In this document: positions 1-64,000 of the stretch, piece by piece
How the letters are laid out: each line of letters starts with the position of its first letter
How positions within the stretch are numbered: the stretch's first letter is position 1
Source: Paenibacillus sp. MMS20-IR301
GTDB lineage: Bacteria > Bacillota > Bacilli > Paenibacillales > Paenibacillaceae
Length of the DNA: 64,000 nucleotides
NCBI RefSeq assembly: GCF_032302195.1
Contig: NZ_CP135275.1
Coordinates: 62,001 to 126,000 of the forward strand
Direction: 5' to 3'
Made by a program: the position numbers and the translations under genes
Notes under the pieces: model-generated
The model's database searches: none
The model's input: only the letters and a program-made list of their open reading frames with translations
What the model was told of the DNA's origin: nothing

Positions 1-617
1 GTAACTCTTCTCGTGGACCCGTCTTTCATTTCGATCTCCAGCCAGTATTTGTCGCCCACCCAGCTTTTTGTCTGCCTGGACAGCTCATCGAACGGGATGT
101 ATGCAAGCTCCGGGAACTCCCGGATGAATATGGCATTAGCTTCAGGTGTGAAGTCCATCAGGTCCGAGCCGTCATTGCCGCTGATGAATCGGACGGTTTC
201 GATTTTGCCGGCTACATCCAGCAGATCGTTAAGGGTCTTGGCTGCAGGATTGCTGCTCGCCTCGTATAGCCTGTCCCCGGCCCAGATTCTTGCTGAAGTT
301 TTATATCCCTTTACTTCGTATAGCTGTGTACCTGTCTTCAGATTCGTGGCATCCCCATCCCGGAGCTCGTGGCGGGGGCAGGTGTGCTCGGATTTGCTGT
401 AGGTAATTTCGCCGATCGCCGCTCCTTTACCCAGCCCGCTGAGATTACTGTCCGAATCGCCATAATACAGGACGCCGTCCCATTGCAGGATTGGGGCGTA
501 ATCCACATCGTCAAAATAACAGGTGTCCAGTGCTAATTTGCCCGCACAGCCTGTAAGCAGCAGCGCACCTAGTACCACTGATAATATGGCGCCAATCCAG
601 GATTTTATCATGTGCAT
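1..617 (-). CDS. Putative lipoprotein of unknown function (3' end outside window)
   Basis: The reverse strand is open from an ATG at 617 to the window edge (205 codons, no stop). The N-terminus is a short hydrophobic signal segment ending in a lipobox (LLTGC), so the product is probably a membrane-anchored lipoprotein. A GGGGTG sequence lies just upstream of the ATG at 617; a second in-frame ATG is at 611. The mature part is hydrophilic, with several Trp/Tyr and no family motif that I recognise. It is divergent from hrcA, sharing the intergenic stretch 618-724. Lipoprotein status is read directly from the sequence; function is unknown. Confidence 0.8.
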   Translation of the reverse strand, partial: MHMIKSWIGAILSVVLGALLLTGCAGKLALDTCYFDDVDYAPILQWDGVLYYGDSDSNLSGLGKGAAIGEITYSKSEHTCPRHELRDGDATNLKTGTQLYEVKGYKTSARIWAGDRLYEASSNPAAKTLNDLLDVAGKIETVRFISGNDGSDLMDFTPEANAIFIREFPELAYIPFDELSRQTKSWVGDKYWLEIEMKDGSTRRV

Positions 618-724
618 TTCATCACCCCATGTCTTATTGACGACAGAGCGGATGAATGGTTGCGGTTAAAATGTTAAAAGATGGGTTTATCTTGAAATAG
701 GCCGGATCAAGATGCCGATCTGAC

Positions 725-754
725 TTGACAATGCGGAGGTCTGTTTGGTATTTT
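725..754 (+). promoter_or_regulatory. SigA-type promoter of hrcA-grpE-dnaK-dnaJ
   Basis: TTGACA at 725-730 and TATTTT at 749-754 with an 18-nt spacer. The predicted start (about 761) lies just before the CIRCE element, the usual arrangement for HrcA-repressed operons. Confidence 0.7.
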
Positions 755-765
755 TGTATTAGTGG

Positions 766-792
766 TTAGCACTCATCTGACTAGAGTGCTAA
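766..792 (+). promoter_or_regulatory. CIRCE operator (HrcA binding site)
   Basis: TTAGCACTC, a 9-nt spacer, then GAGTGCTAA: a perfect 9-9-9 inverted repeat identical to the CIRCE consensus. It lies between the promoter and the hrcA start, so HrcA should repress the operon it heads. Confidence 0.98.
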
Positions 793-827
793 CGAATCGG
801 AGCCACAGCCGGATAGGAGGGAATAAC

Positions 828-1859
828 ATGTTAACTGAACGCCAGAGAATGATCCTGAATGCCATCGTAGACGATTATATTTCTTCCGCTGAGCCGGTAG
901 GCTCGCGCAGTATTTCTAAGCGGGGGGATGTGGGCTACAGTCCCGCAACGATCCGCAACGAAATGGCCGATCTGGAGGACCTCGGGTACCTGGAGCAGCC
1001 GCATACTTCGGCAGGGAGAATACCTTCCCATAAGGGCTACCGCTATTATGTGGATCATCTGGTACCGTGGAATTCCGCCGAAACAGCCGAACTGGGCACG
1101 ATCCGCGCTTTTTTTGCCGAGAAGCTTAATGCGACAGAGCAGGTCATCCAGCATGCGGCAATGATACTTTCCAATATGACGAATTATACTTCCATCCTAC
1201 TGGGTCCGGAGGTTTTTCATACATCATTGCGCCATTTCCAGCTGCTGCCGCTCGATGACAACACCGCTGTGGCGATTATCGTCACCAGCACCGGGCAGGT
1301 GGAGAACAAGACTGTAACCCTTCCCCCGGATATTTCCGTCTCCGAGATGGAGAAGGTTGTCAATCTGCTGAACAGCAAACTGAAGAACGTACCGCTCTAT
1401 AAGCTGAAGAGCCAGCTCTATTCGGAGCTGGGTGAAGAAATGCAGCGTCACATCTCCCACTATGAAGAATTAATGCAGGTGCTGGATACGGCGCTTGAAA
1501 GCGACCAGGAACAGCGCATCTATCTCAGCGGTGCAACGAATATGCTGACCCAGCCGGAGTTCAAGGACGTCGACAAGGTGAAGAATATTCTCGATCTGCT
1601 GGAAGAGACGCCGACCCTGCTCAAGATGCTGACCCCGGCCAGCGGGGGAACAGGGATGCAGGTGCGTATCGGTACAGAGAATAAGCATGAGGCCTTTGCG
1701 AACTGCAGTCTGATTACCGCCACGTATTCGCTCGACGGGAAGGCGCTTGGAAGCATCGGCATCCTCGGTCCGACCCGGATGGAGTACGCGCGGGTAATGG
1801 GTATTCTGGGCATTTTGTCCCGGGATTTGACAGCCATGCTGGCACACTGGTATAAGTGA
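828..1859 (+). CDS. hrcA: Heat-inducible transcription repressor HrcA
   Basis: 343-residue HrcA, the repressor that binds CIRCE and is kept active by GroEL in the known family. The N-terminus is the winged helix (LTERQRMILNAIVDDYI, then the SPATIRNEMADLE recognition region). The central and C-terminal parts match the GAF-like dimerisation domain, ending in a conserved YARVMGILG-type segment. The ATG at 828 is chosen because it follows GATAGGAGGGAAT at normal spacing; a longer in-frame reading from 762 would run through the operator. It is the first gene of the operon and is followed by grpE after 49 nt. It should be autoregulated through the CIRCE at 766-792. Confidence 0.97.
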   Translation: MLTERQRMILNAIVDDYISSAEPVGSRSISKRGDVGYSPATIRNEMADLEDLGYLEQPHTSAGRIPSHKGYRYYVDHLVPWNSAETAELGTIRAFFAEKLNATEQVIQHAAMILSNMTNYTSILLGPEVFHTSLRHFQLLPLDDNTAVAIIVTSTGQVENKTVTLPPDISVSEMEKVVNLLNSKLKNVPLYKLKSQLYSELGEEMQRHISHYEELMQVLDTALESDQEQRIYLSGATNMLTQPEFKDVDKVKNILDLLEETPTLLKMLTPASGGTGMQVRIGTENKHEAFANCSLITATYSLDGKALGSIGILGPTRMEYARVMGILGILSRDLTAMLAHWYK

Positions 1860-1908
1860 ACAGAGCGTAATTGATTATCGTGAATGAGGAAAGGGAGGTG
1901 AAGACAAC

Positions 1909-2493
1909 TTGAAAGAGGAAGAGGTTCAGGATCTGAATGAAATGAATGACCCCTCGTTGAATGAAACCCAGGCGGCAGATGAAGCTGCAGAAGCCGGCGG
2001 CTCATTCACGGCTGAAGAGGCCGGCGGGTCGGCTTCAGTTGGCGGAGAGGATTACAAGAAGCTTCAGGAGCTTGCGGATGAGCATCAGGCGCGCGCGCTG
2101 CGTGTACAGGCAGATTACGATAACTTCCGCCGCCGCACCCAGAAGGAAAAGGAAGAGCTGGCCCAATATGCGACATCTAAGCTCGTAACCGAATTGCTTC
2201 CGGTTCTGGATAATTTCGAGCGTGCCCTGGCTACATCTCCGGGAGGCCCGGAATCCGAGGCATTCAGCAAAGGCGTTAACATGATTTTCCGGCAGCTGGA
2301 CGGGGTATTGAAAGCTCAAGGACTTGCAGCCATGGAAACGGTAGGACAGCCTTTTAACCCTGAATATCATCAGGCGATCATGCAGGTGGAGAGCGAGGAG
2401 CACGAGGAAGGCATCGTGACGGAAGAGGTCCAGAAGGGCTATCTCCTGAAGGATAAGGTTCTTCGTCCGGCCATGGTCAAAGTCAGCATGTAG
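1909..2493 (+). CDS. grpE: Nucleotide exchange factor GrpE
   Basis: 194-residue GrpE, which drives ADP release from DnaK. It has a long acidic, low-complexity N-terminus (about 60 residues), a coiled coil (KKLQELADEHQARALRVQADYDNFRRR) and the C-terminal beta domain (GQPFNPEYHQAIMQVES, then VLRPAMVKVS). The start is TTG at 1909, preceded by a very strong AAGGGAGGTGA at 8 nt. It lies between hrcA and dnaK as in other Firmicutes. Confidence 0.97.
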   Translation: MKEEEVQDLNEMNDPSLNETQAADEAAEAGGSFTAEEAGGSASVGGEDYKKLQELADEHQARALRVQADYDNFRRRTQKEKEELAQYATSKLVTELLPVLDNFERALATSPGGPESEAFSKGVNMIFRQLDGVLKAQGLAAMETVGQPFNPEYHQAIMQVESEEHEEGIVTEEVQKGYLLKDKVLRPAMVKVSM

Positions 2494-2530
2494 TTCTGTC
2501 TATATAAGCACAGACAATGGATTGAAGTAA

Positions 2531-4447
<1,917 letters not shown>

Positions 4448-4480
4448 CCTTAAACGATAAGTTTAAATTTTGGTGAGAGG

Positions 4481-4523
4481 GGAAGGTCAAAACCGGGGCA
4501 TCCCGTGTTTTGGCTTTCCTTTT
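4481..4523 (+). terminator. Hairpin plus short T-tract between dnaK and dnaJ
   Basis: An imperfect long stem pairs GGAAGGTCAAAACCGGG with CCCGTGTTTTGGCTTTCC around a small loop and is followed by TTTT. It lies in the 114-nt dnaK-dnaJ gap. It may act as an attenuator or processing site that lowers dnaJ relative to dnaK. Stem mismatches and the short T-tract make full termination unlikely. Confidence 0.5.
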
Positions 4524-4561
4524 AAAATGTAAAGAATTATGGGTTGACGGAGGTGAAAGCA

Positions 4562-5686
4562 GTGGCAGATAAACGTGATTATTATGAGGTTCTGGGTCTC
4601 GGAAGAGATGCATCAGACGATGAAGTGAAGAAAGCGTACCGCAAGCTGGCGCGCCAGTACCATCCGGACGTAAATAAGGCGAGCGATGCGGAAGCAAAGT
4701 TCAAAGAGGTCAAGGAAGCTTATGATGTCCTCAGTGACGGGCAGCAGCGGGCTCGGTATGACCAATACGGTCATATTGACCCTAACCAGGGTATGGGCGG
4801 CGGCTTTGGCGGCGGCGGGGGAGATTTCGGCGGACTTGGCGATATCTTCGATATGTTCTTCGGCGGCGGCGGACGGCGTGATCCGAATGCACCGCAGCGC
4901 GGCGGCGATTTGCAGTACACAATGACCATTGAGTTCAAGGAAGCGGTGTTCGGCAAGGAAACTGATATTACCATTCCGCGCACAGAAACCTGTGATACCT
5001 GCTTCGGCTCCGGTGCTAAGGCAGGAACGAAGCCGGAGACCTGTTCCGTCTGCCACGGCAGCGGCCAGCAGGAGTTCGTGCAGAATACACCGCTTGGACA
5101 GATGCGTAACCGCCGTCCCTGCTCGCATTGCAGCGGCACAGGCAAAATCATCAAGGAAAAATGTACCACGTGCGCCGGCCAGGGTAAGGTTAAACGGCAG
5201 CGCAAAATCCATGTACGCATTCCCGCAGGTGTGGATGACGGCGCGCAGCTGCGCATGACCGGCGAAGGGGAAGGCGGTACACGCGGCGGCCCGGCAGGAG
5301 ATCTGTACATTGTAATCCGTGTGAAGGACCATGATTTCTTCGAGCGTGAGAACAATGATATTATGTGCGAGGTTCCGCTGACATTTGCCCAGGCGGCCCT
5401 TGGCGATGAGATTGAAATCCCGACCCTGACGGAGAAAGTAAAACTCAAAATTCCGGCAGGCACCCAGACCGGCACCTTCTTCCGCCTCAAAGGCAAAGGG
5501 GTTCCGCATTTGCGCGGAAATGGCGTCGGCGACCAGCATGTACGGGTTATCGTCGTTACCCCGAGCAAGCTTAGCGAAGAGCAGAAGGATCTGCTGCGCC
5601 AGTTCGCTTCGCACAACGGTGAGAACACCCACGAACAGGAGCAGTCCTTCTTCGACCGCGTGAAACGCGCGTTCCGCGGGGACTGA
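4562..5686 (+). CDS. dnaJ: Co-chaperone DnaJ (Hsp40)
   Basis: 374-residue type I DnaJ. The J domain carries the HPD motif (YHPDVNK), followed by a Gly/Phe-rich linker ([13 protein letters not shown]) and four zinc-binding CxxCxGxG repeats ([32 protein letters not shown]). The C-terminal substrate-binding domains follow. The start is GTG at 4562, placed by GGAGGTGAA upstream; a TTG at 4544 is in frame but has no SD. It stimulates DnaK ATP hydrolysis and is the last gene of the CIRCE operon before the terminator at 5733. Confidence 0.98.
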
Positions 5687-5732
5687 ACTTATTAAGCTCA
5701 TTCAGTAACGGCTGATGTAAGCCGCATAGCAG

Positions 5733-5775
5733 CGCCCGCCCCCGGTAATCTGGAGGCGGGCGTTTGTGTTTTGTG
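5733..5775 (+). terminator. Terminator downstream of dnaJ
   Basis: Stem CGCCCGCC (5733-5740) / GGCGGGCG (5755-5762), followed by TTTGTGTTTTG. Confidence 0.85.
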
Positions 5776-5827
5776 GATTAGCTTGATCAGATGACTTAAC
5801 GCCCACTCTTTCATTTATACACACAAA

Positions 5828-5868
5828 CGGCGGCAGCATCCTGAGTTCAGGATACTGCCGCCGCTTTT
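5828..5868. terminator. Bidirectional terminator between dnaJ and the S8 protease gene
   Basis: A 17-bp near-perfect stem, CGGCGGCAGCATCCTGA with its complement at 5847-5863, followed by CTTTTTG on the plus strand and a T-rich TTTGTGTGT on the minus strand. It should end both convergent transcripts. Confidence 0.9.
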
Positions 5869-5904
5869 TGTGTAGCGTATTAATTAAGCAAAACCATATT
5901 CCGC

Positions 5905-8900
5905 TTACAGATTGCGCAGATCCTCAAGCACACGCTCCAGAATGACAGCAGCCTGGGCGCGGGTCAGCGTACCCTTAGGGTTGAAGGTATTGTTGCCTAC
6001 CCCCTGGAGGTAACCTTTGCTTACGGCAAAGGCGATTGCGTTCTTGGCATCCGCCGAGATGGAGCCTGCATCTTTAAAGGTCAGGGCAGCGGCAGTGCCG
6101 TCGGCACCCAGTGCCTGCGCAAGAATCAAGGCTGCCTCTTCGCGGGTCAGAACATCGCGGGAGCCGCTTTCCTTGATGTGCGCTGCCCAGGTGTCGCCCT
6201 TGCCGAGCAAGCGGTCGAACAAGGTCAGCAGTTCAGCCTGATTCAGGCTGTCAGCAGGCTTGAAGCTCGCTGTAGTTCCTTTACCGGCTACGATTCCGTG
6301 AGCGGCAAGGACTTCAACCGCATCCTTGGCCCAGTGTACGCCGACATCGGAGAAGGTTGTGTTGCGGGAAGCGGCAGTGTAAGTGCCGTCACCGGTAATG
6401 CTGAACTGCAGCTGGCCGTCAGCAGGAACTGTACCGGCTTGCAGGTAAGTCCAGCTGTTGTTAAGGGCTTCCTGATACACACCGGTCTTGCGGACATCCT
6501 TCAGACCGTCTGGGTTCAGGGTAAGCTGCACCAGTACCGGCTTACCGGTCTTCCAGCCGTTCTTGACAGTCAGCGAGGAGGCACCGATATCAATGCTCTG
6601 GGTGCTTCCGCTTAATAAAGCTGTATCTGCTTCAGTATTCAAGCTGAGCGTTACAGCAAGACCGCTGGCAGTAATGAAGTCCGGAAGCGTACCGGCCGGA
6701 ATAGTCAGGGCGAATGCCTTGCCGTTCAGAATAAGGGCATTTCCGGAAGCCTTCAGCTTCTCCGCCTGGGTAGGTGTCAGCACAATGCTAACCTGTCCGT
6801 ATTTGGAGAAGTCTACGTCGCTTACGCTCAGGACAACGCTCTTGTTCGCAGCATTCTGAAGTGCTGTGGTCAGGACGGTGTCTGAAACAGCCAGGCTTGC
6901 GGACGGTTTGCCGCCCGCAGGGTCAGCAGTTTCAGTCAGTTGTCCGGAGGCGACAGCTGTTCCGGCAGTTGGAGTCTGGGTAGCCGCAGGTTGCGGATTA
7001 GACGGGCTGCTGGACAGCGGCTCCGTTACAACAACAGTTACGGTTGAAGTTCCTCCCGGAATCGTTGCCGAGTAGCTGTTGCTCCATAGCTGGATGTCAG
7101 ACAGCTCGAAGGTATAGGTTCCGGACTTGGTCGGGGTAAATGTAAATTGTCCCAGAGAGCCGGCGCCGGTACCATCATAAGCCCCGTCTGTCAGATGTAC
7201 GCCGTACTGCAGCACATCGCGGCCATCCTCTGAATGGATAAGATTAGTATATTCAGACAAAGGTACGCCGGAGAAATGAGTTTCCTGATAGGTCGCCAGC
7301 TGTACGCTTGGCTTGATAGCCGGCTGGCTCAGGCTGTTGCTGTACAACAGATTGAAGGTGGCTCCATAGATCCCGTATACATTCTCCGTAACAGAGAAGC
7401 CGGCATCAATAGTAATGGAAGAACCGAGTTCAACTTTGGCACTGGAAGCTGCAGGTGAGACCGTAGCGGCTCCCCGGTCCGTATTGTAGCGCAGGAGCTG
7501 GGCATAATCGAGATAACCGTTATAAGCATAATCGTATGCGTACAGATAGAATTGGTTCAAGCCTTCGGCCAGAGGGACCTCAATTTCGAAATAACCGTTC
7601 GGGCCGATATAACCGTTTGCTTCTCCGACGGTACCGTCTGCTTTCTCATATGCAGCCGCAACGGCAAGCAGTTCATTCGGATTCGTAGCCTCATCAATCA
7701 GCTCGTACATCAAATCGTAGGCAATGACGCCGCTGATCGTTGCGCTGCGCGGTTCCTGCTCATTCTGCCGCGGATTCTCCGTTATGGTTGCTCCGGCAAC
7801 TTCCGGCGCCTCCCGGTCGATGATCACAATGGCGGACAAATCATCCATCCGGGTGGTTCCGTCCAGAACAGGCGTTATGGAATAGATACCATCCGGCAAT
7901 ACATAAGACTCGCCGGTATCTTGAACGACAACAGTCCCTTTCCATTCAGGTTCCTCATAGAGGCCCGGGTAGAATTTTTGCCCTGTGGCATATACATCCC
8001 CAACAACGGTAGTTGAATTATCGAGAGAGACAACCTCAAGCTCCAGGTTCTCTACTGTCTCGTTCACAGAGAAGGTCAGATACGTACTCTCAAGGAATCC
8101 GTCTCCATTAGGTGAAATGTATTCGAAATTATTAGCACCCACTTCGAAATTGGTAATGGTGTCCGGTTTGTACTGCTCACCTATTACCACGCTGAACGGT
8201 AAAGTCAGAACTTCTGAAGTTGGTTTGCTGGATAAGGTCAGCACACCTTCATACTGTCCTTCTTTTGCTTCTCCGGTGATCTTGAGCGGTACATTGAAAT
8301 AATTGCCGGCTGTGACGGAAGAAGGCAGGCTGGCAAATTCAACGCCTTCAGGGGCTGCTGAACGCCAGCTCACAGCCACATTAAAAGTCGTTACAGTAGA
8401 ATCTAAGTTGTCTACATAAACAGTCTTGGTCACCGTAGTCGGCTTAGTGACCAGTCCGAAGGACAAGGAACCTGTGTCGTAGCTTACTTTAGGGAATTCC
8501 GCTTCTGGACGGCCGGTGTCAAGCACTTCAGCAACCCGGGCGATAGCGGTGGCACTCAGAGCCTTCGGCAGGTTAATTAATCCGGCACCCTGCTCGTATA
8601 CGCTGTAATATTTATTATTCCGGTCTGTCAGCGATGTAGCATTATTGGCCAATAGAATTTTTACCTGATCCGGGGTTAAAGCTTGACCCTTAACCGTTTT
8701 ATCTGAGCTCAGCAGCAGCGCAGCTGCACCGGCCACATGCGGGCTGGCCATACTGGTTCCGTTAAGCTTGGTGTAGCCGGTCGGGCTCTCCCATTCCGGT
8801 ACGGATGAATTCACCCCTACACCCGGAGCTGCTACATCCGGTTTAATGTTGAAATCCGGAAGGGCCGGTCCGCGTGAGCTGAAGCCGGCAATGAGGTTAT

Positions 8901-10428
8901 CTTTGTCCGGGCCAACCTTGAAGGTGATCGTATTCCGTCCGTCCGCCAGCTCAGCCTTAATCGCTGTGCCTTCATCCTTGGTAATGCCGTAAGTAGGCAC
9001 TCCGGTTGCATCAGTAGCGGCATTCAGCTCGCCTGCCCGGTTATTGGCGATTAAGAGTCCGGCAGCGCCTGCTGCACGGGCATTGGCTGACTTGTTCACG
9101 AAGGTGTTGCTTCCGCGGTCTACAAGGGCAATCTTGCCTGCTACATCTGCATTCTTATAGTCATTTACGGTAAGCCCAAGTCCGGCATATACGACCTCAA
9201 GTCCTTGGGCTTCTTCAGGAAGCCCTTGTTCAGAGGCCTGAATCCCATAGACATTGTCTGTGGCACCGATCCGGATATAAGTGATATCCGCAGGTGTAGA
9301 GGACGCTGCAACCGATATCGTACGGTGCGCTCCGCCAGGAGTACCGACAGTCTCAGCTTCAGGGCCGGCGTTGCCGGCTGCCAGCACCACAGTAACTCCG
9401 GCATTCGCCGCGTTGTCAACTGCAATCGCATCCGGGGAATACTGCTGATTCACATCTGAACCGAGCGACAGGTTGATGACATCGACTTCATCCTCTACTG
9501 CCCGCTCAATACCTTCGATCACGTCAGCTGTGCTGCCGCTTCCATACGGGCCGAGAACACGGTACACATAAAGATCCACATCCGGTGCAACACTTTTGAT
9601 AATGCCGGATACATGTGAGCCGTGAGCGGTCTCATAAGGATTACCGTTAATCGGTTCGAAATTGGCATCAGGTTCTGTTTCGTATGGCTCCGCATCGTCA
9701 TCAACGACATCATAGCCTTGGCCTTCAACATAGAAATCCTTCAGATAAGGATGATCCGGATCAATACCGGTATCAATTACAGCAACCTTAATGCCTTCAC
9801 CGGTAATACCGGCATCGGTCAGTACTTCCGCGCCGAAGATATCACCATTTCCGACCTTCTCAAGCGTCTCGGGAAGCTCAGCAGTGGCGGTTTCCAGCGT
9901 GTGTACCGTACGGTTGGCAAACACGGCCTTCACACCCGGCAGAGTCAGCAGCTTGTCTACCTGGTTGCCGGGCAGTGTCACGGAGTAGCCGTTGAAGACC
10001 TCCGTATATTCATGTCCGGTAACGGCACCAATGGCGGCTGCGGCAGAAGCAAAGCTGTTGTGCTCAGTGCGGAGAATATTGCGCTGAAGTGCAGGCGCTT
10101 TACCTTTGGCACCTTGAGTCGCAGCAACTTTGACCGGATCGTTCTGCAATTGGACGATGAAGGTTACGGGTGCTGAAGTTGTAACATTGCCGGCATAATT
10201 CTGCGGCTTGGAGTGTAATGCTGAAGTTAAGCTCTGGATGGAGGTGCTTAAAGAGCCCGGGGCATTGCCCAGCTTCGATTCAAGCAGGGAAGCATGATTC
10301 TTAAGGTCCGGTGAAGCCGGCAGGAAGCTGCCGCTGCCTGCAAAAACTGCGGAAGGAAATAGGACGGAAACCGCGAGACTAAAACTTGCTGTGCCTATGC
10401 CAATTTTACGAATGGAGCGTTTGAACAT
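5905..10428 (-). CDS. Cell-surface subtilisin-like serine protease with PA, cohesin-like and SLH domains
   Basis: 1507-residue S8 protease. A signal peptide (about 1-30, ending AVFA) is followed by an I9-type propeptide (about 85-180) and the catalytic domain. The triad is visible as D219 (VAVIDTGID), H269 (AHGSHVSG) and S559 (NGTSMASPHVAG), with a PA-domain insert at about 385-500. Then come Fn3-like beta domains, a cohesin-like segment (about 1010-1160) and a Ser/Thr/Pro linker. Three S-layer homology repeats end the protein (TFSDVGVHWAKDAVEVLAAH; ALTFKDAGSISADAKNAI; a weaker middle copy). The start at 10428 follows GGGAGGATCC. An ATG at 10470 is in frame but lacks an SD. The product is expected on the cell wall, held by secondary polymers, degrading extracellular protein. 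It interrupts the dnaK-prmA gene order known from Bacillus. Confidence 0.95.
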   Translation of the reverse strand: MFKRSIRKIGIGTASFSLAVSVLFPSAVFAGSGSFLPASPDLKNHASLLESKLGNAPGSLSTSIQSLTSALHSKPQNYAGNVTTSAPVTFIVQLQNDPVKVAATQGAKGKAPALQRNILRTEHNSFASAAAAIGAVTGHEYTEVFNGYSVTLPGNQVDKLLTLPGVKAVFANRTVHTLETATAELPETLEKVGNGDIFGAEVLTDAGITGEGIKVAVIDTGIDPDHPYLKDFYVEGQGYDVVDDDAEPYETEPDANFEPINGNPYETAHGSHVSGIIKSVAPDVDLYVYRVLGPYGSGSTADVIEGIERAVEDEVDVINLSLGSDVNQQYSPDAIAVDNAANAGVTVVLAAGNAGPEAETVGTPGGAHRTISVAASSTPADITYIRIGATDNVYGIQASEQGLPEEAQGLEVVYAGLGLTVNDYKNADVAGKIALVDRGSNTFVNKSANARAAGAAGLLIANNRAGELNAATDATGVPTYGITKDEGTAIKAELADGRNTITFKVGPDKDNLIAGFSSRGPALPDFNIKPDVAAPGVGVNSSVPEWESPTGYTKLNGTSMASPHVAGAAALLLSSDKTVKGQALTPDQVKILLANNATSLTDRNNKYYSVYEQGAGLINLPKALSATAIARVAEVLDTGRPEAEFPKVSYDTGSLSFGLVTKPTTVTKTVYVDNLDSTVTTFNVAVSWRSAAPEGVEFASLPSSVTAGNYFNVPLKITGEAKEGQYEGVLTLSSKPTSEVLTLPFSVVIGEQYKPDTITNFEVGANNFEYISPNGDGFLESTYLTFSVNETVENLELEVVSLDNSTTVVGDVYATGQKFYPGLYEEPEWKGTVVVQDTGESYVLPDGIYSITPVLDGTTRMDDLSAIVIIDREAPEVAGATITENPRQNEQEPRSATISGVIAYDLMYELIDEATNPNELLAVAAAYEKADGTVGEANGYIGPNGYFEIEVPLAEGLNQFYLYAYDYAYNGYLDYAQLLRYNTDRGAATVSPAASSAKVELGSSITIDAGFSVTENVYGIYGATFNLLYSNSLSQPAIKPSVQLATYQETHFSGVPLSEYTNLIHSEDGRDVLQYGVHLTDGAYDGTGAGSLGQFTFTPTKSGTYTFELSDIQLWSNSYSATIPGGTSTVTVVVTEPLSSSPSNPQPAATQTPTAGTAVASGQLTETADPAGGKPSASLAVSDTVLTTALQNAANKSVVLSVSDVDFSKYGQVSIVLTPTQAEKLKASGNALILNGKAFALTIPAGTLPDFITASGLAVTLSLNTEADTALLSGSTQSIDIGASSLTVKNGWKTGKPVLVQLTLNPDGLKDVRKTGVYQEALNNSWTYLQAGTVPADGQLQFSITGDGTYTAASRNTTFSDVGVHWAKDAVEVLAAHGIVAGKGTTASFKPADSLNQAELLTLFDRLLGKGDTWAAHIKESGSRDVLTREEAALILAQALGADGTAAALTFKDAGSISADAKNAIAFAVSKGYLQGVGNNTFNPKGTLTRAQAAVILERVLEDLRNL

Positions 10429-10723
10429 TAAGGATCCTCCCGGTAGTATATATTTTTTTTCTTTCGGCAAGCTTATGAATCCGCTCTCTCCCTTCCTGTG
10501 TCAGATTTCCTTACTGAATTAAGAAATGTGAAAATTACATTTATTTTACAGGTAATTTACAGATTGTAATATACTACTTTAGCACCATATTACGGTAAAG
10601 TGCTGAATAAAATGTCGAATGCCGATTATTTAGCTCGGATATGGTGAAAAAGCATAAAAAAACCGTTTCCAAGACAAGATATACCCGTGCAGTATCCAGC
10701 TTCAGTTTTAAGAGAGCGGGGAA
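10429..10723. other. Divergent intergenic region with two overlapping dyads
   Basis: AT-rich region holding the promoters of the S8 protease (minus) and the 10724 gene (plus). Two overlapping inverted repeats lie at 10576-10604: ACTTTA (10576-10581) with TAAAGT (10596-10601), and AGCAC (10581-10585) with GTGCT (10600-10604). I cannot assign clear -35/-10 boxes. Confidence 0.5.
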
Positions 10724-11086
10724 ATGATCTTGGAAAGGTATATATTGGCTTATTTTAGATCACCTGAAGAAGCGGAAGCGGTCTCCCGCAAGCTCCAGGC
10801 ATTGCGTGTTCACGAAATTTCGATTGACAGATTCAGCAGATTCGGGGGAAACGGGCTGCAGTCCGGTGTAAATCCGGTCACAGGCAATCTGGCCAGTATG
10901 GATTCCATGACTGCGGTGAGTGCACATTCGGGTATACTCTCTGCAGCGCATACCAGCAGCAGCGGGATGAGTCATGGCGGGGATGGCGGACCGACCGGAC
11001 GGAATATTCTCCTGACGGTAATTGTGGATTCGTCTGTTTACGATCAGGCGTTGTCCATCATTGAAGCGGCAGGCGGAATGGTTTAA
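10724..11086 (+). CDS. Small hypothetical protein with a stress-protein-like fold
   Basis: 120-residue protein. The N-terminal part (RYILAYFRSPEEAEAVSRKL) looks like the alpha/beta half found in general-stress (YflT/17M-like) proteins. A Gly/Ser/His-rich middle follows, then a beta strand and helix (ILLTVIVDSSVYDQALSIIEAAGG). No catalytic residues, signal or membrane segment are visible. The ATG at 10724 is preceded only by a moderate AGAGCGGGGA. It is divergent from the S8 protease. The family assignment is tentative. Confidence 0.75.
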   Translation: MILERYILAYFRSPEEAEAVSRKLQALRVHEISIDRFSRFGGNGLQSGVNPVTGNLASMDSMTAVSAHSGILSAAHTSSSGMSHGGDGGPTGRNILLTVIVDSSVYDQALSIIEAAGGMV

Positions 11087-11136
11087 TCACAATTTTTTAT
11101 AACTGCACAATAATGAGCGGAGGCTGAATACACACT

Positions 11137-11316
11137 ATGGACAGAGAAAATTCACGGATCTTTTCCAAAACAGAGAAAATGAAGCTGCTTTATGAAGCAA
11201 AGGCAGAGGATGTTGAATTCTCGGCCGCTGAAGCGGACCAGGATGATATCGAAGCGATGGACCGCTCCCAGGAGGCTGACAAAAGGCAGCTGCAGGAGAT
11301 TCTGAAGAAGGAATAA
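11137..11316 (+). CDS. 59-residue acidic hypothetical protein
   Basis: Short open frame MDRENSRIFSKTEK... ending in ...QLQEILKKE. It is highly charged and predicted to be helical, with no Cys and no membrane segment. A GGAGG lies 13 nt before the ATG, which is slightly long. It is followed by a terminator at 11363. Strong codon structure and conserved-looking amphipathic helices make it a likely gene of unknown function. Confidence 0.65.
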   Translation: MDRENSRIFSKTEKMKLLYEAKAEDVEFSAAEADQDDIEAMDRSQEADKRQLQEILKKE

Positions 11317-11362
11317 TACAGGCTTGCAGCAGCAGGCTGTAAAGTGAAAAATTGACGAAGAT

Positions 11363-11386
11363 GCCCCGCGGATGTGGGGCGTTTTT
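11363..11386 (+). terminator. Rho-independent terminator
   Basis: Stem GCCCC (11363-11367) / GGGGC (11376-11380), followed by GTTTTTG. It ends the 10724/11137 transcript. Confidence 0.75.
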
Positions 11387-11437
11387 GCGTGCAGGCGTGT
11401 ATAATGGAGGGACATGCTCAAGCGGGAGGGTACTTAC

Positions 11438-11812
11438 GTGAACACAGTTATTTTATGGGCCGGACTAGCGCTGCTTATTGCACTGCTGACTTTCCTGAAC
11501 CAGAAGCAAGTCTATTCATCCGGGGTGAAAAAGGCTTACCGCACGCTGCGGGAGCTGGCGGCCAAAGTCCGCGCTGAGCAATCGGAGGCGGCTGACCTTG
11601 CGGGCTGGGAGACTTCACTCGCCGAGATGGAGAAGCATCCGAATGAATTTAATAAGCTGGACAATGAGATTGGCCTTCGCCGGGCCTTTGTCAAGTATCT
11701 GGAGCAGCATTACCCGCAGGATGCCAGACTCCCTGGTCTGCAGGAGGCAGCTGCGTATCAGAAGGACAGCGTATGGGGAATCAAGATGGGTGATTACGGC
11801 CCGAAAAAATAA
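11438..11812 (+). CDS. Membrane-anchored hypothetical protein
   Basis: 124-residue protein. One N-terminal membrane helix ([17 protein letters not shown]) is followed by a soluble helical domain with many charged residues ([18 protein letters not shown], then [20 protein letters not shown] helices). The start is GTG at 11438, placed by GGGAGGG seven bases upstream; an ATG at 11414 sits too close to its own purine run. The topology suggests a cytoplasmic helical domain tethered to the membrane. Function unknown. Confidence 0.8.
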
Positions 11813-11841
11813 AAAAATTCAGATTCATGGGGGCATTCACT

Positions 11842-12753
11842 ATGGAAAATATTTCAGGGCTGGAAGTAACCGACGAGCTGGTTGTCAGAGCTTTAGAGAA
11901 GAATCTTGCATTGATCCGCTTTGACCTTGACCGCCGGGTGGCCTATGTTAACGATGTTTTCGCCAGTTCAATGAAATACAGGGTAGAGGAAATGTATGGC
12001 ATGCAGCACCGGGAGCTTTGTTTCCCTTCTTTTGTAAACAGCCCGGATTATGAAATATTCTGGAACAACCTGCTGGCCGGCCGGAGCTTTCAGGATAAAA
12101 TCGAGCGGATGGATGCCGAGGGGAATTCGGTCTGGCTGGAAGCCACATACATGCCCGTGTACGATGCAACAGATACACAGGTGATCGGTGTATCCAAGGT
12201 AGCAACGAATATAACAGGCAGACAGAACAACATGAACAGGGTAGTCGAGCAAATGCAGGAGATGGCCGACAGTCTGAACCAGCGGGCGGAAAAAGGAATC
12301 GAACGGAGCCGGGAGCTCCTCGTGAGCATCGATAATATCGCCGGGGTATCCGGTGAGAATACCGAAACCTTACATAATCTTCAGGAGCAGGCCGGGGCGA
12401 TTCATGGCGTAGTTCAGACCATCCGCAATATTGCCTCGCAGACTCATCTCCTGGCCCTTAATGCCGCCATTGAAGCAGCTCACGCCGGAGAGTTCGGACG
12501 GGGCTTTGATGTTGTTGCCAAAGAGGTCAGAAAGCTGGCCGCCATGGTGCAGGACCAGATTACGGAAGTGCGGGACAGTGTTCAGGCGATAAACGTGGAA
12601 GTAAGCAGAATATCGACCGGACTGAACCTGGTTCAGGATAATGTGGAAGTAAGCCAGCAGCAGATTCAGGTGGCCCTGAATGAATTCACGCTGATTGCCT
12701 CCTCCGCGCAGGAGCTTGATAATCAGGCACGCGAAGTGATGAATATTGTCTGA
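11842..12753 (+). CDS. Soluble PAS-containing methyl-accepting chemotaxis protein
   Basis: 303-residue sensor. A PAS domain (about 10-125; [18 protein letters not shown]..., then a W/Y-rich PAC part) is followed directly by a short receptor signalling hairpin. The highly conserved tip, [20 protein letters not shown], is intact. There is no transmembrane helix, HAMP domain or periplasmic domain, so it should be cytoplasmic. Its signalling domain is shorter than in classical receptors, as in B. subtilis YfmS. The PAS domain may sense redox state, oxygen or a small ligand. The ATG at 11842 follows GGGGG at 8 nt. It ends before a terminator at 12791. Confidence 0.88.
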
Positions 12754-12790
12754 GTACCGCCGGGTTCAGCCCAGCATAGAATTTACATAG

Positions 12791-12833
12791 CAGCATGGCC
12801 TCTGTTTCATTCCGGGGGACATGCTGTTTTTGT
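12791..12833 (+). terminator. Terminator downstream of the chemoreceptor gene
   Basis: Stem CAGCATG (12791-12797) / CATGCTG (12820-12826), followed by TTTTTG. Confidence 0.8.
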
Positions 12834-12922
12834 GCAGCCGCTAATTATCCGCAATAATGAACCATTTGCTGTACTTGATTGTTATAAAGGTAATGCAAAT
12901 TAAGAAAGGAGGGCTTACCCAG

Positions 12923-13480
12923 GTGGGCAATAAGGAATTATTTCAAACCTACAGTAAAGAAGTATACAGGACCTGCTACTATATGGTGCATGATGCTGCC
13001 GATGCCGAGGATTTATGCCAGGAGGTATTCATTACTATTTTCCGCAGCCAGTGGCAGGAGATCGATTATCTGAAGGCCTGGATTATGAAAATCACAGTCA
13101 ATACATGCCTCAACCACCTGAAACGCCAGCAAAGTCTGCAGCAGAAGCTGCTGGCCAATCTCTACATGTTCAAAGCCAGCCCGCAGGCTTCTGTTGAGAA
13201 GCTGGTGGAGCAGCAGGAAACGAAGCTGGAATGGGCGGGGTATATGTCCCGGCTTCCGGTGAAGATCAGAGCAGTGCTGACCTTGCGGTATATGCATGAT
13301 TTCAGCCTGGCGGAAGTGGCGGACGCGCTGTCTATTCCAATCGGAACCGTCAAGTCAAGATTACATAAAGGGCTGCGGTCGATGAAGGAGATGCTGCGGG
13401 AGCCGGGATTGCCGGAGGAGCTAAGGAAGGGAGAAATTTATGAACAATCTGGAAGATGTGCTGAAACGGCAGTTAAATGA
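12923..13480 (+). CDS. ECF-type RNA polymerase sigma factor
   Basis: 185-residue sigma-70 family factor with only regions 2 and 4. Region 2 has the typical DAEDLCQEVFITIF segment. Region 4 carries the helix-turn-helix FSLAEVADALSIPIGTVKSR with the GTVKSRLHKGL signature. The start is GTG at 12923 after AAAGGAGGG (9 nt); an ATG at 12857 would add 22 residues without an SD. Its last 41 nt overlap the DUF4179 gene in another frame, pointing to translational coupling with a presumed anti-sigma or envelope-stress partner. Promoter targets are unknown. Confidence 0.92.
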   Translation: MGNKELFQTYSKEVYRTCYYMVHDAADAEDLCQEVFITIFRSQWQEIDYLKAWIMKITVNTCLNHLKRQQSLQQKLLANLYMFKASPQASVEKLVEQQETKLEWAGYMSRLPVKIRAVLTLRYMHDFSLAEVADALSIPIGTVKSRLHKGLRSMKEMLREPGLPEELRKGEIYEQSGRCAETAVK

Positions 13481-15110
13481 TGATAAGACTTTGACTTACC
13501 CTGACTTTGAGCAGATGTGGAAAAGATTAGGAGTGAACGATGCTGCTGGCCCGGTGCAAGTTGACGCTGAAGGACCTGCCGCCACCGGATACCGCCGGAA
13601 GAGAAGCTGGCAGCGTGTTGCTGTGCTGGCAAGCTTAAGTGTCCTGCTGGCGGCTGCTCCGGTCTATGCAGCAATCCATTACAACTGGGATGGGCTGCTG
13701 AGCGGCCGGAGCGGTGTTCAGGCGGCGCTTGCACAGAATCTGGGACAGCCGCTTGAGCAATCCCTGACTTATGACGGGCTGACATTGAAGCTGCATACAG
13801 CAATTGTGGATGAGAACCGCACAGTAATTCTGTATACACTTGATGTGGGTGCAAAGGATGAAGCTGCGTTGTGGAATGTGACGGATATGCAGCTTCAGGA
13901 CCAGCAGGGAAAGGTCTACGATGAAGGCTTCAGCTATCTGCAATGGGATGAGGGGAATGGCTGGTATAACGGCTACTTCGAGAGTGAGTGGACACCGCAG
14001 CAGGACAATGTGCAGATTACGTTAAAAGCTGCTGCGGTGGAGGCTTTCAGCTCGCATCAGCAAGCACTGCCGCTGGACAGCGGATCAGCGGCTGCTCAGG
14101 TCTTCCGGATCGGCGATGAGGGGATGCAGTCGATAGAAGTGAAGCCGTTTGCCCAAAACCAGAATAAGCTGCTGCTCTCCTCGGCAGTTACGTTTGATCA
14201 GCCGGAAGCCAAGGCTTGGACCCATCCCGAGATAGTCGCTTATAACGGCGCAACTAAGGTCAGCGGGCTCGCGGGCGGAACCTTCGGAACACCGGGGGAC
14301 AACGGAGAATATACGATGCAGCAGTATTTCCGGGATTCAGACATTGTCAGCGGGCAAACGACCTATGCCCTGCAGTATACCAAGCTGGAGCAGCATGTTA
14401 CCGGGCCGTGGGCGTTCGATCTGCAGCTGAGCAAACAGCAGATGGAGGGCGGAACAGTCAAACGGGTGCTGAATATACCGCTGGAGACCGGTGATACGCT
14501 GAACACGATTGAGGAAATGATCATTACCCCTTCGCAAATCCGCTTGAATGTACGGGTTGGCGGCAAATCGTTCAAGCATGATCTTCCCTACAAGCAATAT
14601 TCGCTGCTGGTGAACGGCCAGAGTCTTGAAGGCCATTTCTGGGGCAGCTCTGCTGATGACCGTGATGTGATGAAGCTGAAATTTGAGCGTCCGGAAGGGC
14701 TGGTAATCGATGAGGATACGCCAGTCACCTTCTTAGGGAAGTATAAAGTCACTATCCATGATGAGGACAAAGAGCCGCTGCTGCTAAGAGATATATCCTC
14801 TGAAAAGCAGACGGTAATGCGCGAAACCGGCGGTTATCCGGTGAAATGGACCTACTACATGCAGGGCAAGGATTTGTACGTGGAGACTGAAAGCGAGGAT
14901 ATTCATTTCGGCGGAGTGAATCAAACCTATATCGGCACCGGTAAAGACCGGCTGATCGGCAAAAAGGTAACGGTTAATTTCAGCGGTGACGGAAATAATC
15001 ATTCGATTGATGTCTATAAGGATTTCCAGGGGACGGAAGCCTCGGCTTATATGTTCTACTACTCAACAAATGCCCCCGGACAAGAGACCCGGGTTGTACT
15101 GCAGCCGTAG
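13440..15110 (+). CDS. DUF4179-family membrane protein, probable anti-sigma partner
   Basis: 556-residue protein. A cytoplasmic N-terminus of about 55 residues precedes one membrane helix (VAVLASLSVLLAAAPVYAA), and a large extracytoplasmic beta-rich part follows (DUF4179, then a DUF5643-like C-terminal half). This topology and its overlap with the ECF sigma gene fit an anti-sigma factor that senses envelope conditions. The ATG at 13440 follows GGAAGGGAGAAAT. A terminator lies at 15136. The anti-sigma role comes from context; the domain type comes from family resemblance. Confidence 0.85.
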   Translation: MNNLEDVLKRQLNDDKTLTYPDFEQMWKRLGVNDAAGPVQVDAEGPAATGYRRKRSWQRVAVLASLSVLLAAAPVYAAIHYNWDGLLSGRSGVQAALAQNLGQPLEQSLTYDGLTLKLHTAIVDENRTVILYTLDVGAKDEAALWNVTDMQLQDQQGKVYDEGFSYLQWDEGNGWYNGYFESEWTPQQDNVQITLKAAAVEAFSSHQQALPLDSGSAAAQVFRIGDEGMQSIEVKPFAQNQNKLLLSSAVTFDQPEAKAWTHPEIVAYNGATKVSGLAGGTFGTPGDNGEYTMQQYFRDSDIVSGQTTYALQYTKLEQHVTGPWAFDLQLSKQQMEGGTVKRVLNIPLETGDTLNTIEEMIITPSQIRLNVRVGGKSFKHDLPYKQYSLLVNGQSLEGHFWGSSADDRDVMKLKFERPEGLVIDEDTPVTFLGKYKVTIHDEDKEPLLLRDISSEKQTVMRETGGYPVKWTYYMQGKDLYVETESEDIHFGGVNQTYIGTGKDRLIGKKVTVNFSGDGNNHSIDVYKDFQGTEASAYMFYYSTNAPGQETRVVLQP

Positions 15111-15135
15111 CTGCTGCGGTGCAAATATTATACTG

Positions 15136-15177
15136 AAAGGCGGACCGTACCTGAACAGGGGCGGACGCCTTTTTTTT
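15136..15177 (+). terminator. Terminator downstream of the sigma/DUF4179 pair
   Basis: AAAGGCG (15136-15142) pairs with CGCCTTT (15166-15172), followed by a run of T. Confidence 0.8.
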
Positions 15178-15191
15178 GATGTGTGAGGTTA

Positions 15192-15221
15192 ATTTGGCAT
15201 ATCCGCCAAATGAGTTATGAT
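15192..15221 (+). promoter_or_regulatory. Promoter of tag with an embedded palindrome
   Basis: TTGGCA (15194-15199), a 16-nt spacer and TATGAT (15216-15221). A perfect inverted repeat ATTTGGC-N6-GCCAAAT (15192-15211) covers the -35 box and most of the spacer, the position of a repressor site. The regulator is unknown. Confidence 0.55.
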
Positions 15222-15267
15222 TAGAATACAGAGCAGACTGAAATAAATGAAAAGGGGAGAACGAAAC

Positions 15268-15846
15268 TTGACGATAACACGCTGCACCTGGGTGAATGAG
15301 GACCCGCTATATATTGCCTATCATGATGAGGAATGGGGCAAGCCGCTGCATGATGACCTGAAGCTGTTCGAGCTGCTGATGCTGGAGGGAATGCAGGCCG
15401 GGCTGAGCTGGTACACCGTACTTAAAAAGCGCGAGCATTTCCGTGAAGCCTTCGACGGGTTCGACCCGCACAAAATCGTGCACTACGGCGAGGACAAGGT
15501 TGCTGAGCTGCTGCAGGATAAAGGGATCATCCGGAACCGGCTGAAAATTAACGGGGTTATCCGCAATGCGGAGATTTATTTGCAGATTTGTGAAGAGGAA
15601 GGCAGCTTTGCCGGTTATCTCTGGAGCTTCATCGGCGGCTCGCCGGTGGTGAACAGCTGGCAGAGCAGGGCGGATGTCCCCGCAACCACTCCGCAGTCGG
15701 ATGCCATGAGCAAAGCGCTGAAGCAGAGGGGCATGAAGTTTGTCGGCTCTACGATCTGTTATGCTTTTATGCAGGCTTCCGGCATGGTGGACGATCACGC
15801 TTCTGATTGCTTTTGCCGCAGTACCGGGGCTGTTCACGGGAGCTGA
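15268..15846 (+). CDS. tag: DNA-3-methyladenine glycosylase I
   Basis: 192-residue base-excision repair enzyme that removes 3-methyladenine from alkylated DNA. It matches E. coli Tag closely: RCTWVNEDPLYIAYHDEEWG at the N-terminus, then EGMQAGLSWYTVLKKRE with the base-recognition Glu. The zinc ligands of the family are present as the early Cys and His (CTW, YHDEEW) and the late pair HASDC. The start is TTG at 15268 after AAGGGGAGA (8 nt). It is transcribed alone from the palindrome-bearing promoter just upstream. Confidence 0.95.
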   Translation: MTITRCTWVNEDPLYIAYHDEEWGKPLHDDLKLFELLMLEGMQAGLSWYTVLKKREHFREAFDGFDPHKIVHYGEDKVAELLQDKGIIRNRLKINGVIRNAEIYLQICEEEGSFAGYLWSFIGGSPVVNSWQSRADVPATTPQSDAMSKALKQRGMKFVGSTICYAFMQASGMVDDHASDCFCRSTGAVHGS

Positions 15847-15950
15847 GCCGGGGTTTGGCGCTGCAAGGGTAAGTAATGCTATACTATCCTAGATATGATT
15901 AATTAGACTATGCTTACGACGCTCACAAACTTTTAGGAGGATTTATTAAC

Positions 15951-17009
15951 ATGCTATGGCACGAACTGACGGTACATACAACAGAGGAAGCGCAGGAGAT
16001 GATTTCGAATCTGCTGTATGAGGCTGGTGCGGGCGGAGTTTCCATTGAAGAATCCGGAACGCTGAATAAAATACGGGACACCCGTTACGGTGAATTATAC
16101 GATGAGCCGCTGAATGATATCCCCGAAGGGGAAGCTGTAATTAAAGGTTATTATGCTGAAGCCGTGCTGATGGATGAGATTGTGGCTGAGCTGACGCCAA
16201 GAGTGGAGGAGCTGAGGGAGTTCGGGATTGATCCCGGTAAAGCGCTGATCTCCTGGAAGACCGTGGATGAGGATGAATGGGCTCACGCCTGGAAGCAGTA
16301 TTTCAAACCGCTGCGCGTCTCGGAGCGGCTGACCATTAAGCCTACATGGGAGGACTATACCCCAGAATCTGCTGAGGAAAAGATTATTGAAATTGACCCC
16401 GGCATGGCTTTCGGAACGGGAACCCACCCGACAACGGCGCTCTGCCTGCGTGCCCTTGAGCAGCATGTGCGGAGCGGTGATGAAGTTATTGATGTCGGCA
16501 CCGGCTCCGGAATCCTGGCTGTAGGTGCAGTGCTGCTGGGGGCAAAGTCCGTTCTGGCCCTGGACCTCGACCCGGTAGCTGTAGAGAGCGCGCGTGAGAA
16601 TGTGGCGCTGAACCGGCTGGAGCAGGCTATTACTGTCAAGGAAAGTGACCTTCTCTCACTGCTCGGCGGCGAAAGTGCAGCTGATACGGCAGCCGGAGAG
16701 ATGTGGCCGGCAGCCCGGCCCGGACATACATTGCAGCAGCAGGCAGAGCGTGATGCAGCTCCCGCTGACAGCAGCCTGGGAGTTACTCTGCCGGTGCGGA
16801 TTGTAGTGGCCAATATACTGGCTGAGATTATTGTACTGTTCACGGACGATGTATACCGTGCGCTGCAGCCGGAAGGGCTGTACATCACTTCCGGTATATA
16901 TAAGGATAAGGAAGGACTTGTAGCCGAGGCGCTGAAGGCTTCCGGTTTCGAAATTATAGAAATAACCCGTGAAGAAGACTGGGTGGCGTTTACAGCCGGA
17001 AAGAGGTAA
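15951..17009 (+). CDS. prmA: Ribosomal protein L11 methyltransferase
   Basis: 352-residue SAM-dependent enzyme that trimethylates L11. The N-terminal substrate-recognition domain is followed by the methyltransferase domain with GTGTHPTTALCL, then IDVGTGSGILAVGA (SAM loop) and VVANILAEII. It is longer than usual (about 310) because of an Ala/Glu-rich insert at about residues 236-281, between the SAM core and the VANILA motif. A TTTTAGGAGGAT sequence precedes the ATG. It is the YqeT position of the Bacillus dnaK locus and starts the downstream RNA-modification genes. Confidence 0.96.
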   Translation: MLWHELTVHTTEEAQEMISNLLYEAGAGGVSIEESGTLNKIRDTRYGELYDEPLNDIPEGEAVIKGYYAEAVLMDEIVAELTPRVEELREFGIDPGKALISWKTVDEDEWAHAWKQYFKPLRVSERLTIKPTWEDYTPESAEEKIIEIDPGMAFGTGTHPTTALCLRALEQHVRSGDEVIDVGTGSGILAVGAVLLGAKSVLALDLDPVAVESARENVALNRLEQAITVKESDLLSLLGGESAADTAAGEMWPAARPGHTLQQQAERDAAPADSSLGVTLPVRIVVANILAEIIVLFTDDVYRALQPEGLYITSGIYKDKEGLVAEALKASGFEIIEITREEDWVAFTAGKR

Positions 17010-17011
17010 AG

Positions 17012-17695
17012 ATGGATTTTCTGCAGAGCATTATACGATTTCCGCTGGAACAGCTTCCGTTCCTGCTGATTACCCTGCTGATTGCTTTTACAGTGCATGA
17101 GTTCGCCCATGCCTATTTCGCGAATAAATTCGGTGACCCGACTGCACGCCTGCTGGGACGTATGACCCTGAATCCGGCGGTGCATTTTGATTTCTTCGGT
17201 ATTATCATGATGGTCATTGCCGGGTTCGGCTGGGCGCGTCCGGTTCCGGTGAACCGTGACAATTTCAGCCGCCCGCGGCTGATGGGCGTAATCGTGTCCG
17301 CTGTCGGTCCAATCAGCAACCTGTTGCTCGGCTTTATCGGAGCGATGATCTATTCGGCATTAGCTGCAACGGGCGTGCTGGAATCGATCAGCAATGACCG
17401 TGTGCTTCAAGCGGTGTACTGGTTCTTCGGCATTTTCATTCAACTTAACTTCTTCCTGTTCCTGTTCAATTTAATTCCGCTGCCGCCGCTGGACGGCTAC
17501 CGGATTGTCGAGGATGTCGCGCCGCGCCCTATCCGCGGAAGACTGCAGCAGTATGAGCAGTGGGCAGTGTTTCTCTTCCTGCTGATTATCTTTATCCCGG
17601 GTCTGCGAGCATATACGATTGGACCGCTGGATAACTGGGCTTCGCAAATGGCCGGCGGATCGGTCCAATTCTTCTTCAAACTGTTCGGCAGCTAG
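17012..17695 (+). CDS. Site-2 protease family membrane metalloprotease (M50)
   Basis: 227-residue integral membrane protein. The HExxH zinc motif appears as HEFAH in the first helix, and the third ligand region is NLIPLPPLDGYRI near residue 155. Four to five membrane helices are visible. It belongs to the short group without a PDZ domain, often annotated as site-2 protease or YwhC-like. Its substrate is unknown. The start lies 2 nt after the prmA stop and follows AAGAGGTAAAG, so it is probably co-transcribed with prmA. Confidence 0.9.
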   Translation: MDFLQSIIRFPLEQLPFLLITLLIAFTVHEFAHAYFANKFGDPTARLLGRMTLNPAVHFDFFGIIMMVIAGFGWARPVPVNRDNFSRPRLMGVIVSAVGPISNLLLGFIGAMIYSALAATGVLESISNDRVLQAVYWFFGIFIQLNFFLFLFNLIPLPPLDGYRIVEDVAPRPIRGRLQQYEQWAVFLFLLIIFIPGLRAYTIGPLDNWASQMAGGSVQFFFKLFGS

Positions 17696-17784
17696 ACTCG
17701 AAGCTGAATTGAGGGATGTTCAGGCGGGCTTAAACGTTGTACAATATAACGTGATATTTTTTAGAGATGGATTAAGTAGGTGAA

Positions 17785-17827
17785 GCGGCGGCCGGGACCT
17801 GATTTTAGCGGGGACACCGCCGCTTTT
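17785..17827 (+). terminator. Terminator between the M50 gene and rsmE
   Basis: GCGGCGG (17785-17791) / CCGCCGC (17817-17823), followed by TTTTA. Confidence 0.7.
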
Positions 17828-17859
17828 ACGCTGAATAACGGACAGGATGATGATAAAAA

Positions 17860-18624
17860 ATGCAGCGTTATTTCGTATCTCCGGCACAGTTCGGACAAGA
17901 GCAGGTAAGGATTGACGGCGAAGACGCCCGCCATATTGCCAAGGTCATGCGCGGCAAGGCCGGGGACAAGCTGATTGTCAGCGACGGCGTTTCCCGTGAA
18001 GCGCTGGCGGAGATTGTAGCCATTGAGATTGGTGAGGTTACCGCAGGCATATTGGAGAACTTACCCATGACCCATGAGCCGCGGATTAAGATCACTGTAG
18101 CCCAGAGCCTGCCCAAAGGCGATAAGCTGGAGACGGTAATCCAGAAATGCACGGAGATTGGTGCAGTAGCCTTCACCCCGTTCCTCTCCGAACGGACCAT
18201 TGTGCAGTATGATGAGCGCAAGGAGAGCAAACGGGTGGAACGCTGGCGCAAAATCTGCAAGGAAGCAGCAGAGCAGGCCCACCGGAATATTGTTCCGGAG
18301 GTGCATTCGCCGCTTGGCTGGAAGCTGCTGCTGAAGAGCTTCAGCCAGTATGATGCAGTCTATTTCTGTTATGAAAAAGAAGAAGGGCTGCAGCTGCGCA
18401 GCGCTGCCGCACCGTGGCTGGCCGCACTTCCGCAGGACTCCGGCGCCAAAGTGATGATTGTCGTCGGTCCGGAGGGCGGGTTCAGCCCTGAGGAATGCAG
18501 CGCGGCTGAAGAAGCCGGGGCAGTATCCGTAGGACTTGGCCGGCGTATTCTGCGCTGTGAAACTGCAGGCATGGTTGCCGCCGCCTGCATTCTATATGAA
18601 TCCGGAGAAATGGGGGGAGCTTAA
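17860..18624 (+). CDS. rsmE: 16S rRNA (uracil-1498-N3)-methyltransferase RsmE
   Basis: 254-residue SPOUT methyltransferase. An N-terminal PUA-like domain (MQRYFVSPAQF...DARHIAKVMR) is followed by the knotted SAM-binding domain with VVGPEGGFSPEE and LGRRILRCETA. It methylates m3U1498 in the 30S subunit in the known family. The SD is weak (AGGATGATG). It ends 3 nt before mtaB, matching the yqeU-yqeV order of Bacillus. Confidence 0.96.
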   Translation: MQRYFVSPAQFGQEQVRIDGEDARHIAKVMRGKAGDKLIVSDGVSREALAEIVAIEIGEVTAGILENLPMTHEPRIKITVAQSLPKGDKLETVIQKCTEIGAVAFTPFLSERTIVQYDERKESKRVERWRKICKEAAEQAHRNIVPEVHSPLGWKLLLKSFSQYDAVYFCYEKEEGLQLRSAAAPWLAALPQDSGAKVMIVVGPEGGFSPEECSAAEEAGAVSVGLGRRILRCETAGMVAAACILYESGEMGGA

Positions 18625-18627
18625 GCA

Positions 18628-19980
18628 ATGCCATCAGTAGCTTTTTATACGTTGGGATGCAAAGTTAATTTCTATGATACAGAAGCCATCTGGCAGCTGT
18701 TCAAAAATGATGGATATGAACAGGTTGATTTCGAGGGTTCCGCTGATGTCTACCTGATTAATACCTGTACGGTAACCAATACGGGCGACAAGAAGAGCCG
18801 GCAGATGATCCGCCGGGCGGTCCGCCGCAATCCTGAAGCCATTGTGGCGGTAACCGGCTGCTATGCGCAGACCTCACCGGGGGAGATTCTGGATATTCCC
18901 GGCGTGGATCTTGTAATCGGCAACCAGGACCGTGAGCATATCATGACCCATGTGAAGAATATTCAGGAGTCGCGCCAGCCGGTGAATGCCGTGCGCAATA
19001 TTATGAAGACGCGTGAATTCGAGGAGCTGGATGTGCCGGGCTTTGCCGACCGGACACGGGCGTTCATGAAGATTCAGGACGGCTGCAACAACTTCTGTAC
19101 CTTCTGCATCATTCCGTGGTCGCGCGGGCTGTCGCGCAGCCGTGATCCGAAATCGATTGTCGCCCAGGCACATCAGCTAGTTGAGGCCGGATACAAGGAG
19201 TTTGTCCTGACCGGGATTCATACCGGAGGCTATGGGGATGATCTTGATAACTACCGCCTTGCGGATCTGCTCTGGGAGCTGGACAAGGTGGACGGGCTGG
19301 AACGGGTACGCATCAGCTCTATTGAAGCGAGCCAGATTGACGAGAAGCTGCTGGAGGTGCTGAACCGCAGCAAGAAGATGTGCCGCCATCTGCATATTCC
19401 GCTGCAGGCCGGCCATAACGAGGTGCTGAAGGCGATGCGCCGCAAGTACACGACTGAGGAATATTATGCCAAAATGCAGCTGATCCGCCAGGCGATGCCG
19501 GATGTAGGTATTACAACCGATGTGATTGTCGGTTTCCCCGGGGAGACCGAGGAGATGTTCCAGGCCGGCTATGACTTCATGAAGGCAGTCAATTACTCGG
19601 AAATGCATGTGTTCCCTTATTCCAAACGGACCGGAACACCGGCAGCGCGGATGCTGAACCAGGTGGATGAAGAGATCAAGAATGCCCGCGTGCAGCAGCT
19701 GATTGATCTCTCGGAGGAGATGCAGCTTGCCTACGCCCAGAAGTTCGTCGGCAGGACCGTATCCGTCATTGCCGAGCGCTCGGCCAAGGATGCGCCGGGC
19801 CGCACGACCCAGCACGGCTTCAGCGACAATTATCTGCAGGTTCTGTTCAGCGGTGGAGATTCACTGCAGGGCGAGCTATGCCAGGTGAAGATTACCGAAG
19901 CGGGCGTTAATGAATGCCGCGGCGAGCTGGTAAGTGTAAGCAGCTCCGCAGCTGCTGAGCTGCGTGCGAGTGTACGCTAG
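18628..19980 (+). CDS. mtaB: tRNA t6A37 methylthiotransferase MtaB
   Basis: 450-residue radical-SAM methylthiotransferase that converts t6A to ms2t6A at position 37 of tRNA. The N-terminal UPF0004 domain has three cluster Cys (LGCKVN, NTCTVTN, TGCYAQ). The radical-SAM motif is CNNFCTFC at about residues 152-159. A TRAM RNA-binding domain ends the protein. The ATG at 18628 follows GGGGGGAGC. A terminator begins 40 nt after the stop. Confidence 0.97.
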   Translation: MPSVAFYTLGCKVNFYDTEAIWQLFKNDGYEQVDFEGSADVYLINTCTVTNTGDKKSRQMIRRAVRRNPEAIVAVTGCYAQTSPGEILDIPGVDLVIGNQDREHIMTHVKNIQESRQPVNAVRNIMKTREFEELDVPGFADRTRAFMKIQDGCNNFCTFCIIPWSRGLSRSRDPKSIVAQAHQLVEAGYKEFVLTGIHTGGYGDDLDNYRLADLLWELDKVDGLERVRISSIEASQIDEKLLEVLNRSKKMCRHLHIPLQAGHNEVLKAMRRKYTTEEYYAKMQLIRQAMPDVGITTDVIVGFPGETEEMFQAGYDFMKAVNYSEMHVFPYSKRTGTPAARMLNQVDEEIKNARVQQLIDLSEEMQLAYAQKFVGRTVSVIAERSAKDAPGRTTQHGFSDNYLQVLFSGGDSLQGELCQVKITEAGVNECRGELVSVSSSAAAELRASVR

Positions 19981-20019
19981 GTGTTCGACAGCGTGATAGG
20001 TCAACTATAATATCTGTTT

Positions 20020-20064
20020 AAGGGGATGTTCCCGTGCCGCTGAGGCCCCGGGGCATCCTTTTTT
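20020..20064 (+). terminator. Terminator downstream of mtaB
   Basis: AAGGGGATG...CCC pairs with GGGGCATCCTT, followed by TTTTTT. Confidence 0.75.
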
Positions 20065-20425
20065 GCGGATAATATATTTATATAAGAAGCGCTTGAGAAA
20101 TAAATGAATAGTAAAAAGGATCGAAGGGGAAATTTGGAACTGTAGGAGCGACAGCGTTCGCCTTTGTCGCCGGATTTCTACCGCAAACAGCGGTATTAAT
20201 CAGGAAATCTGGAGACAACAGCGGCCGGAAGTCCAAATGTTCACCGCAGAGACGACTAGGCTATCAGCCTACTCTTTATTTCAAACTGTGTAGTCACAAA
20301 GACCTGAATTTGGCCAAACCTGAAAATAAACTGAAGATAGGGTAAAGACTTGGGGCAGATTTGTCGATATAGTGGAAGAGTGTGGAAAACTGCACTATTA
20401 ATTTTACCGTCTAAGGAGAGAACAG
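20065..20425. other. Intergenic region mtaB to BIG2 gene
   Basis: No coding signal. It holds the palindromic repeat at 20132-20238 and a small AGGCT-ATC-AGCCT hairpin near 20259-20272. The rest is AT-rich leader for the 20426 gene. No known riboswitch consensus was recognised. Confidence 0.6.
20132..20238 (+). repeat. Palindromic intergenic repeat, family 1, copy A
   Basis: A 107-nt imperfect palindrome. Nested arms from the outside in are ATTTGGA/TCCAAAT, TTGTC/GACAA, GATTTC/GAAATC and TACCGC/GCGGTA around an AAACA loop. Its left part (20136-20162) recurs at 50624-50650 and, inverted, at 56290-56316. Confidence 0.75.
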
Positions 20426-22666
20426 ATGACCGTGTACAGGAAAATGACAAAAACGCTCCTCATAATGATCCTGCTAGTTGTTGCAGCTTTTCCGGTAAAC
20501 GTCTTTGCCGCTGCTGGAGACATCAACTCTATTGAAATCGACAGCTCAGACAAAGTAGAGCTAACCGTGGGTCAAACACCGAAGCAGCTTAAGGCATATG
20601 CCAATGTAGAAGGTTCTTCTTCCAAGAGAGATGTGACGGCGTCTGCCACATGGACCTCTTCGAAGAATGATGTTGTCAGTGTAATTAACGGTCAAATCAA
20701 GCCGCTCGCTTACGGAACGGCAATGATTACAGCTACCTATGGTAATAATGCAGTAGACTCTGTTGAAGTGTCGGTTACTTATCCGTATAAGGACCTGAAA
20801 TTAACCCCCAGCAATGCAGACAGCTATAAGCTGGGCGACAAAGCGGAATCACTGCTCGTTACAGCTAAGGTTAAAGGTGGAGAATCGGCCACTGAAGAGA
20901 AGGATGTAACCAAGGACGCCGAATGGAGCAGCTCGAATTCGGGCGTGTTAACCATTGCCGCCGGCAAGATTACGCTGGTTGGAGAAGGAAAAGCAACCGT
21001 TACAGCCAAGTACAAAGGGTTAACCGAGACATTCAAAGCCGTAGTAGAGCTTCCTTATTCGGCTATTGTACTTAAAGACAATGCAAACAAAGTTGTTGAT
21101 AAAGAACTGGAAATGCTGGTTGGAGATAATCCGGTTCAAATAAATGCCTGGACCAAAGTTACTGCGGCAAGTGCTGAGGACACCATTGATGCTGAAGAGG
21201 TCGACTGGAGCAGCTCAAGCGAAGGCGTGGCAACTGTAGAAAACGGCAAAATTTCAATCGTTGGCGTTGGTAAGGCAGTCATTACAGCCAGCTACCTGGG
21301 GGTTACCCAGTCGGTTGATGTGTATGTACGTGCGCCTTATGAAGCTATAATCCTGAAGCCGGCAGGCGACCAGTCACTGTTCCTGGGCGAAAGCCTCAAT
21401 GTGACTGTGGAGACGCGTAATGCTGTGAATTCGACGGCCAATTCAACCGCGTCAACAACCTGGACTTCAGACAATCTGATGACAGCGACAGTGGCTGCGA
21501 GCAGCGCATTTGCAACTGTTACCGGTAAGGCTGTCGGGACCTCTGTAATCAAAGCAGACCACCTGGGTATCAGCAAGACCTTCAAGGTAACTGTATATCC
21601 TACCCTGACAGAACTCACCCTTGAGAAGAGTGAGCAGGAGATATACACGGCAGACTCTGTGAACCTGCCAAAGGTAAGCGGAACGAAGTATGACGATACG
21701 AAGCTTGACATCAGCAGTGAAATTGAATGGACTTCGAACAACGAAGAGATCGTGTCGGTTAAGGACGGAAAGTTCACCGGCGGCAAGGCTGGTACGGCTA
21801 CCCTGACCGGCAAGTTCAAAGAAAGTGCAGTAGCTTCGGGTACGGCATCTTCAATCCGTTCGAAGACCGTAGAATTGAAAGTCACCGTTCAGAATAAAGT
21901 GCTTGTACTGATTGGGCCTGAAGGTTCAATGGGTCTTGTAATTGGCGAAGAAACTCCGCTGCCTGCAGTTCAGGCGGTGCTTGAGAACGGGGAAGAGCTG
22001 GATGTGTCGGATACGATTGTCTGGGAGCTGAGCGGCAGTAATGCCGTGCTGAAGCAATCGGCAGCGGGCAAGACGATCAAGGGTCTGGTCAAAGGCTCGG
22101 CAACACTTAAGGGAACCTATTCCAATAAGACGATCAGCGTTCCGGTATCCATCGAGCAGAAGGTTGTGAAGCTGGTGGTAGAGCCCGCTGCGGTAGAGCT
22201 CAATATCAAAGGCTCCAAGACAATCAAGGTCACCGGGTATTTCTTGAGCGGCAAAACAGCGAATTTCTCCAGCGGCATGAACTGGGTATCTTCGAATCCG
22301 GACGTAGCCTCAGTGAAAGGGACTTCCGTAAAAGCTATAGCTGAGGGCTCAGCTACGCTGAGCGGTTCCTATCAGGGAATTGCGGCTACGGTCAAAATTA
22401 CAGTCGTTCCTAAGCTGATGAAGCTTACCGTTAGTGAGAACAAGCTGACTCTTGCACCGGGCGCAGGAAAGACGGTATCCGTTATAGCGCTGTATGACAC
22501 CGGCAAGACTGCAGTTGTCACAGGAAGCGTACAGTGGACCAGCTCCAAGCCGTCGGTAGCCAAGGTAAGTGCTAACGGGCTGATTACGGCTGTAAGCAAA
22601 GGCACAACATCGGTTAAAGGCAAGCTGGGTGCCAAGACTGTGACGGTATCGGTTACTGTGAAATAA
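20426..22666 (+). CDS. Secreted multi-domain BIG2 (bacterial Ig-like) protein
   Basis: 746-residue secreted protein. A signal peptide (about 1-29, ending VFA) is followed by about eight Ig-like repeats of roughly 85 residues. Each repeat carries a W-(T/S)-SS-(N/S/K) core, for example TWTSSKNDVVSV, EWSSSNSGVLTI, DWSSSSEGVATV, MNWVSSNPDVASV and QWTSSKPSVAKV, followed by a G(T/K)A.(I/V)TA strand. No catalytic domain, SLH repeat or LPXTG motif is present, so it is probably released or held by another surface component. The SD is AAGGAG. It stands alone, with a strong terminator after it. Confidence 0.92.
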   Translation: MTVYRKMTKTLLIMILLVVAAFPVNVFAAAGDINSIEIDSSDKVELTVGQTPKQLKAYANVEGSSSKRDVTASATWTSSKNDVVSVINGQIKPLAYGTAMITATYGNNAVDSVEVSVTYPYKDLKLTPSNADSYKLGDKAESLLVTAKVKGGESATEEKDVTKDAEWSSSNSGVLTIAAGKITLVGEGKATVTAKYKGLTETFKAVVELPYSAIVLKDNANKVVDKELEMLVGDNPVQINAWTKVTAASAEDTIDAEEVDWSSSSEGVATVENGKISIVGVGKAVITASYLGVTQSVDVYVRAPYEAIILKPAGDQSLFLGESLNVTVETRNAVNSTANSTASTTWTSDNLMTATVAASSAFATVTGKAVGTSVIKADHLGISKTFKVTVYPTLTELTLEKSEQEIYTADSVNLPKVSGTKYDDTKLDISSEIEWTSNNEEIVSVKDGKFTGGKAGTATLTGKFKESAVASGTASSIRSKTVELKVTVQNKVLVLIGPEGSMGLVIGEETPLPAVQAVLENGEELDVSDTIVWELSGSNAVLKQSAAGKTIKGLVKGSATLKGTYSNKTISVPVSIEQKVVKLVVEPAAVELNIKGSKTIKVTGYFLSGKTANFSSGMNWVSSNPDVASVKGTSVKAIAEGSATLSGSYQGIAATVKITVVPKLMKLTVSENKLTLAPGAGKTVSVIALYDTGKTAVVTGSVQWTSSKPSVAKVSANGLITAVSKGTTSVKGKLGAKTVTVSVTVK

Positions 22667-22703
22667 TATTTACCCTCTGGCCTTCGGGAAGAGACAAGCG
22701 GAT

Positions 22704-22749
22704 TAAAGACCTGTGCATGGCCGTTTTGGCTATGTGCAGGTCTTTTTTT
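22704..22749 (+). terminator. Terminator downstream of the BIG2 gene
   Basis: AAAGACCTGTGCAT pairs with ATGTGCAGGTCTTT across a 13-nt loop, followed by a T-run. Confidence 0.93.
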
Positions 22750-22785
22750 GAAAATATAAGAATTTATATGTTTCACACGATAACT

Positions 22786-22866
22786 TATCTTTCTATTTCT
22801 CGCTGAAACGGATACCGTCCACTTTAAGGACGGCGTAGCCGTTTCTACTTGGCGGGCGGAAAGATA
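22786..22866 (+). repeat. Palindromic intergenic element, family 2
   Basis: An 81-nt element with nested inverted arms: TATCTTTC/GAAAGATA at the ends, AAACGG/CCGTTT inside, and CCGTCC/GGACGG around an ACTTTAA loop. It lies between the BIG2 terminator and the ECF S-component gene. It resembles the short REP/MITE-like elements dispersed in Paenibacillus genomes. Confidence 0.7.
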
Positions 22867-22955
22867 TATTTTCAGATCCCTATAGTAATCCCGAGTAAAC
22901 CGATGTATAATTCAAAAAAAGTATGGATTTCATTCCATTAAGGGAGATGAGACAG

Positions 22956-23516
22956 TTGGCTAAACGCAAAGCTTTATCGATTCAAACGATTGTTGCTATC
23001 GGCATAGGTGCACCGCTCTTTGTAATACTGGGCAGGTTTGGTTCCATACCTTCGGGGATCCCGAATACTAACATTGAGACTACATACGCTCTGCTGGCGC
23101 TGTTTGCGCTTTTGTACGGACCGGTTGCCGGATTATTCATCGGACTGATCGGGCATACGCTGAAGGATGCGATTTTTTACGGCTCCCCCTGGTTCAGCTG
23201 GGTCATCTCCTCGGGGCTGGTCGGACTGATCATCGGGCTGCTGGCAGCCAGAATCGCGATTAAGGACGGTGAGTTTGGCCGCAAAGAAATCATTACTTTC
23301 AATCTGGCTCAGATTGTTGCCAACGCCATTGCCTGGTTCGTAGTTGCGCCGGTGCTGGATATTCTGATCTATGCGGAGCCGGCCAATAAGGTGTTCACGC
23401 AGGGACTGATCGCCGGAGCGTCCAACATTGTAACGGTAGCGGTCATTGGTACACTGCTCGCTATTGCTTATGCCAAGACTAGAACGAAACAGGGTAGCCT
23501 CAGAAGGCTGCAATAA
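22956..23516 (+). CDS. ECF transporter S component (UPF0397 family)
   Basis: 186-residue membrane protein with five to six helices and the UPF0397 pattern: [44 protein letters not shown] and a Gly-rich [11 protein letters not shown] helix. S components bind a vitamin or other micronutrient and dock on the EcfT/A module. The two other modules follow directly, making this a dedicated (group I) system. The start is TTG at 22956 after AAGGGAG; an ATG at 22923 would add 11 residues. The substrate cannot be read from the sequence, and no vitamin riboswitch is visible upstream. Confidence 0.88.
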
Positions 23517-23523
23517 TATATAA

Positions 23524-23568
23524 TTCAAACAGAAAGGCCGGTGCCCGTCACCGGCCTTTCTGTTTGAA
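23524..23568. terminator. Perfect 20-bp hairpin between the S component and ATPase genes
   Basis: TTCAAACAGAAAGGCCGGTG pairs fully with its complement at 23549-23568 around a CCCGT loop. The only T-rich tract (TTTCTGTTT) is inside the 3' arm. It may set S-component versus ATPase levels as a partial terminator or RNA-stabilising stem. Confidence 0.7.
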
Positions 23569-23615
23569 CCCGGGTTATTCGGAATTAGGAAATCAGCACA
23601 TGAGGAAGGTTGAAG

Positions 23616-25316
23616 ATGAGCAAAACGGTTGTAGAATTCACGGATTACACCTTTAAATACCGGGCACAGCAGGAGCCTACACTGCACAACATCAGCCTCA
23701 GGATCCATGAAGGCGAGAGGATTCTGATTGTCGGTCCCTCCGGCTCCGGCAAAAGTACGTTGGCCCATTGTATTAATGGCCTGATTCCGTTTGCCTATCC
23801 CGGCGAAAGGAGCGGAAGTCTGACCGTCAGGGGGAGGGAGACGGCGGAACAGGGCATTGCCGGACTATCCGGTACAGTAGGAACAGTGCTTCAGGACCCG
23901 GACGGGCAATTCGTCGGCCTTACCGTAGGCGAGGATATAGCTTTCAGTCTGGAGAATGCGGCGGTTCCGGTAAAAGAGATGCATGAGCGGACAGCGGCAG
24001 CAGCAAGGGCTGTTGATATTCTGGAGCTGCTGGATGCTTCCCCGCAGGAGCTGTCCGGCGGAGAGAAGCAGAAGACGATGCTGGCCGGGGTGCTGGCCGG
24101 AAGCGTGGATATTCTGCTGTTCGACGAGCCGCTGGCCAGTCTGGACCCGTCTACCGGAACAGCGGCAATGGAGCTGATTGACCGGGTGCAGCGCGAAACC
24201 GGCAAGACGGTGATCATCATTGAGCACCGCCTGGAAGAGGTGCTGCACTGTCCCGTAGACCGGATCATCGTCATGAACGAAGGCTGCATTACCGCAGATC
24301 TGCCGCCTGCCGAGCTGCTCAGCCTGGGGCTGCTTGCAGAGGCCGGCATCCGCGAGCCGCTCTATCTTACTGCGCTGAAGTATGCCGGCTGCCGGATTAC
24401 ACCGGAGATGCAGCCGCAGCGGCTCGAAGGCCTACGGCTTGCGGAAGCGGCCGGTAAGCTCCGCAGCTGGCATGAGGGCCATACGGTGCAGGAGGAAGAG
24501 AAGGCTGCTCCGGCTCTGCTTGAGGTTAGGAATCTCTCATTTCGGTATGACCGGAAGCATCCGGTGCTGCAGGGATTATCCTTCAGCGCCCGGCGCGGGG
24601 AAATGCTCTGCATCGCCGGCAAGAACGGCGCAGGGAAATCAACGGTGTCCAAGCTGATTTGCGGCTTTTACCGGCCTTCGGAAGGCAGCATCCTGCTGAA
24701 CGGGCGGGATCTGGCCGGGGATTCCATTAAGGAGCGGGCCGGGCGTATCGGCTTTGTCATGCAGAATCCGAATCATATGATTTCCATGACGCTGCTGTAT
24801 GATGAGGTTGCTCTTGGCCTCAAGCTGCGCGGGCTGTCAGAAGAGCTGATCCGTGAGCGTGTCTATAAGGTTCTGCAGATATGCGGGCTGTATGAATTCC
24901 GGGAATGGCCGGTCTCGGCGCTCAGCTACGGGCAGAAGAAGCGGGTAACCATCGCCTCGATCCTGGTGCTTGAGCCGGAGGTGATTATATTGGATGAGCC
25001 GACAGCCGGGCAGGATTACCGGCATTACAATGAGATCATGGAGTTTCTGCGCGGGCTCGGCAGCTCCGGAATTACCGTCATTATGATTACACATGATATG
25101 CATCTGATGCTGGAGTATGCGGAGCGGACGATTGTACTGGCGGAGGGGAAAAGGCTGGCGGATGCGCGGCCGGAGATTATTTTGACTGACAGGGATATTG
25201 TAAGCCGGGCCAATCTGAAGGAAACCTCACTGTTTACCCTTGCCGTCAAGGCCGGTATTGACCAGCCGGTGGACTTCGTCCGCCGTTTTATCGCTTATGA
25301 CAGGGGGAACCGCTGA
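23616..25316 (+). CDS. ECF transporter duplicated ATPase (EcfA1-EcfA2 fusion)
   Basis: 566-residue protein with two ABC ATPase domains in one chain (YkoD type). The first has Walker A GPSGSGKST (about 40-48), signature LSGGEKQK and Walker B LLFDEPLASLD. The second has GKNGAGKST, signature LSYGQKKR and VIILDEPTAGQD. A linker of about 40 residues separates them. It energises uptake by the S component at 22956 with the T protein at 25319. The ATG at 23616 has AGGAAGG six bases before it. The next gene starts 2 nt after its stop. Confidence 0.94.
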   Translation: MSKTVVEFTDYTFKYRAQQEPTLHNISLRIHEGERILIVGPSGSGKSTLAHCINGLIPFAYPGERSGSLTVRGRETAEQGIAGLSGTVGTVLQDPDGQFVGLTVGEDIAFSLENAAVPVKEMHERTAAAARAVDILELLDASPQELSGGEKQKTMLAGVLAGSVDILLFDEPLASLDPSTGTAAMELIDRVQRETGKTVIIIEHRLEEVLHCPVDRIIVMNEGCITADLPPAELLSLGLLAEAGIREPLYLTALKYAGCRITPEMQPQRLEGLRLAEAAGKLRSWHEGHTVQEEEKAAPALLEVRNLSFRYDRKHPVLQGLSFSARRGEMLCIAGKNGAGKSTVSKLICGFYRPSEGSILLNGRDLAGDSIKERAGRIGFVMQNPNHMISMTLLYDEVALGLKLRGLSEELIRERVYKVLQICGLYEFREWPVSALSYGQKKRVTIASILVLEPEVIILDEPTAGQDYRHYNEIMEFLRGLGSSGITVIMITHDMHLMLEYAERTIVLAEGKRLADARPEIILTDRDIVSRANLKETSLFTLAVKAGIDQPVDFVRRFIAYDRGNR

Positions 25317-25318
25317 AG

Positions 25319-26146
25319 ATGAAAGCCAGGATGCTTTCCTATACGGGGCAGGACTCGCCGGTGCACCGGCTGACCGGGGCGGCGAAGCTGATTATTTTTG
25401 CCGCCTGGTCCGTATCGGCAATGATAACTTATGATACCCGGTGCCTGCTGCTCATGCTGCTGCTTAGCCTGATCATATTCCGCATATCCAGAGTCAGATT
25501 CCAGGATTATGCCTTCGTGCTCTATTTCATTCTGTTCTTCTTCCTATTGAACCAGCTGGCGATCTTCGCCTTCTCCCCGCTGGAAGGGACGCGGATCTAC
25601 GGTACCCGGCATGATCTGCTGCACCTGGCAGGACGTTATACGGTAACGGCAGAGCAGCTTTTCTACCAGCTGAATATTGCCCTGAAATACGCGGTGGTCA
25701 TCCCGGTAGCACTCTTGTTCCTGCTGACGACAGATCCGAGTGAATTTGCCGCTTCGCTGAACCGGATCGGGGTTCATTACAAAATTGCTTATTCCGTCTC
25801 ACTGGCGCTGCGCTATATTCCTGATATCCAGCAGGATTATGAGAATATCTCCTTCTCGGCCCAGGCGCGGGGCATCGACATTTCCCGCAAGGAGAAGCTG
25901 CCGAGACGGCTGAAGAATATGGTATCCATTCTGCTGCCGCTGGTTCTGTCCAGCATTGAGCGGATTGAGAAAATCAGTACGGCAATGGAGCTGCGCAGCT
26001 TCGGAACCGGCCGCAGGCGGACCTGGTACCGCACCCGGCCGTTTACCCGCAGTGATTACTTTGCGCTTTGTATAATGGTTGGAATTGCCGCTGCGGTAAT
26101 GATTGTTACCTTCTATGACGGATCACGGTTTTATAGTATTTTTTGA
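25319..26146 (+). CDS. ECF transporter transmembrane component EcfT (CbiQ family)
   Basis: 275-residue membrane protein. Hydrophobic helices fill about 25-140, and the two coupling helices carry the family's short motifs (QARGIDIS and MELRSFG). These motifs contact the two ATPase domains. It lies 2 nt after the ATPase gene with ACCGCTGAAG upstream, so translation is probably coupled. With the S and A proteins it completes one transporter. Confidence 0.93.
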   Translation: MKARMLSYTGQDSPVHRLTGAAKLIIFAAWSVSAMITYDTRCLLLMLLLSLIIFRISRVRFQDYAFVLYFILFFFLLNQLAIFAFSPLEGTRIYGTRHDLLHLAGRYTVTAEQLFYQLNIALKYAVVIPVALLFLLTTDPSEFAASLNRIGVHYKIAYSVSLALRYIPDIQQDYENISFSAQARGIDISRKEKLPRRLKNMVSILLPLVLSSIERIEKISTAMELRSFGTGRRRTWYRTRPFTRSDYFALCIMVGIAAAVMIVTFYDGSRFYSIF

Positions 26147-26209
26147 GGGTGAAACTGTAACAGGGGATTCCATAGAACTGCAGTGCGGATTGAAGTATAA
26201 TGAGGGGCG

Positions 26210-26243
26210 GCGGTAATCCTCCATTTAGCGGCCGGATTACCGC
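26210..26243 (-). terminator. Hairpin overlapping the yqeW stop codon
   Basis: GCGGTAATCC (26210-26219) / GGATTACCGC (26234-26243). It lies between the converging EcfT and Na/Pi transporter genes. A T-tract is missing on both strands, so it may be an mRNA 3'-end stabiliser. Confidence 0.45.
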
Positions 26244-27226
26244 TGCAGCCGCTGCTCCAGCCGGGACCATACCGGCAGATAGCATAGCGGCAGTACTCCA
26301 AGCGAGCATACGACATTGAAGATCGTCTGGGCGTGGGCAAGCTGTGCTGCCGGCCCGCCGCCAATCCAGGCGGATAAGGCTTGCAGCGGCTGGATGAAGG
26401 GCAGGAACAGCAAGGCGCCGCCGACATTGAGCGCGACATGCGACCAGGCGACGAAGACGCCGGACGGCGTGCTGCCGATGGCGGCTATGACGGCGGTGAC
26501 GCAGGTGCCGATGTTCGCACCGAGCACGATCGCGATGCCGAGCTCGGGCGGCATGACGCCGCTTGCGGCCAGGCCCATCGCCATGCCGATGACTGCTGCG
26601 CTGCTATGCACCATCGCGGTCAGCACGGCTCCGACGGCCAGCCCCCACAGCGCGCTTTCGGCGGCATGGCCGAGGAACCAGCGGAACAGTCCGCTGCCTT
26701 CAAGGGCCGGGCCGATCGACTGCATGACGGCGATGCCCCACAGGACCAGCGCGAAGCCGGTTACGGCCAGGCAGCTGAACTGCAGCGGCCCGGCGATCCG
26801 GCGGCAGGCTTCAAGCAGCCGCCAGCCTTGCGGCCTCAGCTCGCCGGCCATAACGGCGGCGGCCCAGAGACAGAGCGAGCCGGCGAGCAGCGGCGCGGCC
26901 AGTATGCTGATCTGCAGGCTGATCAGCTCCGTGGTCAGGCAGGTGCCGATGTTGCTGCCGAGGATGATGCCGAGCGTCCGGGCATAGGTCAGCAGCCCGG
27001 CATTGACCATGCCGATGGTCAGCACGGTGACGGCGGTGCTGCTCTGCAGCAGCGCGGACAGCAGGGCGCTGGCAACCAGCCCTTTGGCCGGTGTGGAGGT
27101 AGCCTTATGCAGACTCCGGGTCAGCAGCGGGCCGGCCAGCCTCGAGAGCGAGGCTTCCATCACCTTCATGCCGGCAAGAAAGATCACAAGACCATACAGT
27201 ACAGGGAACAGCAGTTCACGGATCAT
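26237..27226 (-). CDS. Na+/phosphate cotransporter family protein (YqeW-like)
   Basis: 329-residue membrane protein with the duplicated core of the NptA/PNaS family. QSSTAVTVLTIGMVNAG and VHSSAAVIGMAMGLAASG are the two ligand-binding repeats, each followed by G(S/A)NIGTC. No C-terminal PhoU domain is present, so it is the short form. The start at 27226 follows AAAGGAGC at 8 nt on the minus strand. B. subtilis has a gene of this family (yqeW) next to yqeV, so this may be the same ancestral neighbour moved about 6 kb from mtaB. The actual ion or anion substrate is not certain. Confidence 0.9.
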   Translation of the reverse strand: MIRELLFPVLYGLVIFLAGMKVMEASLSRLAGPLLTRSLHKATSTPAKGLVASALLSALLQSSTAVTVLTIGMVNAGLLTYARTLGIILGSNIGTCLTTELISLQISILAAPLLAGSLCLWAAAVMAGELRPQGWRLLEACRRIAGPLQFSCLAVTGFALVLWGIAVMQSIGPALEGSGLFRWFLGHAAESALWGLAVGAVLTAMVHSSAAVIGMAMGLAASGVMPPELGIAIVLGANIGTCVTAVIAAIGSTPSGVFVAWSHVALNVGGALLFLPFIQPLQALSAWIGGGPAAQLAHAQTIFNVVCSLGVLPLCYLPVWSRLEQRLQR

Positions 27227-27326
27227 AAGGACAGGCTCCTTTGAACGGGGGTTGTACACCAATATATGAGTGCATTGCATGGGACATGTATACAATTCGA
27301 ACAACAAGAACAGGGAGTTGAAGTCA

Positions 27327-28730
27327 TTGGCATCGGTAATTCTGGAACGAAACCGCAAAAAAAGACTGGAGCAGGGACATCCGTGGGTCTACGCCAGCGA
27401 AGTCGCCTCGGTAGACGGCGAGCCGCAGGCAGGCGGAATTGTGGATGTGCTTAACCATCAGGGACGTTATTTAGCTACAGGCTATTACAATCCGGCATCG
27501 CAGATCCGTGTAAGAATTCTGTCGCAGAGCAGGCTAGCGGCAATGGATACGGCCTTTTTCGCCGGCCGGTTTGCCAGCTGCCTGCAGCACCGGGAGCGGT
27601 TCCTGCCTGGCGCAGATGCTTACCGCCTGGTATACGGGGAGGCAGATTTCCTGCCCGGGCTGATCATCGACCGTTTCGGAGAGGTCCTGGTCGTACAGCT
27701 GCTGACGCTGGCGATGGATCAGCACCGTGCCGAGATCGTGGAGGCCCTCGTGCAGGTGATGGCGCCGCGCGGCATCTACGAGCGCAGTGATGTCAGCGTG
27801 CGGGAGCTGGAAGGGCTGGAACAGACTACAGGCGTACTCTACGGCGAATGCCCGCGCCATATTACCGTGAGCGAGAACGGGCTGAAGGTGATCGTCGATA
27901 TTGAAGAGGGCCAGAAAACCGGCTATTTCTTCGATCAGCGGGAGAACCGGGCTTCCATCGCTCCGCTGATGAAGGGCTGGGGCGGACGCAGCGGAATTAC
28001 ACTGCAGGAGGTAACGGCGGAGGACGGCACGCGGGAGACGCTGCCGGTCAATAAGAGCGGGAAGCCGGTTACCTTCTCTTACTGGGACGGGGCTACCGTG
28101 CTGGAATGCTTCGCGCATACCGGCAGCTTCACGCTGCATGCCTGCAAATACGGCGCGAAGAAGGTGACCTGCCTTGATGTCTCCGCGCATGCGATTGAGA
28201 GTGCAAAGGCCAACGTGGAGATTAACGGGTTCACGGACCGGGTCGAGTTTGTAGTGGACGATGCGTTTGCCTTCCTGCGCAACCAGGTCAGAGGGCTGGA
28301 AGAGCGCACGGAGCGGGCGACAGGCCATGCGGCGGCGGAGGTCAAATCCGGCGCTAAACCGGCAGCCAAAGTGGATACGGCTAAGCCGATGACCGCTGCA
28401 GGCGGACGCACCTGGGATGTCGTTATTCTGGACCCGCCTGCTTTTGCCAAGACCAAAAGTGCTGTAGCCGGCGCAGTCCGCGGTTACAAGGATATCAACC
28501 TGCACGGGATGAAGCTGGTTAATGAAGGCGGGTATCTGGTTACAGCCAGCTGCTCGTACCATATGCAGCCCCAGCTGTTCCTGGACACGATTCAGGAAGC
28601 GGCGAAGGATGCCGGCAAGGTGCTGCGGCTGATTGAGTGGCGTGCTGCCGGTAAGGATCATCCGCAGATTCTCGGTGTGGATGAAGGGCATTATCTGAAG
28701 TTCGCCGTCTTTGAGGTGCGCAGCAAGTAG
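27327..28730 (+). CDS. Class I rRNA large-subunit methyltransferase, RlmI-like
   Basis: 467-residue protein. An N-terminal PUA domain (VILERNRKKRLEQGHPWVYA) is followed by a central EEHEE-like part and a Rossmann SAM domain (VLECFAHTGSFTLHAC; DVVILDPPAFAKTK). E. coli RlmI, which makes m5C1962 in 23S rRNA, is about 396 residues. Here two inserts add length, at about 214-248 and a Lys/Ala-rich one at about 321-361. The start is TTG at 27327 after AGGGAG. It is divergent from the Na/Pi gene and has its own terminator. The modified base is inferred from the family. Confidence 0.9.
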   Translation: MASVILERNRKKRLEQGHPWVYASEVASVDGEPQAGGIVDVLNHQGRYLATGYYNPASQIRVRILSQSRLAAMDTAFFAGRFASCLQHRERFLPGADAYRLVYGEADFLPGLIIDRFGEVLVVQLLTLAMDQHRAEIVEALVQVMAPRGIYERSDVSVRELEGLEQTTGVLYGECPRHITVSENGLKVIVDIEEGQKTGYFFDQRENRASIAPLMKGWGGRSGITLQEVTAEDGTRETLPVNKSGKPVTFSYWDGATVLECFAHTGSFTLHACKYGAKKVTCLDVSAHAIESAKANVEINGFTDRVEFVVDDAFAFLRNQVRGLEERTERATGHAAAEVKSGAKPAAKVDTAKPMTAAGGRTWDVVILDPPAFAKTKSAVAGAVRGYKDINLHGMKLVNEGGYLVTASCSYHMQPQLFLDTIQEAAKDAGKVLRLIEWRAAGKDHPQILGVDEGHYLKFAVFEVRSK

Positions 28731-28748
28731 AACAATAGTCTGCCAAGG

Positions 28749-28780
28749 AGAGTCTCTGCTTATAGAGGCTCTTTTTTTAT
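28749..28780 (+). terminator. Terminator downstream of the RlmI-like gene
   Basis: AGAGTCTCT (28749-28757) / AGAGGCTCT (28764-28772), followed by seven T. Confidence 0.88.
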
Positions 28781-28993
28781 GCAAAGCGGGCTGAGTGAAA
28801 AGATTAAAGGTAGAAATGCGACCGCACTCGCTTAATTCCGCCAGAGGTTAGCCGGATGAGCAATTCAAGGGTAAAAGTGGCTCTCAGTCATCGATAAAGT
28901 AGCCAGTCACGCGCCGGTTTGCAAGTACATAGTGTGCCGTTACGGACAGGAGAGACGTTAAGCTGTGGAAAAGTGCCGGAATGCTGGCCTTGC

Positions 28994-29118
28994 GGACACC
29001 AGCGCCGTTATTTCGCTTGAAAAGTGGAGGTATCACGAGAAAAGTGGTGAATAAGGTCTCTGGTGTCCGTAAACGAGCGAAATAGAGCTAAAATGGGCGA
29101 ATAAGGGCCGTCATGTCC
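28994..29118. repeat. Dispersed repeat family 3, three copies
   Basis: Copies at 28994-29017 (plus), 29047-29068 (minus) and 29097-29118 (minus) share the pattern GGACACCA..(G/C)..CTTATT(T/C)GC. The first is an exact 24-nt inverted match to 41353-41376. Confidence 0.75.
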
Positions 29119-29127
29119 GTAGCAACC

Positions 29128-29217
29128 AAAGTAACCGAAGTACCCGAAGTATCCGAAGTGTCTGAAGTGTCCAAAGTACCCGAAGTACCTAAGGTGTCAA
29201 AAGTACCCGAAGTACGC
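29128..29217 (+). repeat. Tandem array of ten 9-bp units
   Basis: Ten degenerate copies of GAAGTACCC (variants AAAGTAACC, GAAGTATCC, GAAGTGTCT and so on). Three units are identical to the consensus. It is in-frame as a Val-x-Glu-Val type repeat, but there is no ribosome site. Confidence 0.85.
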
Positions 29218-29351
29218 GCCAGACAGTGTTTGTATTTGACTCGGGCAGTTAGTATTTTGTCCTCTATCTCCCACTGCGAGGCCCCAAGTCCGGCGTACTT
29301 AGATGGAGTTTTTGAGTTACTGTAACCTGGCAGGAGTGGATAGCTGAAATA

Positions 29352-29450
29352 GGAGCAGAAGTGCCCCTATTATCGCCAAAAGTGGGCGATGAGAGAAAAA
29401 TAGGGGCAGAAGTGCCCCTAATCCCAGCAAAAGCGGGCTGAACGGGCAGG
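29352..29450. repeat. Series of short hairpins of similar form
   Basis: Consecutive stems with GAAG or AAAA loops: TAGGAGCA-GAAG-TGCCCCTA, ATCGCC-AAAA-GTGGGCGAT, TAGGGGCA-GAAG-TGCCCCTA and CAGC-AAAA-GCGGGCTG. The first and third are near copies 44 nt apart. Confidence 0.65.
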
Positions 29451-29629
29451 TAAAGTAATCGTTTAGGCAGATGGCAGGGTGACAGCCTGGGCAGCAGCGT
29501 TATTACAGGACAGAATACAGAACCTCCCCGGTAACAGTAACATTCTCCCCTTTGAAAAGTTGATTTCCCTATCCCGGCCTGTTTTTGGTTCCCTCTATAA
29601 TCAAGATAAGATTCTAAGGGGGGCCGTTT

Positions 29630-30520
29630 ATGAAGCTAAAAAAAGTACATGCCTATGTGTTCGTTTTCCCCAGCCTGATCCTGACCCTGGTGTTCGGCAT
29701 CTATCCGCTGCTGTGGGCTTTGCGTTATATGTTCTATGACTATCAGGGGTTTGGTACCCCTATCTTTATCGGCCTCGATAACTTCGGGCGGGTGCTGCGC
29801 GACCATGAATTCTGGTCTTCGGTCGGCAATACCGGAGTTTACGCGCTCGGCAAGCTGGTGGTGACGATACCGATGTCCCTGCTGCTGGCGATCATTTTGA
29901 ACCGTAAAATGAAAGGGCGTACATTCCTGCGGGCAGTCTATTATCTGCCGACTATTTTCAGCGCCTCGGTTATGGCGATTGTCTTTTTCATCATCTTCAA
30001 TTCCTATAACGGGATTTTGAATCAGCTGCTGATCAGATACCATATTATTTCCGAACCGATCAGCTGGCTGGGCGCCGACCATGCCATGATGACGACGATT
30101 ATTATTGCAATATGGGGCGCAGTCGGCAACTATATGCTCCTGTTCCTCGCCGGTCTGCAAGGGATTCCGAATGATCTGTATGAAGCCGCCTCGCTGGACG
30201 GGGCCAATGAATTCCAGAAGCTGAAGAATGTAACCATCCCGCTGCTGGGACCGGTCATGCAGATGATCATCATGCTGGCCATTACGATATCACTCAAGGG
30301 CTACGAGAGTATTATGGTCTTGACCGAAGGCGGACCGTACGGCACAACCGAGGTTATGTACCTGTACCTGTTCAAGCTGTTGTTCCCGATCTCAGCGGAA
30401 GCCCAGTCGATCCAGCAGCTCGGCTATGGCAGTGCAGTCGGCTTCACCACGGCGCTGATTGTAGGCGGGATTACGCTGATCTACTTCCGCATCTCCAAAA
30501 AAATGAACGATATTTACTAG
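29630..30520 (+). CDS. CUT1 ABC sugar transporter permease (UgpA/MalF type)
   Basis: 296-residue permease with six membrane helices and the EAA loop that contacts the ATPase (YEAASLDGANEFQKLKNVTI). It is expected to import an oligosaccharide together with the second permease at 30542 and the binding protein at 34989. A strong AAGGGGGG precedes the ATG. No ATPase gene is present in this locus, so a shared MsmX-like ATPase elsewhere in the genome is probably used. The substrate is inferred from the downstream lyase and KdgF-like genes as a uronate-containing oligosaccharide. Confidence 0.93.
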   Translation: MKLKKVHAYVFVFPSLILTLVFGIYPLLWALRYMFYDYQGFGTPIFIGLDNFGRVLRDHEFWSSVGNTGVYALGKLVVTIPMSLLLAIILNRKMKGRTFLRAVYYLPTIFSASVMAIVFFIIFNSYNGILNQLLIRYHIISEPISWLGADHAMMTTIIIAIWGAVGNYMLLFLAGLQGIPNDLYEAASLDGANEFQKLKNVTIPLLGPVMQMIIMLAITISLKGYESIMVLTEGGPYGTTEVMYLYLFKLLFPISAEAQSIQQLGYGSAVGFTTALIVGGITLIYFRISKKMNDIY

Positions 30521-30541
30521 AACAGGCAGGAGGAGAACCGA

Positions 30542-31411
30542 ATGAATCATACCCGTACCAATTCCGTCATGTCCCCGAGGCTGTCCCGCTGGACCGGCAA
30601 AGCCGTGCTGTGGATCTTTCTGCTGGCGGCAGCGCTGCTGGCCTTGTTCCCGATCATTATGGTCGTGCTGGGCTCGTTCAAGACGAATCAGGAGCTGACC
30701 GGCAGTGCAACCATCTGGCCGAAAACCTGGCAATTCTCCAACTACGCGGAAGCCTGGAAGAACGCCAACTTCTCAAGGTTTACACTGAACAGCATCTTTG
30801 TAAGCGTGGCCACAACAGTAGGTACACTGCTGGTCGCCTCCATGTCTGCTTATGCGGTGGACCGGGTTCAGTTTATCGGCAAAAAAGCGTATTCCCTGCT
30901 CATGGCTTCCACCCTGTTCATCTCCATCGGGGCAGTGGTGCTGCGTCCGCAGTTTGATCTGATGGTCATGCTCGGGCTGAACCGGACGCTCTGGGGCGTA
31001 ATTATCATCCTAATCAGCGCCCATGCGACCTGCTATTTCATCCTGATCGGCTTCTTCAAGAGCATCCCGCAGGATCTGGATGAGGCGGCAATGATCGACG
31101 GCTGCAACTTTTACTCTGTTTACTGGCGGATTGTCCTTCCGCTGCTGCGGCCTGCGCTGGCGGTTGCCGGACTGGGGGCCTTCCAGGGCTCATGGAATGA
31201 ATATATTTTGCCGCTGGTGTTCACAATGAGTAACCCCGAGCTGCAGACGCTCCCCGTGGGGCTTGCCAATCTGCGCTACGGCATCGGTGCGGCGGCTGAG
31301 GTGCAGCTGATGATGGCCGGCGCCTGCCTGTCCATTTTGCCGCTGCTGGTAGTCTATATCTTTGCCAATAAATCATTTATGCAGGTAACGCTCGGCGCAG
31401 TCAAAGGGTAG
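30542..31411 (+). CDS. CUT1 ABC sugar transporter permease (UgpE/MalG type)
   Basis: 289-residue second permease. Six membrane helices and an EAA loop (DEAAMIDGCNFYSVYWRIVL) are visible. It follows the first permease by 21 nt with CAGGAGGAGAA before the ATG, so the two form one operon. The pair make the membrane channel of the importer. Confidence 0.93.
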   Translation: MNHTRTNSVMSPRLSRWTGKAVLWIFLLAAALLALFPIIMVVLGSFKTNQELTGSATIWPKTWQFSNYAEAWKNANFSRFTLNSIFVSVATTVGTLLVASMSAYAVDRVQFIGKKAYSLLMASTLFISIGAVVLRPQFDLMVMLGLNRTLWGVIIILISAHATCYFILIGFFKSIPQDLDEAAMIDGCNFYSVYWRIVLPLLRPALAVAGLGAFQGSWNEYILPLVFTMSNPELQTLPVGLANLRYGIGAAAEVQLMMAGACLSILPLLVVYIFANKSFMQVTLGAVKG

Positions 31412-31460
31412 TGTTCGGCCATCACTGTTGTTACAATGGGTTTCAAGGAGTGATCATCTA

Positions 31461-33215
31461 ATGAAACTCGGCTTCTATAAGCAGTCTCTGAAGAAAAGAA
31501 TACAGCTGTTCTACATTTTCCTCGCCATCCTCTGCATCAGTGTAACGGGCGTATGCTCTTACCTGTTTGCGGCCCGGAGCATTGAGCGCAGTGCACTGGA
31601 GCTGAAGCAGGGTATTCTGAACAAATCGGTTCAGGTGATGGATGAGCATCTCAGGCATATCGTAGTCTCTTCATTTTCCTTCATGCTGAACGACAGCTTC
31701 GGCCAGGTAATGAAGGATGTGCGCAACAATAATTCATCACATTATTATCAGAACCTGTCCCTGCTGCAGACCTCGTTCGACCAGCTGAAGCTGGTGGAGC
31801 CACTGATTGATGCAGCATATATCAACACGCCGACCGGTGATTTTTTCTCCACCAGGGATTTTCCGGACCGGAAAACCGGCTTTACGGAGAAATACGGAGA
31901 CTATCTGCAGCAGCCGGGCTGGAATACCCTGTGGGTAGGCGCCCATGAAAGCGAGCTGTTTCCGGGGAAGGGCCGTGTGATGTCGCTGCTGCTGAAGCCG
32001 ACAGTGATCGATAATTATTATTTTTCGAATGTGTATATGGTTGTGAACATGAAGGAGGAGGCCATGCGGTCTATCCTGGAGCAGGACCTGATGAATAATC
32101 AGGTTCAGCTCTTTTTGCTGCAGAAGGACGGAAAGATGGTGCTCCAGCCGGAAACGCAGCAGTATGAATTCAATACGGAGCAGGCGTTCGTCAGCCGGTT
32201 CAGCGGCGATCAGGCAGGGGATTTCAACTACACCAATGCGCAGGGCGAGGAGCTGCTCGTCAATTACAGCACGCTGTCGATGAATGAAGACTGGGTGCTG
32301 GTCAGCATTCAGTCCAAGGCCGACCTGCTGCATCCGCTGAAGCAGATCCGCTGGCTAATTATCTGGATTATGCTGATCTGTACCCTGGTGGCGCTGTCGC
32401 TGTCCAACCTGCTGGCATCCGCGCTGCTGAAGCCGCTCAATAAGCTGCAGCGTCTGATGGTAGAGGTGGAGTATAACGATCTGAATGTGCGGTTCCAGAG
32501 CAAATATGAGGATGAGGTCAGCGCTGTCGGCCACAAGTTCAACCGGATGCTGGACCAGATCCAGGTGCTGATTCAGGAGGTGCGGGTCTCCGAGCAGGAG
32601 AAGCGCAAATCCGAGGTCAAGGCGCTGCAGGCCCAGGTCGATCCTCATTTTTTGTATAATACGCTGAATACGATATTCTGGAAAAGTGAGAACGGCGAGA
32701 AAAAGGATGTCAGCGAAATGATCGTCGCCCTCTCCCTCCTGTTCCGCCTGGGGCTGAACAATGGGCATGATATTACTACGCTGGAGCAGGAGATCAAGCA
32801 TGTCCGCCAGTATCTGCAGCTGCAGCAGAAATGTTATGAGAACCTGTTCACCTATTCAATTGAGGTGGAGGATGAAGCTTATTTAACCATTCCCATATTA
32901 AAAATATTGCTTCAGCCGCTGGTCGAAAACTCGATTCTGCACGGATTCCGCGACAAGGCAGATCCGGGCAGCATTGCCATTCAGATCAGCCGCAGCGCCG
33001 GATTCCTGATTCTGAAGGTCACTGATAACGGCTGCGGAATGGATGCAGCAGAGCTGGAAGCGGCGGTGAACGGCACGGAAGCAGAACGCAAGGGATATGC
33101 GCTGTCCAACCTGCGCAGCAGGCTCAGCCTCTATTACGGGGAATCAGCAGCCATTGCCTTCAGCAGCATTCCGGACATTGCTACAAGCGTAACCGTCACA
33201 ATACCGATCATCTAG
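31461..33215 (+). CDS. Sensor histidine kinase of the YesM family
   Basis: 584-residue kinase. A first membrane helix (about 12-34) precedes a large extracellular sensing domain. A second helix (about 290-312) is followed by HAMP, a coiled coil and the His_kinase phospho-acceptor segment (QAQVDPHFLYNTLN, His near 397). The HATPase domain has DNGCGMD. The ATG at 31461 follows AAGGAG; an ATG at 31428 has no SD. It pairs with the regulator 9 nt downstream and probably reports the sugar or its binding protein. Confidence 0.95.
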   Translation: MKLGFYKQSLKKRIQLFYIFLAILCISVTGVCSYLFAARSIERSALELKQGILNKSVQVMDEHLRHIVVSSFSFMLNDSFGQVMKDVRNNNSSHYYQNLSLLQTSFDQLKLVEPLIDAAYINTPTGDFFSTRDFPDRKTGFTEKYGDYLQQPGWNTLWVGAHESELFPGKGRVMSLLLKPTVIDNYYFSNVYMVVNMKEEAMRSILEQDLMNNQVQLFLLQKDGKMVLQPETQQYEFNTEQAFVSRFSGDQAGDFNYTNAQGEELLVNYSTLSMNEDWVLVSIQSKADLLHPLKQIRWLIIWIMLICTLVALSLSNLLASALLKPLNKLQRLMVEVEYNDLNVRFQSKYEDEVSAVGHKFNRMLDQIQVLIQEVRVSEQEKRKSEVKALQAQVDPHFLYNTLNTIFWKSENGEKKDVSEMIVALSLLFRLGLNNGHDITTLEQEIKHVRQYLQLQQKCYENLFTYSIEVEDEAYLTIPILKILLQPLVENSILHGFRDKADPGSIAIQISRSAGFLILKVTDNGCGMDAAELEAAVNGTEAERKGYALSNLRSRLSLYYGESAAIAFSSIPDIATSVTVTIPII

Positions 33216-33224
33216 GAGGCTGCC

Positions 33225-34832
33225 ATGAACCCGTTGACGATGTGCGTTATGGACGACATTCAAACTGTTGTAAAAGGAATCGCCTCCACCATTCCGTGGC
33301 CTGAGCACCGGATTGAGGTGGTGGGCACCGCCGGCAATGGCGAGCAGGGCTGGGAGCTGCTGCTGGAGAAGGACCCGGACATTGTGATCAGCGATATCCG
33401 CATGCCGAAGCTCAGCGGTCTTGCGCTGATGAAGCGGGCTGCGGACAGGGGACTGCGGGCCAAGTTTATTTTCATCAGCGGATACTCCGACTTCAGCTAT
33501 GCGCAGGAGGCCGTTAAGCTGGGGGCTTCTGATTATTTGCTTAAGCCGTTTACCCCGCCGGAAATTCTGAATGCGGTGCTGAAGGTGAAGAGCAGCATCG
33601 AAGCGGACCGGGCGAAGTCTGAGCAGCTTGTGCGGCTGGAGCAGAATATGGTTGCCAGCCGTTCGCAGCTCCGCCAGGACTATCTGACCGGTCTGCTGCG
33701 CCAGGAGACGGATGCCCGCCTGAAGGACAGCCGCTGGCAGGAGCTCGGCATCGAACTGGATTCAGGCAGCCTGCTCGTAATGGCCATTGAGATGGACTGT
33801 TATACCGAATACGGGTATACGCTCCGGCTGGATGAGAATGAAATCATCCCCTTTGCCGTTAAAAATATTGTGGATGAGACGCTGAAAATGCATACCCGCG
33901 GCGTTGTGCTGCGCGAGAGCAAGCAGCGGCTGGCTGCCATATTCAATCCGCCGGAGGGTATGGATACGGCGGAGCTGCTGGAGCTGTGCCGCGAGAATGT
34001 CGAGAAATTCAGCAAAAATACCGTTTCGATCGGCCTCGGCACCATGGCGCGGGGACCGCGTGAGATCCGGACAGCCTTCGTGCATGCAGCCAAAGCGCTG
34101 GCCTACCGCTTTTACAGTGAGGGCAACTGCATCTTCCGCTTCACGGAGCTTGCGGGAGATAACCGCGCAGCCCCGGGGTACCCCGAGGAGAAAGAGAAGG
34201 AGCTGCTGTATGCGCTCAAAAGCGGCAATGAAGCGGGCTGTCACGAGATCATCAGTGATATTTTCCGGCAATGGACGCTTACAGGGGAATACCCCGATCC
34301 GCTGTCTATGGTCCGGCTGCTGACCGGTCTGGCGTTCGCCATGTACCGTGCGTTCTGTGATGAAATCACCGAGGAGGAGCGTATCCAGCTGGAGGCCGAT
34401 CTCATGGCGCTGGAGGAGAACCGTTCGCTGACCTTTGGCGGCTGGAAAAGCTATATCGACCATTTCAGCAGCATGGGCTGCGAATTCGTCGAGAAGAACC
34501 GGCTCCGCGATGTGACGCAGTCCGTCAACCGGGCCAGAGAATACATCCGTCTGCATCTGGAAGAGAATCTGACCCTGAACAGCTGCGCCCAGGCCGTCCA
34601 CCTCAGCCCGAGCTATTTCGCCAACGCCTTCAAGAAGGAAACAGGCATGACCCTGATCCAGTATATTACGAAAATGCGGATGGAACGGGCGAAGGAGCTG
34701 CTGATTGCCGGTGCGCAGGTGCAGGAGATTTCCCTGATGCTCGGCTATGAGGACCGCCCGTATTTCAGCGGCCTCTTCAAGAAGTATTGCGGAATGACGC
34801 CAACAGCGTTCCGGCAGAAGTATTTGAAATGA
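33225..34832 (+). CDS. Response regulator with AraC-type DNA-binding domain (YesN family)
   Basis: 535-residue regulator. The receiver domain has an acidic pair (MDD) and the phospho-acceptor D57 in VISDIRMPKLSG. A long middle region follows, then two AraC helix-turn-helix motifs at about 430-535 (LTLNSCAQAVHLSPSYFANA and VQEISLMLGYEDRPYFSGL). It is the partner of the YesM-like kinase and should control transcription of the transporter and catabolic genes around it. AGGAGGCTGCC precedes the ATG. Confidence 0.95.
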   Translation: MNPLTMCVMDDIQTVVKGIASTIPWPEHRIEVVGTAGNGEQGWELLLEKDPDIVISDIRMPKLSGLALMKRAADRGLRAKFIFISGYSDFSYAQEAVKLGASDYLLKPFTPPEILNAVLKVKSSIEADRAKSEQLVRLEQNMVASRSQLRQDYLTGLLRQETDARLKDSRWQELGIELDSGSLLVMAIEMDCYTEYGYTLRLDENEIIPFAVKNIVDETLKMHTRGVVLRESKQRLAAIFNPPEGMDTAELLELCRENVEKFSKNTVSIGLGTMARGPREIRTAFVHAAKALAYRFYSEGNCIFRFTELAGDNRAAPGYPEEKEKELLYALKSGNEAGCHEIISDIFRQWTLTGEYPDPLSMVRLLTGLAFAMYRAFCDEITEEERIQLEADLMALEENRSLTFGGWKSYIDHFSSMGCEFVEKNRLRDVTQSVNRAREYIRLHLEENLTLNSCAQAVHLSPSYFANAFKKETGMTLIQYITKMRMERAKELLIAGAQVQEISLMLGYEDRPYFSGLFKKYCGMTPTAFRQKYLK

Positions 34833-34988
34833 CCTGGGGGGAGGGGGAGAAGTGAGAGCGGCAGGGACAATCATTTTTTCCCCCATACAAAGTTAAAATG
34901 TCCCTCACCCCCGTGAAAGCGGAACCATTATGATTACGTTAACAGACAGCCGCACAGGTTGTCGGGACAAGCACAAGGGGGCATAACG

Positions 34989-36413
34989 ATGGATAAAAAA
35001 TGGGTTGTTGCAACATTGAGTACAGTGCTGGCAGTAAGCTTGGCCGGCTGCGCCGCCGATAGCGGCAGCAAAAACGGTTCAGCGGCAAACAGCGGGAATC
35101 CGGCTGATACCAAAGAGAACAGCGGAACGAAAAGCGGTGAAAAGACCAAAATCGTCTACTGGACACCCGACCGTCACGACGCCGATTTCATGAAATCAAA
35201 GATCGAACAGTTTAACGAGACCAATACAGATAATATCGAAGTGGAAATGACCGTGATGGGTGATAATTACCCGCAGGCGGTAGATATCGCATTTGCCAGT
35301 AAGCAGGCACCGGATGTGCTGCAGATCAATGATTTTCAGACCTATTACAAAAAAGGCTATATGGCCCCGATCAATGACTACATGAGCAGTGAAATGAAGG
35401 ATACCTTCAAAGACAGCCTGCTGGAGAACAAAAATACCGTTGACGGCCAAATCTACACACTGCCCAACACCGGACAAGTCTGGAGACTGATTTATAATAA
35501 AGATGTCTTTGAGCAGGCAGGAATCGCTACTCCGCCTAAAACGCTGGATGAGATGGTCGCTGCCGCCAAAAAAATTACGGAGACCGGCAAAAAAGACGGC
35601 ATTTACGGTTTTGCCAGCCCGTTCAAAAGCTCCAGCGGCTTCTGGCGTGCATCCAATACAGTTGCCGGCGCCAGCACCAATGTCGGCATTGACGGCTACA
35701 ACTACCAGACCGGTAAGTTTGACTTCAGCATGTACAAGGATATCGCTTCGGCCCTGCGCCAGATGAATGAAGACGGCAGCATGCTGCCGGGCGTGGAAAG
35801 CCTGGATATCGATCCGCTGCGTGCCCAGTTCGCACAAGGCAAGATCGGGATGTACATCAACCACTCGGCAGAGCCGGGCGTCTACAAGGACCAGTTCCCG
35901 ACGACAATTAACTGGGCAGCGGTGACTGTGCCGACTACGGATGGAACGATTAAGGGCGCCTCGCAGATCATCGGCGGCTCATACATCGGCATCAGCGCAG
36001 ACTCCGCCAACAAGGAAGCTGCCTGGAAGTTCATGGAGTATGTATACAGCGACAGCCTGCAAAGCGAATATTATGAGAACGGCTACGGCCTCTCCCTGAT
36101 CCCTACTGTCATCAGCTCCGGTAAGAAGCCAAGCATTCCGGGTATTGAAGGCTTCCTGCCGAAACGCTACGACGCCATCTATCCTGCTAACCCGCTGGCG
36201 ATTACGGAAGGCTCCCTGGAAGGCAGCAAATGGAGCGACGCCTTCTCGGTGTATGTCTTCACCGGCGGTGACCTGGACGGCATCATCAAGGATCTGGACA
36301 CACGTTATAATGCTTCTCTGGAAAAAGCGCGGGCAGCCGGCACCACTAACATCGTGGCCGATCCTGACTTTGATGCTTCCAAGCTGCAGGGCAAATTGTC
36401 GACAGAAGAATAA
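34989..36413 (+). CDS. ABC transporter extracellular sugar-binding lipoprotein
   Basis: 474-residue family 1 solute-binding protein. A signal segment with lipobox LAGC places the mature lipid-anchored protein on the outside. A low-complexity Ser/Gly/Asn linker precedes the binding fold (KIVYWTPDRHDADFM...), and Trp/Tyr-rich pockets typical of oligosaccharide binders are present. The ATG at 34989 follows AAGGGGG. It is separated from the regulator by 156 nt and is followed by a terminator at 36431, so it is probably made in excess over the downstream enzymes. Confidence 0.94.
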   Translation: MDKKWVVATLSTVLAVSLAGCAADSGSKNGSAANSGNPADTKENSGTKSGEKTKIVYWTPDRHDADFMKSKIEQFNETNTDNIEVEMTVMGDNYPQAVDIAFASKQAPDVLQINDFQTYYKKGYMAPINDYMSSEMKDTFKDSLLENKNTVDGQIYTLPNTGQVWRLIYNKDVFEQAGIATPPKTLDEMVAAAKKITETGKKDGIYGFASPFKSSSGFWRASNTVAGASTNVGIDGYNYQTGKFDFSMYKDIASALRQMNEDGSMLPGVESLDIDPLRAQFAQGKIGMYINHSAEPGVYKDQFPTTINWAAVTVPTTDGTIKGASQIIGGSYIGISADSANKEAAWKFMEYVYSDSLQSEYYENGYGLSLIPTVISSGKKPSIPGIEGFLPKRYDAIYPANPLAITEGSLEGSKWSDAFSVYVFTGGDLDGIIKDLDTRYNASLEKARAAGTTNIVADPDFDASKLQGKLSTEE

Positions 36414-36430
36414 CCTGTAAGGTTCACCTG

Positions 36431-36464
36431 CGGCCGATTCGCAATGGATTCGGCCGTTTTTTTT
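36431..36464 (+). terminator. Terminator between the binding-protein gene and the cupin gene
   Basis: CGGCCGA (36431-36437) / TCGGCCG (36450-36456), followed by eight T. The cupin gene starts 25 nt later, so read-through or a hidden promoter is needed. Confidence 0.88.
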
Positions 36465-36488
36465 CATAATCGGGAGGAGTGGACAGCA

Positions 36489-36824
36489 ATGATTATCGGT
36501 AATGATGAAGCAGTAACGAAGGTGCTTAACGAGAGTACTTCCCGGAAAATTCTCGGGATGGGCGGAACGCTGATGATGGTGGAGGTCACCTTCGCTAAAG
36601 GCGGGATCGGAGAGGTTCATTCCCACGACCGGCATGAGCAGATCAGCTACATTGTCAAAGGCAGCTTTGAGGTCTTAGTCGGGGAGGAGACGCGCATTCT
36701 GCGGGCGGGAGACAGCTTCTACGCCGGTTATAACGTCCCGCACGGCGTGAAGGCGCTTGAGGATTCCGTCATTCTGGATGTGTTCAATCCGTTCCGCGAG
36801 GATTTCCTGGAGGATAAGGAATGA
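36489..36824 (+). CDS. KdgF-like cupin, unsaturated uronate processing
   Basis: 111-residue single-domain cupin. The metal-binding set of the first motif (HSHDRHEQ) and the second motif (GDSFYAGYNVPHGV) are both present, and the end LDVFNPFREDF is typical of KdgF. KdgF converts 4,5-unsaturated uronates released by lyases to 5-keto-4-deoxyuronate. The ATG at 36489 follows GGGAGGAG at 9 nt. Its last four bases overlap the lyase gene, which fits consecutive steps. The role follows from family and context; the uronate itself is not identified. Confidence 0.82.
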   Translation: MIIGNDEAVTKVLNESTSRKILGMGGTLMMVEVTFAKGGIGEVHSHDRHEQISYIVKGSFEVLVGEETRILRAGDSFYAGYNVPHGVKALEDSVILDVFNPFREDFLEDKE

Positions 36825-38737
36825 AGGATTATTATCTGACCCAGCCCGAGCTGCGCAGCGCCGCCGCTTATTATGCCCTGCACTTTCCTCAAGAGGCGCA
36901 CGACTCGGTCCTGATAGCCGATCATGCCGTGAACAATGAATTCATCGTTCCTTATACGGGAGATCTGACCCGTTGGATTCCGCTGGGTAATCCGGTAGAT
37001 TGGCTGCATAACCCGGGCAATGATCCTGAATTCACCTGGGGGATGAACCGCCACTGGCATATGCTCGATCTGGGCAAAGCCTATCTGATGAACGGCAGGC
37101 CGCAATATGTCACGGCATTTACCGCACACTTCCGCAGCTGGCGGGCGCAGAATCCGGTTCCGGTGATTGAATCCTATGAGGAAGCGGTATTCTTCCAGAA
37201 GCTTGGACCTTGGCGGCTGCTGGAAACCGGCCTGCGTGTGCAGTCCTGGATCTCGGCCTACAAGTATATGGAGGACAGCCCGCTGCTGGATGAAGAGTTC
37301 CGCAGCGAGTTTCTGGCCGGGCTGGAGGAGCATGCCGGGTTCCTGACCTGTTACCTTGGCAGCACCGAAATCAATCATGCCATTATGCACATGCAGGGCC
37401 TGTATATGATCGCTGCCTTCTATCACTGGCATCCGCGCGCCCCTTACTGGCGGCAGCTGGCGGAAGAACGGCTGGAGCTGTGCCTGCTCCATCAGGTCGG
37501 GCCGGAGGGCGTGCAGATTGAGCTGACCACCCATTACCATGATGCGGCGATTGAGATGTTCGGCACGCCGTATCTGCTGGGCGCCTTGTCCGGCCATCCG
37601 TTCTCCGCCTGGTACGGCGGCCAGCTCCGCAAAATGGCGGCCTTCACGGAAGCGCTGGTCCGGCCGGACCAGCAGTCCACCGGCATCGGTGATTCCGACT
37701 GGACCGGTGACGGGCGGCGGCGTCTGACGCTGCTGGGCGCTATCCTGGCGGATGATGCGCTGACCGGACGCGGTACGGGCAATCCGGAATGCCTCTGGCT
37801 GCTCGGTGCGGAGGAGTATGAGCGGTGCATCCGGCTGCAGGCCGCGCATACCCCATCTGTGTCGAGCGTGGCTTTTCCGCAGACCGGATATTATATAATG
37901 CGGGATCGGCAGCAGTATCTGTTCTTTGACGCCGCCCCCATGGGCGGGGCGCACGGACATGCGGATGCGCTGAATCTGGAGTGGATGTGGAAGCAGCAGC
38001 TGCTATTCACCGATACCGGAAGGTACACCTATGAAGAAGGGGAATGGCGCCGTTATTTCAAAAGCACGCTGGCGCATAACACCATCACGGTAGACGGGGA
38101 GGATCAGACGCCGTATGTGTCTTCGCAGCAATGGGGCGAGCCGCTTGCCGGGGCCAGAACCCTCCGCTATGAGAGCGGGAGCCGCTATCATTTCATTGAT
38201 GCGGCGCATGACGGTTATACCCGTCTGCCGGGGCCGGTAGTGCACCGCCGCTGGGTACTGTCAGGCAAGGATATTCCGCTCATGCTGATTGCCGACTGGC
38301 TGGAGGGCGATGCCGCGCACAGTCTGGAGCAGCGGTTCCATCTGCATCCGGAGGCGGTGCCCCGGCTGTCCGCTGAAGACGGCCGTACAACCGCATCGGT
38401 TACTTATCCCGGCTCCGGTGTGAAGCTGAATATGATCTGGACGACCAGCGGACTGACGGATGAACGCTTCAGCGTAACGAAACAGGAGGGCTGGGTATCG
38501 GAAATCTACGGCTCAAAGTCGGAAATTCCGGTGCTTGCGGGCAAGGCGGATTTTGCGGGCAGGGCAGGGATTCTGACGGTATGCCTGCCTGGAGATACAG
38601 CAGAGGACAGCGGGCCGCTGCGTGTAATCGGCTGCATAATAGATGCAGGGCGGCAGACGGCCGAGCTGACTTATATGTACGGCGCTGCCGCCGGAACCAT
38701 CATGATTGGCAATGACACTTTGGAATGGACGGAGTGA
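36821..38737 (+). CDS. Heparinase II/III-like polysaccharide lyase
   Basis: 638-residue protein with the alpha/alpha toroid plus beta-sandwich design of the heparinase II/III lyases (PL12/15/17/21 group). The N-terminal toroid includes NHAIMHMQGLYMIAAFYHW, with Asn/His and Tyr candidates for catalysis. The beta domain has AHGHADALNLEW and AHNTITVDGEDQT. No signal peptide is visible, so it probably acts on imported oligosaccharides in the cytoplasm. It overlaps the KdgF-like gene by 4 nt (ATGA). The exact polysaccharide cannot be read. Confidence 0.88.
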   Translation: MKDYYLTQPELRSAAAYYALHFPQEAHDSVLIADHAVNNEFIVPYTGDLTRWIPLGNPVDWLHNPGNDPEFTWGMNRHWHMLDLGKAYLMNGRPQYVTAFTAHFRSWRAQNPVPVIESYEEAVFFQKLGPWRLLETGLRVQSWISAYKYMEDSPLLDEEFRSEFLAGLEEHAGFLTCYLGSTEINHAIMHMQGLYMIAAFYHWHPRAPYWRQLAEERLELCLLHQVGPEGVQIELTTHYHDAAIEMFGTPYLLGALSGHPFSAWYGGQLRKMAAFTEALVRPDQQSTGIGDSDWTGDGRRRLTLLGAILADDALTGRGTGNPECLWLLGAEEYERCIRLQAAHTPSVSSVAFPQTGYYIMRDRQQYLFFDAAPMGGAHGHADALNLEWMWKQQLLFTDTGRYTYEEGEWRRYFKSTLAHNTITVDGEDQTPYVSSQQWGEPLAGARTLRYESGSRYHFIDAAHDGYTRLPGPVVHRRWVLSGKDIPLMLIADWLEGDAAHSLEQRFHLHPEAVPRLSAEDGRTTASVTYPGSGVKLNMIWTTSGLTDERFSVTKQEGWVSEIYGSKSEIPVLAGKADFAGRAGILTVCLPGDTAEDSGPLRVIGCIIDAGRQTAELTYMYGAAAGTIMIGNDTLEWTE

Positions 38738-38742
38738 ACCTG

Positions 38743-39744
38743 ATGATTAAACAGCAGCACTCTGCTGGGGGGCGGGGCTGGACAGCGGGGATTGATGTCG
38801 GCGGCACCAAAACCTTGCTGTGCCTGACGGGGCCGGATGGAGGCATCATCAGTAAACGCAAGCTGGATACGCTGCTGGGCGGGGAACCGGGCGGATTCAT
38901 GAGCTGGCTGTTCGCGCAGCTTGCGCAGCTGTGCCGGGATCACGGCACGGAGCTTGCCGGCCTGGCCGGGGTCGGGATCGGCCTGCCGGGAGTGGTGGAC
39001 GAGTCGAGCGGCATTCTCTCCTGTGCCCCGGCCCTCGGCTGGCCTGAGGAGGACATCCGCCCGTGGATCAGGCGGGAATATGAGGGCATCGTTGTGCTGG
39101 ATAACGATGTGAACATGGCGGCGCTGGGCGAGCAGGCCGCCGGTGCTGCAGCCGGCCGGGAGCATTTCGCCATGCTTACGGTCGGCACAGGTATCGGCGG
39201 TGCGCTCTATCTGAACGGGCAGCTGTACAGAGGAGCGGCCTTCGCTGCCGGTGAGTTCGGCTACCTGCTGCTGGAGCCGGATGATTTGCCGTCCGGGGAG
39301 CCGGGTGCTGCAGCGCAGCAGTTCGGTGCCCTGGAGAGCAAAGCCTCCGGCACCGGCATTGCTCTTGAGGCGGCGCGCTGTCAGGCTGACGGCCCGCTGT
39401 GCGCGGTGCTGTCTGGGCTTGCCGCCGGCGGGCCGGTCACGGCGCAGCATGTCTTCGCCGCTGCCGCGCAGGGCAGCGGGCTTTGCGCCCGGGTGCTGGA
39501 CCGGGCCTTCGTGCTGATGGCCATGGCGGTTGCCAACCTGGCCGTTACGCTGAACCCGCAGCTTGTCGTGCTTGGCGGCGGTGTTGTGGACAAGAATGCG
39601 GAGTATGCGGCTGAGCTGGCCCGCCGCGTCCGCGCCTTAAGTCCCGTTGCCGTCGACATCCGCAGGGCGGAGCTCGGCAACGAAGCAGGTGCCGTCGGCG
39701 CTGCTGCGGCTGCCAGACGGGCGTTATTCATTTCATTCTTTTAA
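38743..39744 (+). CDS. ROK-family sugar kinase or kinase-like protein with degenerate zinc site
   Basis: 333-residue ROK protein. The phosphate loop GIDVGGTKT, GIGLPGVVD, the base-like LDNDVNMAALGE and the TVGTGIGGALYLNG ATP-binding part are intact. The zinc motif is unusual: the ExGH His is replaced by Tyr (GEFGY), and the CxCGxxGC cysteines are absent from the following PSGEPGAAAQQFG segment. No helix-turn-helix precedes it, so it is a kinase rather than a repressor. It follows the lyase by 5 nt with GGAG at 8 nt. A role in phosphorylating a lyase product such as a keto-deoxy sugar acid is inferred. Confidence 0.87.
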   Translation: MIKQQHSAGGRGWTAGIDVGGTKTLLCLTGPDGGIISKRKLDTLLGGEPGGFMSWLFAQLAQLCRDHGTELAGLAGVGIGLPGVVDESSGILSCAPALGWPEEDIRPWIRREYEGIVVLDNDVNMAALGEQAAGAAAGREHFAMLTVGTGIGGALYLNGQLYRGAAFAAGEFGYLLLEPDDLPSGEPGAAAQQFGALESKASGTGIALEAARCQADGPLCAVLSGLAAGGPVTAQHVFAAAAQGSGLCARVLDRAFVLMAMAVANLAVTLNPQLVVLGGGVVDKNAEYAAELARRVRALSPVAVDIRRAELGNEAGAVGAAAAARRALFISFF

Positions 39745-39773
39745 TTGATAATCATTCTCAGTATAGATATAAT
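39745..39773 (+). promoter_or_regulatory. SigA promoter with a Fur box
   Basis: TTGATA (39745-39750), a 17-nt spacer and TATAAT (39768-39773). TGATAAT-C-ATTCTCA at 39746-39760 matches the 7-1-7 Fur consensus at 13 of 14 bases and covers the -35 box. It should be repressed by iron-loaded Fur. Confidence 0.85.
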
Positions 39774-39797
39774 GAACCCATGGTATAGGGGGCGAGA

Positions 39798-40829
39798 ATG
39801 ACTATGGAAGAAATGAGCGGCCTGAATGTCGGGGCAGAACGGATTGATGCGCAGAAGACGCTGGTTTGTGACGGTTTTCAGCAGACTTATTATATGAATG
39901 GCAGTCATTTTGAGATTATACCGCCCCCAGAGCTTGGGGAAGGCAGCTGCCGCAGCCTCCTGAGCCGGGGCTCGGTCCAGCTTACAGATTTCAATCTGAT
40001 GTTCACACGCGATATGGACGCCTCCGGTGAGATCAGAACGCCGCGTACAGAGCTGGTATTCTGCCTTGGGGAAGGCATTGAATGGGGAACTTCGCTTGAG
40101 GGCAGTACCTTCCGGATCGATACCGGTGAGATGGCGCTGCTGCATGGCGGCGAGCGGGGGGAGAACTGCAGGTATCACCGGAATGCCGGGTACCGGTTCC
40201 TCAGTATGGATATGAGCCCGGAGCATTATGACCGGCTGACTGCCGCTTTAAGCGGGGACGAGCGGCTGCGCTCCCGGGAAGGCAAGGACACTCTTTTTGC
40301 CAAAAGCAGAATTACACCGGCGATCCGCCCCATTCTGGCACAAATTGCGGAATGCTCTTACGGGCCGGGCATCCGCGAGCTGTATCTGGAGGGCAAAATG
40401 CTGGAGCTGTTCGCTGTGTATCTCAATGAATCGCTCTATCAGGAGGAGAAGGTGCCGGGGGCAGTCAGGCTGTCCAAGGAGGATATGCAGTGCCTGCACC
40501 TGGCCCGGACGATTCTGCAGCGTGATTATGTGAATCCCCCTACCCTGGCCGGCTTGGCCCGCCTGATCTGCCTGAATGAATTCAAGCTTAAGAAAGGCTT
40601 CAAGGAAATGTTCGGCTCGACTGTGCATGCCTATGTAATCGAGCTGCGCCTGCAGCAGGCTTACCGGCTGCTCTGCGAAGGCGGACTTAGTGTCAGCGAG
40701 ACGGCGTACAGGGTGGGTTACGGGAATGTCAGCCATTTCGCTGCAGCCTTCCGCAAGCGGTTCGGAACCAGCCCGGGCGAATACGCCATGGCGAGCCGCA
40801 GACAGGACTCAGCGGCTGCACGGCAGTAG
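39798..40829 (+). CDS. AraC-type regulator, probably iron/siderophore responsive
   Basis: 343-residue regulator. A variable N-terminal sensing domain is followed by two AraC helix-turn-helix motifs (PPTLAGLARLICLNEFKLKK and LSVSETAYRVGYGNVSHFAA, then FRKRFGTSPGEY). The layout resembles the siderophore regulators YbtA/PchR. The Fur box on its promoter supports iron control. There is no siderophore or heme uptake gene next to it, which is unusual for this group. The SD is AGGGGGCG; an ATG at 39804 is the alternative start. Confidence 0.88.
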   Translation: MTMEEMSGLNVGAERIDAQKTLVCDGFQQTYYMNGSHFEIIPPPELGEGSCRSLLSRGSVQLTDFNLMFTRDMDASGEIRTPRTELVFCLGEGIEWGTSLEGSTFRIDTGEMALLHGGERGENCRYHRNAGYRFLSMDMSPEHYDRLTAALSGDERLRSREGKDTLFAKSRITPAIRPILAQIAECSYGPGIRELYLEGKMLELFAVYLNESLYQEEKVPGAVRLSKEDMQCLHLARTILQRDYVNPPTLAGLARLICLNEFKLKKGFKEMFGSTVHAYVIELRLQQAYRLLCEGGLSVSETAYRVGYGNVSHFAAAFRKRFGTSPGEYAMASRRQDSAAARQ

Positions 40830-41070
40830 CTGCGGCTCGGCGGCTGCTTGAACGGGAGTGAGTAGCGGACTTGGCGCGAAGCGGGAAGATGTGGCGGTCC
40901 CAGCCTGAAGCGGAATACGAGGGGATTATGCTGGAAGGCGGGCTATCAGGTGGTCACATCTGAAAGCAGGATGCGTCCGGACTTGCCGTGGTGCCCGCGG
41001 AATACTCCGCTTTTGAGTATGAATAATCCCGGAACCGGTAGACCTGTTCCGTATGGATACCCTACACTTG

Positions 41071-41103
41071 TGCACAGAGAATCATTCTCAGTGCACTTTT
41101 TTT
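41071..41103 (+). terminator. Fur-box-like hairpin followed by a T-tract
   Basis: TGCAC-A-GAGAAT-C-ATTCTC-A-GTGCA forms a long palindrome and is followed by TTTTTTT. The core AGAGAAT-C-ATTCTCA also resembles a 7-1-7 Fur box. It may be a terminator for the AraC gene, an operator, or both. Confidence 0.6.
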
Positions 41104-41251
41104 AACGCCGCAGCCTAAAGAATGAAGGAGGCAATATCGATCAGCCATCGGGCAAACTCCGACTATTTAGGCTGAATGTTGCGCTGGAGCAAGGTATTAA
41201 TGAAGAAATACCATCTCTCCGGGGCGAACAGGTAACAAGTCTGACCCTTGC

Positions 41252-41376
41252 GGATACCACAGCCTTTAATAGCTGATTATCGGCCCAATTGGCAGCTTTG
41301 AGGACACCACAGCCCTTATTCAGCGCTTCTCAGGTGCCAACTCTACTTTTGCAGCGAAATAACGGCGCTGGTGTCC
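41252..41376. repeat. Dispersed repeat family 3, three more copies
   Basis: GGATACCACAGCCTTTAATAGC (plus, 41252), GGACACCACAGCCCTTATT (plus, 41302) and an inverted copy at 41353-41376 that is identical over 24 nt to 28994-29017. Confidence 0.75.
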
Positions 41377-41506
41377 TTAAGGACCGGCACATAGGTTCTT
41401 TTCCGCAATTTAACGCCCACTCCTGTCCGTAGCACGATGTGGTTAACCTGAAAAAGTGCAGTGTGTATATTTGCAAAAAATGCAATCATATGAAGGAGGA
41501 AGGCAA

Positions 41507-41908
41507 TTGGCAATTACAGCAGATGAGTCAAACTGGCCGCTGGTCCGCATCAGCCTGGGCGAGACATTTGACCAGGAGACGGTCGAGGAATATATAGCTT
41601 ATTGGGAGGCAGTGTTGTCGCGCAGAACCCCCTTCGGGCTGCTGATGATTCAAACCGGGGAACGCGGCGACCGCCCGGCGAAGGAAGTCACGAAGCATTA
41701 TATGGACTGGTGCAAAGCGCATAAAGAGGAGATTGCCAGCGTCTGCGCCGGTATCGCCGTGGTTATGCCGACCGCGAAGCTGCTGGCCCTATACAAGCCG
41801 GTAACTGCCTTGTCGACCAAAAAAATGTACGGCTGCCCGGGCGGCGCCTTCGGCAGTGAGGAAGAGGCGGCCGGCTGGCTGCAGGGGCTGCTGAATAAAG
41901 CGGATTGA
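41507..41908 (+). CDS. 133-residue protein of unknown function
   Basis: Small soluble protein starting at TTG 41507 after AAGGAGGAAGG. Visible features are DQETVEEYIAYWEAVLSR (amphipathic helix), PFGLLMIQTGERG, a helix with MDWCKAHKEEIASVCAG, and YGCPGGAFGSEEEAAGWLQGLL at the end. The alternating beta/alpha pattern and the final helix after AFGSEEEA resemble the STAS/SpoIIAA-like fold, but I do not recognise a family. There is no signal or membrane segment. An ATTTGCAAAAAATGCAAT dyad lies about 20 nt upstream of the SD. Confidence 0.8.
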   Translation: MAITADESNWPLVRISLGETFDQETVEEYIAYWEAVLSRRTPFGLLMIQTGERGDRPAKEVTKHYMDWCKAHKEEIASVCAGIAVVMPTAKLLALYKPVTALSTKKMYGCPGGAFGSEEEAAGWLQGLLNKAD

Positions 41909-42117
41909 GGCGGCTGCTTAGAGAAGCGTCAGGTTAGGCGAAGCGGGGCTGCTCGGGTGGATTGCTTGCCGGCGAGTGAAGGCGCTCCGGTCCGTTTACC
42001 CTTGCGGTGGCACAATGTGTACGGTTTTCCGCATACATTTACTATTACTCAACTTTTCCTGGAACGAACTCCGTTATTGAGAGCCGGACTTCAACTGTAA
42101 AACTGCAGCTATCATTC

Positions 42118-42168
42118 AAATAAGGCTTTCCTGGTCAGCTGTTAGCTGGCCCCGGGAGGGCCTTATTT
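42118..42168 (+). terminator. Terminator upstream of addB
   Basis: AAATAAGGC pairs with GCCTTATTTT; an inner CAGC-TGTTA-GCTG stem closes the loop. Confidence 0.85.
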
Positions 42169-42214
42169 TGTGCTGCGTTCACAGTGGACTGCCTCCTTGA
42201 TATGCAAACTATGG

Positions 42215-42228
42215 CAAACGTACGTTCT
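42215..42228 (+). promoter_or_regulatory. LexA/DinR-like box
   Basis: CAAACGTACGTTCT matches the Gram-positive SOS box CGAACRNRYGTTYG at 12 of 14 positions and contains the perfect dyad AACGTACGTT. It touches the -35 of the addB promoter. Confidence 0.45.
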
Positions 42229-42256
42229 GTTGCAGGAGATGGAGGTGTGCTATACT
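42229..42256 (+). promoter_or_regulatory. Promoter of addBA
   Basis: TATACT (42251-42256) with an upstream TG (extended -10), and GTTGCA at 42229-42234 as a -35 with a 16-nt spacer. Confidence 0.55.
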
Positions 42257-42350
42257 AATGGGACGAGATGTTTAATAGGTTCTTATGATAGATAGCGCGA
42301 GTGCAGACGGCTGCATCCATAATTCCCCTGCACGGAAGGAGTCTGCAGAA

Positions 42351-45300
42351 ATGACGGTTAACTTTTTGATCGGCCGCTCGGGCAGCGGCAAGACTACTAC
42401 TATATGGGAGAGGGTATCCTCCCGGCTGAAGTCAGAGCCGCTCGGTGCGCCGATAATCCTGCTTGTTCCGGAGCAGGGTTCTTTCGGTGCGGAGCGCGGG
42501 CTGCTGGCTGCAGGAGGCGTGAAGGGCAGCATCCGGGCCCAGACGCTCAGCTTCTCGCGGCTGGCTTACCGGGTGAAGCAGGAGACCGGCGGCAGCGCCA
42601 GCCTGCCGATCAGCGAAGAAGGCAAGAAGATGCTGATCTATAAAATTATCAGCCGGCGCAAGGAAGAGCTGAAGCTGTTCGGCGCTTCCTCGGACAGGCC
42701 CGGATTTGTCGAGCGGCTCAGCAGTCTGCATACAGAGCTGAAGCGCTGCTGCCAGGGAGCAGGAGATCTGGAGGAACAAATCGTTAAGATGCAGGAAGCT
42801 ACCAATGGCAGCCCGATTCTGGCCGGCAAGCTGGATGATCTGCATCTGGTATTCAGCGAGCTGGAGCAGGAGATGTCCGGGCTGTATATGGATGAAGAGG
42901 ACAGGCTGGCTGAGCTGGCCGAGCATGTCAAGGATTCCTCGTATATCCGCGGGGCAGAGATTTGGGTGGACGGCTTCCACGGGTTCACCAATCAGGAATT
43001 CATTGTACTGCGTGAGCTGATGCAATATGCCTCGAGTATGACCTTTGCACTCACACTGGACCGGATTTACCCGCCGGGCCAGGCTCCGCATGAGCTGGAG
43101 CTGTTCCACCCGGCAGCGGTTACTTATATTAAGCTGCGCGGAATAGCGGAAGAAATGGGGCTTACAGTATGGGATGAGCTGCTGGCTCCATCGGTGCCTC
43201 CGAGATTCGCCGGCAGTCCGGCGCTCGCACATCTGGAGCACGGCTTCAGGCGCCGTATCCAGTGGAATGGCACAGATGAACAGATGAACGAAGCTGTCTC
43301 GATCCGGGCAGCGGCTTCACGCCGGACCGAGGTGGAAGGCGTGCTGCGGGAGATGCTGGATCTGGCGAGAGATTCAGGAGCGAAGTACGGCGAGATGGCT
43401 GTATTCATGCGTAATATGGCCGATTATGAGCCGCTGATTGCACCGCTGTTTCAGGACTTCGGAATTCCGTTCTTCCTCGACCAGAAGCTGAACGAGCTGC
43501 ATCATCCGCTGGTGGAATTCATCCGCTCCGCGCTGGATGTAGTGCGCCGCCGCTGGCGCTATGAGGATGTATTTCGCTGCGTGAAGTCAGAACTGCTGCT
43601 TCCGCTGGACGGTAGTATTACCCGCAGCAACATGGATGAGTTGGAGAATTATGTGCTGGCCTGCGGTATTCACGGCTACCGCTGGACAGACGGACGTTCC
43701 TGGAAGGGCATCCCCCGCCTGTCACTGGAGGGCAGCGAAGCTGTAGATGAAGCTATGCTGGCCCGGATGGAAGCCTGCCGGAGAGCGATAACAGGTCCGC
43801 TGAAGGCATTCGAGCAGCGGGTGAAGGCCAGCCGCAGCGGCCTTGAGCTGTGCCGGGCAGTATATCAGCTGCTTGAGGATACGGATGCTGCGCGCAAGCT
43901 GGAGCGGATGGGCGCAGCGTCACTGGAGCAGGGGCGGGCGGAAGCTGCGCGTGAGCATAGCCAGCTCTGGGGAGCGGTGCTGGATCTGCTGGATCAGATC
44001 GCTGAGATGATGGGCAGGGAACGGATGGAATTTGAACTGTTCGCTGGGGTGCTGGAGACCGGGCTGGCGGAGCTGAAGATGGGCCTGGTTCCGCCTGCGC
44101 TCGACCAGGTGCTGGTCGGTACGATGGACCGCACGCGGGTCTCAGGAGTGAAATATGCTTTTCTGCTGGGCTTCAATGAAGGTGTCGTGCCCGCGCAGTT
44201 CAAGGAAGACGGCATTTTGTCTGAGGGAGAACGCCTGCTGCTGGAGCATTCCGGCATGGAGCTGGCCTCCGGAGCCTCACGCAAGCTGCTGGATGAACGT
44301 TTCCTTATTTACAATGCGCTTACGACAGCCAGCAGGAAATTATGGATCAGCTATGCCGCTGCAGACGATGAAGGCAAGGCGCTGCTGCCCTCGGAGGTGA
44401 TCCATCAGCTGCAGCAGCTGTTCGCGGGCAGGCTCGGCCAGCAGTTTCTGTCAGGCTTTCCGCAGTCATTACCGTCAGCTGCAGCCGGGATGGAGGCTGA
44501 ATCCGGATTTGAAGTGCAAGCCGGGGCAGCTGCTGCAAGAGCAGCTATGGAGGCTGCCCATCTGGGCTTTGTCGGCCATCCCGGGCAGACACTGCGCATG
44601 CTGATGCTTCAGCTCCGGCAATGGCGCCAGGGAATGGACATTCCCGGACTGTGGTGGGATGTCTATAACTGGTTTGCCGCAGAGGAACGTCCGGCACGGA
44701 TGGAAGAGAAGACTGCAGGTTCTCTGGAAGCCAGAGGGAATGACGGACCTGGAGAGATGCGAGCCGTCACCGGAGCCGAAGCAGATCTGCAGCGGGATAA
44801 AGGTGCCGTCCTGCAGTCCGGCCAGCCGGTAAAGGAGCAGCTTGACCGGCTGCTGGGTTCGCTTTTCTACCGTAATGAGGGATTGAAGCTGAAGCGGGAG
44901 ACCAGCCTGCGGCTGTACGGCGGCTCTACGCTGCGCGGCAGCGTATCACGCATGGAGAAGTTCGTTGCCTGCTCCTTCTCGCACTTTGCTTCGTACGGGC
45001 TGCGGCTGAAGGAGCGTCAGCTTTATAAGCTGCAGGCACCGGATATTGGGCAGCTGTTCCATGCAGCCTTAAGCCAAATGGCGAAGCAGCTTCAGGAGCA
45101 GGGCCGCAGCTGGGGCAGCATGAGCGCTGAGGAATGCCGTAAGGAGGCGGGAGCAACGGTGGACAAGCTGTCGCCGCTGCTGCAGGGTGAGATTCTGATG
45201 AGCAGCAAGCGCTACAGCTATATTTCGCGCAAGCTGAAGAATATTGTCGGCCGGGCCTCGGTTATTCTGGGTGAGCATTCCCGCAGGGGAAGCTTCGAGC

Positions 45301-46064
45301 CGGTCGGGCTGGAGCTGGATTTCGGCCCGGGCAAGGATCTGCCGCCGCTGCGGATTACACTGCCGAACGGCTGTGTGATGGAGGTGGTCGGCCGGATTGA
45401 CCGTGTCGATAAGGCGGAGGGCGAGCAGGGGATTCTGCTGCGGGTCATTGACTACAAGTCAAGCCAGAAGGATCTTAAGCTGCATGAGGTCTACTACGGT
45501 TTGTCGCTGCAGATGCTGACCTACCTGGATGTACTGCTGACTTATTCAGAGCAGTGGCTGGGCAGGACCGCGCTTCCGGCGGGGACACTCTACTTCCATG
45601 TTCATGATCCGCTGCTCTCTTCAGCCAACGGCATGAACCGGGAGCAGGCGGAGCAGGAGCTGATGAAGCGCTTCAAGATGAAGGGCCTGCTGACGGCTGA
45701 CCGTGAAGTAGTCTCTCTGATGGATACGACTCTGGACAAGGGCTATTCATCCATAGTTCCGGTTGCGCTCAAAAGCGACGGCAGCTTCTACAGCAGCGCC
45801 TCCGTAGCTACACCTGACCAGTGGGGGCAGCTGCTGTCCTCGGTACGGAGCACGATTTCGGATATCGGGACACGGATTACAGAAGGGGATGTGGCGATTC
45901 AACCCTACCGTATCCAGCAGGAGACGGCTTGCACCTTCTGTTCCTTCCGTCCGGTCTGCCAGTTTGATGAGACGGTGGAAGGCAACGGCTACAACAATTT
46001 GAGCAAGCCGGGCAAGGATGCAGTTTGGGAACTGCTGTCCCGCAGAGGAGGAGAGAAACTGTGA
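42351..46064 (+). CDS. addB: ATP-dependent helicase/nuclease subunit B (AddB)
   Basis: 1237-residue AddB, the Chi-recognition and nuclease subunit of the double-strand-break repair enzyme AddAB. An N-terminal Walker A (GRSGSGKTTT) is followed by inactivated helicase domains and a C-terminal nuclease domain (RVIDYKSSQKDLKLHEVYYG). The four cysteines that hold the Fe-S cluster are present: one near residue 873 (VACSFSHFA) and three in CTFCSFRPVC near 1192. The ATG at 42351 follows GGAAGGAG at 10 nt. Its TGA overlaps the GTG of addA. Confidence 0.97.
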   Translation: MTVNFLIGRSGSGKTTTIWERVSSRLKSEPLGAPIILLVPEQGSFGAERGLLAAGGVKGSIRAQTLSFSRLAYRVKQETGGSASLPISEEGKKMLIYKIISRRKEELKLFGASSDRPGFVERLSSLHTELKRCCQGAGDLEEQIVKMQEATNGSPILAGKLDDLHLVFSELEQEMSGLYMDEEDRLAELAEHVKDSSYIRGAEIWVDGFHGFTNQEFIVLRELMQYASSMTFALTLDRIYPPGQAPHELELFHPAAVTYIKLRGIAEEMGLTVWDELLAPSVPPRFAGSPALAHLEHGFRRRIQWNGTDEQMNEAVSIRAAASRRTEVEGVLREMLDLARDSGAKYGEMAVFMRNMADYEPLIAPLFQDFGIPFFLDQKLNELHHPLVEFIRSALDVVRRRWRYEDVFRCVKSELLLPLDGSITRSNMDELENYVLACGIHGYRWTDGRSWKGIPRLSLEGSEAVDEAMLARMEACRRAITGPLKAFEQRVKASRSGLELCRAVYQLLEDTDAARKLERMGAASLEQGRAEAAREHSQLWGAVLDLLDQIAEMMGRERMEFELFAGVLETGLAELKMGLVPPALDQVLVGTMDRTRVSGVKYAFLLGFNEGVVPAQFKEDGILSEGERLLLEHSGMELASGASRKLLDERFLIYNALTTASRKLWISYAAADDEGKALLPSEVIHQLQQLFAGRLGQQFLSGFPQSLPSAAAGMEAESGFEVQAGAAAARAAMEAAHLGFVGHPGQTLRMLMLQLRQWRQGMDIPGLWWDVYNWFAAEERPARMEEKTAGSLEARGNDGPGEMRAVTGAEADLQRDKGAVLQSGQPVKEQLDRLLGSLFYRNEGLKLKRETSLRLYGGSTLRGSVSRMEKFVACSFSHFASYGLRLKERQLYKLQAPDIGQLFHAALSQMAKQLQEQGRSWGSMSAEECRKEAGATVDKLSPLLQGEILMSSKRYSYISRKLKNIVGRASVILGEHSRRGSFEPVGLELDFGPGKDLPPLRITLPNGCVMEVVGRIDRVDKAEGEQGILLRVIDYKSSQKDLKLHEVYYGLSLQMLTYLDVLLTYSEQWLGRTALPAGTLYFHVHDPLLSSANGMNREQAEQELMKRFKMKGLLTADREVVSLMDTTLDKGYSSIVPVALKSDGSFYSSASVATPDQWGQLLSSVRSTISDIGTRITEGDVAIQPYRIQQETACTFCSFRPVCQFDETVEGNGYNNLSKPGKDAVWELLSRRGGEKL

Positions 46065-49000
46065 GCACTAGACCTGTATTTGAAAAGAAGCCGGAAGGCA
46101 GCCTGTGGAGCGATGACCAGTGGCGCGCTATTGCCGAGAGCGGCAGTGACATCCTCGTAGCGGCGGCAGCGGGTTCCGGCAAAACGGCCGTGCTCGTCGA
46201 ACGGATTATCCGCAAAATCAGTGATCAGGAAGCGGGCTTCAGCGTTGACCGGCTGCTGGTAGCAACTTTTACGAAGGCGGCTGCCTCCGAGATGCGCCAG
46301 CGTATCCGTGAGGCGCTGGAGCGCAAGCTGGAGGAAAACGCAGATGAGGAGAATGAGCATCTAAGACGGCAGCTCGCCCTGCTGGGCAGGGCTTCGATTA
46401 CAACGCTGCATTCCTTCTGTCTTGAAGTGATCCGCCGGTATTACCAGCTGATTCCGATTGATCCCGGCTTCCGCATCCTGAATGAGCATGAAGCGGAGAT
46501 GATGCGCCAGGAGCTGCTCGAAGAGCTGATGGAGGAGAAATACGGCGAGGTTACCGGGGACGGTGAAGACAGTGTGTTCGTGCAGCTGGCCGACTGGTTC
46601 AGCGGTGAACGCAGTGATGATGCGGTGCATGCGCTGATTCAGCGCCTGCATGATTTCGCGCGCAGCCATCCCTGGCCGGCACAGTGGCTGCGGGATACCG
46701 CGGCCGATTTCTCGCTGCCGGATACGGAGGCGCTGAGCCGCACACCCTGGGTGCATAGCATTCTCGCCGAGGCGAAGCTGACCTTAAGCGGGGCAATCAG
46801 CCAGCTGCTGCAGGGCCGGGAAATTGCCCTTCAGCCCGGAGGTCCGGCACCTTATGCGGACAATCTGGCAGCTGACCTCGAGATGGCGCAGGGGCTGCTG
46901 GATGCCGTGGAGCATCAGCCCTGGGCGGAGCTGTATGATATTTTCATGGAAATATCCTTCGGCAAGCTGAAGCCGTGCAAGAAGGATTCAACCGATCCGG
47001 GGCTGCAGGAGAGTGTTAAGGCCATCCGGGACAATGTGAAAAAAAGCCTGCTGGAGCTGCAAAAATCACTATTCGGCCGTCCGGCGGAAGTATTCCTGGG
47101 CGAGCTGCATGAAGCAGCCCCGCTGATGCATGAGCTGGCGGAGACGGTTATCGAATTCGGTGAACGCTACCGGCAGGAGAAGGCCGGGCGGGGGCTGGTC
47201 GATTTCAGTGACCTGGAGCATTATTGCCTGCAGATTCTGCGCCATCCGGATTCGCAGCCGGGGCACTCGCTGCCCTCGGATGCTGCGGTGGAGTACCGCA
47301 GCCAGTTCGATGAGGTGCTGCTGGATGAATATCAGGATACCAATAGCGTACAGGAGGAGATCGTCCGGCTGATCTCCCGTGAGTCACCCGGCAACCGCTT
47401 TATGGTCGGGGATATGAAGCAGAGTATTTACCGTTTCCGTCTGGCAGAGCCGGGACTGTTCCTGGACAAGTACCGCAGCTTCAGCGCCGGGCATTCCTGG
47501 CAGGATGGCGGCGGTATCTTCGCTGCTGAGGAACAGGCTGCCGCGCTGGAAGAGGGCTCTATCCAGGAGCATCCAGCGGGCGGCTCTCCGGGAAGCATTG
47601 CCGGAGGCGGCTCGGTAATTGACCTGGCCCGTAATTTCCGCAGCCGGATGGAGGTTGTGAATGCGGTGAATATGATTTTCCGGCAGATTATGGACAGCAA
47701 TGTTGCGGAGATCAGCTATGATGAACGCGCAGAGCTGGTCTACGGGGCGAACTTCCCGGGAGCGGAAGAGAGAGGGCCGGATACGTATTTTGCGCCGGAG
47801 CTGCTGCTGATCGATAAAGGCGGGGCTTCATCAGCCCAGCCGCAGCAGGCGGATGAGGAGGACGAGCTGCCTCCGCAGGAGGCCGAAGCGGCAGAGAGTG
47901 AGACCGCTCAGCTGGAGGCCCGGGCCATTGCCAGGCGGATTCTGCAGATGACCGGCATGAGCGGCAGCAGCCCGCTGCAGATCTATGATAAGGCGCTGAA
48001 GCTGATGCGTCCGGTTGTCTACGGCGACATTGTCATTCTGCTGCGCTCCGCACGGGTATGGACGCCGCTGATGATTGAGGAGCTGCGGAATGAAGGGATT
48101 CCGGCGTACGGGGACCAGAACAAAGGATATTTCCAGGCAACGGAAGTGGAGATCGCCCTGTCGCTGCTGCAGATCGTGGACAATCCCCGTCAGGATATCC
48201 CGCTCGCCGGAGTTCTGCGCTCCCCGGTAGTCAATCTCAGCGAGGAGGAGCTGGCCAAGGTGCGGCTGTGCAGCGGCGGATCATTCTATGATGCGCTCAC
48301 GGCAGCGGTCGGGGCCAAGGCCGAAATGGCGCCGGCGTATGACCTCTTTTCCCGGGAACAGGAGATTGTACTCGAAGAAACGGCAGCAGCAGAGGGCAGG
48401 GCGGCACTCGCGGAGGTGGACATTGATTCCCGGCTCAGAGAGAAGCTTAAGGCGTTCCTCGATCTGCTTGAAGGCTGGAGAAATGCTGCCCGGCAGGGAA
48501 GCCTGAGCGTGTTAATCTGGCGGATTTACCGCGAAAGCGGATATCTGGAATGGGCCGGCGGACTTCCTGGCGGCTTTCAGCGCCAGAACAATCTTAGGGC
48601 GCTTTATGACCGGGCGGTTCAATTTGAGAATGAGACCTCAGCCAGAGGTTTGTTCCGCTTCCTGGTCTTTATCTCACGGCTGCGGGAGAATGGCGGCGAT
48701 CTGGGCGTTGCCGGAGGGAGCAGTGAGGAGGCCGGAGGCGTGCGGATTATGACGATCCATAAATCCAAAGGGCTGGAGTTCCCGGTTGTGTTCCTGGCCG
48801 GTATGGCCAAAATGTTCAACCGGCAGGATCTGCATTCCCCATTCCTGATGCACAAGGAGCTGGGCTTCGGTCCCCGCTTCGTGGAGCGGGAATCGCGGGT
48901 CAGCTATCCGACGCTTCCCTACCTGGCGATTAACCGCCGTTCCCGGCTGGAGCTGCTGGCCGAGGAAATGCGCGTGCTTTATGTCGGACTGACCCGTCCG

Positions 49001-50188
49001 CGTGACAAAATGATTCTGGTCGGCACGGTAAGGGATCTGCCGCGTACGGTATCCTCCTGGACGGCCACGCAGGGCCGCGAGGAGCTGCTGCTGGCGGATC
49101 ATCTGCTTGCCCGGGGGCGCAGCTATCTGGACTGGGTCGGGCCGGCGCTGATCCGCCATCCTGCTGCCGCCATCCTGCGCAAGCTTGCCGGTAGCGAGGG
49201 AACGGTATCTTCAGTGCTGCACAGGGACGAGTCCAACTGGAGCATTTCAGCGGTTAACATGCAGGAGCTTGGCTCCGGGGCATTTGCGGCTGCGGATGGC
49301 GACAGTGACAAGAACGAGCAGCGCCGGCTCGCGCTTGAAGCGCTCCGGCAGGGCAAAAGTGTCCCGTCACTGGGAACACCGTCTGCAGAGCAGATTGCCT
49401 CCCGGCTGGAGTGGGCCTATCCGTATGCAGTGGCATCAGGCATCCCGGCCAAAACATCGGTAACCGAGCTGAAATCATTGTTATCAATGCAGGAGCAGCC
49501 TTCTGTTGACCTGCTGGAGGAAGAGTATTTCGCTGGCGGCCGGAAGCCGCGGAGCGGCAGTCCGGGACATGTGGACAGCCTGCATCTGCGGCGGCCGAAA
49601 TTCATGGAGCAGCGCGGACTTACTGCGGCTGAGCGCGGAACAGCCTATCATACGGTGATGCAGCATGTTCCGCTGGACGGGCAGGCGGACCGGCCGCTGC
49701 TGGAAGCGACAGTCGCGCGTCTGGAACGGCTGGCTATTCTGAGCAGGGAGCAGGCGGAGGCAGTGGATCTGGGAGAAGTAGAAGACTTCTATACAAGTGA
49801 GCTGGGAATCAGACTGCTGAATTCCGCCTGGAAGACAAGAGAGCAGCCGTTCAGTTATAACGTTCCTGCGCAAGAAGCTTACCGCGGGCTTGATTATCTG
49901 GATGCGGCGGCAGCGGGACTTCCGGGTGAAGGGGGCAGTGAAGGCTTCCATGAAGCAGTTCTGATTCAAGGGGTAATTGACTGTCTGTTCCGTGAGGAAG
50001 GCCGGCTGATTCTGCTGGATTACAAAACGGATTACGTCCCTGCGCAGGAGGGCGGACTCGATGCGCTTAGGGAGAAATACCGCTTCCAGCTGGAGCTGTA
50101 CAGCAAGGCGCTGCTTGATATTCTGGGCGAGCCGGTCAGCGAGGTGTGGCTCTACTTTTTTGACGGCGGACATGCGGTGAGGCTGTAA
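46061..50188 (+). CDS. addA: ATP-dependent helicase/nuclease subunit A (AddA)
   Basis: 1375-residue AddA. The UvrD-type helicase has Walker A VAAAAGSGKTAVLVERI near the N-terminus, the LLDEYQDTN box and VRIMTIHKSKGLEFPVVF. The C-terminal PD-(D/E)xK nuclease has LILLDYKTDYV near residue 1320. Together with AddB it resects double-strand ends for RecA. The start is GTG at 46061, overlapping the addB stop and preceded by AGAGGAGGAGA, so the two subunits are translationally coupled. It is longer than B. subtilis AddA (about 1230), with Ala/Glu-rich stretches inside. Confidence 0.97.
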   Translation: MSTRPVFEKKPEGSLWSDDQWRAIAESGSDILVAAAAGSGKTAVLVERIIRKISDQEAGFSVDRLLVATFTKAAASEMRQRIREALERKLEENADEENEHLRRQLALLGRASITTLHSFCLEVIRRYYQLIPIDPGFRILNEHEAEMMRQELLEELMEEKYGEVTGDGEDSVFVQLADWFSGERSDDAVHALIQRLHDFARSHPWPAQWLRDTAADFSLPDTEALSRTPWVHSILAEAKLTLSGAISQLLQGREIALQPGGPAPYADNLAADLEMAQGLLDAVEHQPWAELYDIFMEISFGKLKPCKKDSTDPGLQESVKAIRDNVKKSLLELQKSLFGRPAEVFLGELHEAAPLMHELAETVIEFGERYRQEKAGRGLVDFSDLEHYCLQILRHPDSQPGHSLPSDAAVEYRSQFDEVLLDEYQDTNSVQEEIVRLISRESPGNRFMVGDMKQSIYRFRLAEPGLFLDKYRSFSAGHSWQDGGGIFAAEEQAAALEEGSIQEHPAGGSPGSIAGGGSVIDLARNFRSRMEVVNAVNMIFRQIMDSNVAEISYDERAELVYGANFPGAEERGPDTYFAPELLLIDKGGASSAQPQQADEEDELPPQEAEAAESETAQLEARAIARRILQMTGMSGSSPLQIYDKALKLMRPVVYGDIVILLRSARVWTPLMIEELRNEGIPAYGDQNKGYFQATEVEIALSLLQIVDNPRQDIPLAGVLRSPVVNLSEEELAKVRLCSGGSFYDALTAAVGAKAEMAPAYDLFSREQEIVLEETAAAEGRAALAEVDIDSRLREKLKAFLDLLEGWRNAARQGSLSVLIWRIYRESGYLEWAGGLPGGFQRQNNLRALYDRAVQFENETSARGLFRFLVFISRLRENGGDLGVAGGSSEEAGGVRIMTIHKSKGLEFPVVFLAGMAKMFNRQDLHSPFLMHKELGFGPRFVERESRVSYPTLPYLAINRRSRLELLAEEMRVLYVGLTRPRDKMILVGTVRDLPRTVSSWTATQGREELLLADHLLARGRSYLDWVGPALIRHPAAAILRKLAGSEGTVSSVLHRDESNWSISAVNMQELGSGAFAAADGDSDKNEQRRLALEALRQGKSVPSLGTPSAEQIASRLEWAYPYAVASGIPAKTSVTELKSLLSMQEQPSVDLLEEEYFAGGRKPRSGSPGHVDSLHLRRPKFMEQRGLTAAERGTAYHTVMQHVPLDGQADRPLLEATVARLERLAILSREQAEAVDLGEVEDFYTSELGIRLLNSAWKTREQPFSYNVPAQEAYRGLDYLDAAAAGLPGEGGSEGFHEAVLIQGVIDCLFREEGRLILLDYKTDYVPAQEGGLDALREKYRFQLELYSKALLDILGEPVSEVWLYFFDGGHAVRL

Positions 50189-50400
50189 TCTGCATTAGGA
50201 AGCGTTAAATGCTGTAACGAAAAGCAAAAAAAGGTGAATCACGGACGTGCCGGACAGGTATTTTCAAAGAGTCACAAAGATTTGATAGCTATATAGCTTG
50301 AACCGGAAACGTTAAGAGTTATTTGCGATAACAGAATACTCTCAGTAATGGAGCAATTGCATTTTATACACTAAATTCCTTGCTAAACGGCCGGAAAATC

Positions 50401-50542
50401 CATTCTATTGTATTCCATACAATGCCTTTCTGGAAAATGAGCTGAATATGCCCAAATCCTAAGAAACGAGTGTACAAAATACAATAGAATCTATTTTCAG
50501 CCGGATTTAACTGTGATCTATTGTACAAGGTACAATAGAATG
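50401..50542. repeat. 142-nt element bounded by 12-bp inverted repeats
   Basis: CATTCTATTGTA at 50401-50412 and its exact complement TACAATAGAATG at 50531-50542. Inside, TACAATAGAAT occurs again at 50480-50490, and each end also forms its own palindrome (ATTGTAT-TCC-ATACAAT; CTATTGTAC-AAG-GTACAATAG). Confidence 0.75.
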
Positions 50543-50623
50543 AATGCTCTGTTTCTTCACTGTTATGAACACCAAAATCATTGGTTCAATTATATATAGA
50601 AAGCACTACGACTATACCGATTG

Positions 50624-50650
50624 GGAGCGGCAGGAGCGATAGCGTCCGCC
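50624..50650 (+). repeat. Dispersed repeat family 1, copy B
   Basis: Contains GCAGGAGCGATAGCGTCCGCC, related to GTAGGAGCGACAGCGTTCGCC in copy A. Confidence 0.6.
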
Positions 50651-50839
50651 ATCAGTTTCGGATTTGTGAATTATATATTTATAGGCGGGGCTTAGGAATG
50701 ATAGTGTGCTGACGGATGATATGAAACCGTTATGGACTGCGGACCACAGCTGTCGCATGCACAGGAGCTTGAGTTTTTAAGTTCATGCTGCTTATTAATC
50801 TAAGAAGGCCGCAGGCAAGCGGGGAAAAGAGGGCGGAAA

Positions 50840-52027
50840 ATGCGCATATTGCATACGGGGGACTGGCATCTGGGACGGACGCTGGAGGGCAGGAGCCGGC
50901 AGAAGGAGCAGGAGCAGTTCGTGGATGAACTGGTGGACATTGCCGATTCTTCCGGAGCGGATCTGATACTGATGGCGGGGGATGTCTACGACTCGGTGAA
51001 CCCTCCCGCGGCGGCTGAGCAGCTGTTCTATGATGCTGCAGCCAGACTGACAGCGGGGGGCAGGCCGCTGGTGGTCATTTCGGGCAATCACGATCAGCCG
51101 GAGCGTGTAGCCTCTGTGTCTCCGCTTGTCCGCAGACAAGGGATTACGCTGGTGGGGCTGCCGACGGCTGATCCGGTCACGGTGCATGCGGCAAGAACAG
51201 GCGAGGTGGCCAAAATCGCTGCGCTGCCCTACCCCTCCGAAGCCCGGCTCGGTGAGCTGCTGGCCGGGGACGGCGGAGAGGCGGAGCTGCGCCTGGCCTA
51301 CAGTGCGCGTGTCGGCAGGCTGATGAACCTGCTCGGGCGGGAATTTTCGCCGCAGACTGTTAATCTGGCGATGAGCCATATCTATGTTCTGGGGGGGCTG
51401 GAGAGCGATTCCGAGCGGCCGATTCAGGTAGGCGGAGCTTATACAGTGGACCCTTCAGCTTTGTCCTGCGGTGCGCAGTATACGGCACTCGGGCATCTGC
51501 ACCGTGCGCAGCGCGTCAAGGGTGACGGGATGATCCGCTACAGCGGGTCACCGCTGGCCTACAGCTTCTCGGAAGCGGGACAGGCCAAGTCCGTATCCTT
51601 GCTTGATATTGCGCCCGGGGGGGAGCCGGTGTTCGAGGAAATCTATCTGCGCTGCGGCCGTCCGCTGGTGAACTGGAAATCCTCCGGCGGGCTGGAGGAA
51701 GTCTACCGCTGGCTGGAGGAAGGGCGCGATGCCGATGCTTTCATTGATCTGGAGCTGCGCCTGACCGAGGCGATGTCGATGAATGATATCCAGCGGCTGC
51801 GGAAGTCACGGGAAGGCATTGTCCATATCCGTCCGGTCTATCCGCAGATGGAGCAGGAGCTGGAGGAGCTGTCCCGCTCACGCATGCCGGTGCAGGAGCT
51901 GTTCCGCAGATTCTATCAGCGGCAGACCGGCGGGGCAGAGCCGGAGGACAGTTTGATTGAGCTGTTCCTGGAGCTGGCAGAGGAGGAGCGGAACGAAGCT
52001 GCGGAAGGGGAGGAAATTCACAAATGA
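50840..52027 (+). CDS. sbcD: Exonuclease subunit SbcD (Mre11-like)
   Basis: 395-residue metallophosphoesterase nuclease. Metal-binding motifs run in order: GDWHLGR, MAGDVYDS, ISGNHDQPER, MSHIYVLGG and TALGHLHRAQ. The C-terminal capping part follows. With SbcC it cleaves hairpins and protein-blocked DNA ends. The ATG at 50840 has AGAGGGCGG upstream. The stop overlaps the sbcC start by 4 nt. Length and motifs are complete. Confidence 0.96.
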   Translation: MRILHTGDWHLGRTLEGRSRQKEQEQFVDELVDIADSSGADLILMAGDVYDSVNPPAAAEQLFYDAAARLTAGGRPLVVISGNHDQPERVASVSPLVRRQGITLVGLPTADPVTVHAARTGEVAKIAALPYPSEARLGELLAGDGGEAELRLAYSARVGRLMNLLGREFSPQTVNLAMSHIYVLGGLESDSERPIQVGGAYTVDPSALSCGAQYTALGHLHRAQRVKGDGMIRYSGSPLAYSFSEAGQAKSVSLLDIAPGGEPVFEEIYLRCGRPLVNWKSSGGLEEVYRWLEEGRDADAFIDLELRLTEAMSMNDIQRLRKSREGIVHIRPVYPQMEQELEELSRSRMPVQELFRRFYQRQTGGAEPEDSLIELFLELAEEERNEAAEGEEIHK

Positions 52028-55000
52028 AGCCGATATTACTGAAGGTTTCCGGGCTGCAGAGCTACAGGGAGCCGCAGGAGATAGATTTTGCGAGTCTGAC
52101 CGAGACGGGGCTGTTCGGGATTTTTGGCCCGACCGGCAGCGGCAAATCCAGTCTGCTGGATGCAATTACGCTGGCGATGTACGGCAAGGTGGAACGGGCC
52201 GTAAACGGAACCCAGGGCATTATGAACCATTCCGAGGACCAGCTCAGCGTAGCTTTCACTTTCGAGCTAACGTCCGCTTCCGGGGCAAAGCGCTACCGGG
52301 TGGAACGGAAATTCAAGCGGACCGGTGAGCAGTCGGTCAGCAGTACGATCTGCCGCTTCATCGAGGTCAAGGCTGACGGCGAGGCCGTGCTGGCCGACAA
52401 GCTGGCGGATGTGACCCGCTGTGTGGAAGAGCATATCGGGCTGAAAATGGATGATTTCACCCGGGCGGTCGTACTGCCGCAGGGCAAATTCGCCGAGTTC
52501 CTGTCGCTGCGCGGCGTAGACCGCAGGCAGATGCTCCAGCGCCTATTCCATCTGGAACAGTACGGCGACGGGCTGGCGCTTAAGCTGAGCCGCCGTGTTA
52601 AGGAGAATGAAGCGGCGCTGCGGGCGCTTGAGGCTGAGCAGCAGGGCCTGGGCAGCGCGGCGAAGGCGGATGTCGAAGCGGCAGCGGTCCGGGTGCAGGA
52701 TGCTGTGCGCCATGCGGCGGAATGCCGCAAGCGGCTCACGGAGGCGGCGGAGCGTGCTGAGCGCTTCGCCCGCATCCGCGAGCTGCAGGAGGAGCAGTCC
52801 CGCCGCGGGCGGCAGCGGCAGGCGCTCCAGGCCCAGGAGGAGCAGATTCTCCTCCTGGAGCAGAAGCTCGGCAAGGCTGACGAAGCCGAGAAGCGGCTCC
52901 CCGCGCTAAGCGCCTGGCGCAGTGCGGAAGAGGCCTGGAAGAGCCGTCATGCCCGCGCCGGGGGCCTGGAGGCTCAGGCCGCCGCCGCGGGCATGACGGC
53001 GGCGGCGGCAGCGGAGGCGGAAGCAGCGGCACAGGCCGCGCTTTCCGCCGGAGAGCCGGCCCTCCGCGAGGAGGAGGGCCGCTTCCGCCGCGCGCTCGAG
53101 CTGGAAGCCGAGCTCGGCGGCCTGCGCCGCGAGCGTGCGGCGCTGCTCGCGCGCCGGGATGAGGCTGCCCGTGGCCTAGCCGCCGGGCAGGAGAGCCTGG
53201 CCCGGGAGCGTGAGCTTTTGGCCCGCGGCCAAAAGAAGCAGCGCGAGCTGCAGCAGAGCCTGCAGCCGCTCGCGGTCCGCTCCCAGGAGCGGCAGTCTCT
53301 GCAGGAGGCCATGCAGAGACTGCAGGGCCTGCGTGCTGCCGGCGTCCAGCGGGACGCGGCAGCACGGGAACACCGGGAGCGCGCGGCGGTGCTTACCGCG
53401 GCGCAGGCGCGCCTCGCCGCCGCCGCTGCCCGGCGGCAGGCGCTGGATGCAAGGCGCGGGGAGCTGCTGGCCGCCGCCGCCCTGCATCTGGAAGAGCTGC
53501 AGGCGGCCGAAGGTGCAGCGGAGTCCGCTGCAGACCGCCTGGAGCAGCACACCAGCGCGCTGGAAGCCGCGCTGAAGGACCAGGAGGTCCACAGGCTCTC
53601 GCTGGCGCTTGCCCGTGACCTCCGGGACGGCACTCCCTGCCCGGTATGCGGCAGCGAGCATCACCCCTCCCCTGCGCTTACGCAGGAGCAGGGGGAACAA
53701 GAGGAGCTGGACAGCCGGCTCCGCCTGGTCCGCGCCCAGGCCCGGCAGGCGCTGGAGACGCGCCATCTGCTGCGCAGCCTGCTGGAGCAGGACGGGGCTT
53801 GGCTTGCGCAGCTGGCGGGAGCAGAGGCAGACGAAGCGTTAAGCCAGTCTGCTGCCGCTGTTGAAGCCCCCGGAGCTGCTGGCACCGCAGCCGCCAACGG
53901 AGTCCCCGGGGCCGCTGACACCGCTGCTCCTGAGTTTACTGCTGTTACTGCCACACCAGCCGCTGCTGTTACTAATACAGCCGCAGCTGCTGTTAATGCT
54001 TCTGCCGCTGCTAACATCAATACGGCACCGGACACAGCTGTTACTGATACAGCTGCCGGCAGCGCAGCCTTGACAGAATCAGCAGAGCTGCCGGGTGAAG
54101 CTGCTTTATCAGTTCTGAACGGACAGCTGGCCGGGCTTAAGGCCGGCTCCGCTGACCTGCGCCGTGCAGCGGCGGACTGGCAGCGCTCCCTGCAGGAGCT
54201 GGAGCAGCTGTACCACAAGGAAGCTGCAGGCGCAGAAGCTGAGCAGACCTGGGTTCAGGGCCTGGCTGCCAAGGCGGAAGGGCTTGCCTCAGCGGCAGCA
54301 GCGCTGCGTGAAGAATGGGACAGCCTCTTTCCGCAGCTCGCCCCTGAACAGGCAGAGGCAGCCTATACCGGAATGCTGGCGAAGGATGAGCAGGCGGAGG
54401 AAATCCGCGGCCGGCTGGAGATCAGCGTGAAATTCCTGGACGAGAAAGCTCTGGCCGTGCAGCTACTTCAGGAGCAGCTGGCTGCGCTTGACAAGGAGCT
54501 GGCCCAGTGGAGCGCCCAGTTGGAGGGCAAAGAGGAGCTTGCGCGTGACAAGGAGCTGCGGCTCCGGGAATGGACAAGCGGAAGCCCGGCAGCGGAGCTG
54601 CTCGCTGGCTGTGAACGCAGGCTGCTGGAGCTGCAGACTGCACTGGAGCGCAGCAGGCAGGGGCACCGCCAGGCTGCGGACAAGGCCAGGCAGGAGGCGC
54701 AGGAAGCGGCGGTTGCCCGCCAGGCAGCAGAATCTGCACACGAGCATTACACTGCAGCTGCCTCCCATTGGGAGGAGAGCCTGCAGTCATCGCCGTTTGC
54801 TTCAGCGGCTGAGGTTGAAGCGGCATCGCTTACGGCAGCAGAGCGGATACAGGCTGCTGAGCGGGTGCGGTTACACCGCGAGGAGGAAGCGGAATGTACA
54901 GTGCAGCTGCGGAATATAGAGGAGAAGCTCGCCGGTGCGGTGCTGAGCAGCGAGGAGTGGCAGGAGAGCCAGGAATCCCTGCGTAAGTGCAAGGAAGAAG

Positions 55001-55623
55001 ATGAGAGCTCCCTGCAAGCCCGGGCACGGGCGGAGCGTGATCTGGAGGATCTGCAGCAGCGCCATATCCGCTGGATGGAGCTGGATGGCCAGCGGGCAGG
55101 GCATGCTGCGCTTCAGAATCAGCTGTCCAAGCTGCAGTCCGTACTGCGCGGAAATGCTTTTGTAGAATATGTAGCTGAAGAACAGCTGATGCAGGTGTGT
55201 CAGGCTGCATCGCAGCGGCTCCGTTTCCTGAGCAAGCAGCGTTATGCGCTGGAGGTGGATTCCGGCGGTGGTTTTGTCATCCGGGATGACGGCAACGGTG
55301 GTGTGAAACGCCCGGTTTCCACGCTGTCCGGCGGGGAGACCTTCCTGACTTCGCTGTCGCTGGCGCTGGCTTTATCAGCCCAGATTCAGCTGCGCGGGCA
55401 GTATCCGCTGCAATTTTTCTTCTTGGATGAGGGCTTTGGCACACTGGACCCGGATCTGCTGGATACAGTAATCACCTCCCTGGAACGGCTGCATAGCGAC
55501 CAGCTGTCTGTAGGCATCATCAGCCATGTCCCTGAGCTCCGGGCACGGCTTCCGCGTAAGCTGATTGTTGTCCCTGCAGAGCAGGGCGGCGGGGGTTCGC
55601 GTATCGTTTTGGAAAAAATGTAA
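52024..55623 (+). CDS. sbcC: Exonuclease subunit SbcC (Rad50-like) with a low-complexity insert
   Basis: 1199-residue SMC-like ATPase. The N-terminal Walker A is GPTGSGKSS. A very long Glu/Ala/Arg coiled coil is broken by the zinc hook CPVCGSEHHPSP near residue 538. The signature TLSGGETFLTSLSLALALS and Walker B FFLDEGFGTLD are near the C-terminus. Directly after the hook, at about residues 607-694, there is an Ala/Thr/Val-rich stretch (for example AAAVTNTAAAAVNASAAAN) that is not coiled coil and differs in codon use from the Arg/Glu-rich flanks. The start overlaps sbcD. Confidence 0.96.
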   Translation: MKPILLKVSGLQSYREPQEIDFASLTETGLFGIFGPTGSGKSSLLDAITLAMYGKVERAVNGTQGIMNHSEDQLSVAFTFELTSASGAKRYRVERKFKRTGEQSVSSTICRFIEVKADGEAVLADKLADVTRCVEEHIGLKMDDFTRAVVLPQGKFAEFLSLRGVDRRQMLQRLFHLEQYGDGLALKLSRRVKENEAALRALEAEQQGLGSAAKADVEAAAVRVQDAVRHAAECRKRLTEAAERAERFARIRELQEEQSRRGRQRQALQAQEEQILLLEQKLGKADEAEKRLPALSAWRSAEEAWKSRHARAGGLEAQAAAAGMTAAAAAEAEAAAQAALSAGEPALREEEGRFRRALELEAELGGLRRERAALLARRDEAARGLAAGQESLARERELLARGQKKQRELQQSLQPLAVRSQERQSLQEAMQRLQGLRAAGVQRDAAAREHRERAAVLTAAQARLAAAAARRQALDARRGELLAAAALHLEELQAAEGAAESAADRLEQHTSALEAALKDQEVHRLSLALARDLRDGTPCPVCGSEHHPSPALTQEQGEQEELDSRLRLVRAQARQALETRHLLRSLLEQDGAWLAQLAGAEADEALSQSAAAVEAPGAAGTAAANGVPGAADTAAPEFTAVTATPAAAVTNTAAAAVNASAAANINTAPDTAVTDTAAGSAALTESAELPGEAALSVLNGQLAGLKAGSADLRRAAADWQRSLQELEQLYHKEAAGAEAEQTWVQGLAAKAEGLASAAAALREEWDSLFPQLAPEQAEAAYTGMLAKDEQAEEIRGRLEISVKFLDEKALAVQLLQEQLAALDKELAQWSAQLEGKEELARDKELRLREWTSGSPAAELLAGCERRLLELQTALERSRQGHRQAADKARQEAQEAAVARQAAESAHEHYTAAASHWEESLQSSPFASAAEVEAASLTAAERIQAAERVRLHREEEAECTVQLRNIEEKLAGAVLSSEEWQESQESLRKCKEEDESSLQARARAERDLEDLQQRHIRWMELDGQRAGHAALQNQLSKLQSVLRGNAFVEYVAEEQLMQVCQAASQRLRFLSKQRYALEVDSGGGFVIRDDGNGGVKRPVSTLSGGETFLTSLSLALALSAQIQLRGQYPLQFFFLDEGFGTLDPDLLDTVITSLERLHSDQLSVGIISHVPELRARLPRKLIVVPAEQGGGGSRIVLEKM

Positions 55624-55628
55624 AGCTT

Positions 55629-55680
55629 GGGGTTGACTGTGACAACGATCACAGATACACCTTCAACCCCCTGTTATAAT
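55629..55680 (+). promoter_or_regulatory. Crp/Fnr-type operator and extended -10 promoter
   Basis: TGTGA-CAACGA-TCACA (55638-55653) is an exact match to the Crp/Fnr consensus. TGTTATAAT (TATAAT 55675-55680) is an extended -10. With a start at 55687 the operator centre is at -41.5, the class-II activator position. An outer GGGGTTGA/TCAACCCC pair (55629-55636, 55663-55670) brackets the site. There is no good -35, as expected for an activator-dependent promoter. Confidence 0.65.
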
Positions 55681-55686
55681 ACAGCT

Positions 55687-55799
55687 AAGCCGACATCATT
55701 TGAAACACCTCGGCGGACGTATGACAGGGAATTTGTTCCTTCTCATACGTCCGCCGCCGAAGCAGCTTATATAAGCTGTCAAGGGTGTTTCTTTTTTTT
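55687..55799 (+). ncRNA. Candidate Fnr/Crp-activated small RNA
   Basis: A transcript of about 112 nt is predicted, ending in an 8-U tract at 55792-55799. It folds as a three-way junction. The closing stem is GAAACACC/GGTGTTTC (55702-55709, 55784-55791). Arm 1 is a hairpin of about 19 bp with a TTTG loop (55712-55755; GGCGGACGTATGA with its complement). Arm 2 is the palindrome CAGCTTATATAAGCTG (55763-55778). No SD-linked frame is present; a 17-codon ATG frame inside arm 1 has no ribosome site. No known RNA family was recognised. The closing stem plus T-tract is the terminator. Confidence 0.55.
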
Positions 55800-55826
55800 G
55801 TCTTTTTATCTGTAGAAGTGAAATAA

Positions 55827-55858
55827 CCCCGCCGGAGTCCGGCGGGGTCTGTTTTATT
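55827..55858. terminator. Terminator following the candidate sRNA
   Basis: CCCCGCCGG (55827-55835) / CCGGCGGGG (55839-55847), followed by TCTGTTTTATT. Confidence 0.85.
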
Positions 55859-55912
55859 GTTAATTCCGCTATGGAGCTGAAAAATCCGGAGTCCGCAGTG
55901 GCGGCGCCCGGA

Positions 55913-56103
55913 ATTTAGTTGGATTTCCTCCACTTATTCATGAATAGATTAACCCGTCTCAAACAGCAGATGGAAAAACAGCACTTAATTTTGGCCTGAT
56001 CAGCCAAAACTGGGGAAATGTATAAAATTAAGTGACGTTTATCCACCTAATTCCTGCAAAAGCCCCAAATCCGCGAAATTAAGATACGTTTGTCCAACTA
56101 AAT
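55913..56103. repeat. 191-nt element with 11-bp inverted ends
   Basis: ATTTAGTTGGA (55913-55923) and TCCAACTAAAT (56093-56103) are exact complements. Inside are two related copies of AAATTAAG..ACGTTT.TCCA.CTAA (about 56025-56050 and 56077-56101). Confidence 0.7.
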
Positions 56104-56187
56104 AAAAAGTACTTAAGATTTGACGCGCAGCTTGACCGGGAAGCGGCGACCAGTCGGATTTCCGCCCGTCCGCCCCCAGAGCGCCGC

Positions 56188-56218
56188 CGTCCGCCCCCGT
56201 CCGCCCCCGTCCGCCCCC
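56188..56218 (+). repeat. Short GC-rich tandem repeat
   Basis: Three consecutive GTCCGCCCCC units, with related fragments just upstream from 56165. Confidence 0.8.
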
Positions 56219-56289
56219 GGAGCGCAGCTGGCTACGACAGCCGGCGGCCGCGCAAGCTTCCGGAGCAGCTATCCTGAGGGAAGCTTTCA

Positions 56290-56316
56290 GGCGGACACAA
56301 TCGCTCCTACAGTTCC
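56290..56316 (-). repeat. Dispersed repeat family 1, copy C (inverted)
   Basis: On the minus strand it reads GGAACTGTAGGAGCGA, then TTGTGTCCGCC; the first 16 nt are identical to copy A. Confidence 0.7.
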
Positions 56317-56421
56317 AAACTTCTCTTCTGCCGCTTTTCCCTTATTGTATTTTCATGTTCAATCTATACAGTGCCTCTTAATGTAACTCCGCCTTCGGTG
56401 CGAAGTGTGCTGCTGGCTTTT

Positions 56422-57342
56422 TCAGTAGCTGATATTGACTTCGATGTCCTGCTCGTAATTCCCGAACTTCCTGCCGAACAGGCTGACGCCCCCGGGTCTG
56501 CGGGCAGTGGCATCCGATTCGATTCTGAACTGTATCTCTTCCATTGGAGCGACTGGGATATCCCGTGCGGCCACACCGGACAGGCGGATGCCGTCCATGA
56601 AGGTTCCTTCCTCAGCTATCAGCAGTGTCTTGAGCAATCCATGCTGGGTACTGCCCGGCTCCCACCACGCAGGGGTGAGCTTGCCCCTTACCGCCCCGAA
56701 ATCTCCGGGTGAAGTCCAGGTTCCGACATTTACACCGTTTAGGCTAAATACAATATCCGATGGCCAGTCCTCCGCATAACCGGGAGCTTCAGAGCAGATT
56801 TCCAGCGAAATTCTTATACTCTTGATGCTTTGGCGCCCCATCAGATAATTGGGAATCCGGTAATCAATATGGCCGCTTCCGAACCATAGATGCTGGGCCT
56901 GGACATGCTCGGGCTCGGCAAAATAACGGGGATCATCACGCATGCCGATCAGCTTGGTCTCCGAGGCCAGTCCGCAGGTGGGGCGGACATTGAAGGCGAC
57001 GTACTGGCCTACAGGAATGGATACTGCATAATGGTTCAGCGTATCCTCCTCTTGAGGTGCAGGTGTTCCTTCCGGGCGGAACCGCAGCATAATGCTGTCC
57101 TGCGCAAGAAAGCACTGCTTCTGCATGCCGCGTTTGCCGGAGATCATCCGCGAGGCGATGATTCCGCTCTCCTCCAGCTGCTGGACATGTTTGGCGATGA
57201 TGGCGGAGGAGACGCCCAGCCTTTCCGCCATTTCTTTTATATTAAGCGCGTCAGTCTGCAATAATTGAATCATTTTTATACGGGTGCCAGAAGCCAGTGC
57301 TTCGAATAAGGGCAGATTCTGTTCGGTGATATCGAGGTTCAT
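56422..57342 (-). CDS. ArsR-family winged-helix regulator with a large C-terminal domain
   Basis: 306-residue regulator. The N-terminal winged helix (LFEALASGTRIKMIQLLQ, then IKEMAERLGVSSAIIAKHVQQLEESGII) is of the ArsR type. The C-terminal 200 residues are beta-rich, with many Trp/Gly and the segment IVFSLNGVNVGTWTSPGDFG. This looks like a carbohydrate-recognition or effector domain rather than the metal-binding form. It is divergent from the GH2 gene and probably represses it through the palindromes at 57478-57497. The SD is GGAAAGGAATTACAGGA. Confidence 0.88.
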   Translation of the reverse strand: MNLDITEQNLPLFEALASGTRIKMIQLLQTDALNIKEMAERLGVSSAIIAKHVQQLEESGIIASRMISGKRGMQKQCFLAQDSIMLRFRPEGTPAPQEEDTLNHYAVSIPVGQYVAFNVRPTCGLASETKLIGMRDDPRYFAEPEHVQAQHLWFGSGHIDYRIPNYLMGRQSIKSIRISLEICSEAPGYAEDWPSDIVFSLNGVNVGTWTSPGDFGAVRGKLTPAWWEPGSTQHGLLKTLLIAEEGTFMDGIRLSGVAARDIPVAPMEEIQFRIESDATARRPGGVSLFGRKFGNYEQDIEVNISY

Positions 57343-57448
57343 TCCTGTAATTCCTTTCCGTCTCTCTATAGTATTTTTATAATACAGCCTATAGGTTGAT
57401 TAAACAAGTTAACGGTTGACGTATTGCGGAGATTATCATACAATCAGC

Positions 57449-57497
57449 TTGATTATACTTGACTATATCATTAATAATTAACTATTTAGTTAACTAA
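57449..57497 (+). promoter_or_regulatory. Promoter/operator region of the GH2 gene
   Basis: TTGATT (57449-57454)/TAATAA (57472-57477) and TTGACT (57459-57464)/TATTTA (57483-57488) are two possible promoters. TTAACT-ATTT-AGTTAA (57478-57493) and the perfect TTAGTTAACTAA (57486-57497) overlap and lie across the -10 or start, a typical repressor location. Confidence 0.55.
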
Positions 57498-57513
57498 AAG
57501 GAGCGGTTTGTGC

Positions 57514-59298
57514 ATGGAACAGTTGAATTCAGAGCAGCGCTTGACGGAAATGCCCCGTACAGAATACCCGAGACCCCAGTTCACCCGGAAGGACTGGCAG
57601 TGCCTCAATGGAGAGTGGGAGTTCGCATTTGACGATGGCAATGCAGGAGTCAAGGAGAAGTGGCAGGAACCTGGCCAGCCTTACCCGTTTAAGATCAACG
57701 TGCCGTTCACATTCCAGAGCAAGCTGAGCGGCATTGAAGACAGCGGGTTTCATGATGTTGTCTGGTACCGCAGGGCGCTGAATATCCCCGCTGAATGGCA
57801 GGGCCGGCGGATTATTCTGCATTTTGGCGCTGTGGATTATGATTCGAGAGTATGGGTTAACGGAAAACTGGCAGCGGTCCATGAAGGCGGACATACGCCG
57901 TTTCAGGCGGATATTACTGAATGCTTAAGCGAGGACGGTGTGAATACGCTGGTTGTGCGGGCGCAGGATTACAGCAGGGATGTTACCCTTCCGCGCGGCA
58001 AGCAGTATTGGCTGGAGGAATCGGCCAGCATATTCTATACCCGCACCACCGGCATTTGGCAGAGCGTCTGGGTGGAGCCTGTGCATGACATCCATCTGGG
58101 CAAGGTACAGCTGACTCCGGATATTGACCGGAACGAAATCCGGATTACTCCTGTAGTCAAAGGGCTTGCATACGGCGATAAGGTTTCTTTGGAAATCGCG
58201 ATTTACTTTAAGGGTGAGCTGATCGCGGAGAACACGCAGTCAGTATCGGTGAGCAGCGGCAGCCGGGTCATTGAGGTGAATGATTTTGCCGAGCATGGAC
58301 ATGGACGGTTATGGAGTCCCGAGCAGCCCGATCTGTATGATATTCATTTCAGACTGCTTAGCGGCGGGAAGCTTCTGGACGAAGCAGAGAGCTATTTCGG
58401 AATGCGCAAGATAGCGGTCGAGAACGGGGTGCTATGCCTTAATAATCATCCGTATTATCAGCGGCTTGCACTCGATCAGGGGTATTTCCCGGAGGGGCTT
58501 CTTACCGCACCGAGCGACGGGGATTTGCAGAACGACGTACAGTGGGCGAAGGATCTTGGCTTCAACGGGGTCCGCAAGCACCAGAAGACGGAAGATCCGC
58601 GTTTCTTGTACTGGTGCGACAAGCTGGGGCTGCTGGTGTGGAGTGAAGCGGCAAATGCTTATGACTACTCTCGTGAGTATGTCCGCCGTTTCACTAAGGA
58701 ATGGCAGGAGATTATGGAGCGCGATTACAATCATCCGTGCGTTGTGGCCTGGGTGCCGCTGAACGAGAGCTGGGGTGTACCGAATGTGAAGAACCACGCC
58801 GGCCAGCAGCATCATGGCCTGACGATGTATCACTTGACCAAATCACTGGATGACACCCGTCCGGTTGTGTTCAATGACGGCTGGGAGCATATCACCACGG
58901 ATCTGATCACCATTCACGATTATGAGAGCCGCAAGGATGTGCTTGAGAAACGGTATGCTGACAGAGATACAGCCTTAGCGTCGGCTCCTTCCGGGAGAGC
59001 TATATTTGTCGGCGGCGGCGAGGATAAGGGCCAGCCCATCCTGGTCTCCGAATTCGGCGGCATTGCCTACAAGAAAAGTGACTGGGAAGGCTGGGGATAT
59101 TCAGGAGCAGACAATGAAGAAGATTTCCTGAAGCGCCTGAAGGCGGTGCTGGACCCGATGTTCAGCTCGCCGGTCATCCAGGGCTTCTGCTATACCCAGC
59201 TGACGGATGTAGAGCAGGAGATCAACGGGCTGCTGACATATGACCGTAAGCCCAAAGCGCCTGTGGAAGAAATACGCCGTATCATTACAGCCGGTTGA
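57514..59298 (+). CDS. Glycoside hydrolase family 2 protein
   Basis: 594-residue GH2 enzyme of the beta-galactosidase/beta-glucuronidase group. A jelly-roll domain (RVWVNGKLAAVHEGGHTPFQ) is followed by an Ig-like domain and a TIM barrel. The acid/base Glu is near 418 (WVPLNESWG) and the nucleophile Glu near 513 (VSEFGG). No signal peptide, so it is intracellular. The start is ATG at 57514 with AAAGGAG ten bases before; a TTG at 57508 is possible. The sugar cleaved cannot be decided from the sequence. It is divergent from the ArsR-type regulator. Confidence 0.92.
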   Translation: MEQLNSEQRLTEMPRTEYPRPQFTRKDWQCLNGEWEFAFDDGNAGVKEKWQEPGQPYPFKINVPFTFQSKLSGIEDSGFHDVVWYRRALNIPAEWQGRRIILHFGAVDYDSRVWVNGKLAAVHEGGHTPFQADITECLSEDGVNTLVVRAQDYSRDVTLPRGKQYWLEESASIFYTRTTGIWQSVWVEPVHDIHLGKVQLTPDIDRNEIRITPVVKGLAYGDKVSLEIAIYFKGELIAENTQSVSVSSGSRVIEVNDFAEHGHGRLWSPEQPDLYDIHFRLLSGGKLLDEAESYFGMRKIAVENGVLCLNNHPYYQRLALDQGYFPEGLLTAPSDGDLQNDVQWAKDLGFNGVRKHQKTEDPRFLYWCDKLGLLVWSEAANAYDYSREYVRRFTKEWQEIMERDYNHPCVVAWVPLNESWGVPNVKNHAGQQHHGLTMYHLTKSLDDTRPVVFNDGWEHITTDLITIHDYESRKDVLEKRYADRDTALASAPSGRAIFVGGGEDKGQPILVSEFGGIAYKKSDWEGWGYSGADNEEDFLKRLKAVLDPMFSSPVIQGFCYTQLTDVEQEINGLLTYDRKPKAPVEEIRRIITAG

Positions 59299-59322
59299 AA
59301 TTTCCTCCGAATGCTGTATAGT
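59295..59322 (+). promoter_or_regulatory. Promoter of the HIT gene
   Basis: TTGAAA (59295-59300), a 16-nt spacer and TATAGT (59317-59322). The -35 overlaps the GH2 stop codon. Confidence 0.65.
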
Positions 59323-59366
59323 GGACGCATAGTGCAAATTTTTTATTTCCGGGAGGCACTGTCCAC

Positions 59367-59726
59367 ATGACTACTGTGTTCAGCAAAATAATTGAAGGTA
59401 GTATTCCATGCAACAAAGTGTTTGAAAATGAGCGGATTCTGGCATTTCACGATATTGAGCCTGCAGCTCCTGTGCATGTGCTGATTATTCCGAAGAAGGT
59501 CATCGCTTCCATGAATGATGTCCAGACCGAGGACCTGCCGCTGATTGGCGAGATTCATGCCGTCGCCCAGCAGCTTGCGGCAGAGCTGGGGATCGCTGAG
59601 ACCGGATACCGGCTGATTAACAACTGCGGACCGGATAGCGGCCAGGCGGTTGCCCATCTGCATTATCATCTGCTGGGCGGAGCCAGACTCGGCGCCCTGA
59701 CCGGGAATTCTGCTTCCCACGCCTGA
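59367..59726 (+). CDS. HIT-family nucleotide-binding hydrolase
   Basis: 119-residue histidine-triad protein. The N-terminal FSKIIEGSIPCNKVFEN and the catalytic triad HLHYHLLGG near the C-terminus (residues about 98-106) mark the Hint branch, which hydrolyses adenosine 5'-phosphoramidates. A GGGAGGCAC lies 10 nt before the ATG. It has its own promoter and is followed by rpsU with a separate promoter. Confidence 0.94.
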   Translation: MTTVFSKIIEGSIPCNKVFENERILAFHDIEPAAPVHVLIIPKKVIASMNDVQTEDLPLIGEIHAVAQQLAAELGIAETGYRLINNCGPDSGQAVAHLHYHLLGGARLGALTGNSASHA

Positions 59727-59775
59727 TAAGGATTTTTTTACCAGCAGGCCGCCTAAAAAAAGAATAACACGAAGG

Positions 59776-59805
59776 TTGACACCTTATTTAGCTTTGACCT
59801 ATAAT
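59776..59805 (+). promoter_or_regulatory. SigA promoter of rpsU-yqeY
   Basis: TTGACA (59776-59781), an 18-nt spacer and TATAAT (59800-59805): a consensus housekeeping promoter. Confidence 0.9.
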
Positions 59806-59866
59806 GTAGTTTGATGAACCGTGTTGTTATGCTCTTGGACGGTCTGGTCGGAGGGAGGGAAAACTG

Positions 59867-60040
59867 GTGTCTGAAACGAAAGTTCGCAAAAACGAGACAA
59901 TTGATGCTGCACTTCGTCGCTTTAAACGCTCCATTGCTAAAGATGGTGTCTTGGCTGAGGTGAAGAAACGCAAGCATTATGAGAAGCCAAGCGTAAAGCG
60001 CAAGAAGAAGTCTGAGGCTGCTCGTAAGAGAAAGTTTTAG
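59867..60040 (+). CDS. rpsU: 30S ribosomal protein S21
   Basis: 57-residue, strongly basic protein ([20 protein letters not shown] ending in ARKRKF), typical of bacterial S21. The start is GTG at 59867 with GAGGGAGGG upstream. It is joined to yqeY by a 15-nt gap, the order seen in Bacillus and relatives. Confidence 0.97.
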
Positions 60041-60055
60041 GAGGATTACCCACGC

Positions 60056-60499
60056 ATGAATCTTAGCGAACGATTGAACGAAGATATGAAGCAAGCGATG
60101 AAGAGTAAGGACAAGTTCACACTCTCCACCATTCGAATGGTTCGTTCTACAATAAAGTATCTTGAAATAGATTTGAAGAGAACATTAGACGACAACGAAG
60201 TGCTTGATATCCTTAGTCGTGAAATCAAACAGCGCAAAGATGCCCTCCAAGAATTTGAAGCAGCGGGTCGTGAAGAACTTGCCGCGAGTACGAAGGCAGA
60301 AATCGAGATTATCATTAAATATCTTCCCGAACAGCTTTCCGAAGAAGAAATTAAAGTAATTGTACAGCAGACCATCCAGGAAACCGGTGCTTCTTCGAAA
60401 AGTGAAATGGGTAAGGTAATGAGCGCGCTGATGCCTAAGGTCAAAGGCCGCGCCGATGGTAAACTCGTGAACCAGGCGGTTCAGCAATTTCTGCAATAA
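60056..60499 (+). CDS. yqeY: GatB/YqeY domain protein
   Basis: 147-residue protein of the YqeY family, related to the tail domain of amidotransferase subunit GatB. It begins LSERLNEDMKQAMKSKDKF and ends with KGRADGKLVNQAVQQFL. It has been linked to tRNA-dependent amidation or ribosome-associated functions, but the role is not established. AGGAGGATTA precedes the ATG, and a terminator follows directly. Confidence 0.96.
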   Translation: MNLSERLNEDMKQAMKSKDKFTLSTIRMVRSTIKYLEIDLKRTLDDNEVLDILSREIKQRKDALQEFEAAGREELAASTKAEIEIIIKYLPEQLSEEEIKVIVQQTIQETGASSKSEMGKVMSALMPKVKGRADGKLVNQAVQQFLQ

Positions 60500-60510
60500 A
60501 CTAACGCTAG

Positions 60511-60535
60511 CACCCCTTTAATTAGGGGTGTTTTT
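60511..60535 (+). terminator. Terminator downstream of yqeY
   Basis: CACCCC (60511-60516) / GGGGTG (60525-60530), followed by TTTTT. Confidence 0.9.
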
Positions 60536-60671
60536 CGTTATTCCCCTTAGGAATTCCCTCCGGTTAACCTAACACCCTAATGTATGTCTACTAAGCACAT
60601 CTTACATGTGCTGTAAAATAACAAAATAATGTAGAATAATGTGATTTCTTATCATTAACCCAATGTTATAG

Positions 60672-60709
60672 ATAAGGGCAGAATATTTCGTCTGTCCTTA
60701 TTTGTGTTT
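60672..60709 (+). terminator. Hairpin upstream of yqfC
   Basis: ATAAGGGCAGA / TCTGTCCTTAT (60672-60682, 60691-60701), followed by TTGTGTTTC. It may isolate the sporulation genes from read-through. Confidence 0.65.
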
Positions 60710-60810
60710 CTTAGTTGTAAGAGCCTGCTTGCAATGATGTGAGTTTTGCTCATAAAAAAGTGCTGCCCCGCATAAGGTGTACAGAAGGCAGGAAGGGGGA
60801 GCGTCTACTT

Positions 60811-61104
60811 ATGACCCGTATCGGCCGCAGGCTGCGGGGATGGACAAACGGGGTACTGGATCTTCCGCAGGATGTGCTGCAGGAGATGCCCCGGATCACC
60901 CTGATCGGCAATAAGGAGCTGTATATTGAGAACCACCGCGGCGTGCTGCATTTCTCTTCAGAGCAGCTCAGGCTGGCGCTCGCCAAAGGCTATCTGGAGA
61001 TTTCCGGCGAAGGGCTGGTTATCCGCAATATTTTGGGCCAGGAGCTGGCTGTGGTCGGTATAATCGGTGAAATCAGGTATAAGGAAAGTGGGGATAATCC
61101 ATGA
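60811..61104 (+). CDS. yqfC: Sporulation protein YqfC
   Basis: 97-residue small protein of the YqfC family (RLRGWTNGVLDLPQDVLQ; ITLIGNKELYIENHRGVL). It is conserved in endospore formers and expressed in the mother cell in Bacillus. The ATG at 60811 follows GGAAGGGGGAG; the frame is open upstream from 60739 but without an SD. Its last four bases overlap yqfD. Confidence 0.93.
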   Translation: MTRIGRRLRGWTNGVLDLPQDVLQEMPRITLIGNKELYIENHRGVLHFSSEQLRLALAKGYLEISGEGLVIRNILGQELAVVGIIGEIRYKESGDNP

Positions 61105-62282
61105 AAGAGCCGCCTCTGTCATCACTGCGGGGGTTCGTTACACTGCATGTGACGGGACCGCAGGTGGAAAGGTTTATCAACGCTGTAACCGGAGCGGGCA
61201 TCGTCATCTGGGATGTGAGGCCTGCCGGGAACGGCGCTTCCCTGAAGCTGCTGCTGGATGACTTTTTCAGGCTCCGCCCGCTCCTCAGGGAGACAGGCTG
61301 CCGGATGCATGTGACGGAGCGGAGCGGGATACCGTTCCGGGCGGCGCGCCTGTGGAAGCGGAAGTTTTTTGCCGCAGGACTGCTGATCTTCGGTATCGGG
61401 CTGCTGCTGCTCTCTTCAATGGTCTGGGAGGTCAAGGTTGAAGGGAATACCCGCATTGCCAGTGAAGATATACTGGAAGCTGCCCGCCAAGAGGGCGTAT
61501 ACCCGTTTCAGTGGATCTGGCGTATGGAGGAGTCGGACAAGCTCTCCAGGGAGCTGACCACGCTGGTGCCGGGGTTGACCTGGGCCGGCTTTCACCGGAC
61601 GGGGACGAGCATCACGATTCAGGTCGTCGAGGCCGACCGTCCTGAGGATAAGCCGCTGCACAGCAAACGCCATCTGATCAGCCGTACCGATGCAGTGGTC
61701 ACCGAAATCTATGCAGAGCAGGGCCGGCCGGTCGTCAGCCGTAATACACGTGTGAAAAAAGGGGATATTCTGATCTCCGGGACGCTGGGCGATGAAGAAA
61801 ACATGGAGTTTGTAGTAGCCAAAGGCGAGGTTAAAGGCCTGGTATGGCATGAATATAATCTGGAGGTTCCGCTTAAGCGGACCGGCAGCTCCTACACGGG
61901 AGAACGCAAGGACCGCTTATATCTCGTTCTGGGCAACTGGGCGATTCAGCTGTGGGGCTACGGCGATTCCGGCTTTGCCAAGTCGCGTACGCTTGCTGAG
62001 CCTGACATGCTTTCCTGGCGGTCATTTCAGCTGCCGCTGGGCCTGATGAATGAGAAGGAGCTGGAAATTAAGTATACCGCCGAGACACTGAGTGCAGAGG
62101 CTGCGCGCGATGAAGGCCTGGCACGGGCCAAGAGTGATATTATGGCGCGGTACGGCACGGACAGCGTAATCAAAAGTCAAAAAATTTTGCATGAGAAGAA
62201 AGAGAATGGTAAAGTTTATATGAAAGTGCTGTTTGAAGTGGAAGAGAGAATCGCGGAAGAACTTCCGATAGTAAACAATTGA
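61101..62282 (+). CDS. yqfD: Sporulation protein YqfD
   Basis: 393-residue membrane protein. A cytoplasmic N-terminal domain of about 90 residues, one membrane helix (FFAAGLLIFGIGLLLLSSMV) and a large external part with FPWIW-like repeats make up the YqfD/SpoIV pattern. It is translationally coupled to yqfC. In Bacillus it belongs to the SigE regulon and is needed for normal sporulation. Confidence 0.94.
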   Translation: MKEPPLSSLRGFVTLHVTGPQVERFINAVTGAGIVIWDVRPAGNGASLKLLLDDFFRLRPLLRETGCRMHVTERSGIPFRAARLWKRKFFAAGLLIFGIGLLLLSSMVWEVKVEGNTRIASEDILEAARQEGVYPFQWIWRMEESDKLSRELTTLVPGLTWAGFHRTGTSITIQVVEADRPEDKPLHSKRHLISRTDAVVTEIYAEQGRPVVSRNTRVKKGDILISGTLGDEENMEFVVAKGEVKGLVWHEYNLEVPLKRTGSSYTGERKDRLYLVLGNWAIQLWGYGDSGFAKSRTLAEPDMLSWRSFQLPLGLMNEKELEIKYTAETLSAEAARDEGLARAKSDIMARYGTDSVIKSQKILHEKKENGKVYMKVLFEVEERIAEELPIVNN

Positions 62283-62297
62283 GGAGAATGAGGCTAC

Positions 62298-63269
62298 TTG
62301 TCAGAACAGACTGCAAACATTCGTATATCTTTGCACACTGCGGGAGAAGCACAATCCCTGTTTGGACCGCAGGATGGATTCCTGAAAATTATCGAGAGAG
62401 AAATTCCGGCGGTGATCGACTCGCGCGAGGCTGAAATCACCATTCGCGGCGCTGAGCGGGAAGTGGACATGCTGGCCCAGCTGTTTAACGTGCTGCTGTC
62501 GCTGGTACGCGGCGGTTACATATTGAGTGAACGGGATGTGCAGTATGCCGTGGAGCTGGCGAAGGATTTCCGGGCTGACCAGCTGCTTGACCTGTTCAAG
62601 GGTGAGATTACAACAACTTTCCGCGGTAAACCTATCCGGGTCAAAACGATCGGCCAGAAGCATTATGTGACAACGATTAAGAAACGTGATATCGTCTTTG
62701 GCATCGGGCCGGCGGGAACGGGTAAGACCTATCTTGCCGTGGTCCTTGCAGTAACGGCGCTGAAGGAAGGCTCGGTCAAGCGTATCGTGCTGACGCGTCC
62801 GGCTGTAGAGGCAGGAGAGAACCTGGGCTTCCTTCCGGGAGATTTGCAGGAGAAGGTAGATCCGTATCTCCGGCCGCTCTACGACGCCTTATACGACGTT
62901 ATGGGGCCTGATCAGGTCGCGAAGGCGCTTGAACGCGGGCTGATCGAGATAGCACCGCTTGCCTATATGCGCGGGCGTACTCTGGAGGATGCTTTTATTA
63001 TCCTCGATGAAGCCCAGAATACTACACCAGAACAAATGAAAATGTTCCTCACCCGGCTGGGCTTCGGCTCCAAGATGGTCATCACGGGCGATGTGACCCA
63101 GATTGACCTGCCGCGCGGCAAGAAGTCAGGGCTGATCGAAGCCAAAACGATTTTATCCGGCATTGAGGAGCTTGGCTTTGTCTATTTCGCAGAGCAGGAC
63201 GTAGTCCGTCATTCCCTGGTGCAGAAAATTATCGTTGCCTATGACCGCTCTGCCGAAAACCTCCAATAA
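62298..63269 (+). CDS. phoH: PhoH-family ATPase
   Basis: 323-residue PhoH-like protein. Walker A GPAGTGKT and Walker [22 protein letters not shown] are complete, with [11 protein letters not shown] downstream. PhoH proteins are linked to RNA metabolism and to phosphate stress in some bacteria. The start is TTG at 62298 after GAGGAGAATGAGG. It lies between yqfD and pgpH as in Bacillus. Confidence 0.95.
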
Positions 63270-63286
63270 AAAAGGGGATTGTCTTC

Positions 63287-64000
63287 ATGGCCTCAAAGCA
63301 ACCAGCAAAATTAAGCGGATTTGTATATAGTACAGGCGGATGGAAGTATAGCGCGGTTTCGCGCTATGCTCTTTTCCTGTTATTGGGGCTTGTTTTCTAC
63401 TTTAGTTTGTCCTCTGATCTCCTGCCCAAAAAGTATGATATAAAAGAGGGCACACGCAGTGCCAAGGAAATTACAGCGCCCAAGCAAATCCCGGACACCA
63501 ACGCGAAGCTGAAAGCCCAGGAAATCGCTGCTGAAAATGTAACAAACCGGTATACGATCATACCGATGAGAACCGAGAACCTTGTTACCATGCTGCTGGA
63601 CAGAATAGACCGCCTGAATCAGGATGATACGATTTCGCAAAGCGAAAAGACGGAGATCTACCGTGAAGTGATTCCGGAGCGGACCAATGATTTTATTCTG
63701 AATTTTGTTGCAGTGAGCAGTAAGGCAGGAACGTATTCAGAGCATCTGCTGGATGAAATGCAATCGGTAATCAAGGACCAGGCCTATGTAATTCCGGAAG
63801 AAATCTATATTAAAATTCCGCGGCTGACCTCCCAGGACATCATTGAGATGAAGCCGGTTGCCCGGGAAATTGTCATCAAGCTGATGAATGATCAGATTGT
63901 GGATGCCCAGACCGCACGCGCCAAGGTGGCGGAGCAGGTCAGTATCAGCTCGCTGAACCAGCGTACAGCCCGTGAGGTGGTACAGGAACTGGTGCGGCTG
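63287..64000 (+). CDS. pgpH: Cyclic-di-AMP phosphodiesterase PgpH (YqfF), N-terminal part
   Basis: The first 238 codons of a 7TM-HD protein. A cytoplasmic N-terminus, one membrane helix (ALFLLLGLVFYFSLSSDLLP) and the start of the large extracellular 7TMR-HDED domain are visible (KEGTRSAKEITAPKQIPD). The catalytic HD domain lies beyond the window end. The ATG at 63287 has AAAAAGGGGATT upstream. It is the expected neighbour of phoH and removes c-di-AMP in the known family. Confidence 0.93.
   Translation, partial: MASKQPAKLSGFVYSTGGWKYSAVSRYALFLLLGLVFYFSLSSDLLPKKYDIKEGTRSAKEITAPKQIPDTNAKLKAQEIAAENVTNRYTIIPMRTENLVTMLLDRIDRLNQDDTISQSEKTEIYREVIPERTNDFILNFVAVSSKAGTYSEHLLDEMQSVIKDQAYVIPEEIYIKIPRLTSQDIIEMKPVAREIVIKLMNDQIVDAQTARAKVAEQVSISSLNQRTAREVVQELVRL

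Follow-up and report, generated by a model that had tools for sequence, protein, structure and literature searches.

Fnr-activated and redox-linked small RNAs (sRNAs) have been described in two settings that bear on the locus reported here. FnrS of E. coli and its relatives (Durand and Storz 2010) is activated by Fnr at low oxygen, as the relevant passages of a 2021 review of nitrate-respiration regulators describe (PMC8139620). The same passages give RoxS under ResDE as the Gram-positive sRNA example and name none under Fnr. RoxS, or RsaE, of B. subtilis and S. aureus is a Firmicute sRNA tied to redox state via a transcription factor. According to the parts of PMC5419742 that deal with its control, RoxS is governed by ResDE and repressed by Rex through a site just downstream of its start, and it pairs with yflS by a C-rich region.

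Paenibacillus, according to the abstract of PMC4774088, has uses in agriculture and includes nitrogen-fixing members. For Paenibacillus riograndensis SBR5, RNA-seq yielded 27 intergenic small RNAs, three of them named via Rfam, in the relevant passages of PMC5670726. The RNA described below could be among the other 24; sbcC, Fnr, oxygen and fba do not occur in its main text. No description of this RNA was found in the literature searched.

The locus lies in a 64,000-nucleotide stretch of Paenibacillus sp. MMS20-IR301 (the window), bases 62001-126000 of a single 7.69-Mb contig. It resembles FnrS in that an sRNA gene would be under Fnr at low oxygen, and pairing with metabolic mRNAs would be expected here too. 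FnrS differs in belonging to another phylum and in repressing mRNAs that are dispensable without oxygen, whereas here the RNA is predicted to fold as a three-way junction and its tail fits an mRNA 5' end. In contrast to RoxS, the operator is centred at -41.5 and the seed is AGCCGACAU. By analogy, the RNA would resemble FnrS in its control and RoxS in the place of pairing.

FnrS and RoxS/RsaE are both in Rfam. No family in Rfam 15 matches the RNA at its gathering score, and none of ten sub-threshold matches reaches half of that score. By this test the RNA is neither FnrS nor RoxS, and assignment to a known Rfam family was rejected. We regard it as a probable new RNA family of a known kind, for which Fnr control and the fba target are candidate claims.

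The RNA gene behind sbcC

The element is intergenic and lies directly 3' of sbcC, whose stop is at 55623 (Table 1). The predicted +1 is the A after TATAATACAGCT. Similarity to relatives stops before the second terminator-like hairpin. Further downstream, short tandem repeats of GTCCGCCCCC occupy 56160-56215.

Table 1. Features of the locus in window coordinates
Feature	Position	Strand	Remarks
sbcD	50840-52027		upstream of sbcC; Pfam Metallophos, SbcD_C
sbcC	52024-55623	+	upstream neighbour; Pfam AAA_23, SMC_N, SbcC_Walker_B
Operator TGTGACAACGATCACA	55638-55653	.	centre 55645.5 = -41.5; conserved core GTGA-N6-TCAC
Conserved spacer GNNACA....CA	55654-55671	+	overlaps the place of a -35
Extended -10 TGTTATAAT	55672-55680	+	inside symmetric CTGT-TATAAT-ACAG
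Predicted 113-nt sRNA	55687-55799	+	start predicted from the -10
Unpaired 5' tail AAGCCGACATCA	55687-55698	+	proposed seed; complementary to fba mRNA 5' end
Outer stem 1, 5' strand GAAACACCU	55702-55710	+	predicted fold, alignment
Hairpin 2	55711-55756	+	sequence replaced in distant relatives, architecture stays
Hairpin 3	55762-55779	+	predicted fold, alignment
Outer stem 1, 3' strand GGGUGUUUC	55783-55791	+	predicted fold, alignment
U8	55792-55799	+	U-run also seen in aligned loci
Second symmetric terminator-like hairpin	55825-55849	.	downstream, outside the conserved element

The sequence-only reading had described a transcript that folds as a three-way junction, ends in U8 and has no frame linked to a Shine-Dalgarno (SD) sequence. 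Each of these points was borne out. The minimum free energy (MFE) is -52.2 kcal/mol (z = -8.7), and 0 of 200 shuffles fold as well. The MFE structure consists of a closing stem with two hairpins and leaves the 5' tail free, and stem 1 followed by the U-run looks like an intrinsic terminator. A single SD-linked start occurs among the 90 homologous RNAs of the genus, so that no conserved coding frame is present, as is expected of a trans-acting sRNA. A small protein gene was also considered and rejected on this count, and in many copies from other genera CTG or ATT replaces the ATG that hairpin 2 has in the window. Coding thus appears unlikely.

Conservation of the fold was examined in two alignments. 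The first, A1, holds 26 of the 90 genus loci; the six most diverged of the 32 first picked were left out and were later found by the covariance model. RNAalifold on A1 gives 28 pairs, and for 13 of them at least one sequence has both partners changed. Paired cells make up 96.1% of A1, against 91.0% in shuffled and 43-53% in slid versions. An intermediate alignment, A2, held three opposite-strand matches and was set aside. The later alignment, A3, comprises 58 loci, of which 47 were new to the model and 11 had served to build it, and leaves out one locus below threshold (L168). Two-sided base changes occur in 28/28 pairs of A3, an alignment that is itself fitted to the structure. Its cells are paired in 92.8% of cases (77% shuffled, 38-47% slid), and its covariation score of 0.409 compares with 0.157 after shuffling and no more than 0.090 after sliding. 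Base changes that break all three stems, which the earlier reading had said would count against it, are not what the alignments hold: in both A1 and A3 the stems are kept by base changes.

In five loci (L082, L083, L085, L086 and L089) hairpin 2 is unrelated in sequence, and the predicted fold is still a three-way junction. For L083 and L085 this fold is only moderately better than that of shuffles, 9/200 and 3/200 of which are as good. The architecture and the 5' tail are therefore kept, and the hairpin sequence is not.

The RNA is widely distributed (all genome counts here are raw, uncorrected for relatedness). By DNA similarity, 90/100 genus genomes match. The covariance-model search that had been proposed as a check was run with a model built from 26 RNAs that starts after the promoter. 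It places the RNA in other genera as well, with the operator core kept in all 39 loci examined there, from 85 matching genomes outside the genus. Across the family this RNA-only model finds 126/295 genomes and 6/19 genera, or five genera without a weak match in G343 (E = 0.007), which is not among the 39 loci; the family search, run with strict filters, overlooked the RNA of G010. The combined operator, spacer and -10 pattern is present in 190/392 genomes of the order and 5/49 genera, at most once per genome and with none for the reversed control among the genomes listed. On contigs with names, 117 stretches match this promoter pattern, and the 80 listed carry the labels Paenibacillus, Saccharibacillus, Fontibacillus and, once, Bacillus sp. 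Some diverged copies escape these searches: neither DNA similarity nor the promoter pattern picked up G003 and G012, the promoter pattern also missed G107, and all three were found behind sbcC. Absence of a copy behind sbcC, where it is given below, is a reading of 300 nt by eye. Taken on comparative grounds, the element is almost certainly a conserved RNA gene.

Operator, promoter and candidate activator

Class-II activation is used here with its usual properties, and Fnr of B. subtilis has a known consensus and usually sits at -41.5. The exact TGTGA-N6-TCACA that had been reported here is read directly from the sequence, and its centre lies 41.5 bp before A55687, as claimed. The extended -10 is present as described and no acceptable -35 stands 16-18 nt before it; TTGACT at 55633-55638 is too far upstream of the -10. 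The locus thus combines the features of a class-II Crp/Fnr promoter, namely a site of this type at -41.5 from the predicted start, no good -35 and a usable -10. The promoter listing for the window has no + strand promoter at the sRNA locus.

Within the window the operator match is weak evidence by itself, with 2 matches against 1.34 expected when one mismatch is allowed. In the whole genome there are 16 exact sites, against 3 for the reversed pattern. What decides that the operator exceeds chance is its conservation between genomes. The genus loci were examined with a pattern that fixed the spacing and included TCAC.G, did not include GTGA and allowed up to six substitutions overall; they carry GTGA-N6-TCAC in 89/90 cases and ATGA-N6-TCAC in one. 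The full TGTGA-N6-TCACA is found in 70/90, and the inner bases vary widely. In the other genera, GTGA-N6-TCA[C/T] is present in all 39 loci examined (38 with C), and the distance from the operator core to a TGTTAT-type extended -10, measured and not imposed, is exactly 19 nt in every one. The diverged copies G107, G012 and G003 have retained the operator, in one case as TCAT, and their spacing is likewise 19 nt. Loss of the operator in relatives that keep the hairpins, which would have spoken against the sequence-only reading, was thus not seen in either set. Because all 39 loci keep the core and only seven keep the outermost T and A, selection is, on this comparison, on the operator core and not on the perfect 16-mer.

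The spacer is conserved as well: in the genus loci its G is kept in 90/90, ACA in 89-90/90 and CA in 83-90/90, these bases being part of the search pattern with up to six substitutions allowed. The GNNACA....CA spacer, in the region 55654-55684, and the symmetric CTGT-TATAAT-ACAG are more than a plain class-II promoter needs, and a second factor bound at 55654-55684 is possible. In one subclade an inverted repeat flanks the operator (55631-55669) and both of its arms change together (GGGGTTGA..TCAACCCC and GGGGTTTGA..TCAAACCCC). By raw count, perfect arms of at least 7 nt occur around the operator in 24/90 loci. This repeat could represent the hairpin at the 3' end of sbcC transcripts.

Searches of the window's own genome (G000) gave seven strong matches of Crp/Fnr type and a single Rex. 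CHCELCPNEIC stands near the C-terminus of one of the Crp/Fnr-type proteins. The iron-sulphur cluster of B. subtilis FNR is C-terminal, as described in the relevant passages of PMC8139620, and the CHCELCPNEIC protein would fit a Bacillus-type Fnr, as expected. In 62 genomes searched, a Bacillus-type Fnr of 78-100% identity was found in 18/18 sRNA-bearing genomes tested, three of which carry the RNA as diverged copies; this supports the original reading of the operator as Crp/Fnr-type, with Fnr binding as a prediction. Six genomes without an intact Fnr of the Bacillus type are also without the promoter pattern (G110, G128 and G207 with no match, G118 and G354 with at most 33% identity, and G483 with a fragment). 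Since 21 of 25 genomes without a copy seen behind sbcC keep an Fnr of at least 55% identity, Fnr does not require the RNA, and Fnr presence was discarded as a sufficient predictor of it. The fnr match is in pieces in two genomes without a copy seen behind sbcC: as two overlapping stretches in G063 (G063:C1:505511-506205) and as a fragment with one TGA in G483 (G483:C15:57586-57777).

About 4 kb from fnr, the own genome has two further operators in front of a nirB-like gene (Pfam Pyr_redox_2, Rubredoxin_C, Fer2_BFD). In one case TATAAT follows after 22 nt; for the sRNA operator this distance is 21. The same operator also precedes a cysteine-rich open frame of 58 codons, with TATATT 22 nt further on (L098, 1646954-1646969 of the own genome), and this frame is possibly another class-II target.

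Activation in the class-II manner by a protein of the Crp/Fnr family is quite likely in view of this layout, and the protein is probably Fnr, to judge from operator and co-occurrence. The main rival is that the operator belongs to Rex, the NADH-sensing repressor, as for RoxS in B. subtilis, and that the RNA rises with NADH. The core TGTGA-N6-TCACA is common to Fnr and Rex, the Rex consensus being TTGTGA..TCACAA. Rex is encoded in the own genome, and sites of the same sequence at cydA (its second site) and at a nox-like gene overlap or abut -10 elements, as for a repressor. At the sRNA, however, the outer bases of the Rex palindrome are not conserved, even TGTGA..TCACA being kept in only 7/39 loci of other genera, and the base after TCACA is G in 90/90 genus loci, against the palindrome. 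No Rex site was found just downstream of the sRNA start, after 55687, where RoxS has its own; the only such site nearby is the upstream one. The invariant spacing and the lack of a -35 suit an activator, not repression by Rex, which we consider improbable here. Control by another member of the Crp/Fnr family, such as the CRP-like protein encoded at G000:356161-356865 or the one at 6549980-6550612, is a little easier to entertain, given the seven strong matches in one genome and their similar operators. Yet the CRP-like protein has a homologue of at least 58% identity in only 6/18 sRNA-bearing genomes, and G215 and G174 carry the RNA and yield only Fnr with either the Fnr or the CRP-like query (1e-10). 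Fnr and this CRP-like protein were the queries, and on this evidence such control is rather unlikely. That the element is a mere terminator or 3' end structure of sbcC, without trans function, is very improbable. Its position directly after the sbcC stop and its terminator-like end would allow this, but the operator, spacer, -10 and 5' tail are among its best conserved parts, and where no copy was seen by eye (G106, G191 and G307) the next gene follows close after sbcC or a plain terminator-like stretch does. Fnr is the activator assumed in what follows.

The 5' tail and fba as a candidate target

The 5' tail AAGCCGACAU is near-invariant in A1 and across the other genera. It is complementary to the start of the mRNA for class-II fructose-bisphosphate aldolase (fba; Pfam F_bP_aldolase). 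In the own genome the duplex has 12 perfect base pairs, or 13 with a final G-U, at -21.9 kcal/mol, and the fba site starts 11 nt after the -10, near the 5' end of the predicted mRNA. Among 16196 windows of 40 nt from unselected own DNA, only two pair as strongly, and both are the RNA's own antisense. Two other places in the own genome with the 10-mer pair slightly more strongly than fba (-22.3; L356 and L391).

The seed complement ATGTCGGCTT occurs at 64 places in four genomes, 63 of which were examined (an antisense match in G069 was left out). Its genome-wide counts show no consistent excess over the reversed control (20 vs 17, 25 vs 13, 9 vs 19 and 10 vs 20), and a general enrichment of seed sites was rejected as a line of evidence. 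In G000 and G055 the seed match lies directly behind the -10 of the fba promoter; since the fba site was first noticed in these two genomes, they do not count as independent tests of it. The other matches common to genomes, apart from fba and the RNA's own antisense, were dismissed as candidates: they fall within coding frames or else, in G039 and G069, a TATAAT lies between the match and a response-regulator-like frame, which probably places the match outside the transcript. In the own genome only, ATGTCGGCTT also spans the start codon of an open frame that follows a GGAGGGG stretch (L400, 6202498-6202507), a possible second target.

Upstream regions of fba were then compared in 30 more genomes, 28 of which gave a match, including G039 and G069, in which the seed scan had not picked up fba. 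The energy test left out G107 (no -10 recognised) and G172 and G181, in which no fba match was found at 1e-80 though both have the RNA. In 22/23 genomes the duplex of the tail with its own leader beats 95% of shuffles (at most 25/500 as good); none of 500 is as good in 13/23, and at most one in 16/23. Pairing is weak in G010 (61/500 shuffles as good), G308, G032, G182 and G225. In G003 and G012, whose copies of the RNA are diverged, the tail (AAGCCGAC-U/C-UUCUCUU region) pairs at -21.0 with a leader that is altered to match, AAGAGAA-GUCGGCUU; G016 has an altered leader like theirs with an ordinary tail, at -16.5. Own leaders have no clear advantage over the leaders of other genomes (mean rank about 10 of 23), and superiority of the own leader was dropped as an argument.

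Action of the RNA through its 5' tail is likely. Whether fba is a real target is a closer call, and we hold it tentatively, at slightly under even, because of the weak pairings, the rank of own leaders, the retention of UCGGCU in genomes without the RNA and a possible hairpin of the leader's own. The evidence is mixed: pairing is poor in some genomes, and part of the site persists where the RNA is absent. An evenly balanced alternative is that the RNA is Fnr-driven and fba is not its target, the leader being kept because of its own hairpin (GUC..GAC) and its fit to the tail being fortuitous. The leaders of G300, G034, G021 and G004, where no copy was seen behind sbcC, keep UCGGCU, and the inconsistent seed counts point the same way. 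Against this, the leaders of 23 sRNA-bearing genomes are more complementary to the consensus tail than those of 6 sRNA-lacking genomes (one-sided Mann-Whitney p = 0.005 for the 16-nt tail and p = 0.02 for the 10-nt core, both uncorrected for relatedness), and the tails of G003 and G012 fit their own altered leaders. Many fba leaders (L409-L436, read by eye) carry GUCGG..CC..GAC, also in genomes without the RNA, and this element could form a small 5' hairpin.

Proposed mechanism and significance

The explanation that we favour, with some reserve, is that of a class-II, Fnr-activated, base-pairing sRNA with fba as the best target found. The element would be a free-standing trans-acting sRNA gene behind sbcC. 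A Bacillus-type [4Fe-4S] Fnr, active without oxygen, would bind GTGA-N6-TCAC at -41.5 and recruit RNA polymerase to the extended -10 promoter that lacks a -35. The resulting 113-nt RNA would end at its own terminator, and its three-way junction would leave the tail free to pair with target mRNAs. The fba transcript is predicted to begin with sequence complementary to this tail. Pairing at the extreme 5' end may protect fba mRNA against RNase J1, in the manner of RoxS with yflS (PMC5419742), and the protected mRNA would raise glycolytic flux when respiration stops. Protection of the 5' end is the simplest proposal because the fba site is close to the predicted mRNA 5' end, as in the RoxS-yflS pair. 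Competition with the leader hairpin and translational repression are possible alternatives. If fba is the target, stabilisation would be the somewhat more probable direction of the effect.

A stronger version would make the RNA a Gram-positive counterpart of FnrS, induced anaerobically, kept in Paenibacillus, Saccharibacillus and Fontibacillus, and linking Fnr directly to glycolysis by shielding the 5' end of fba from a 5' exonuclease; taken as a whole, this version is doubtful. If the proposal is true, the locus would provide a defined and widely conserved Fnr-linked RNA in Firmicutes, with its promoter, seed and candidate target. It would bear on whether oxygen controls central carbon metabolism through RNA in these bacteria.
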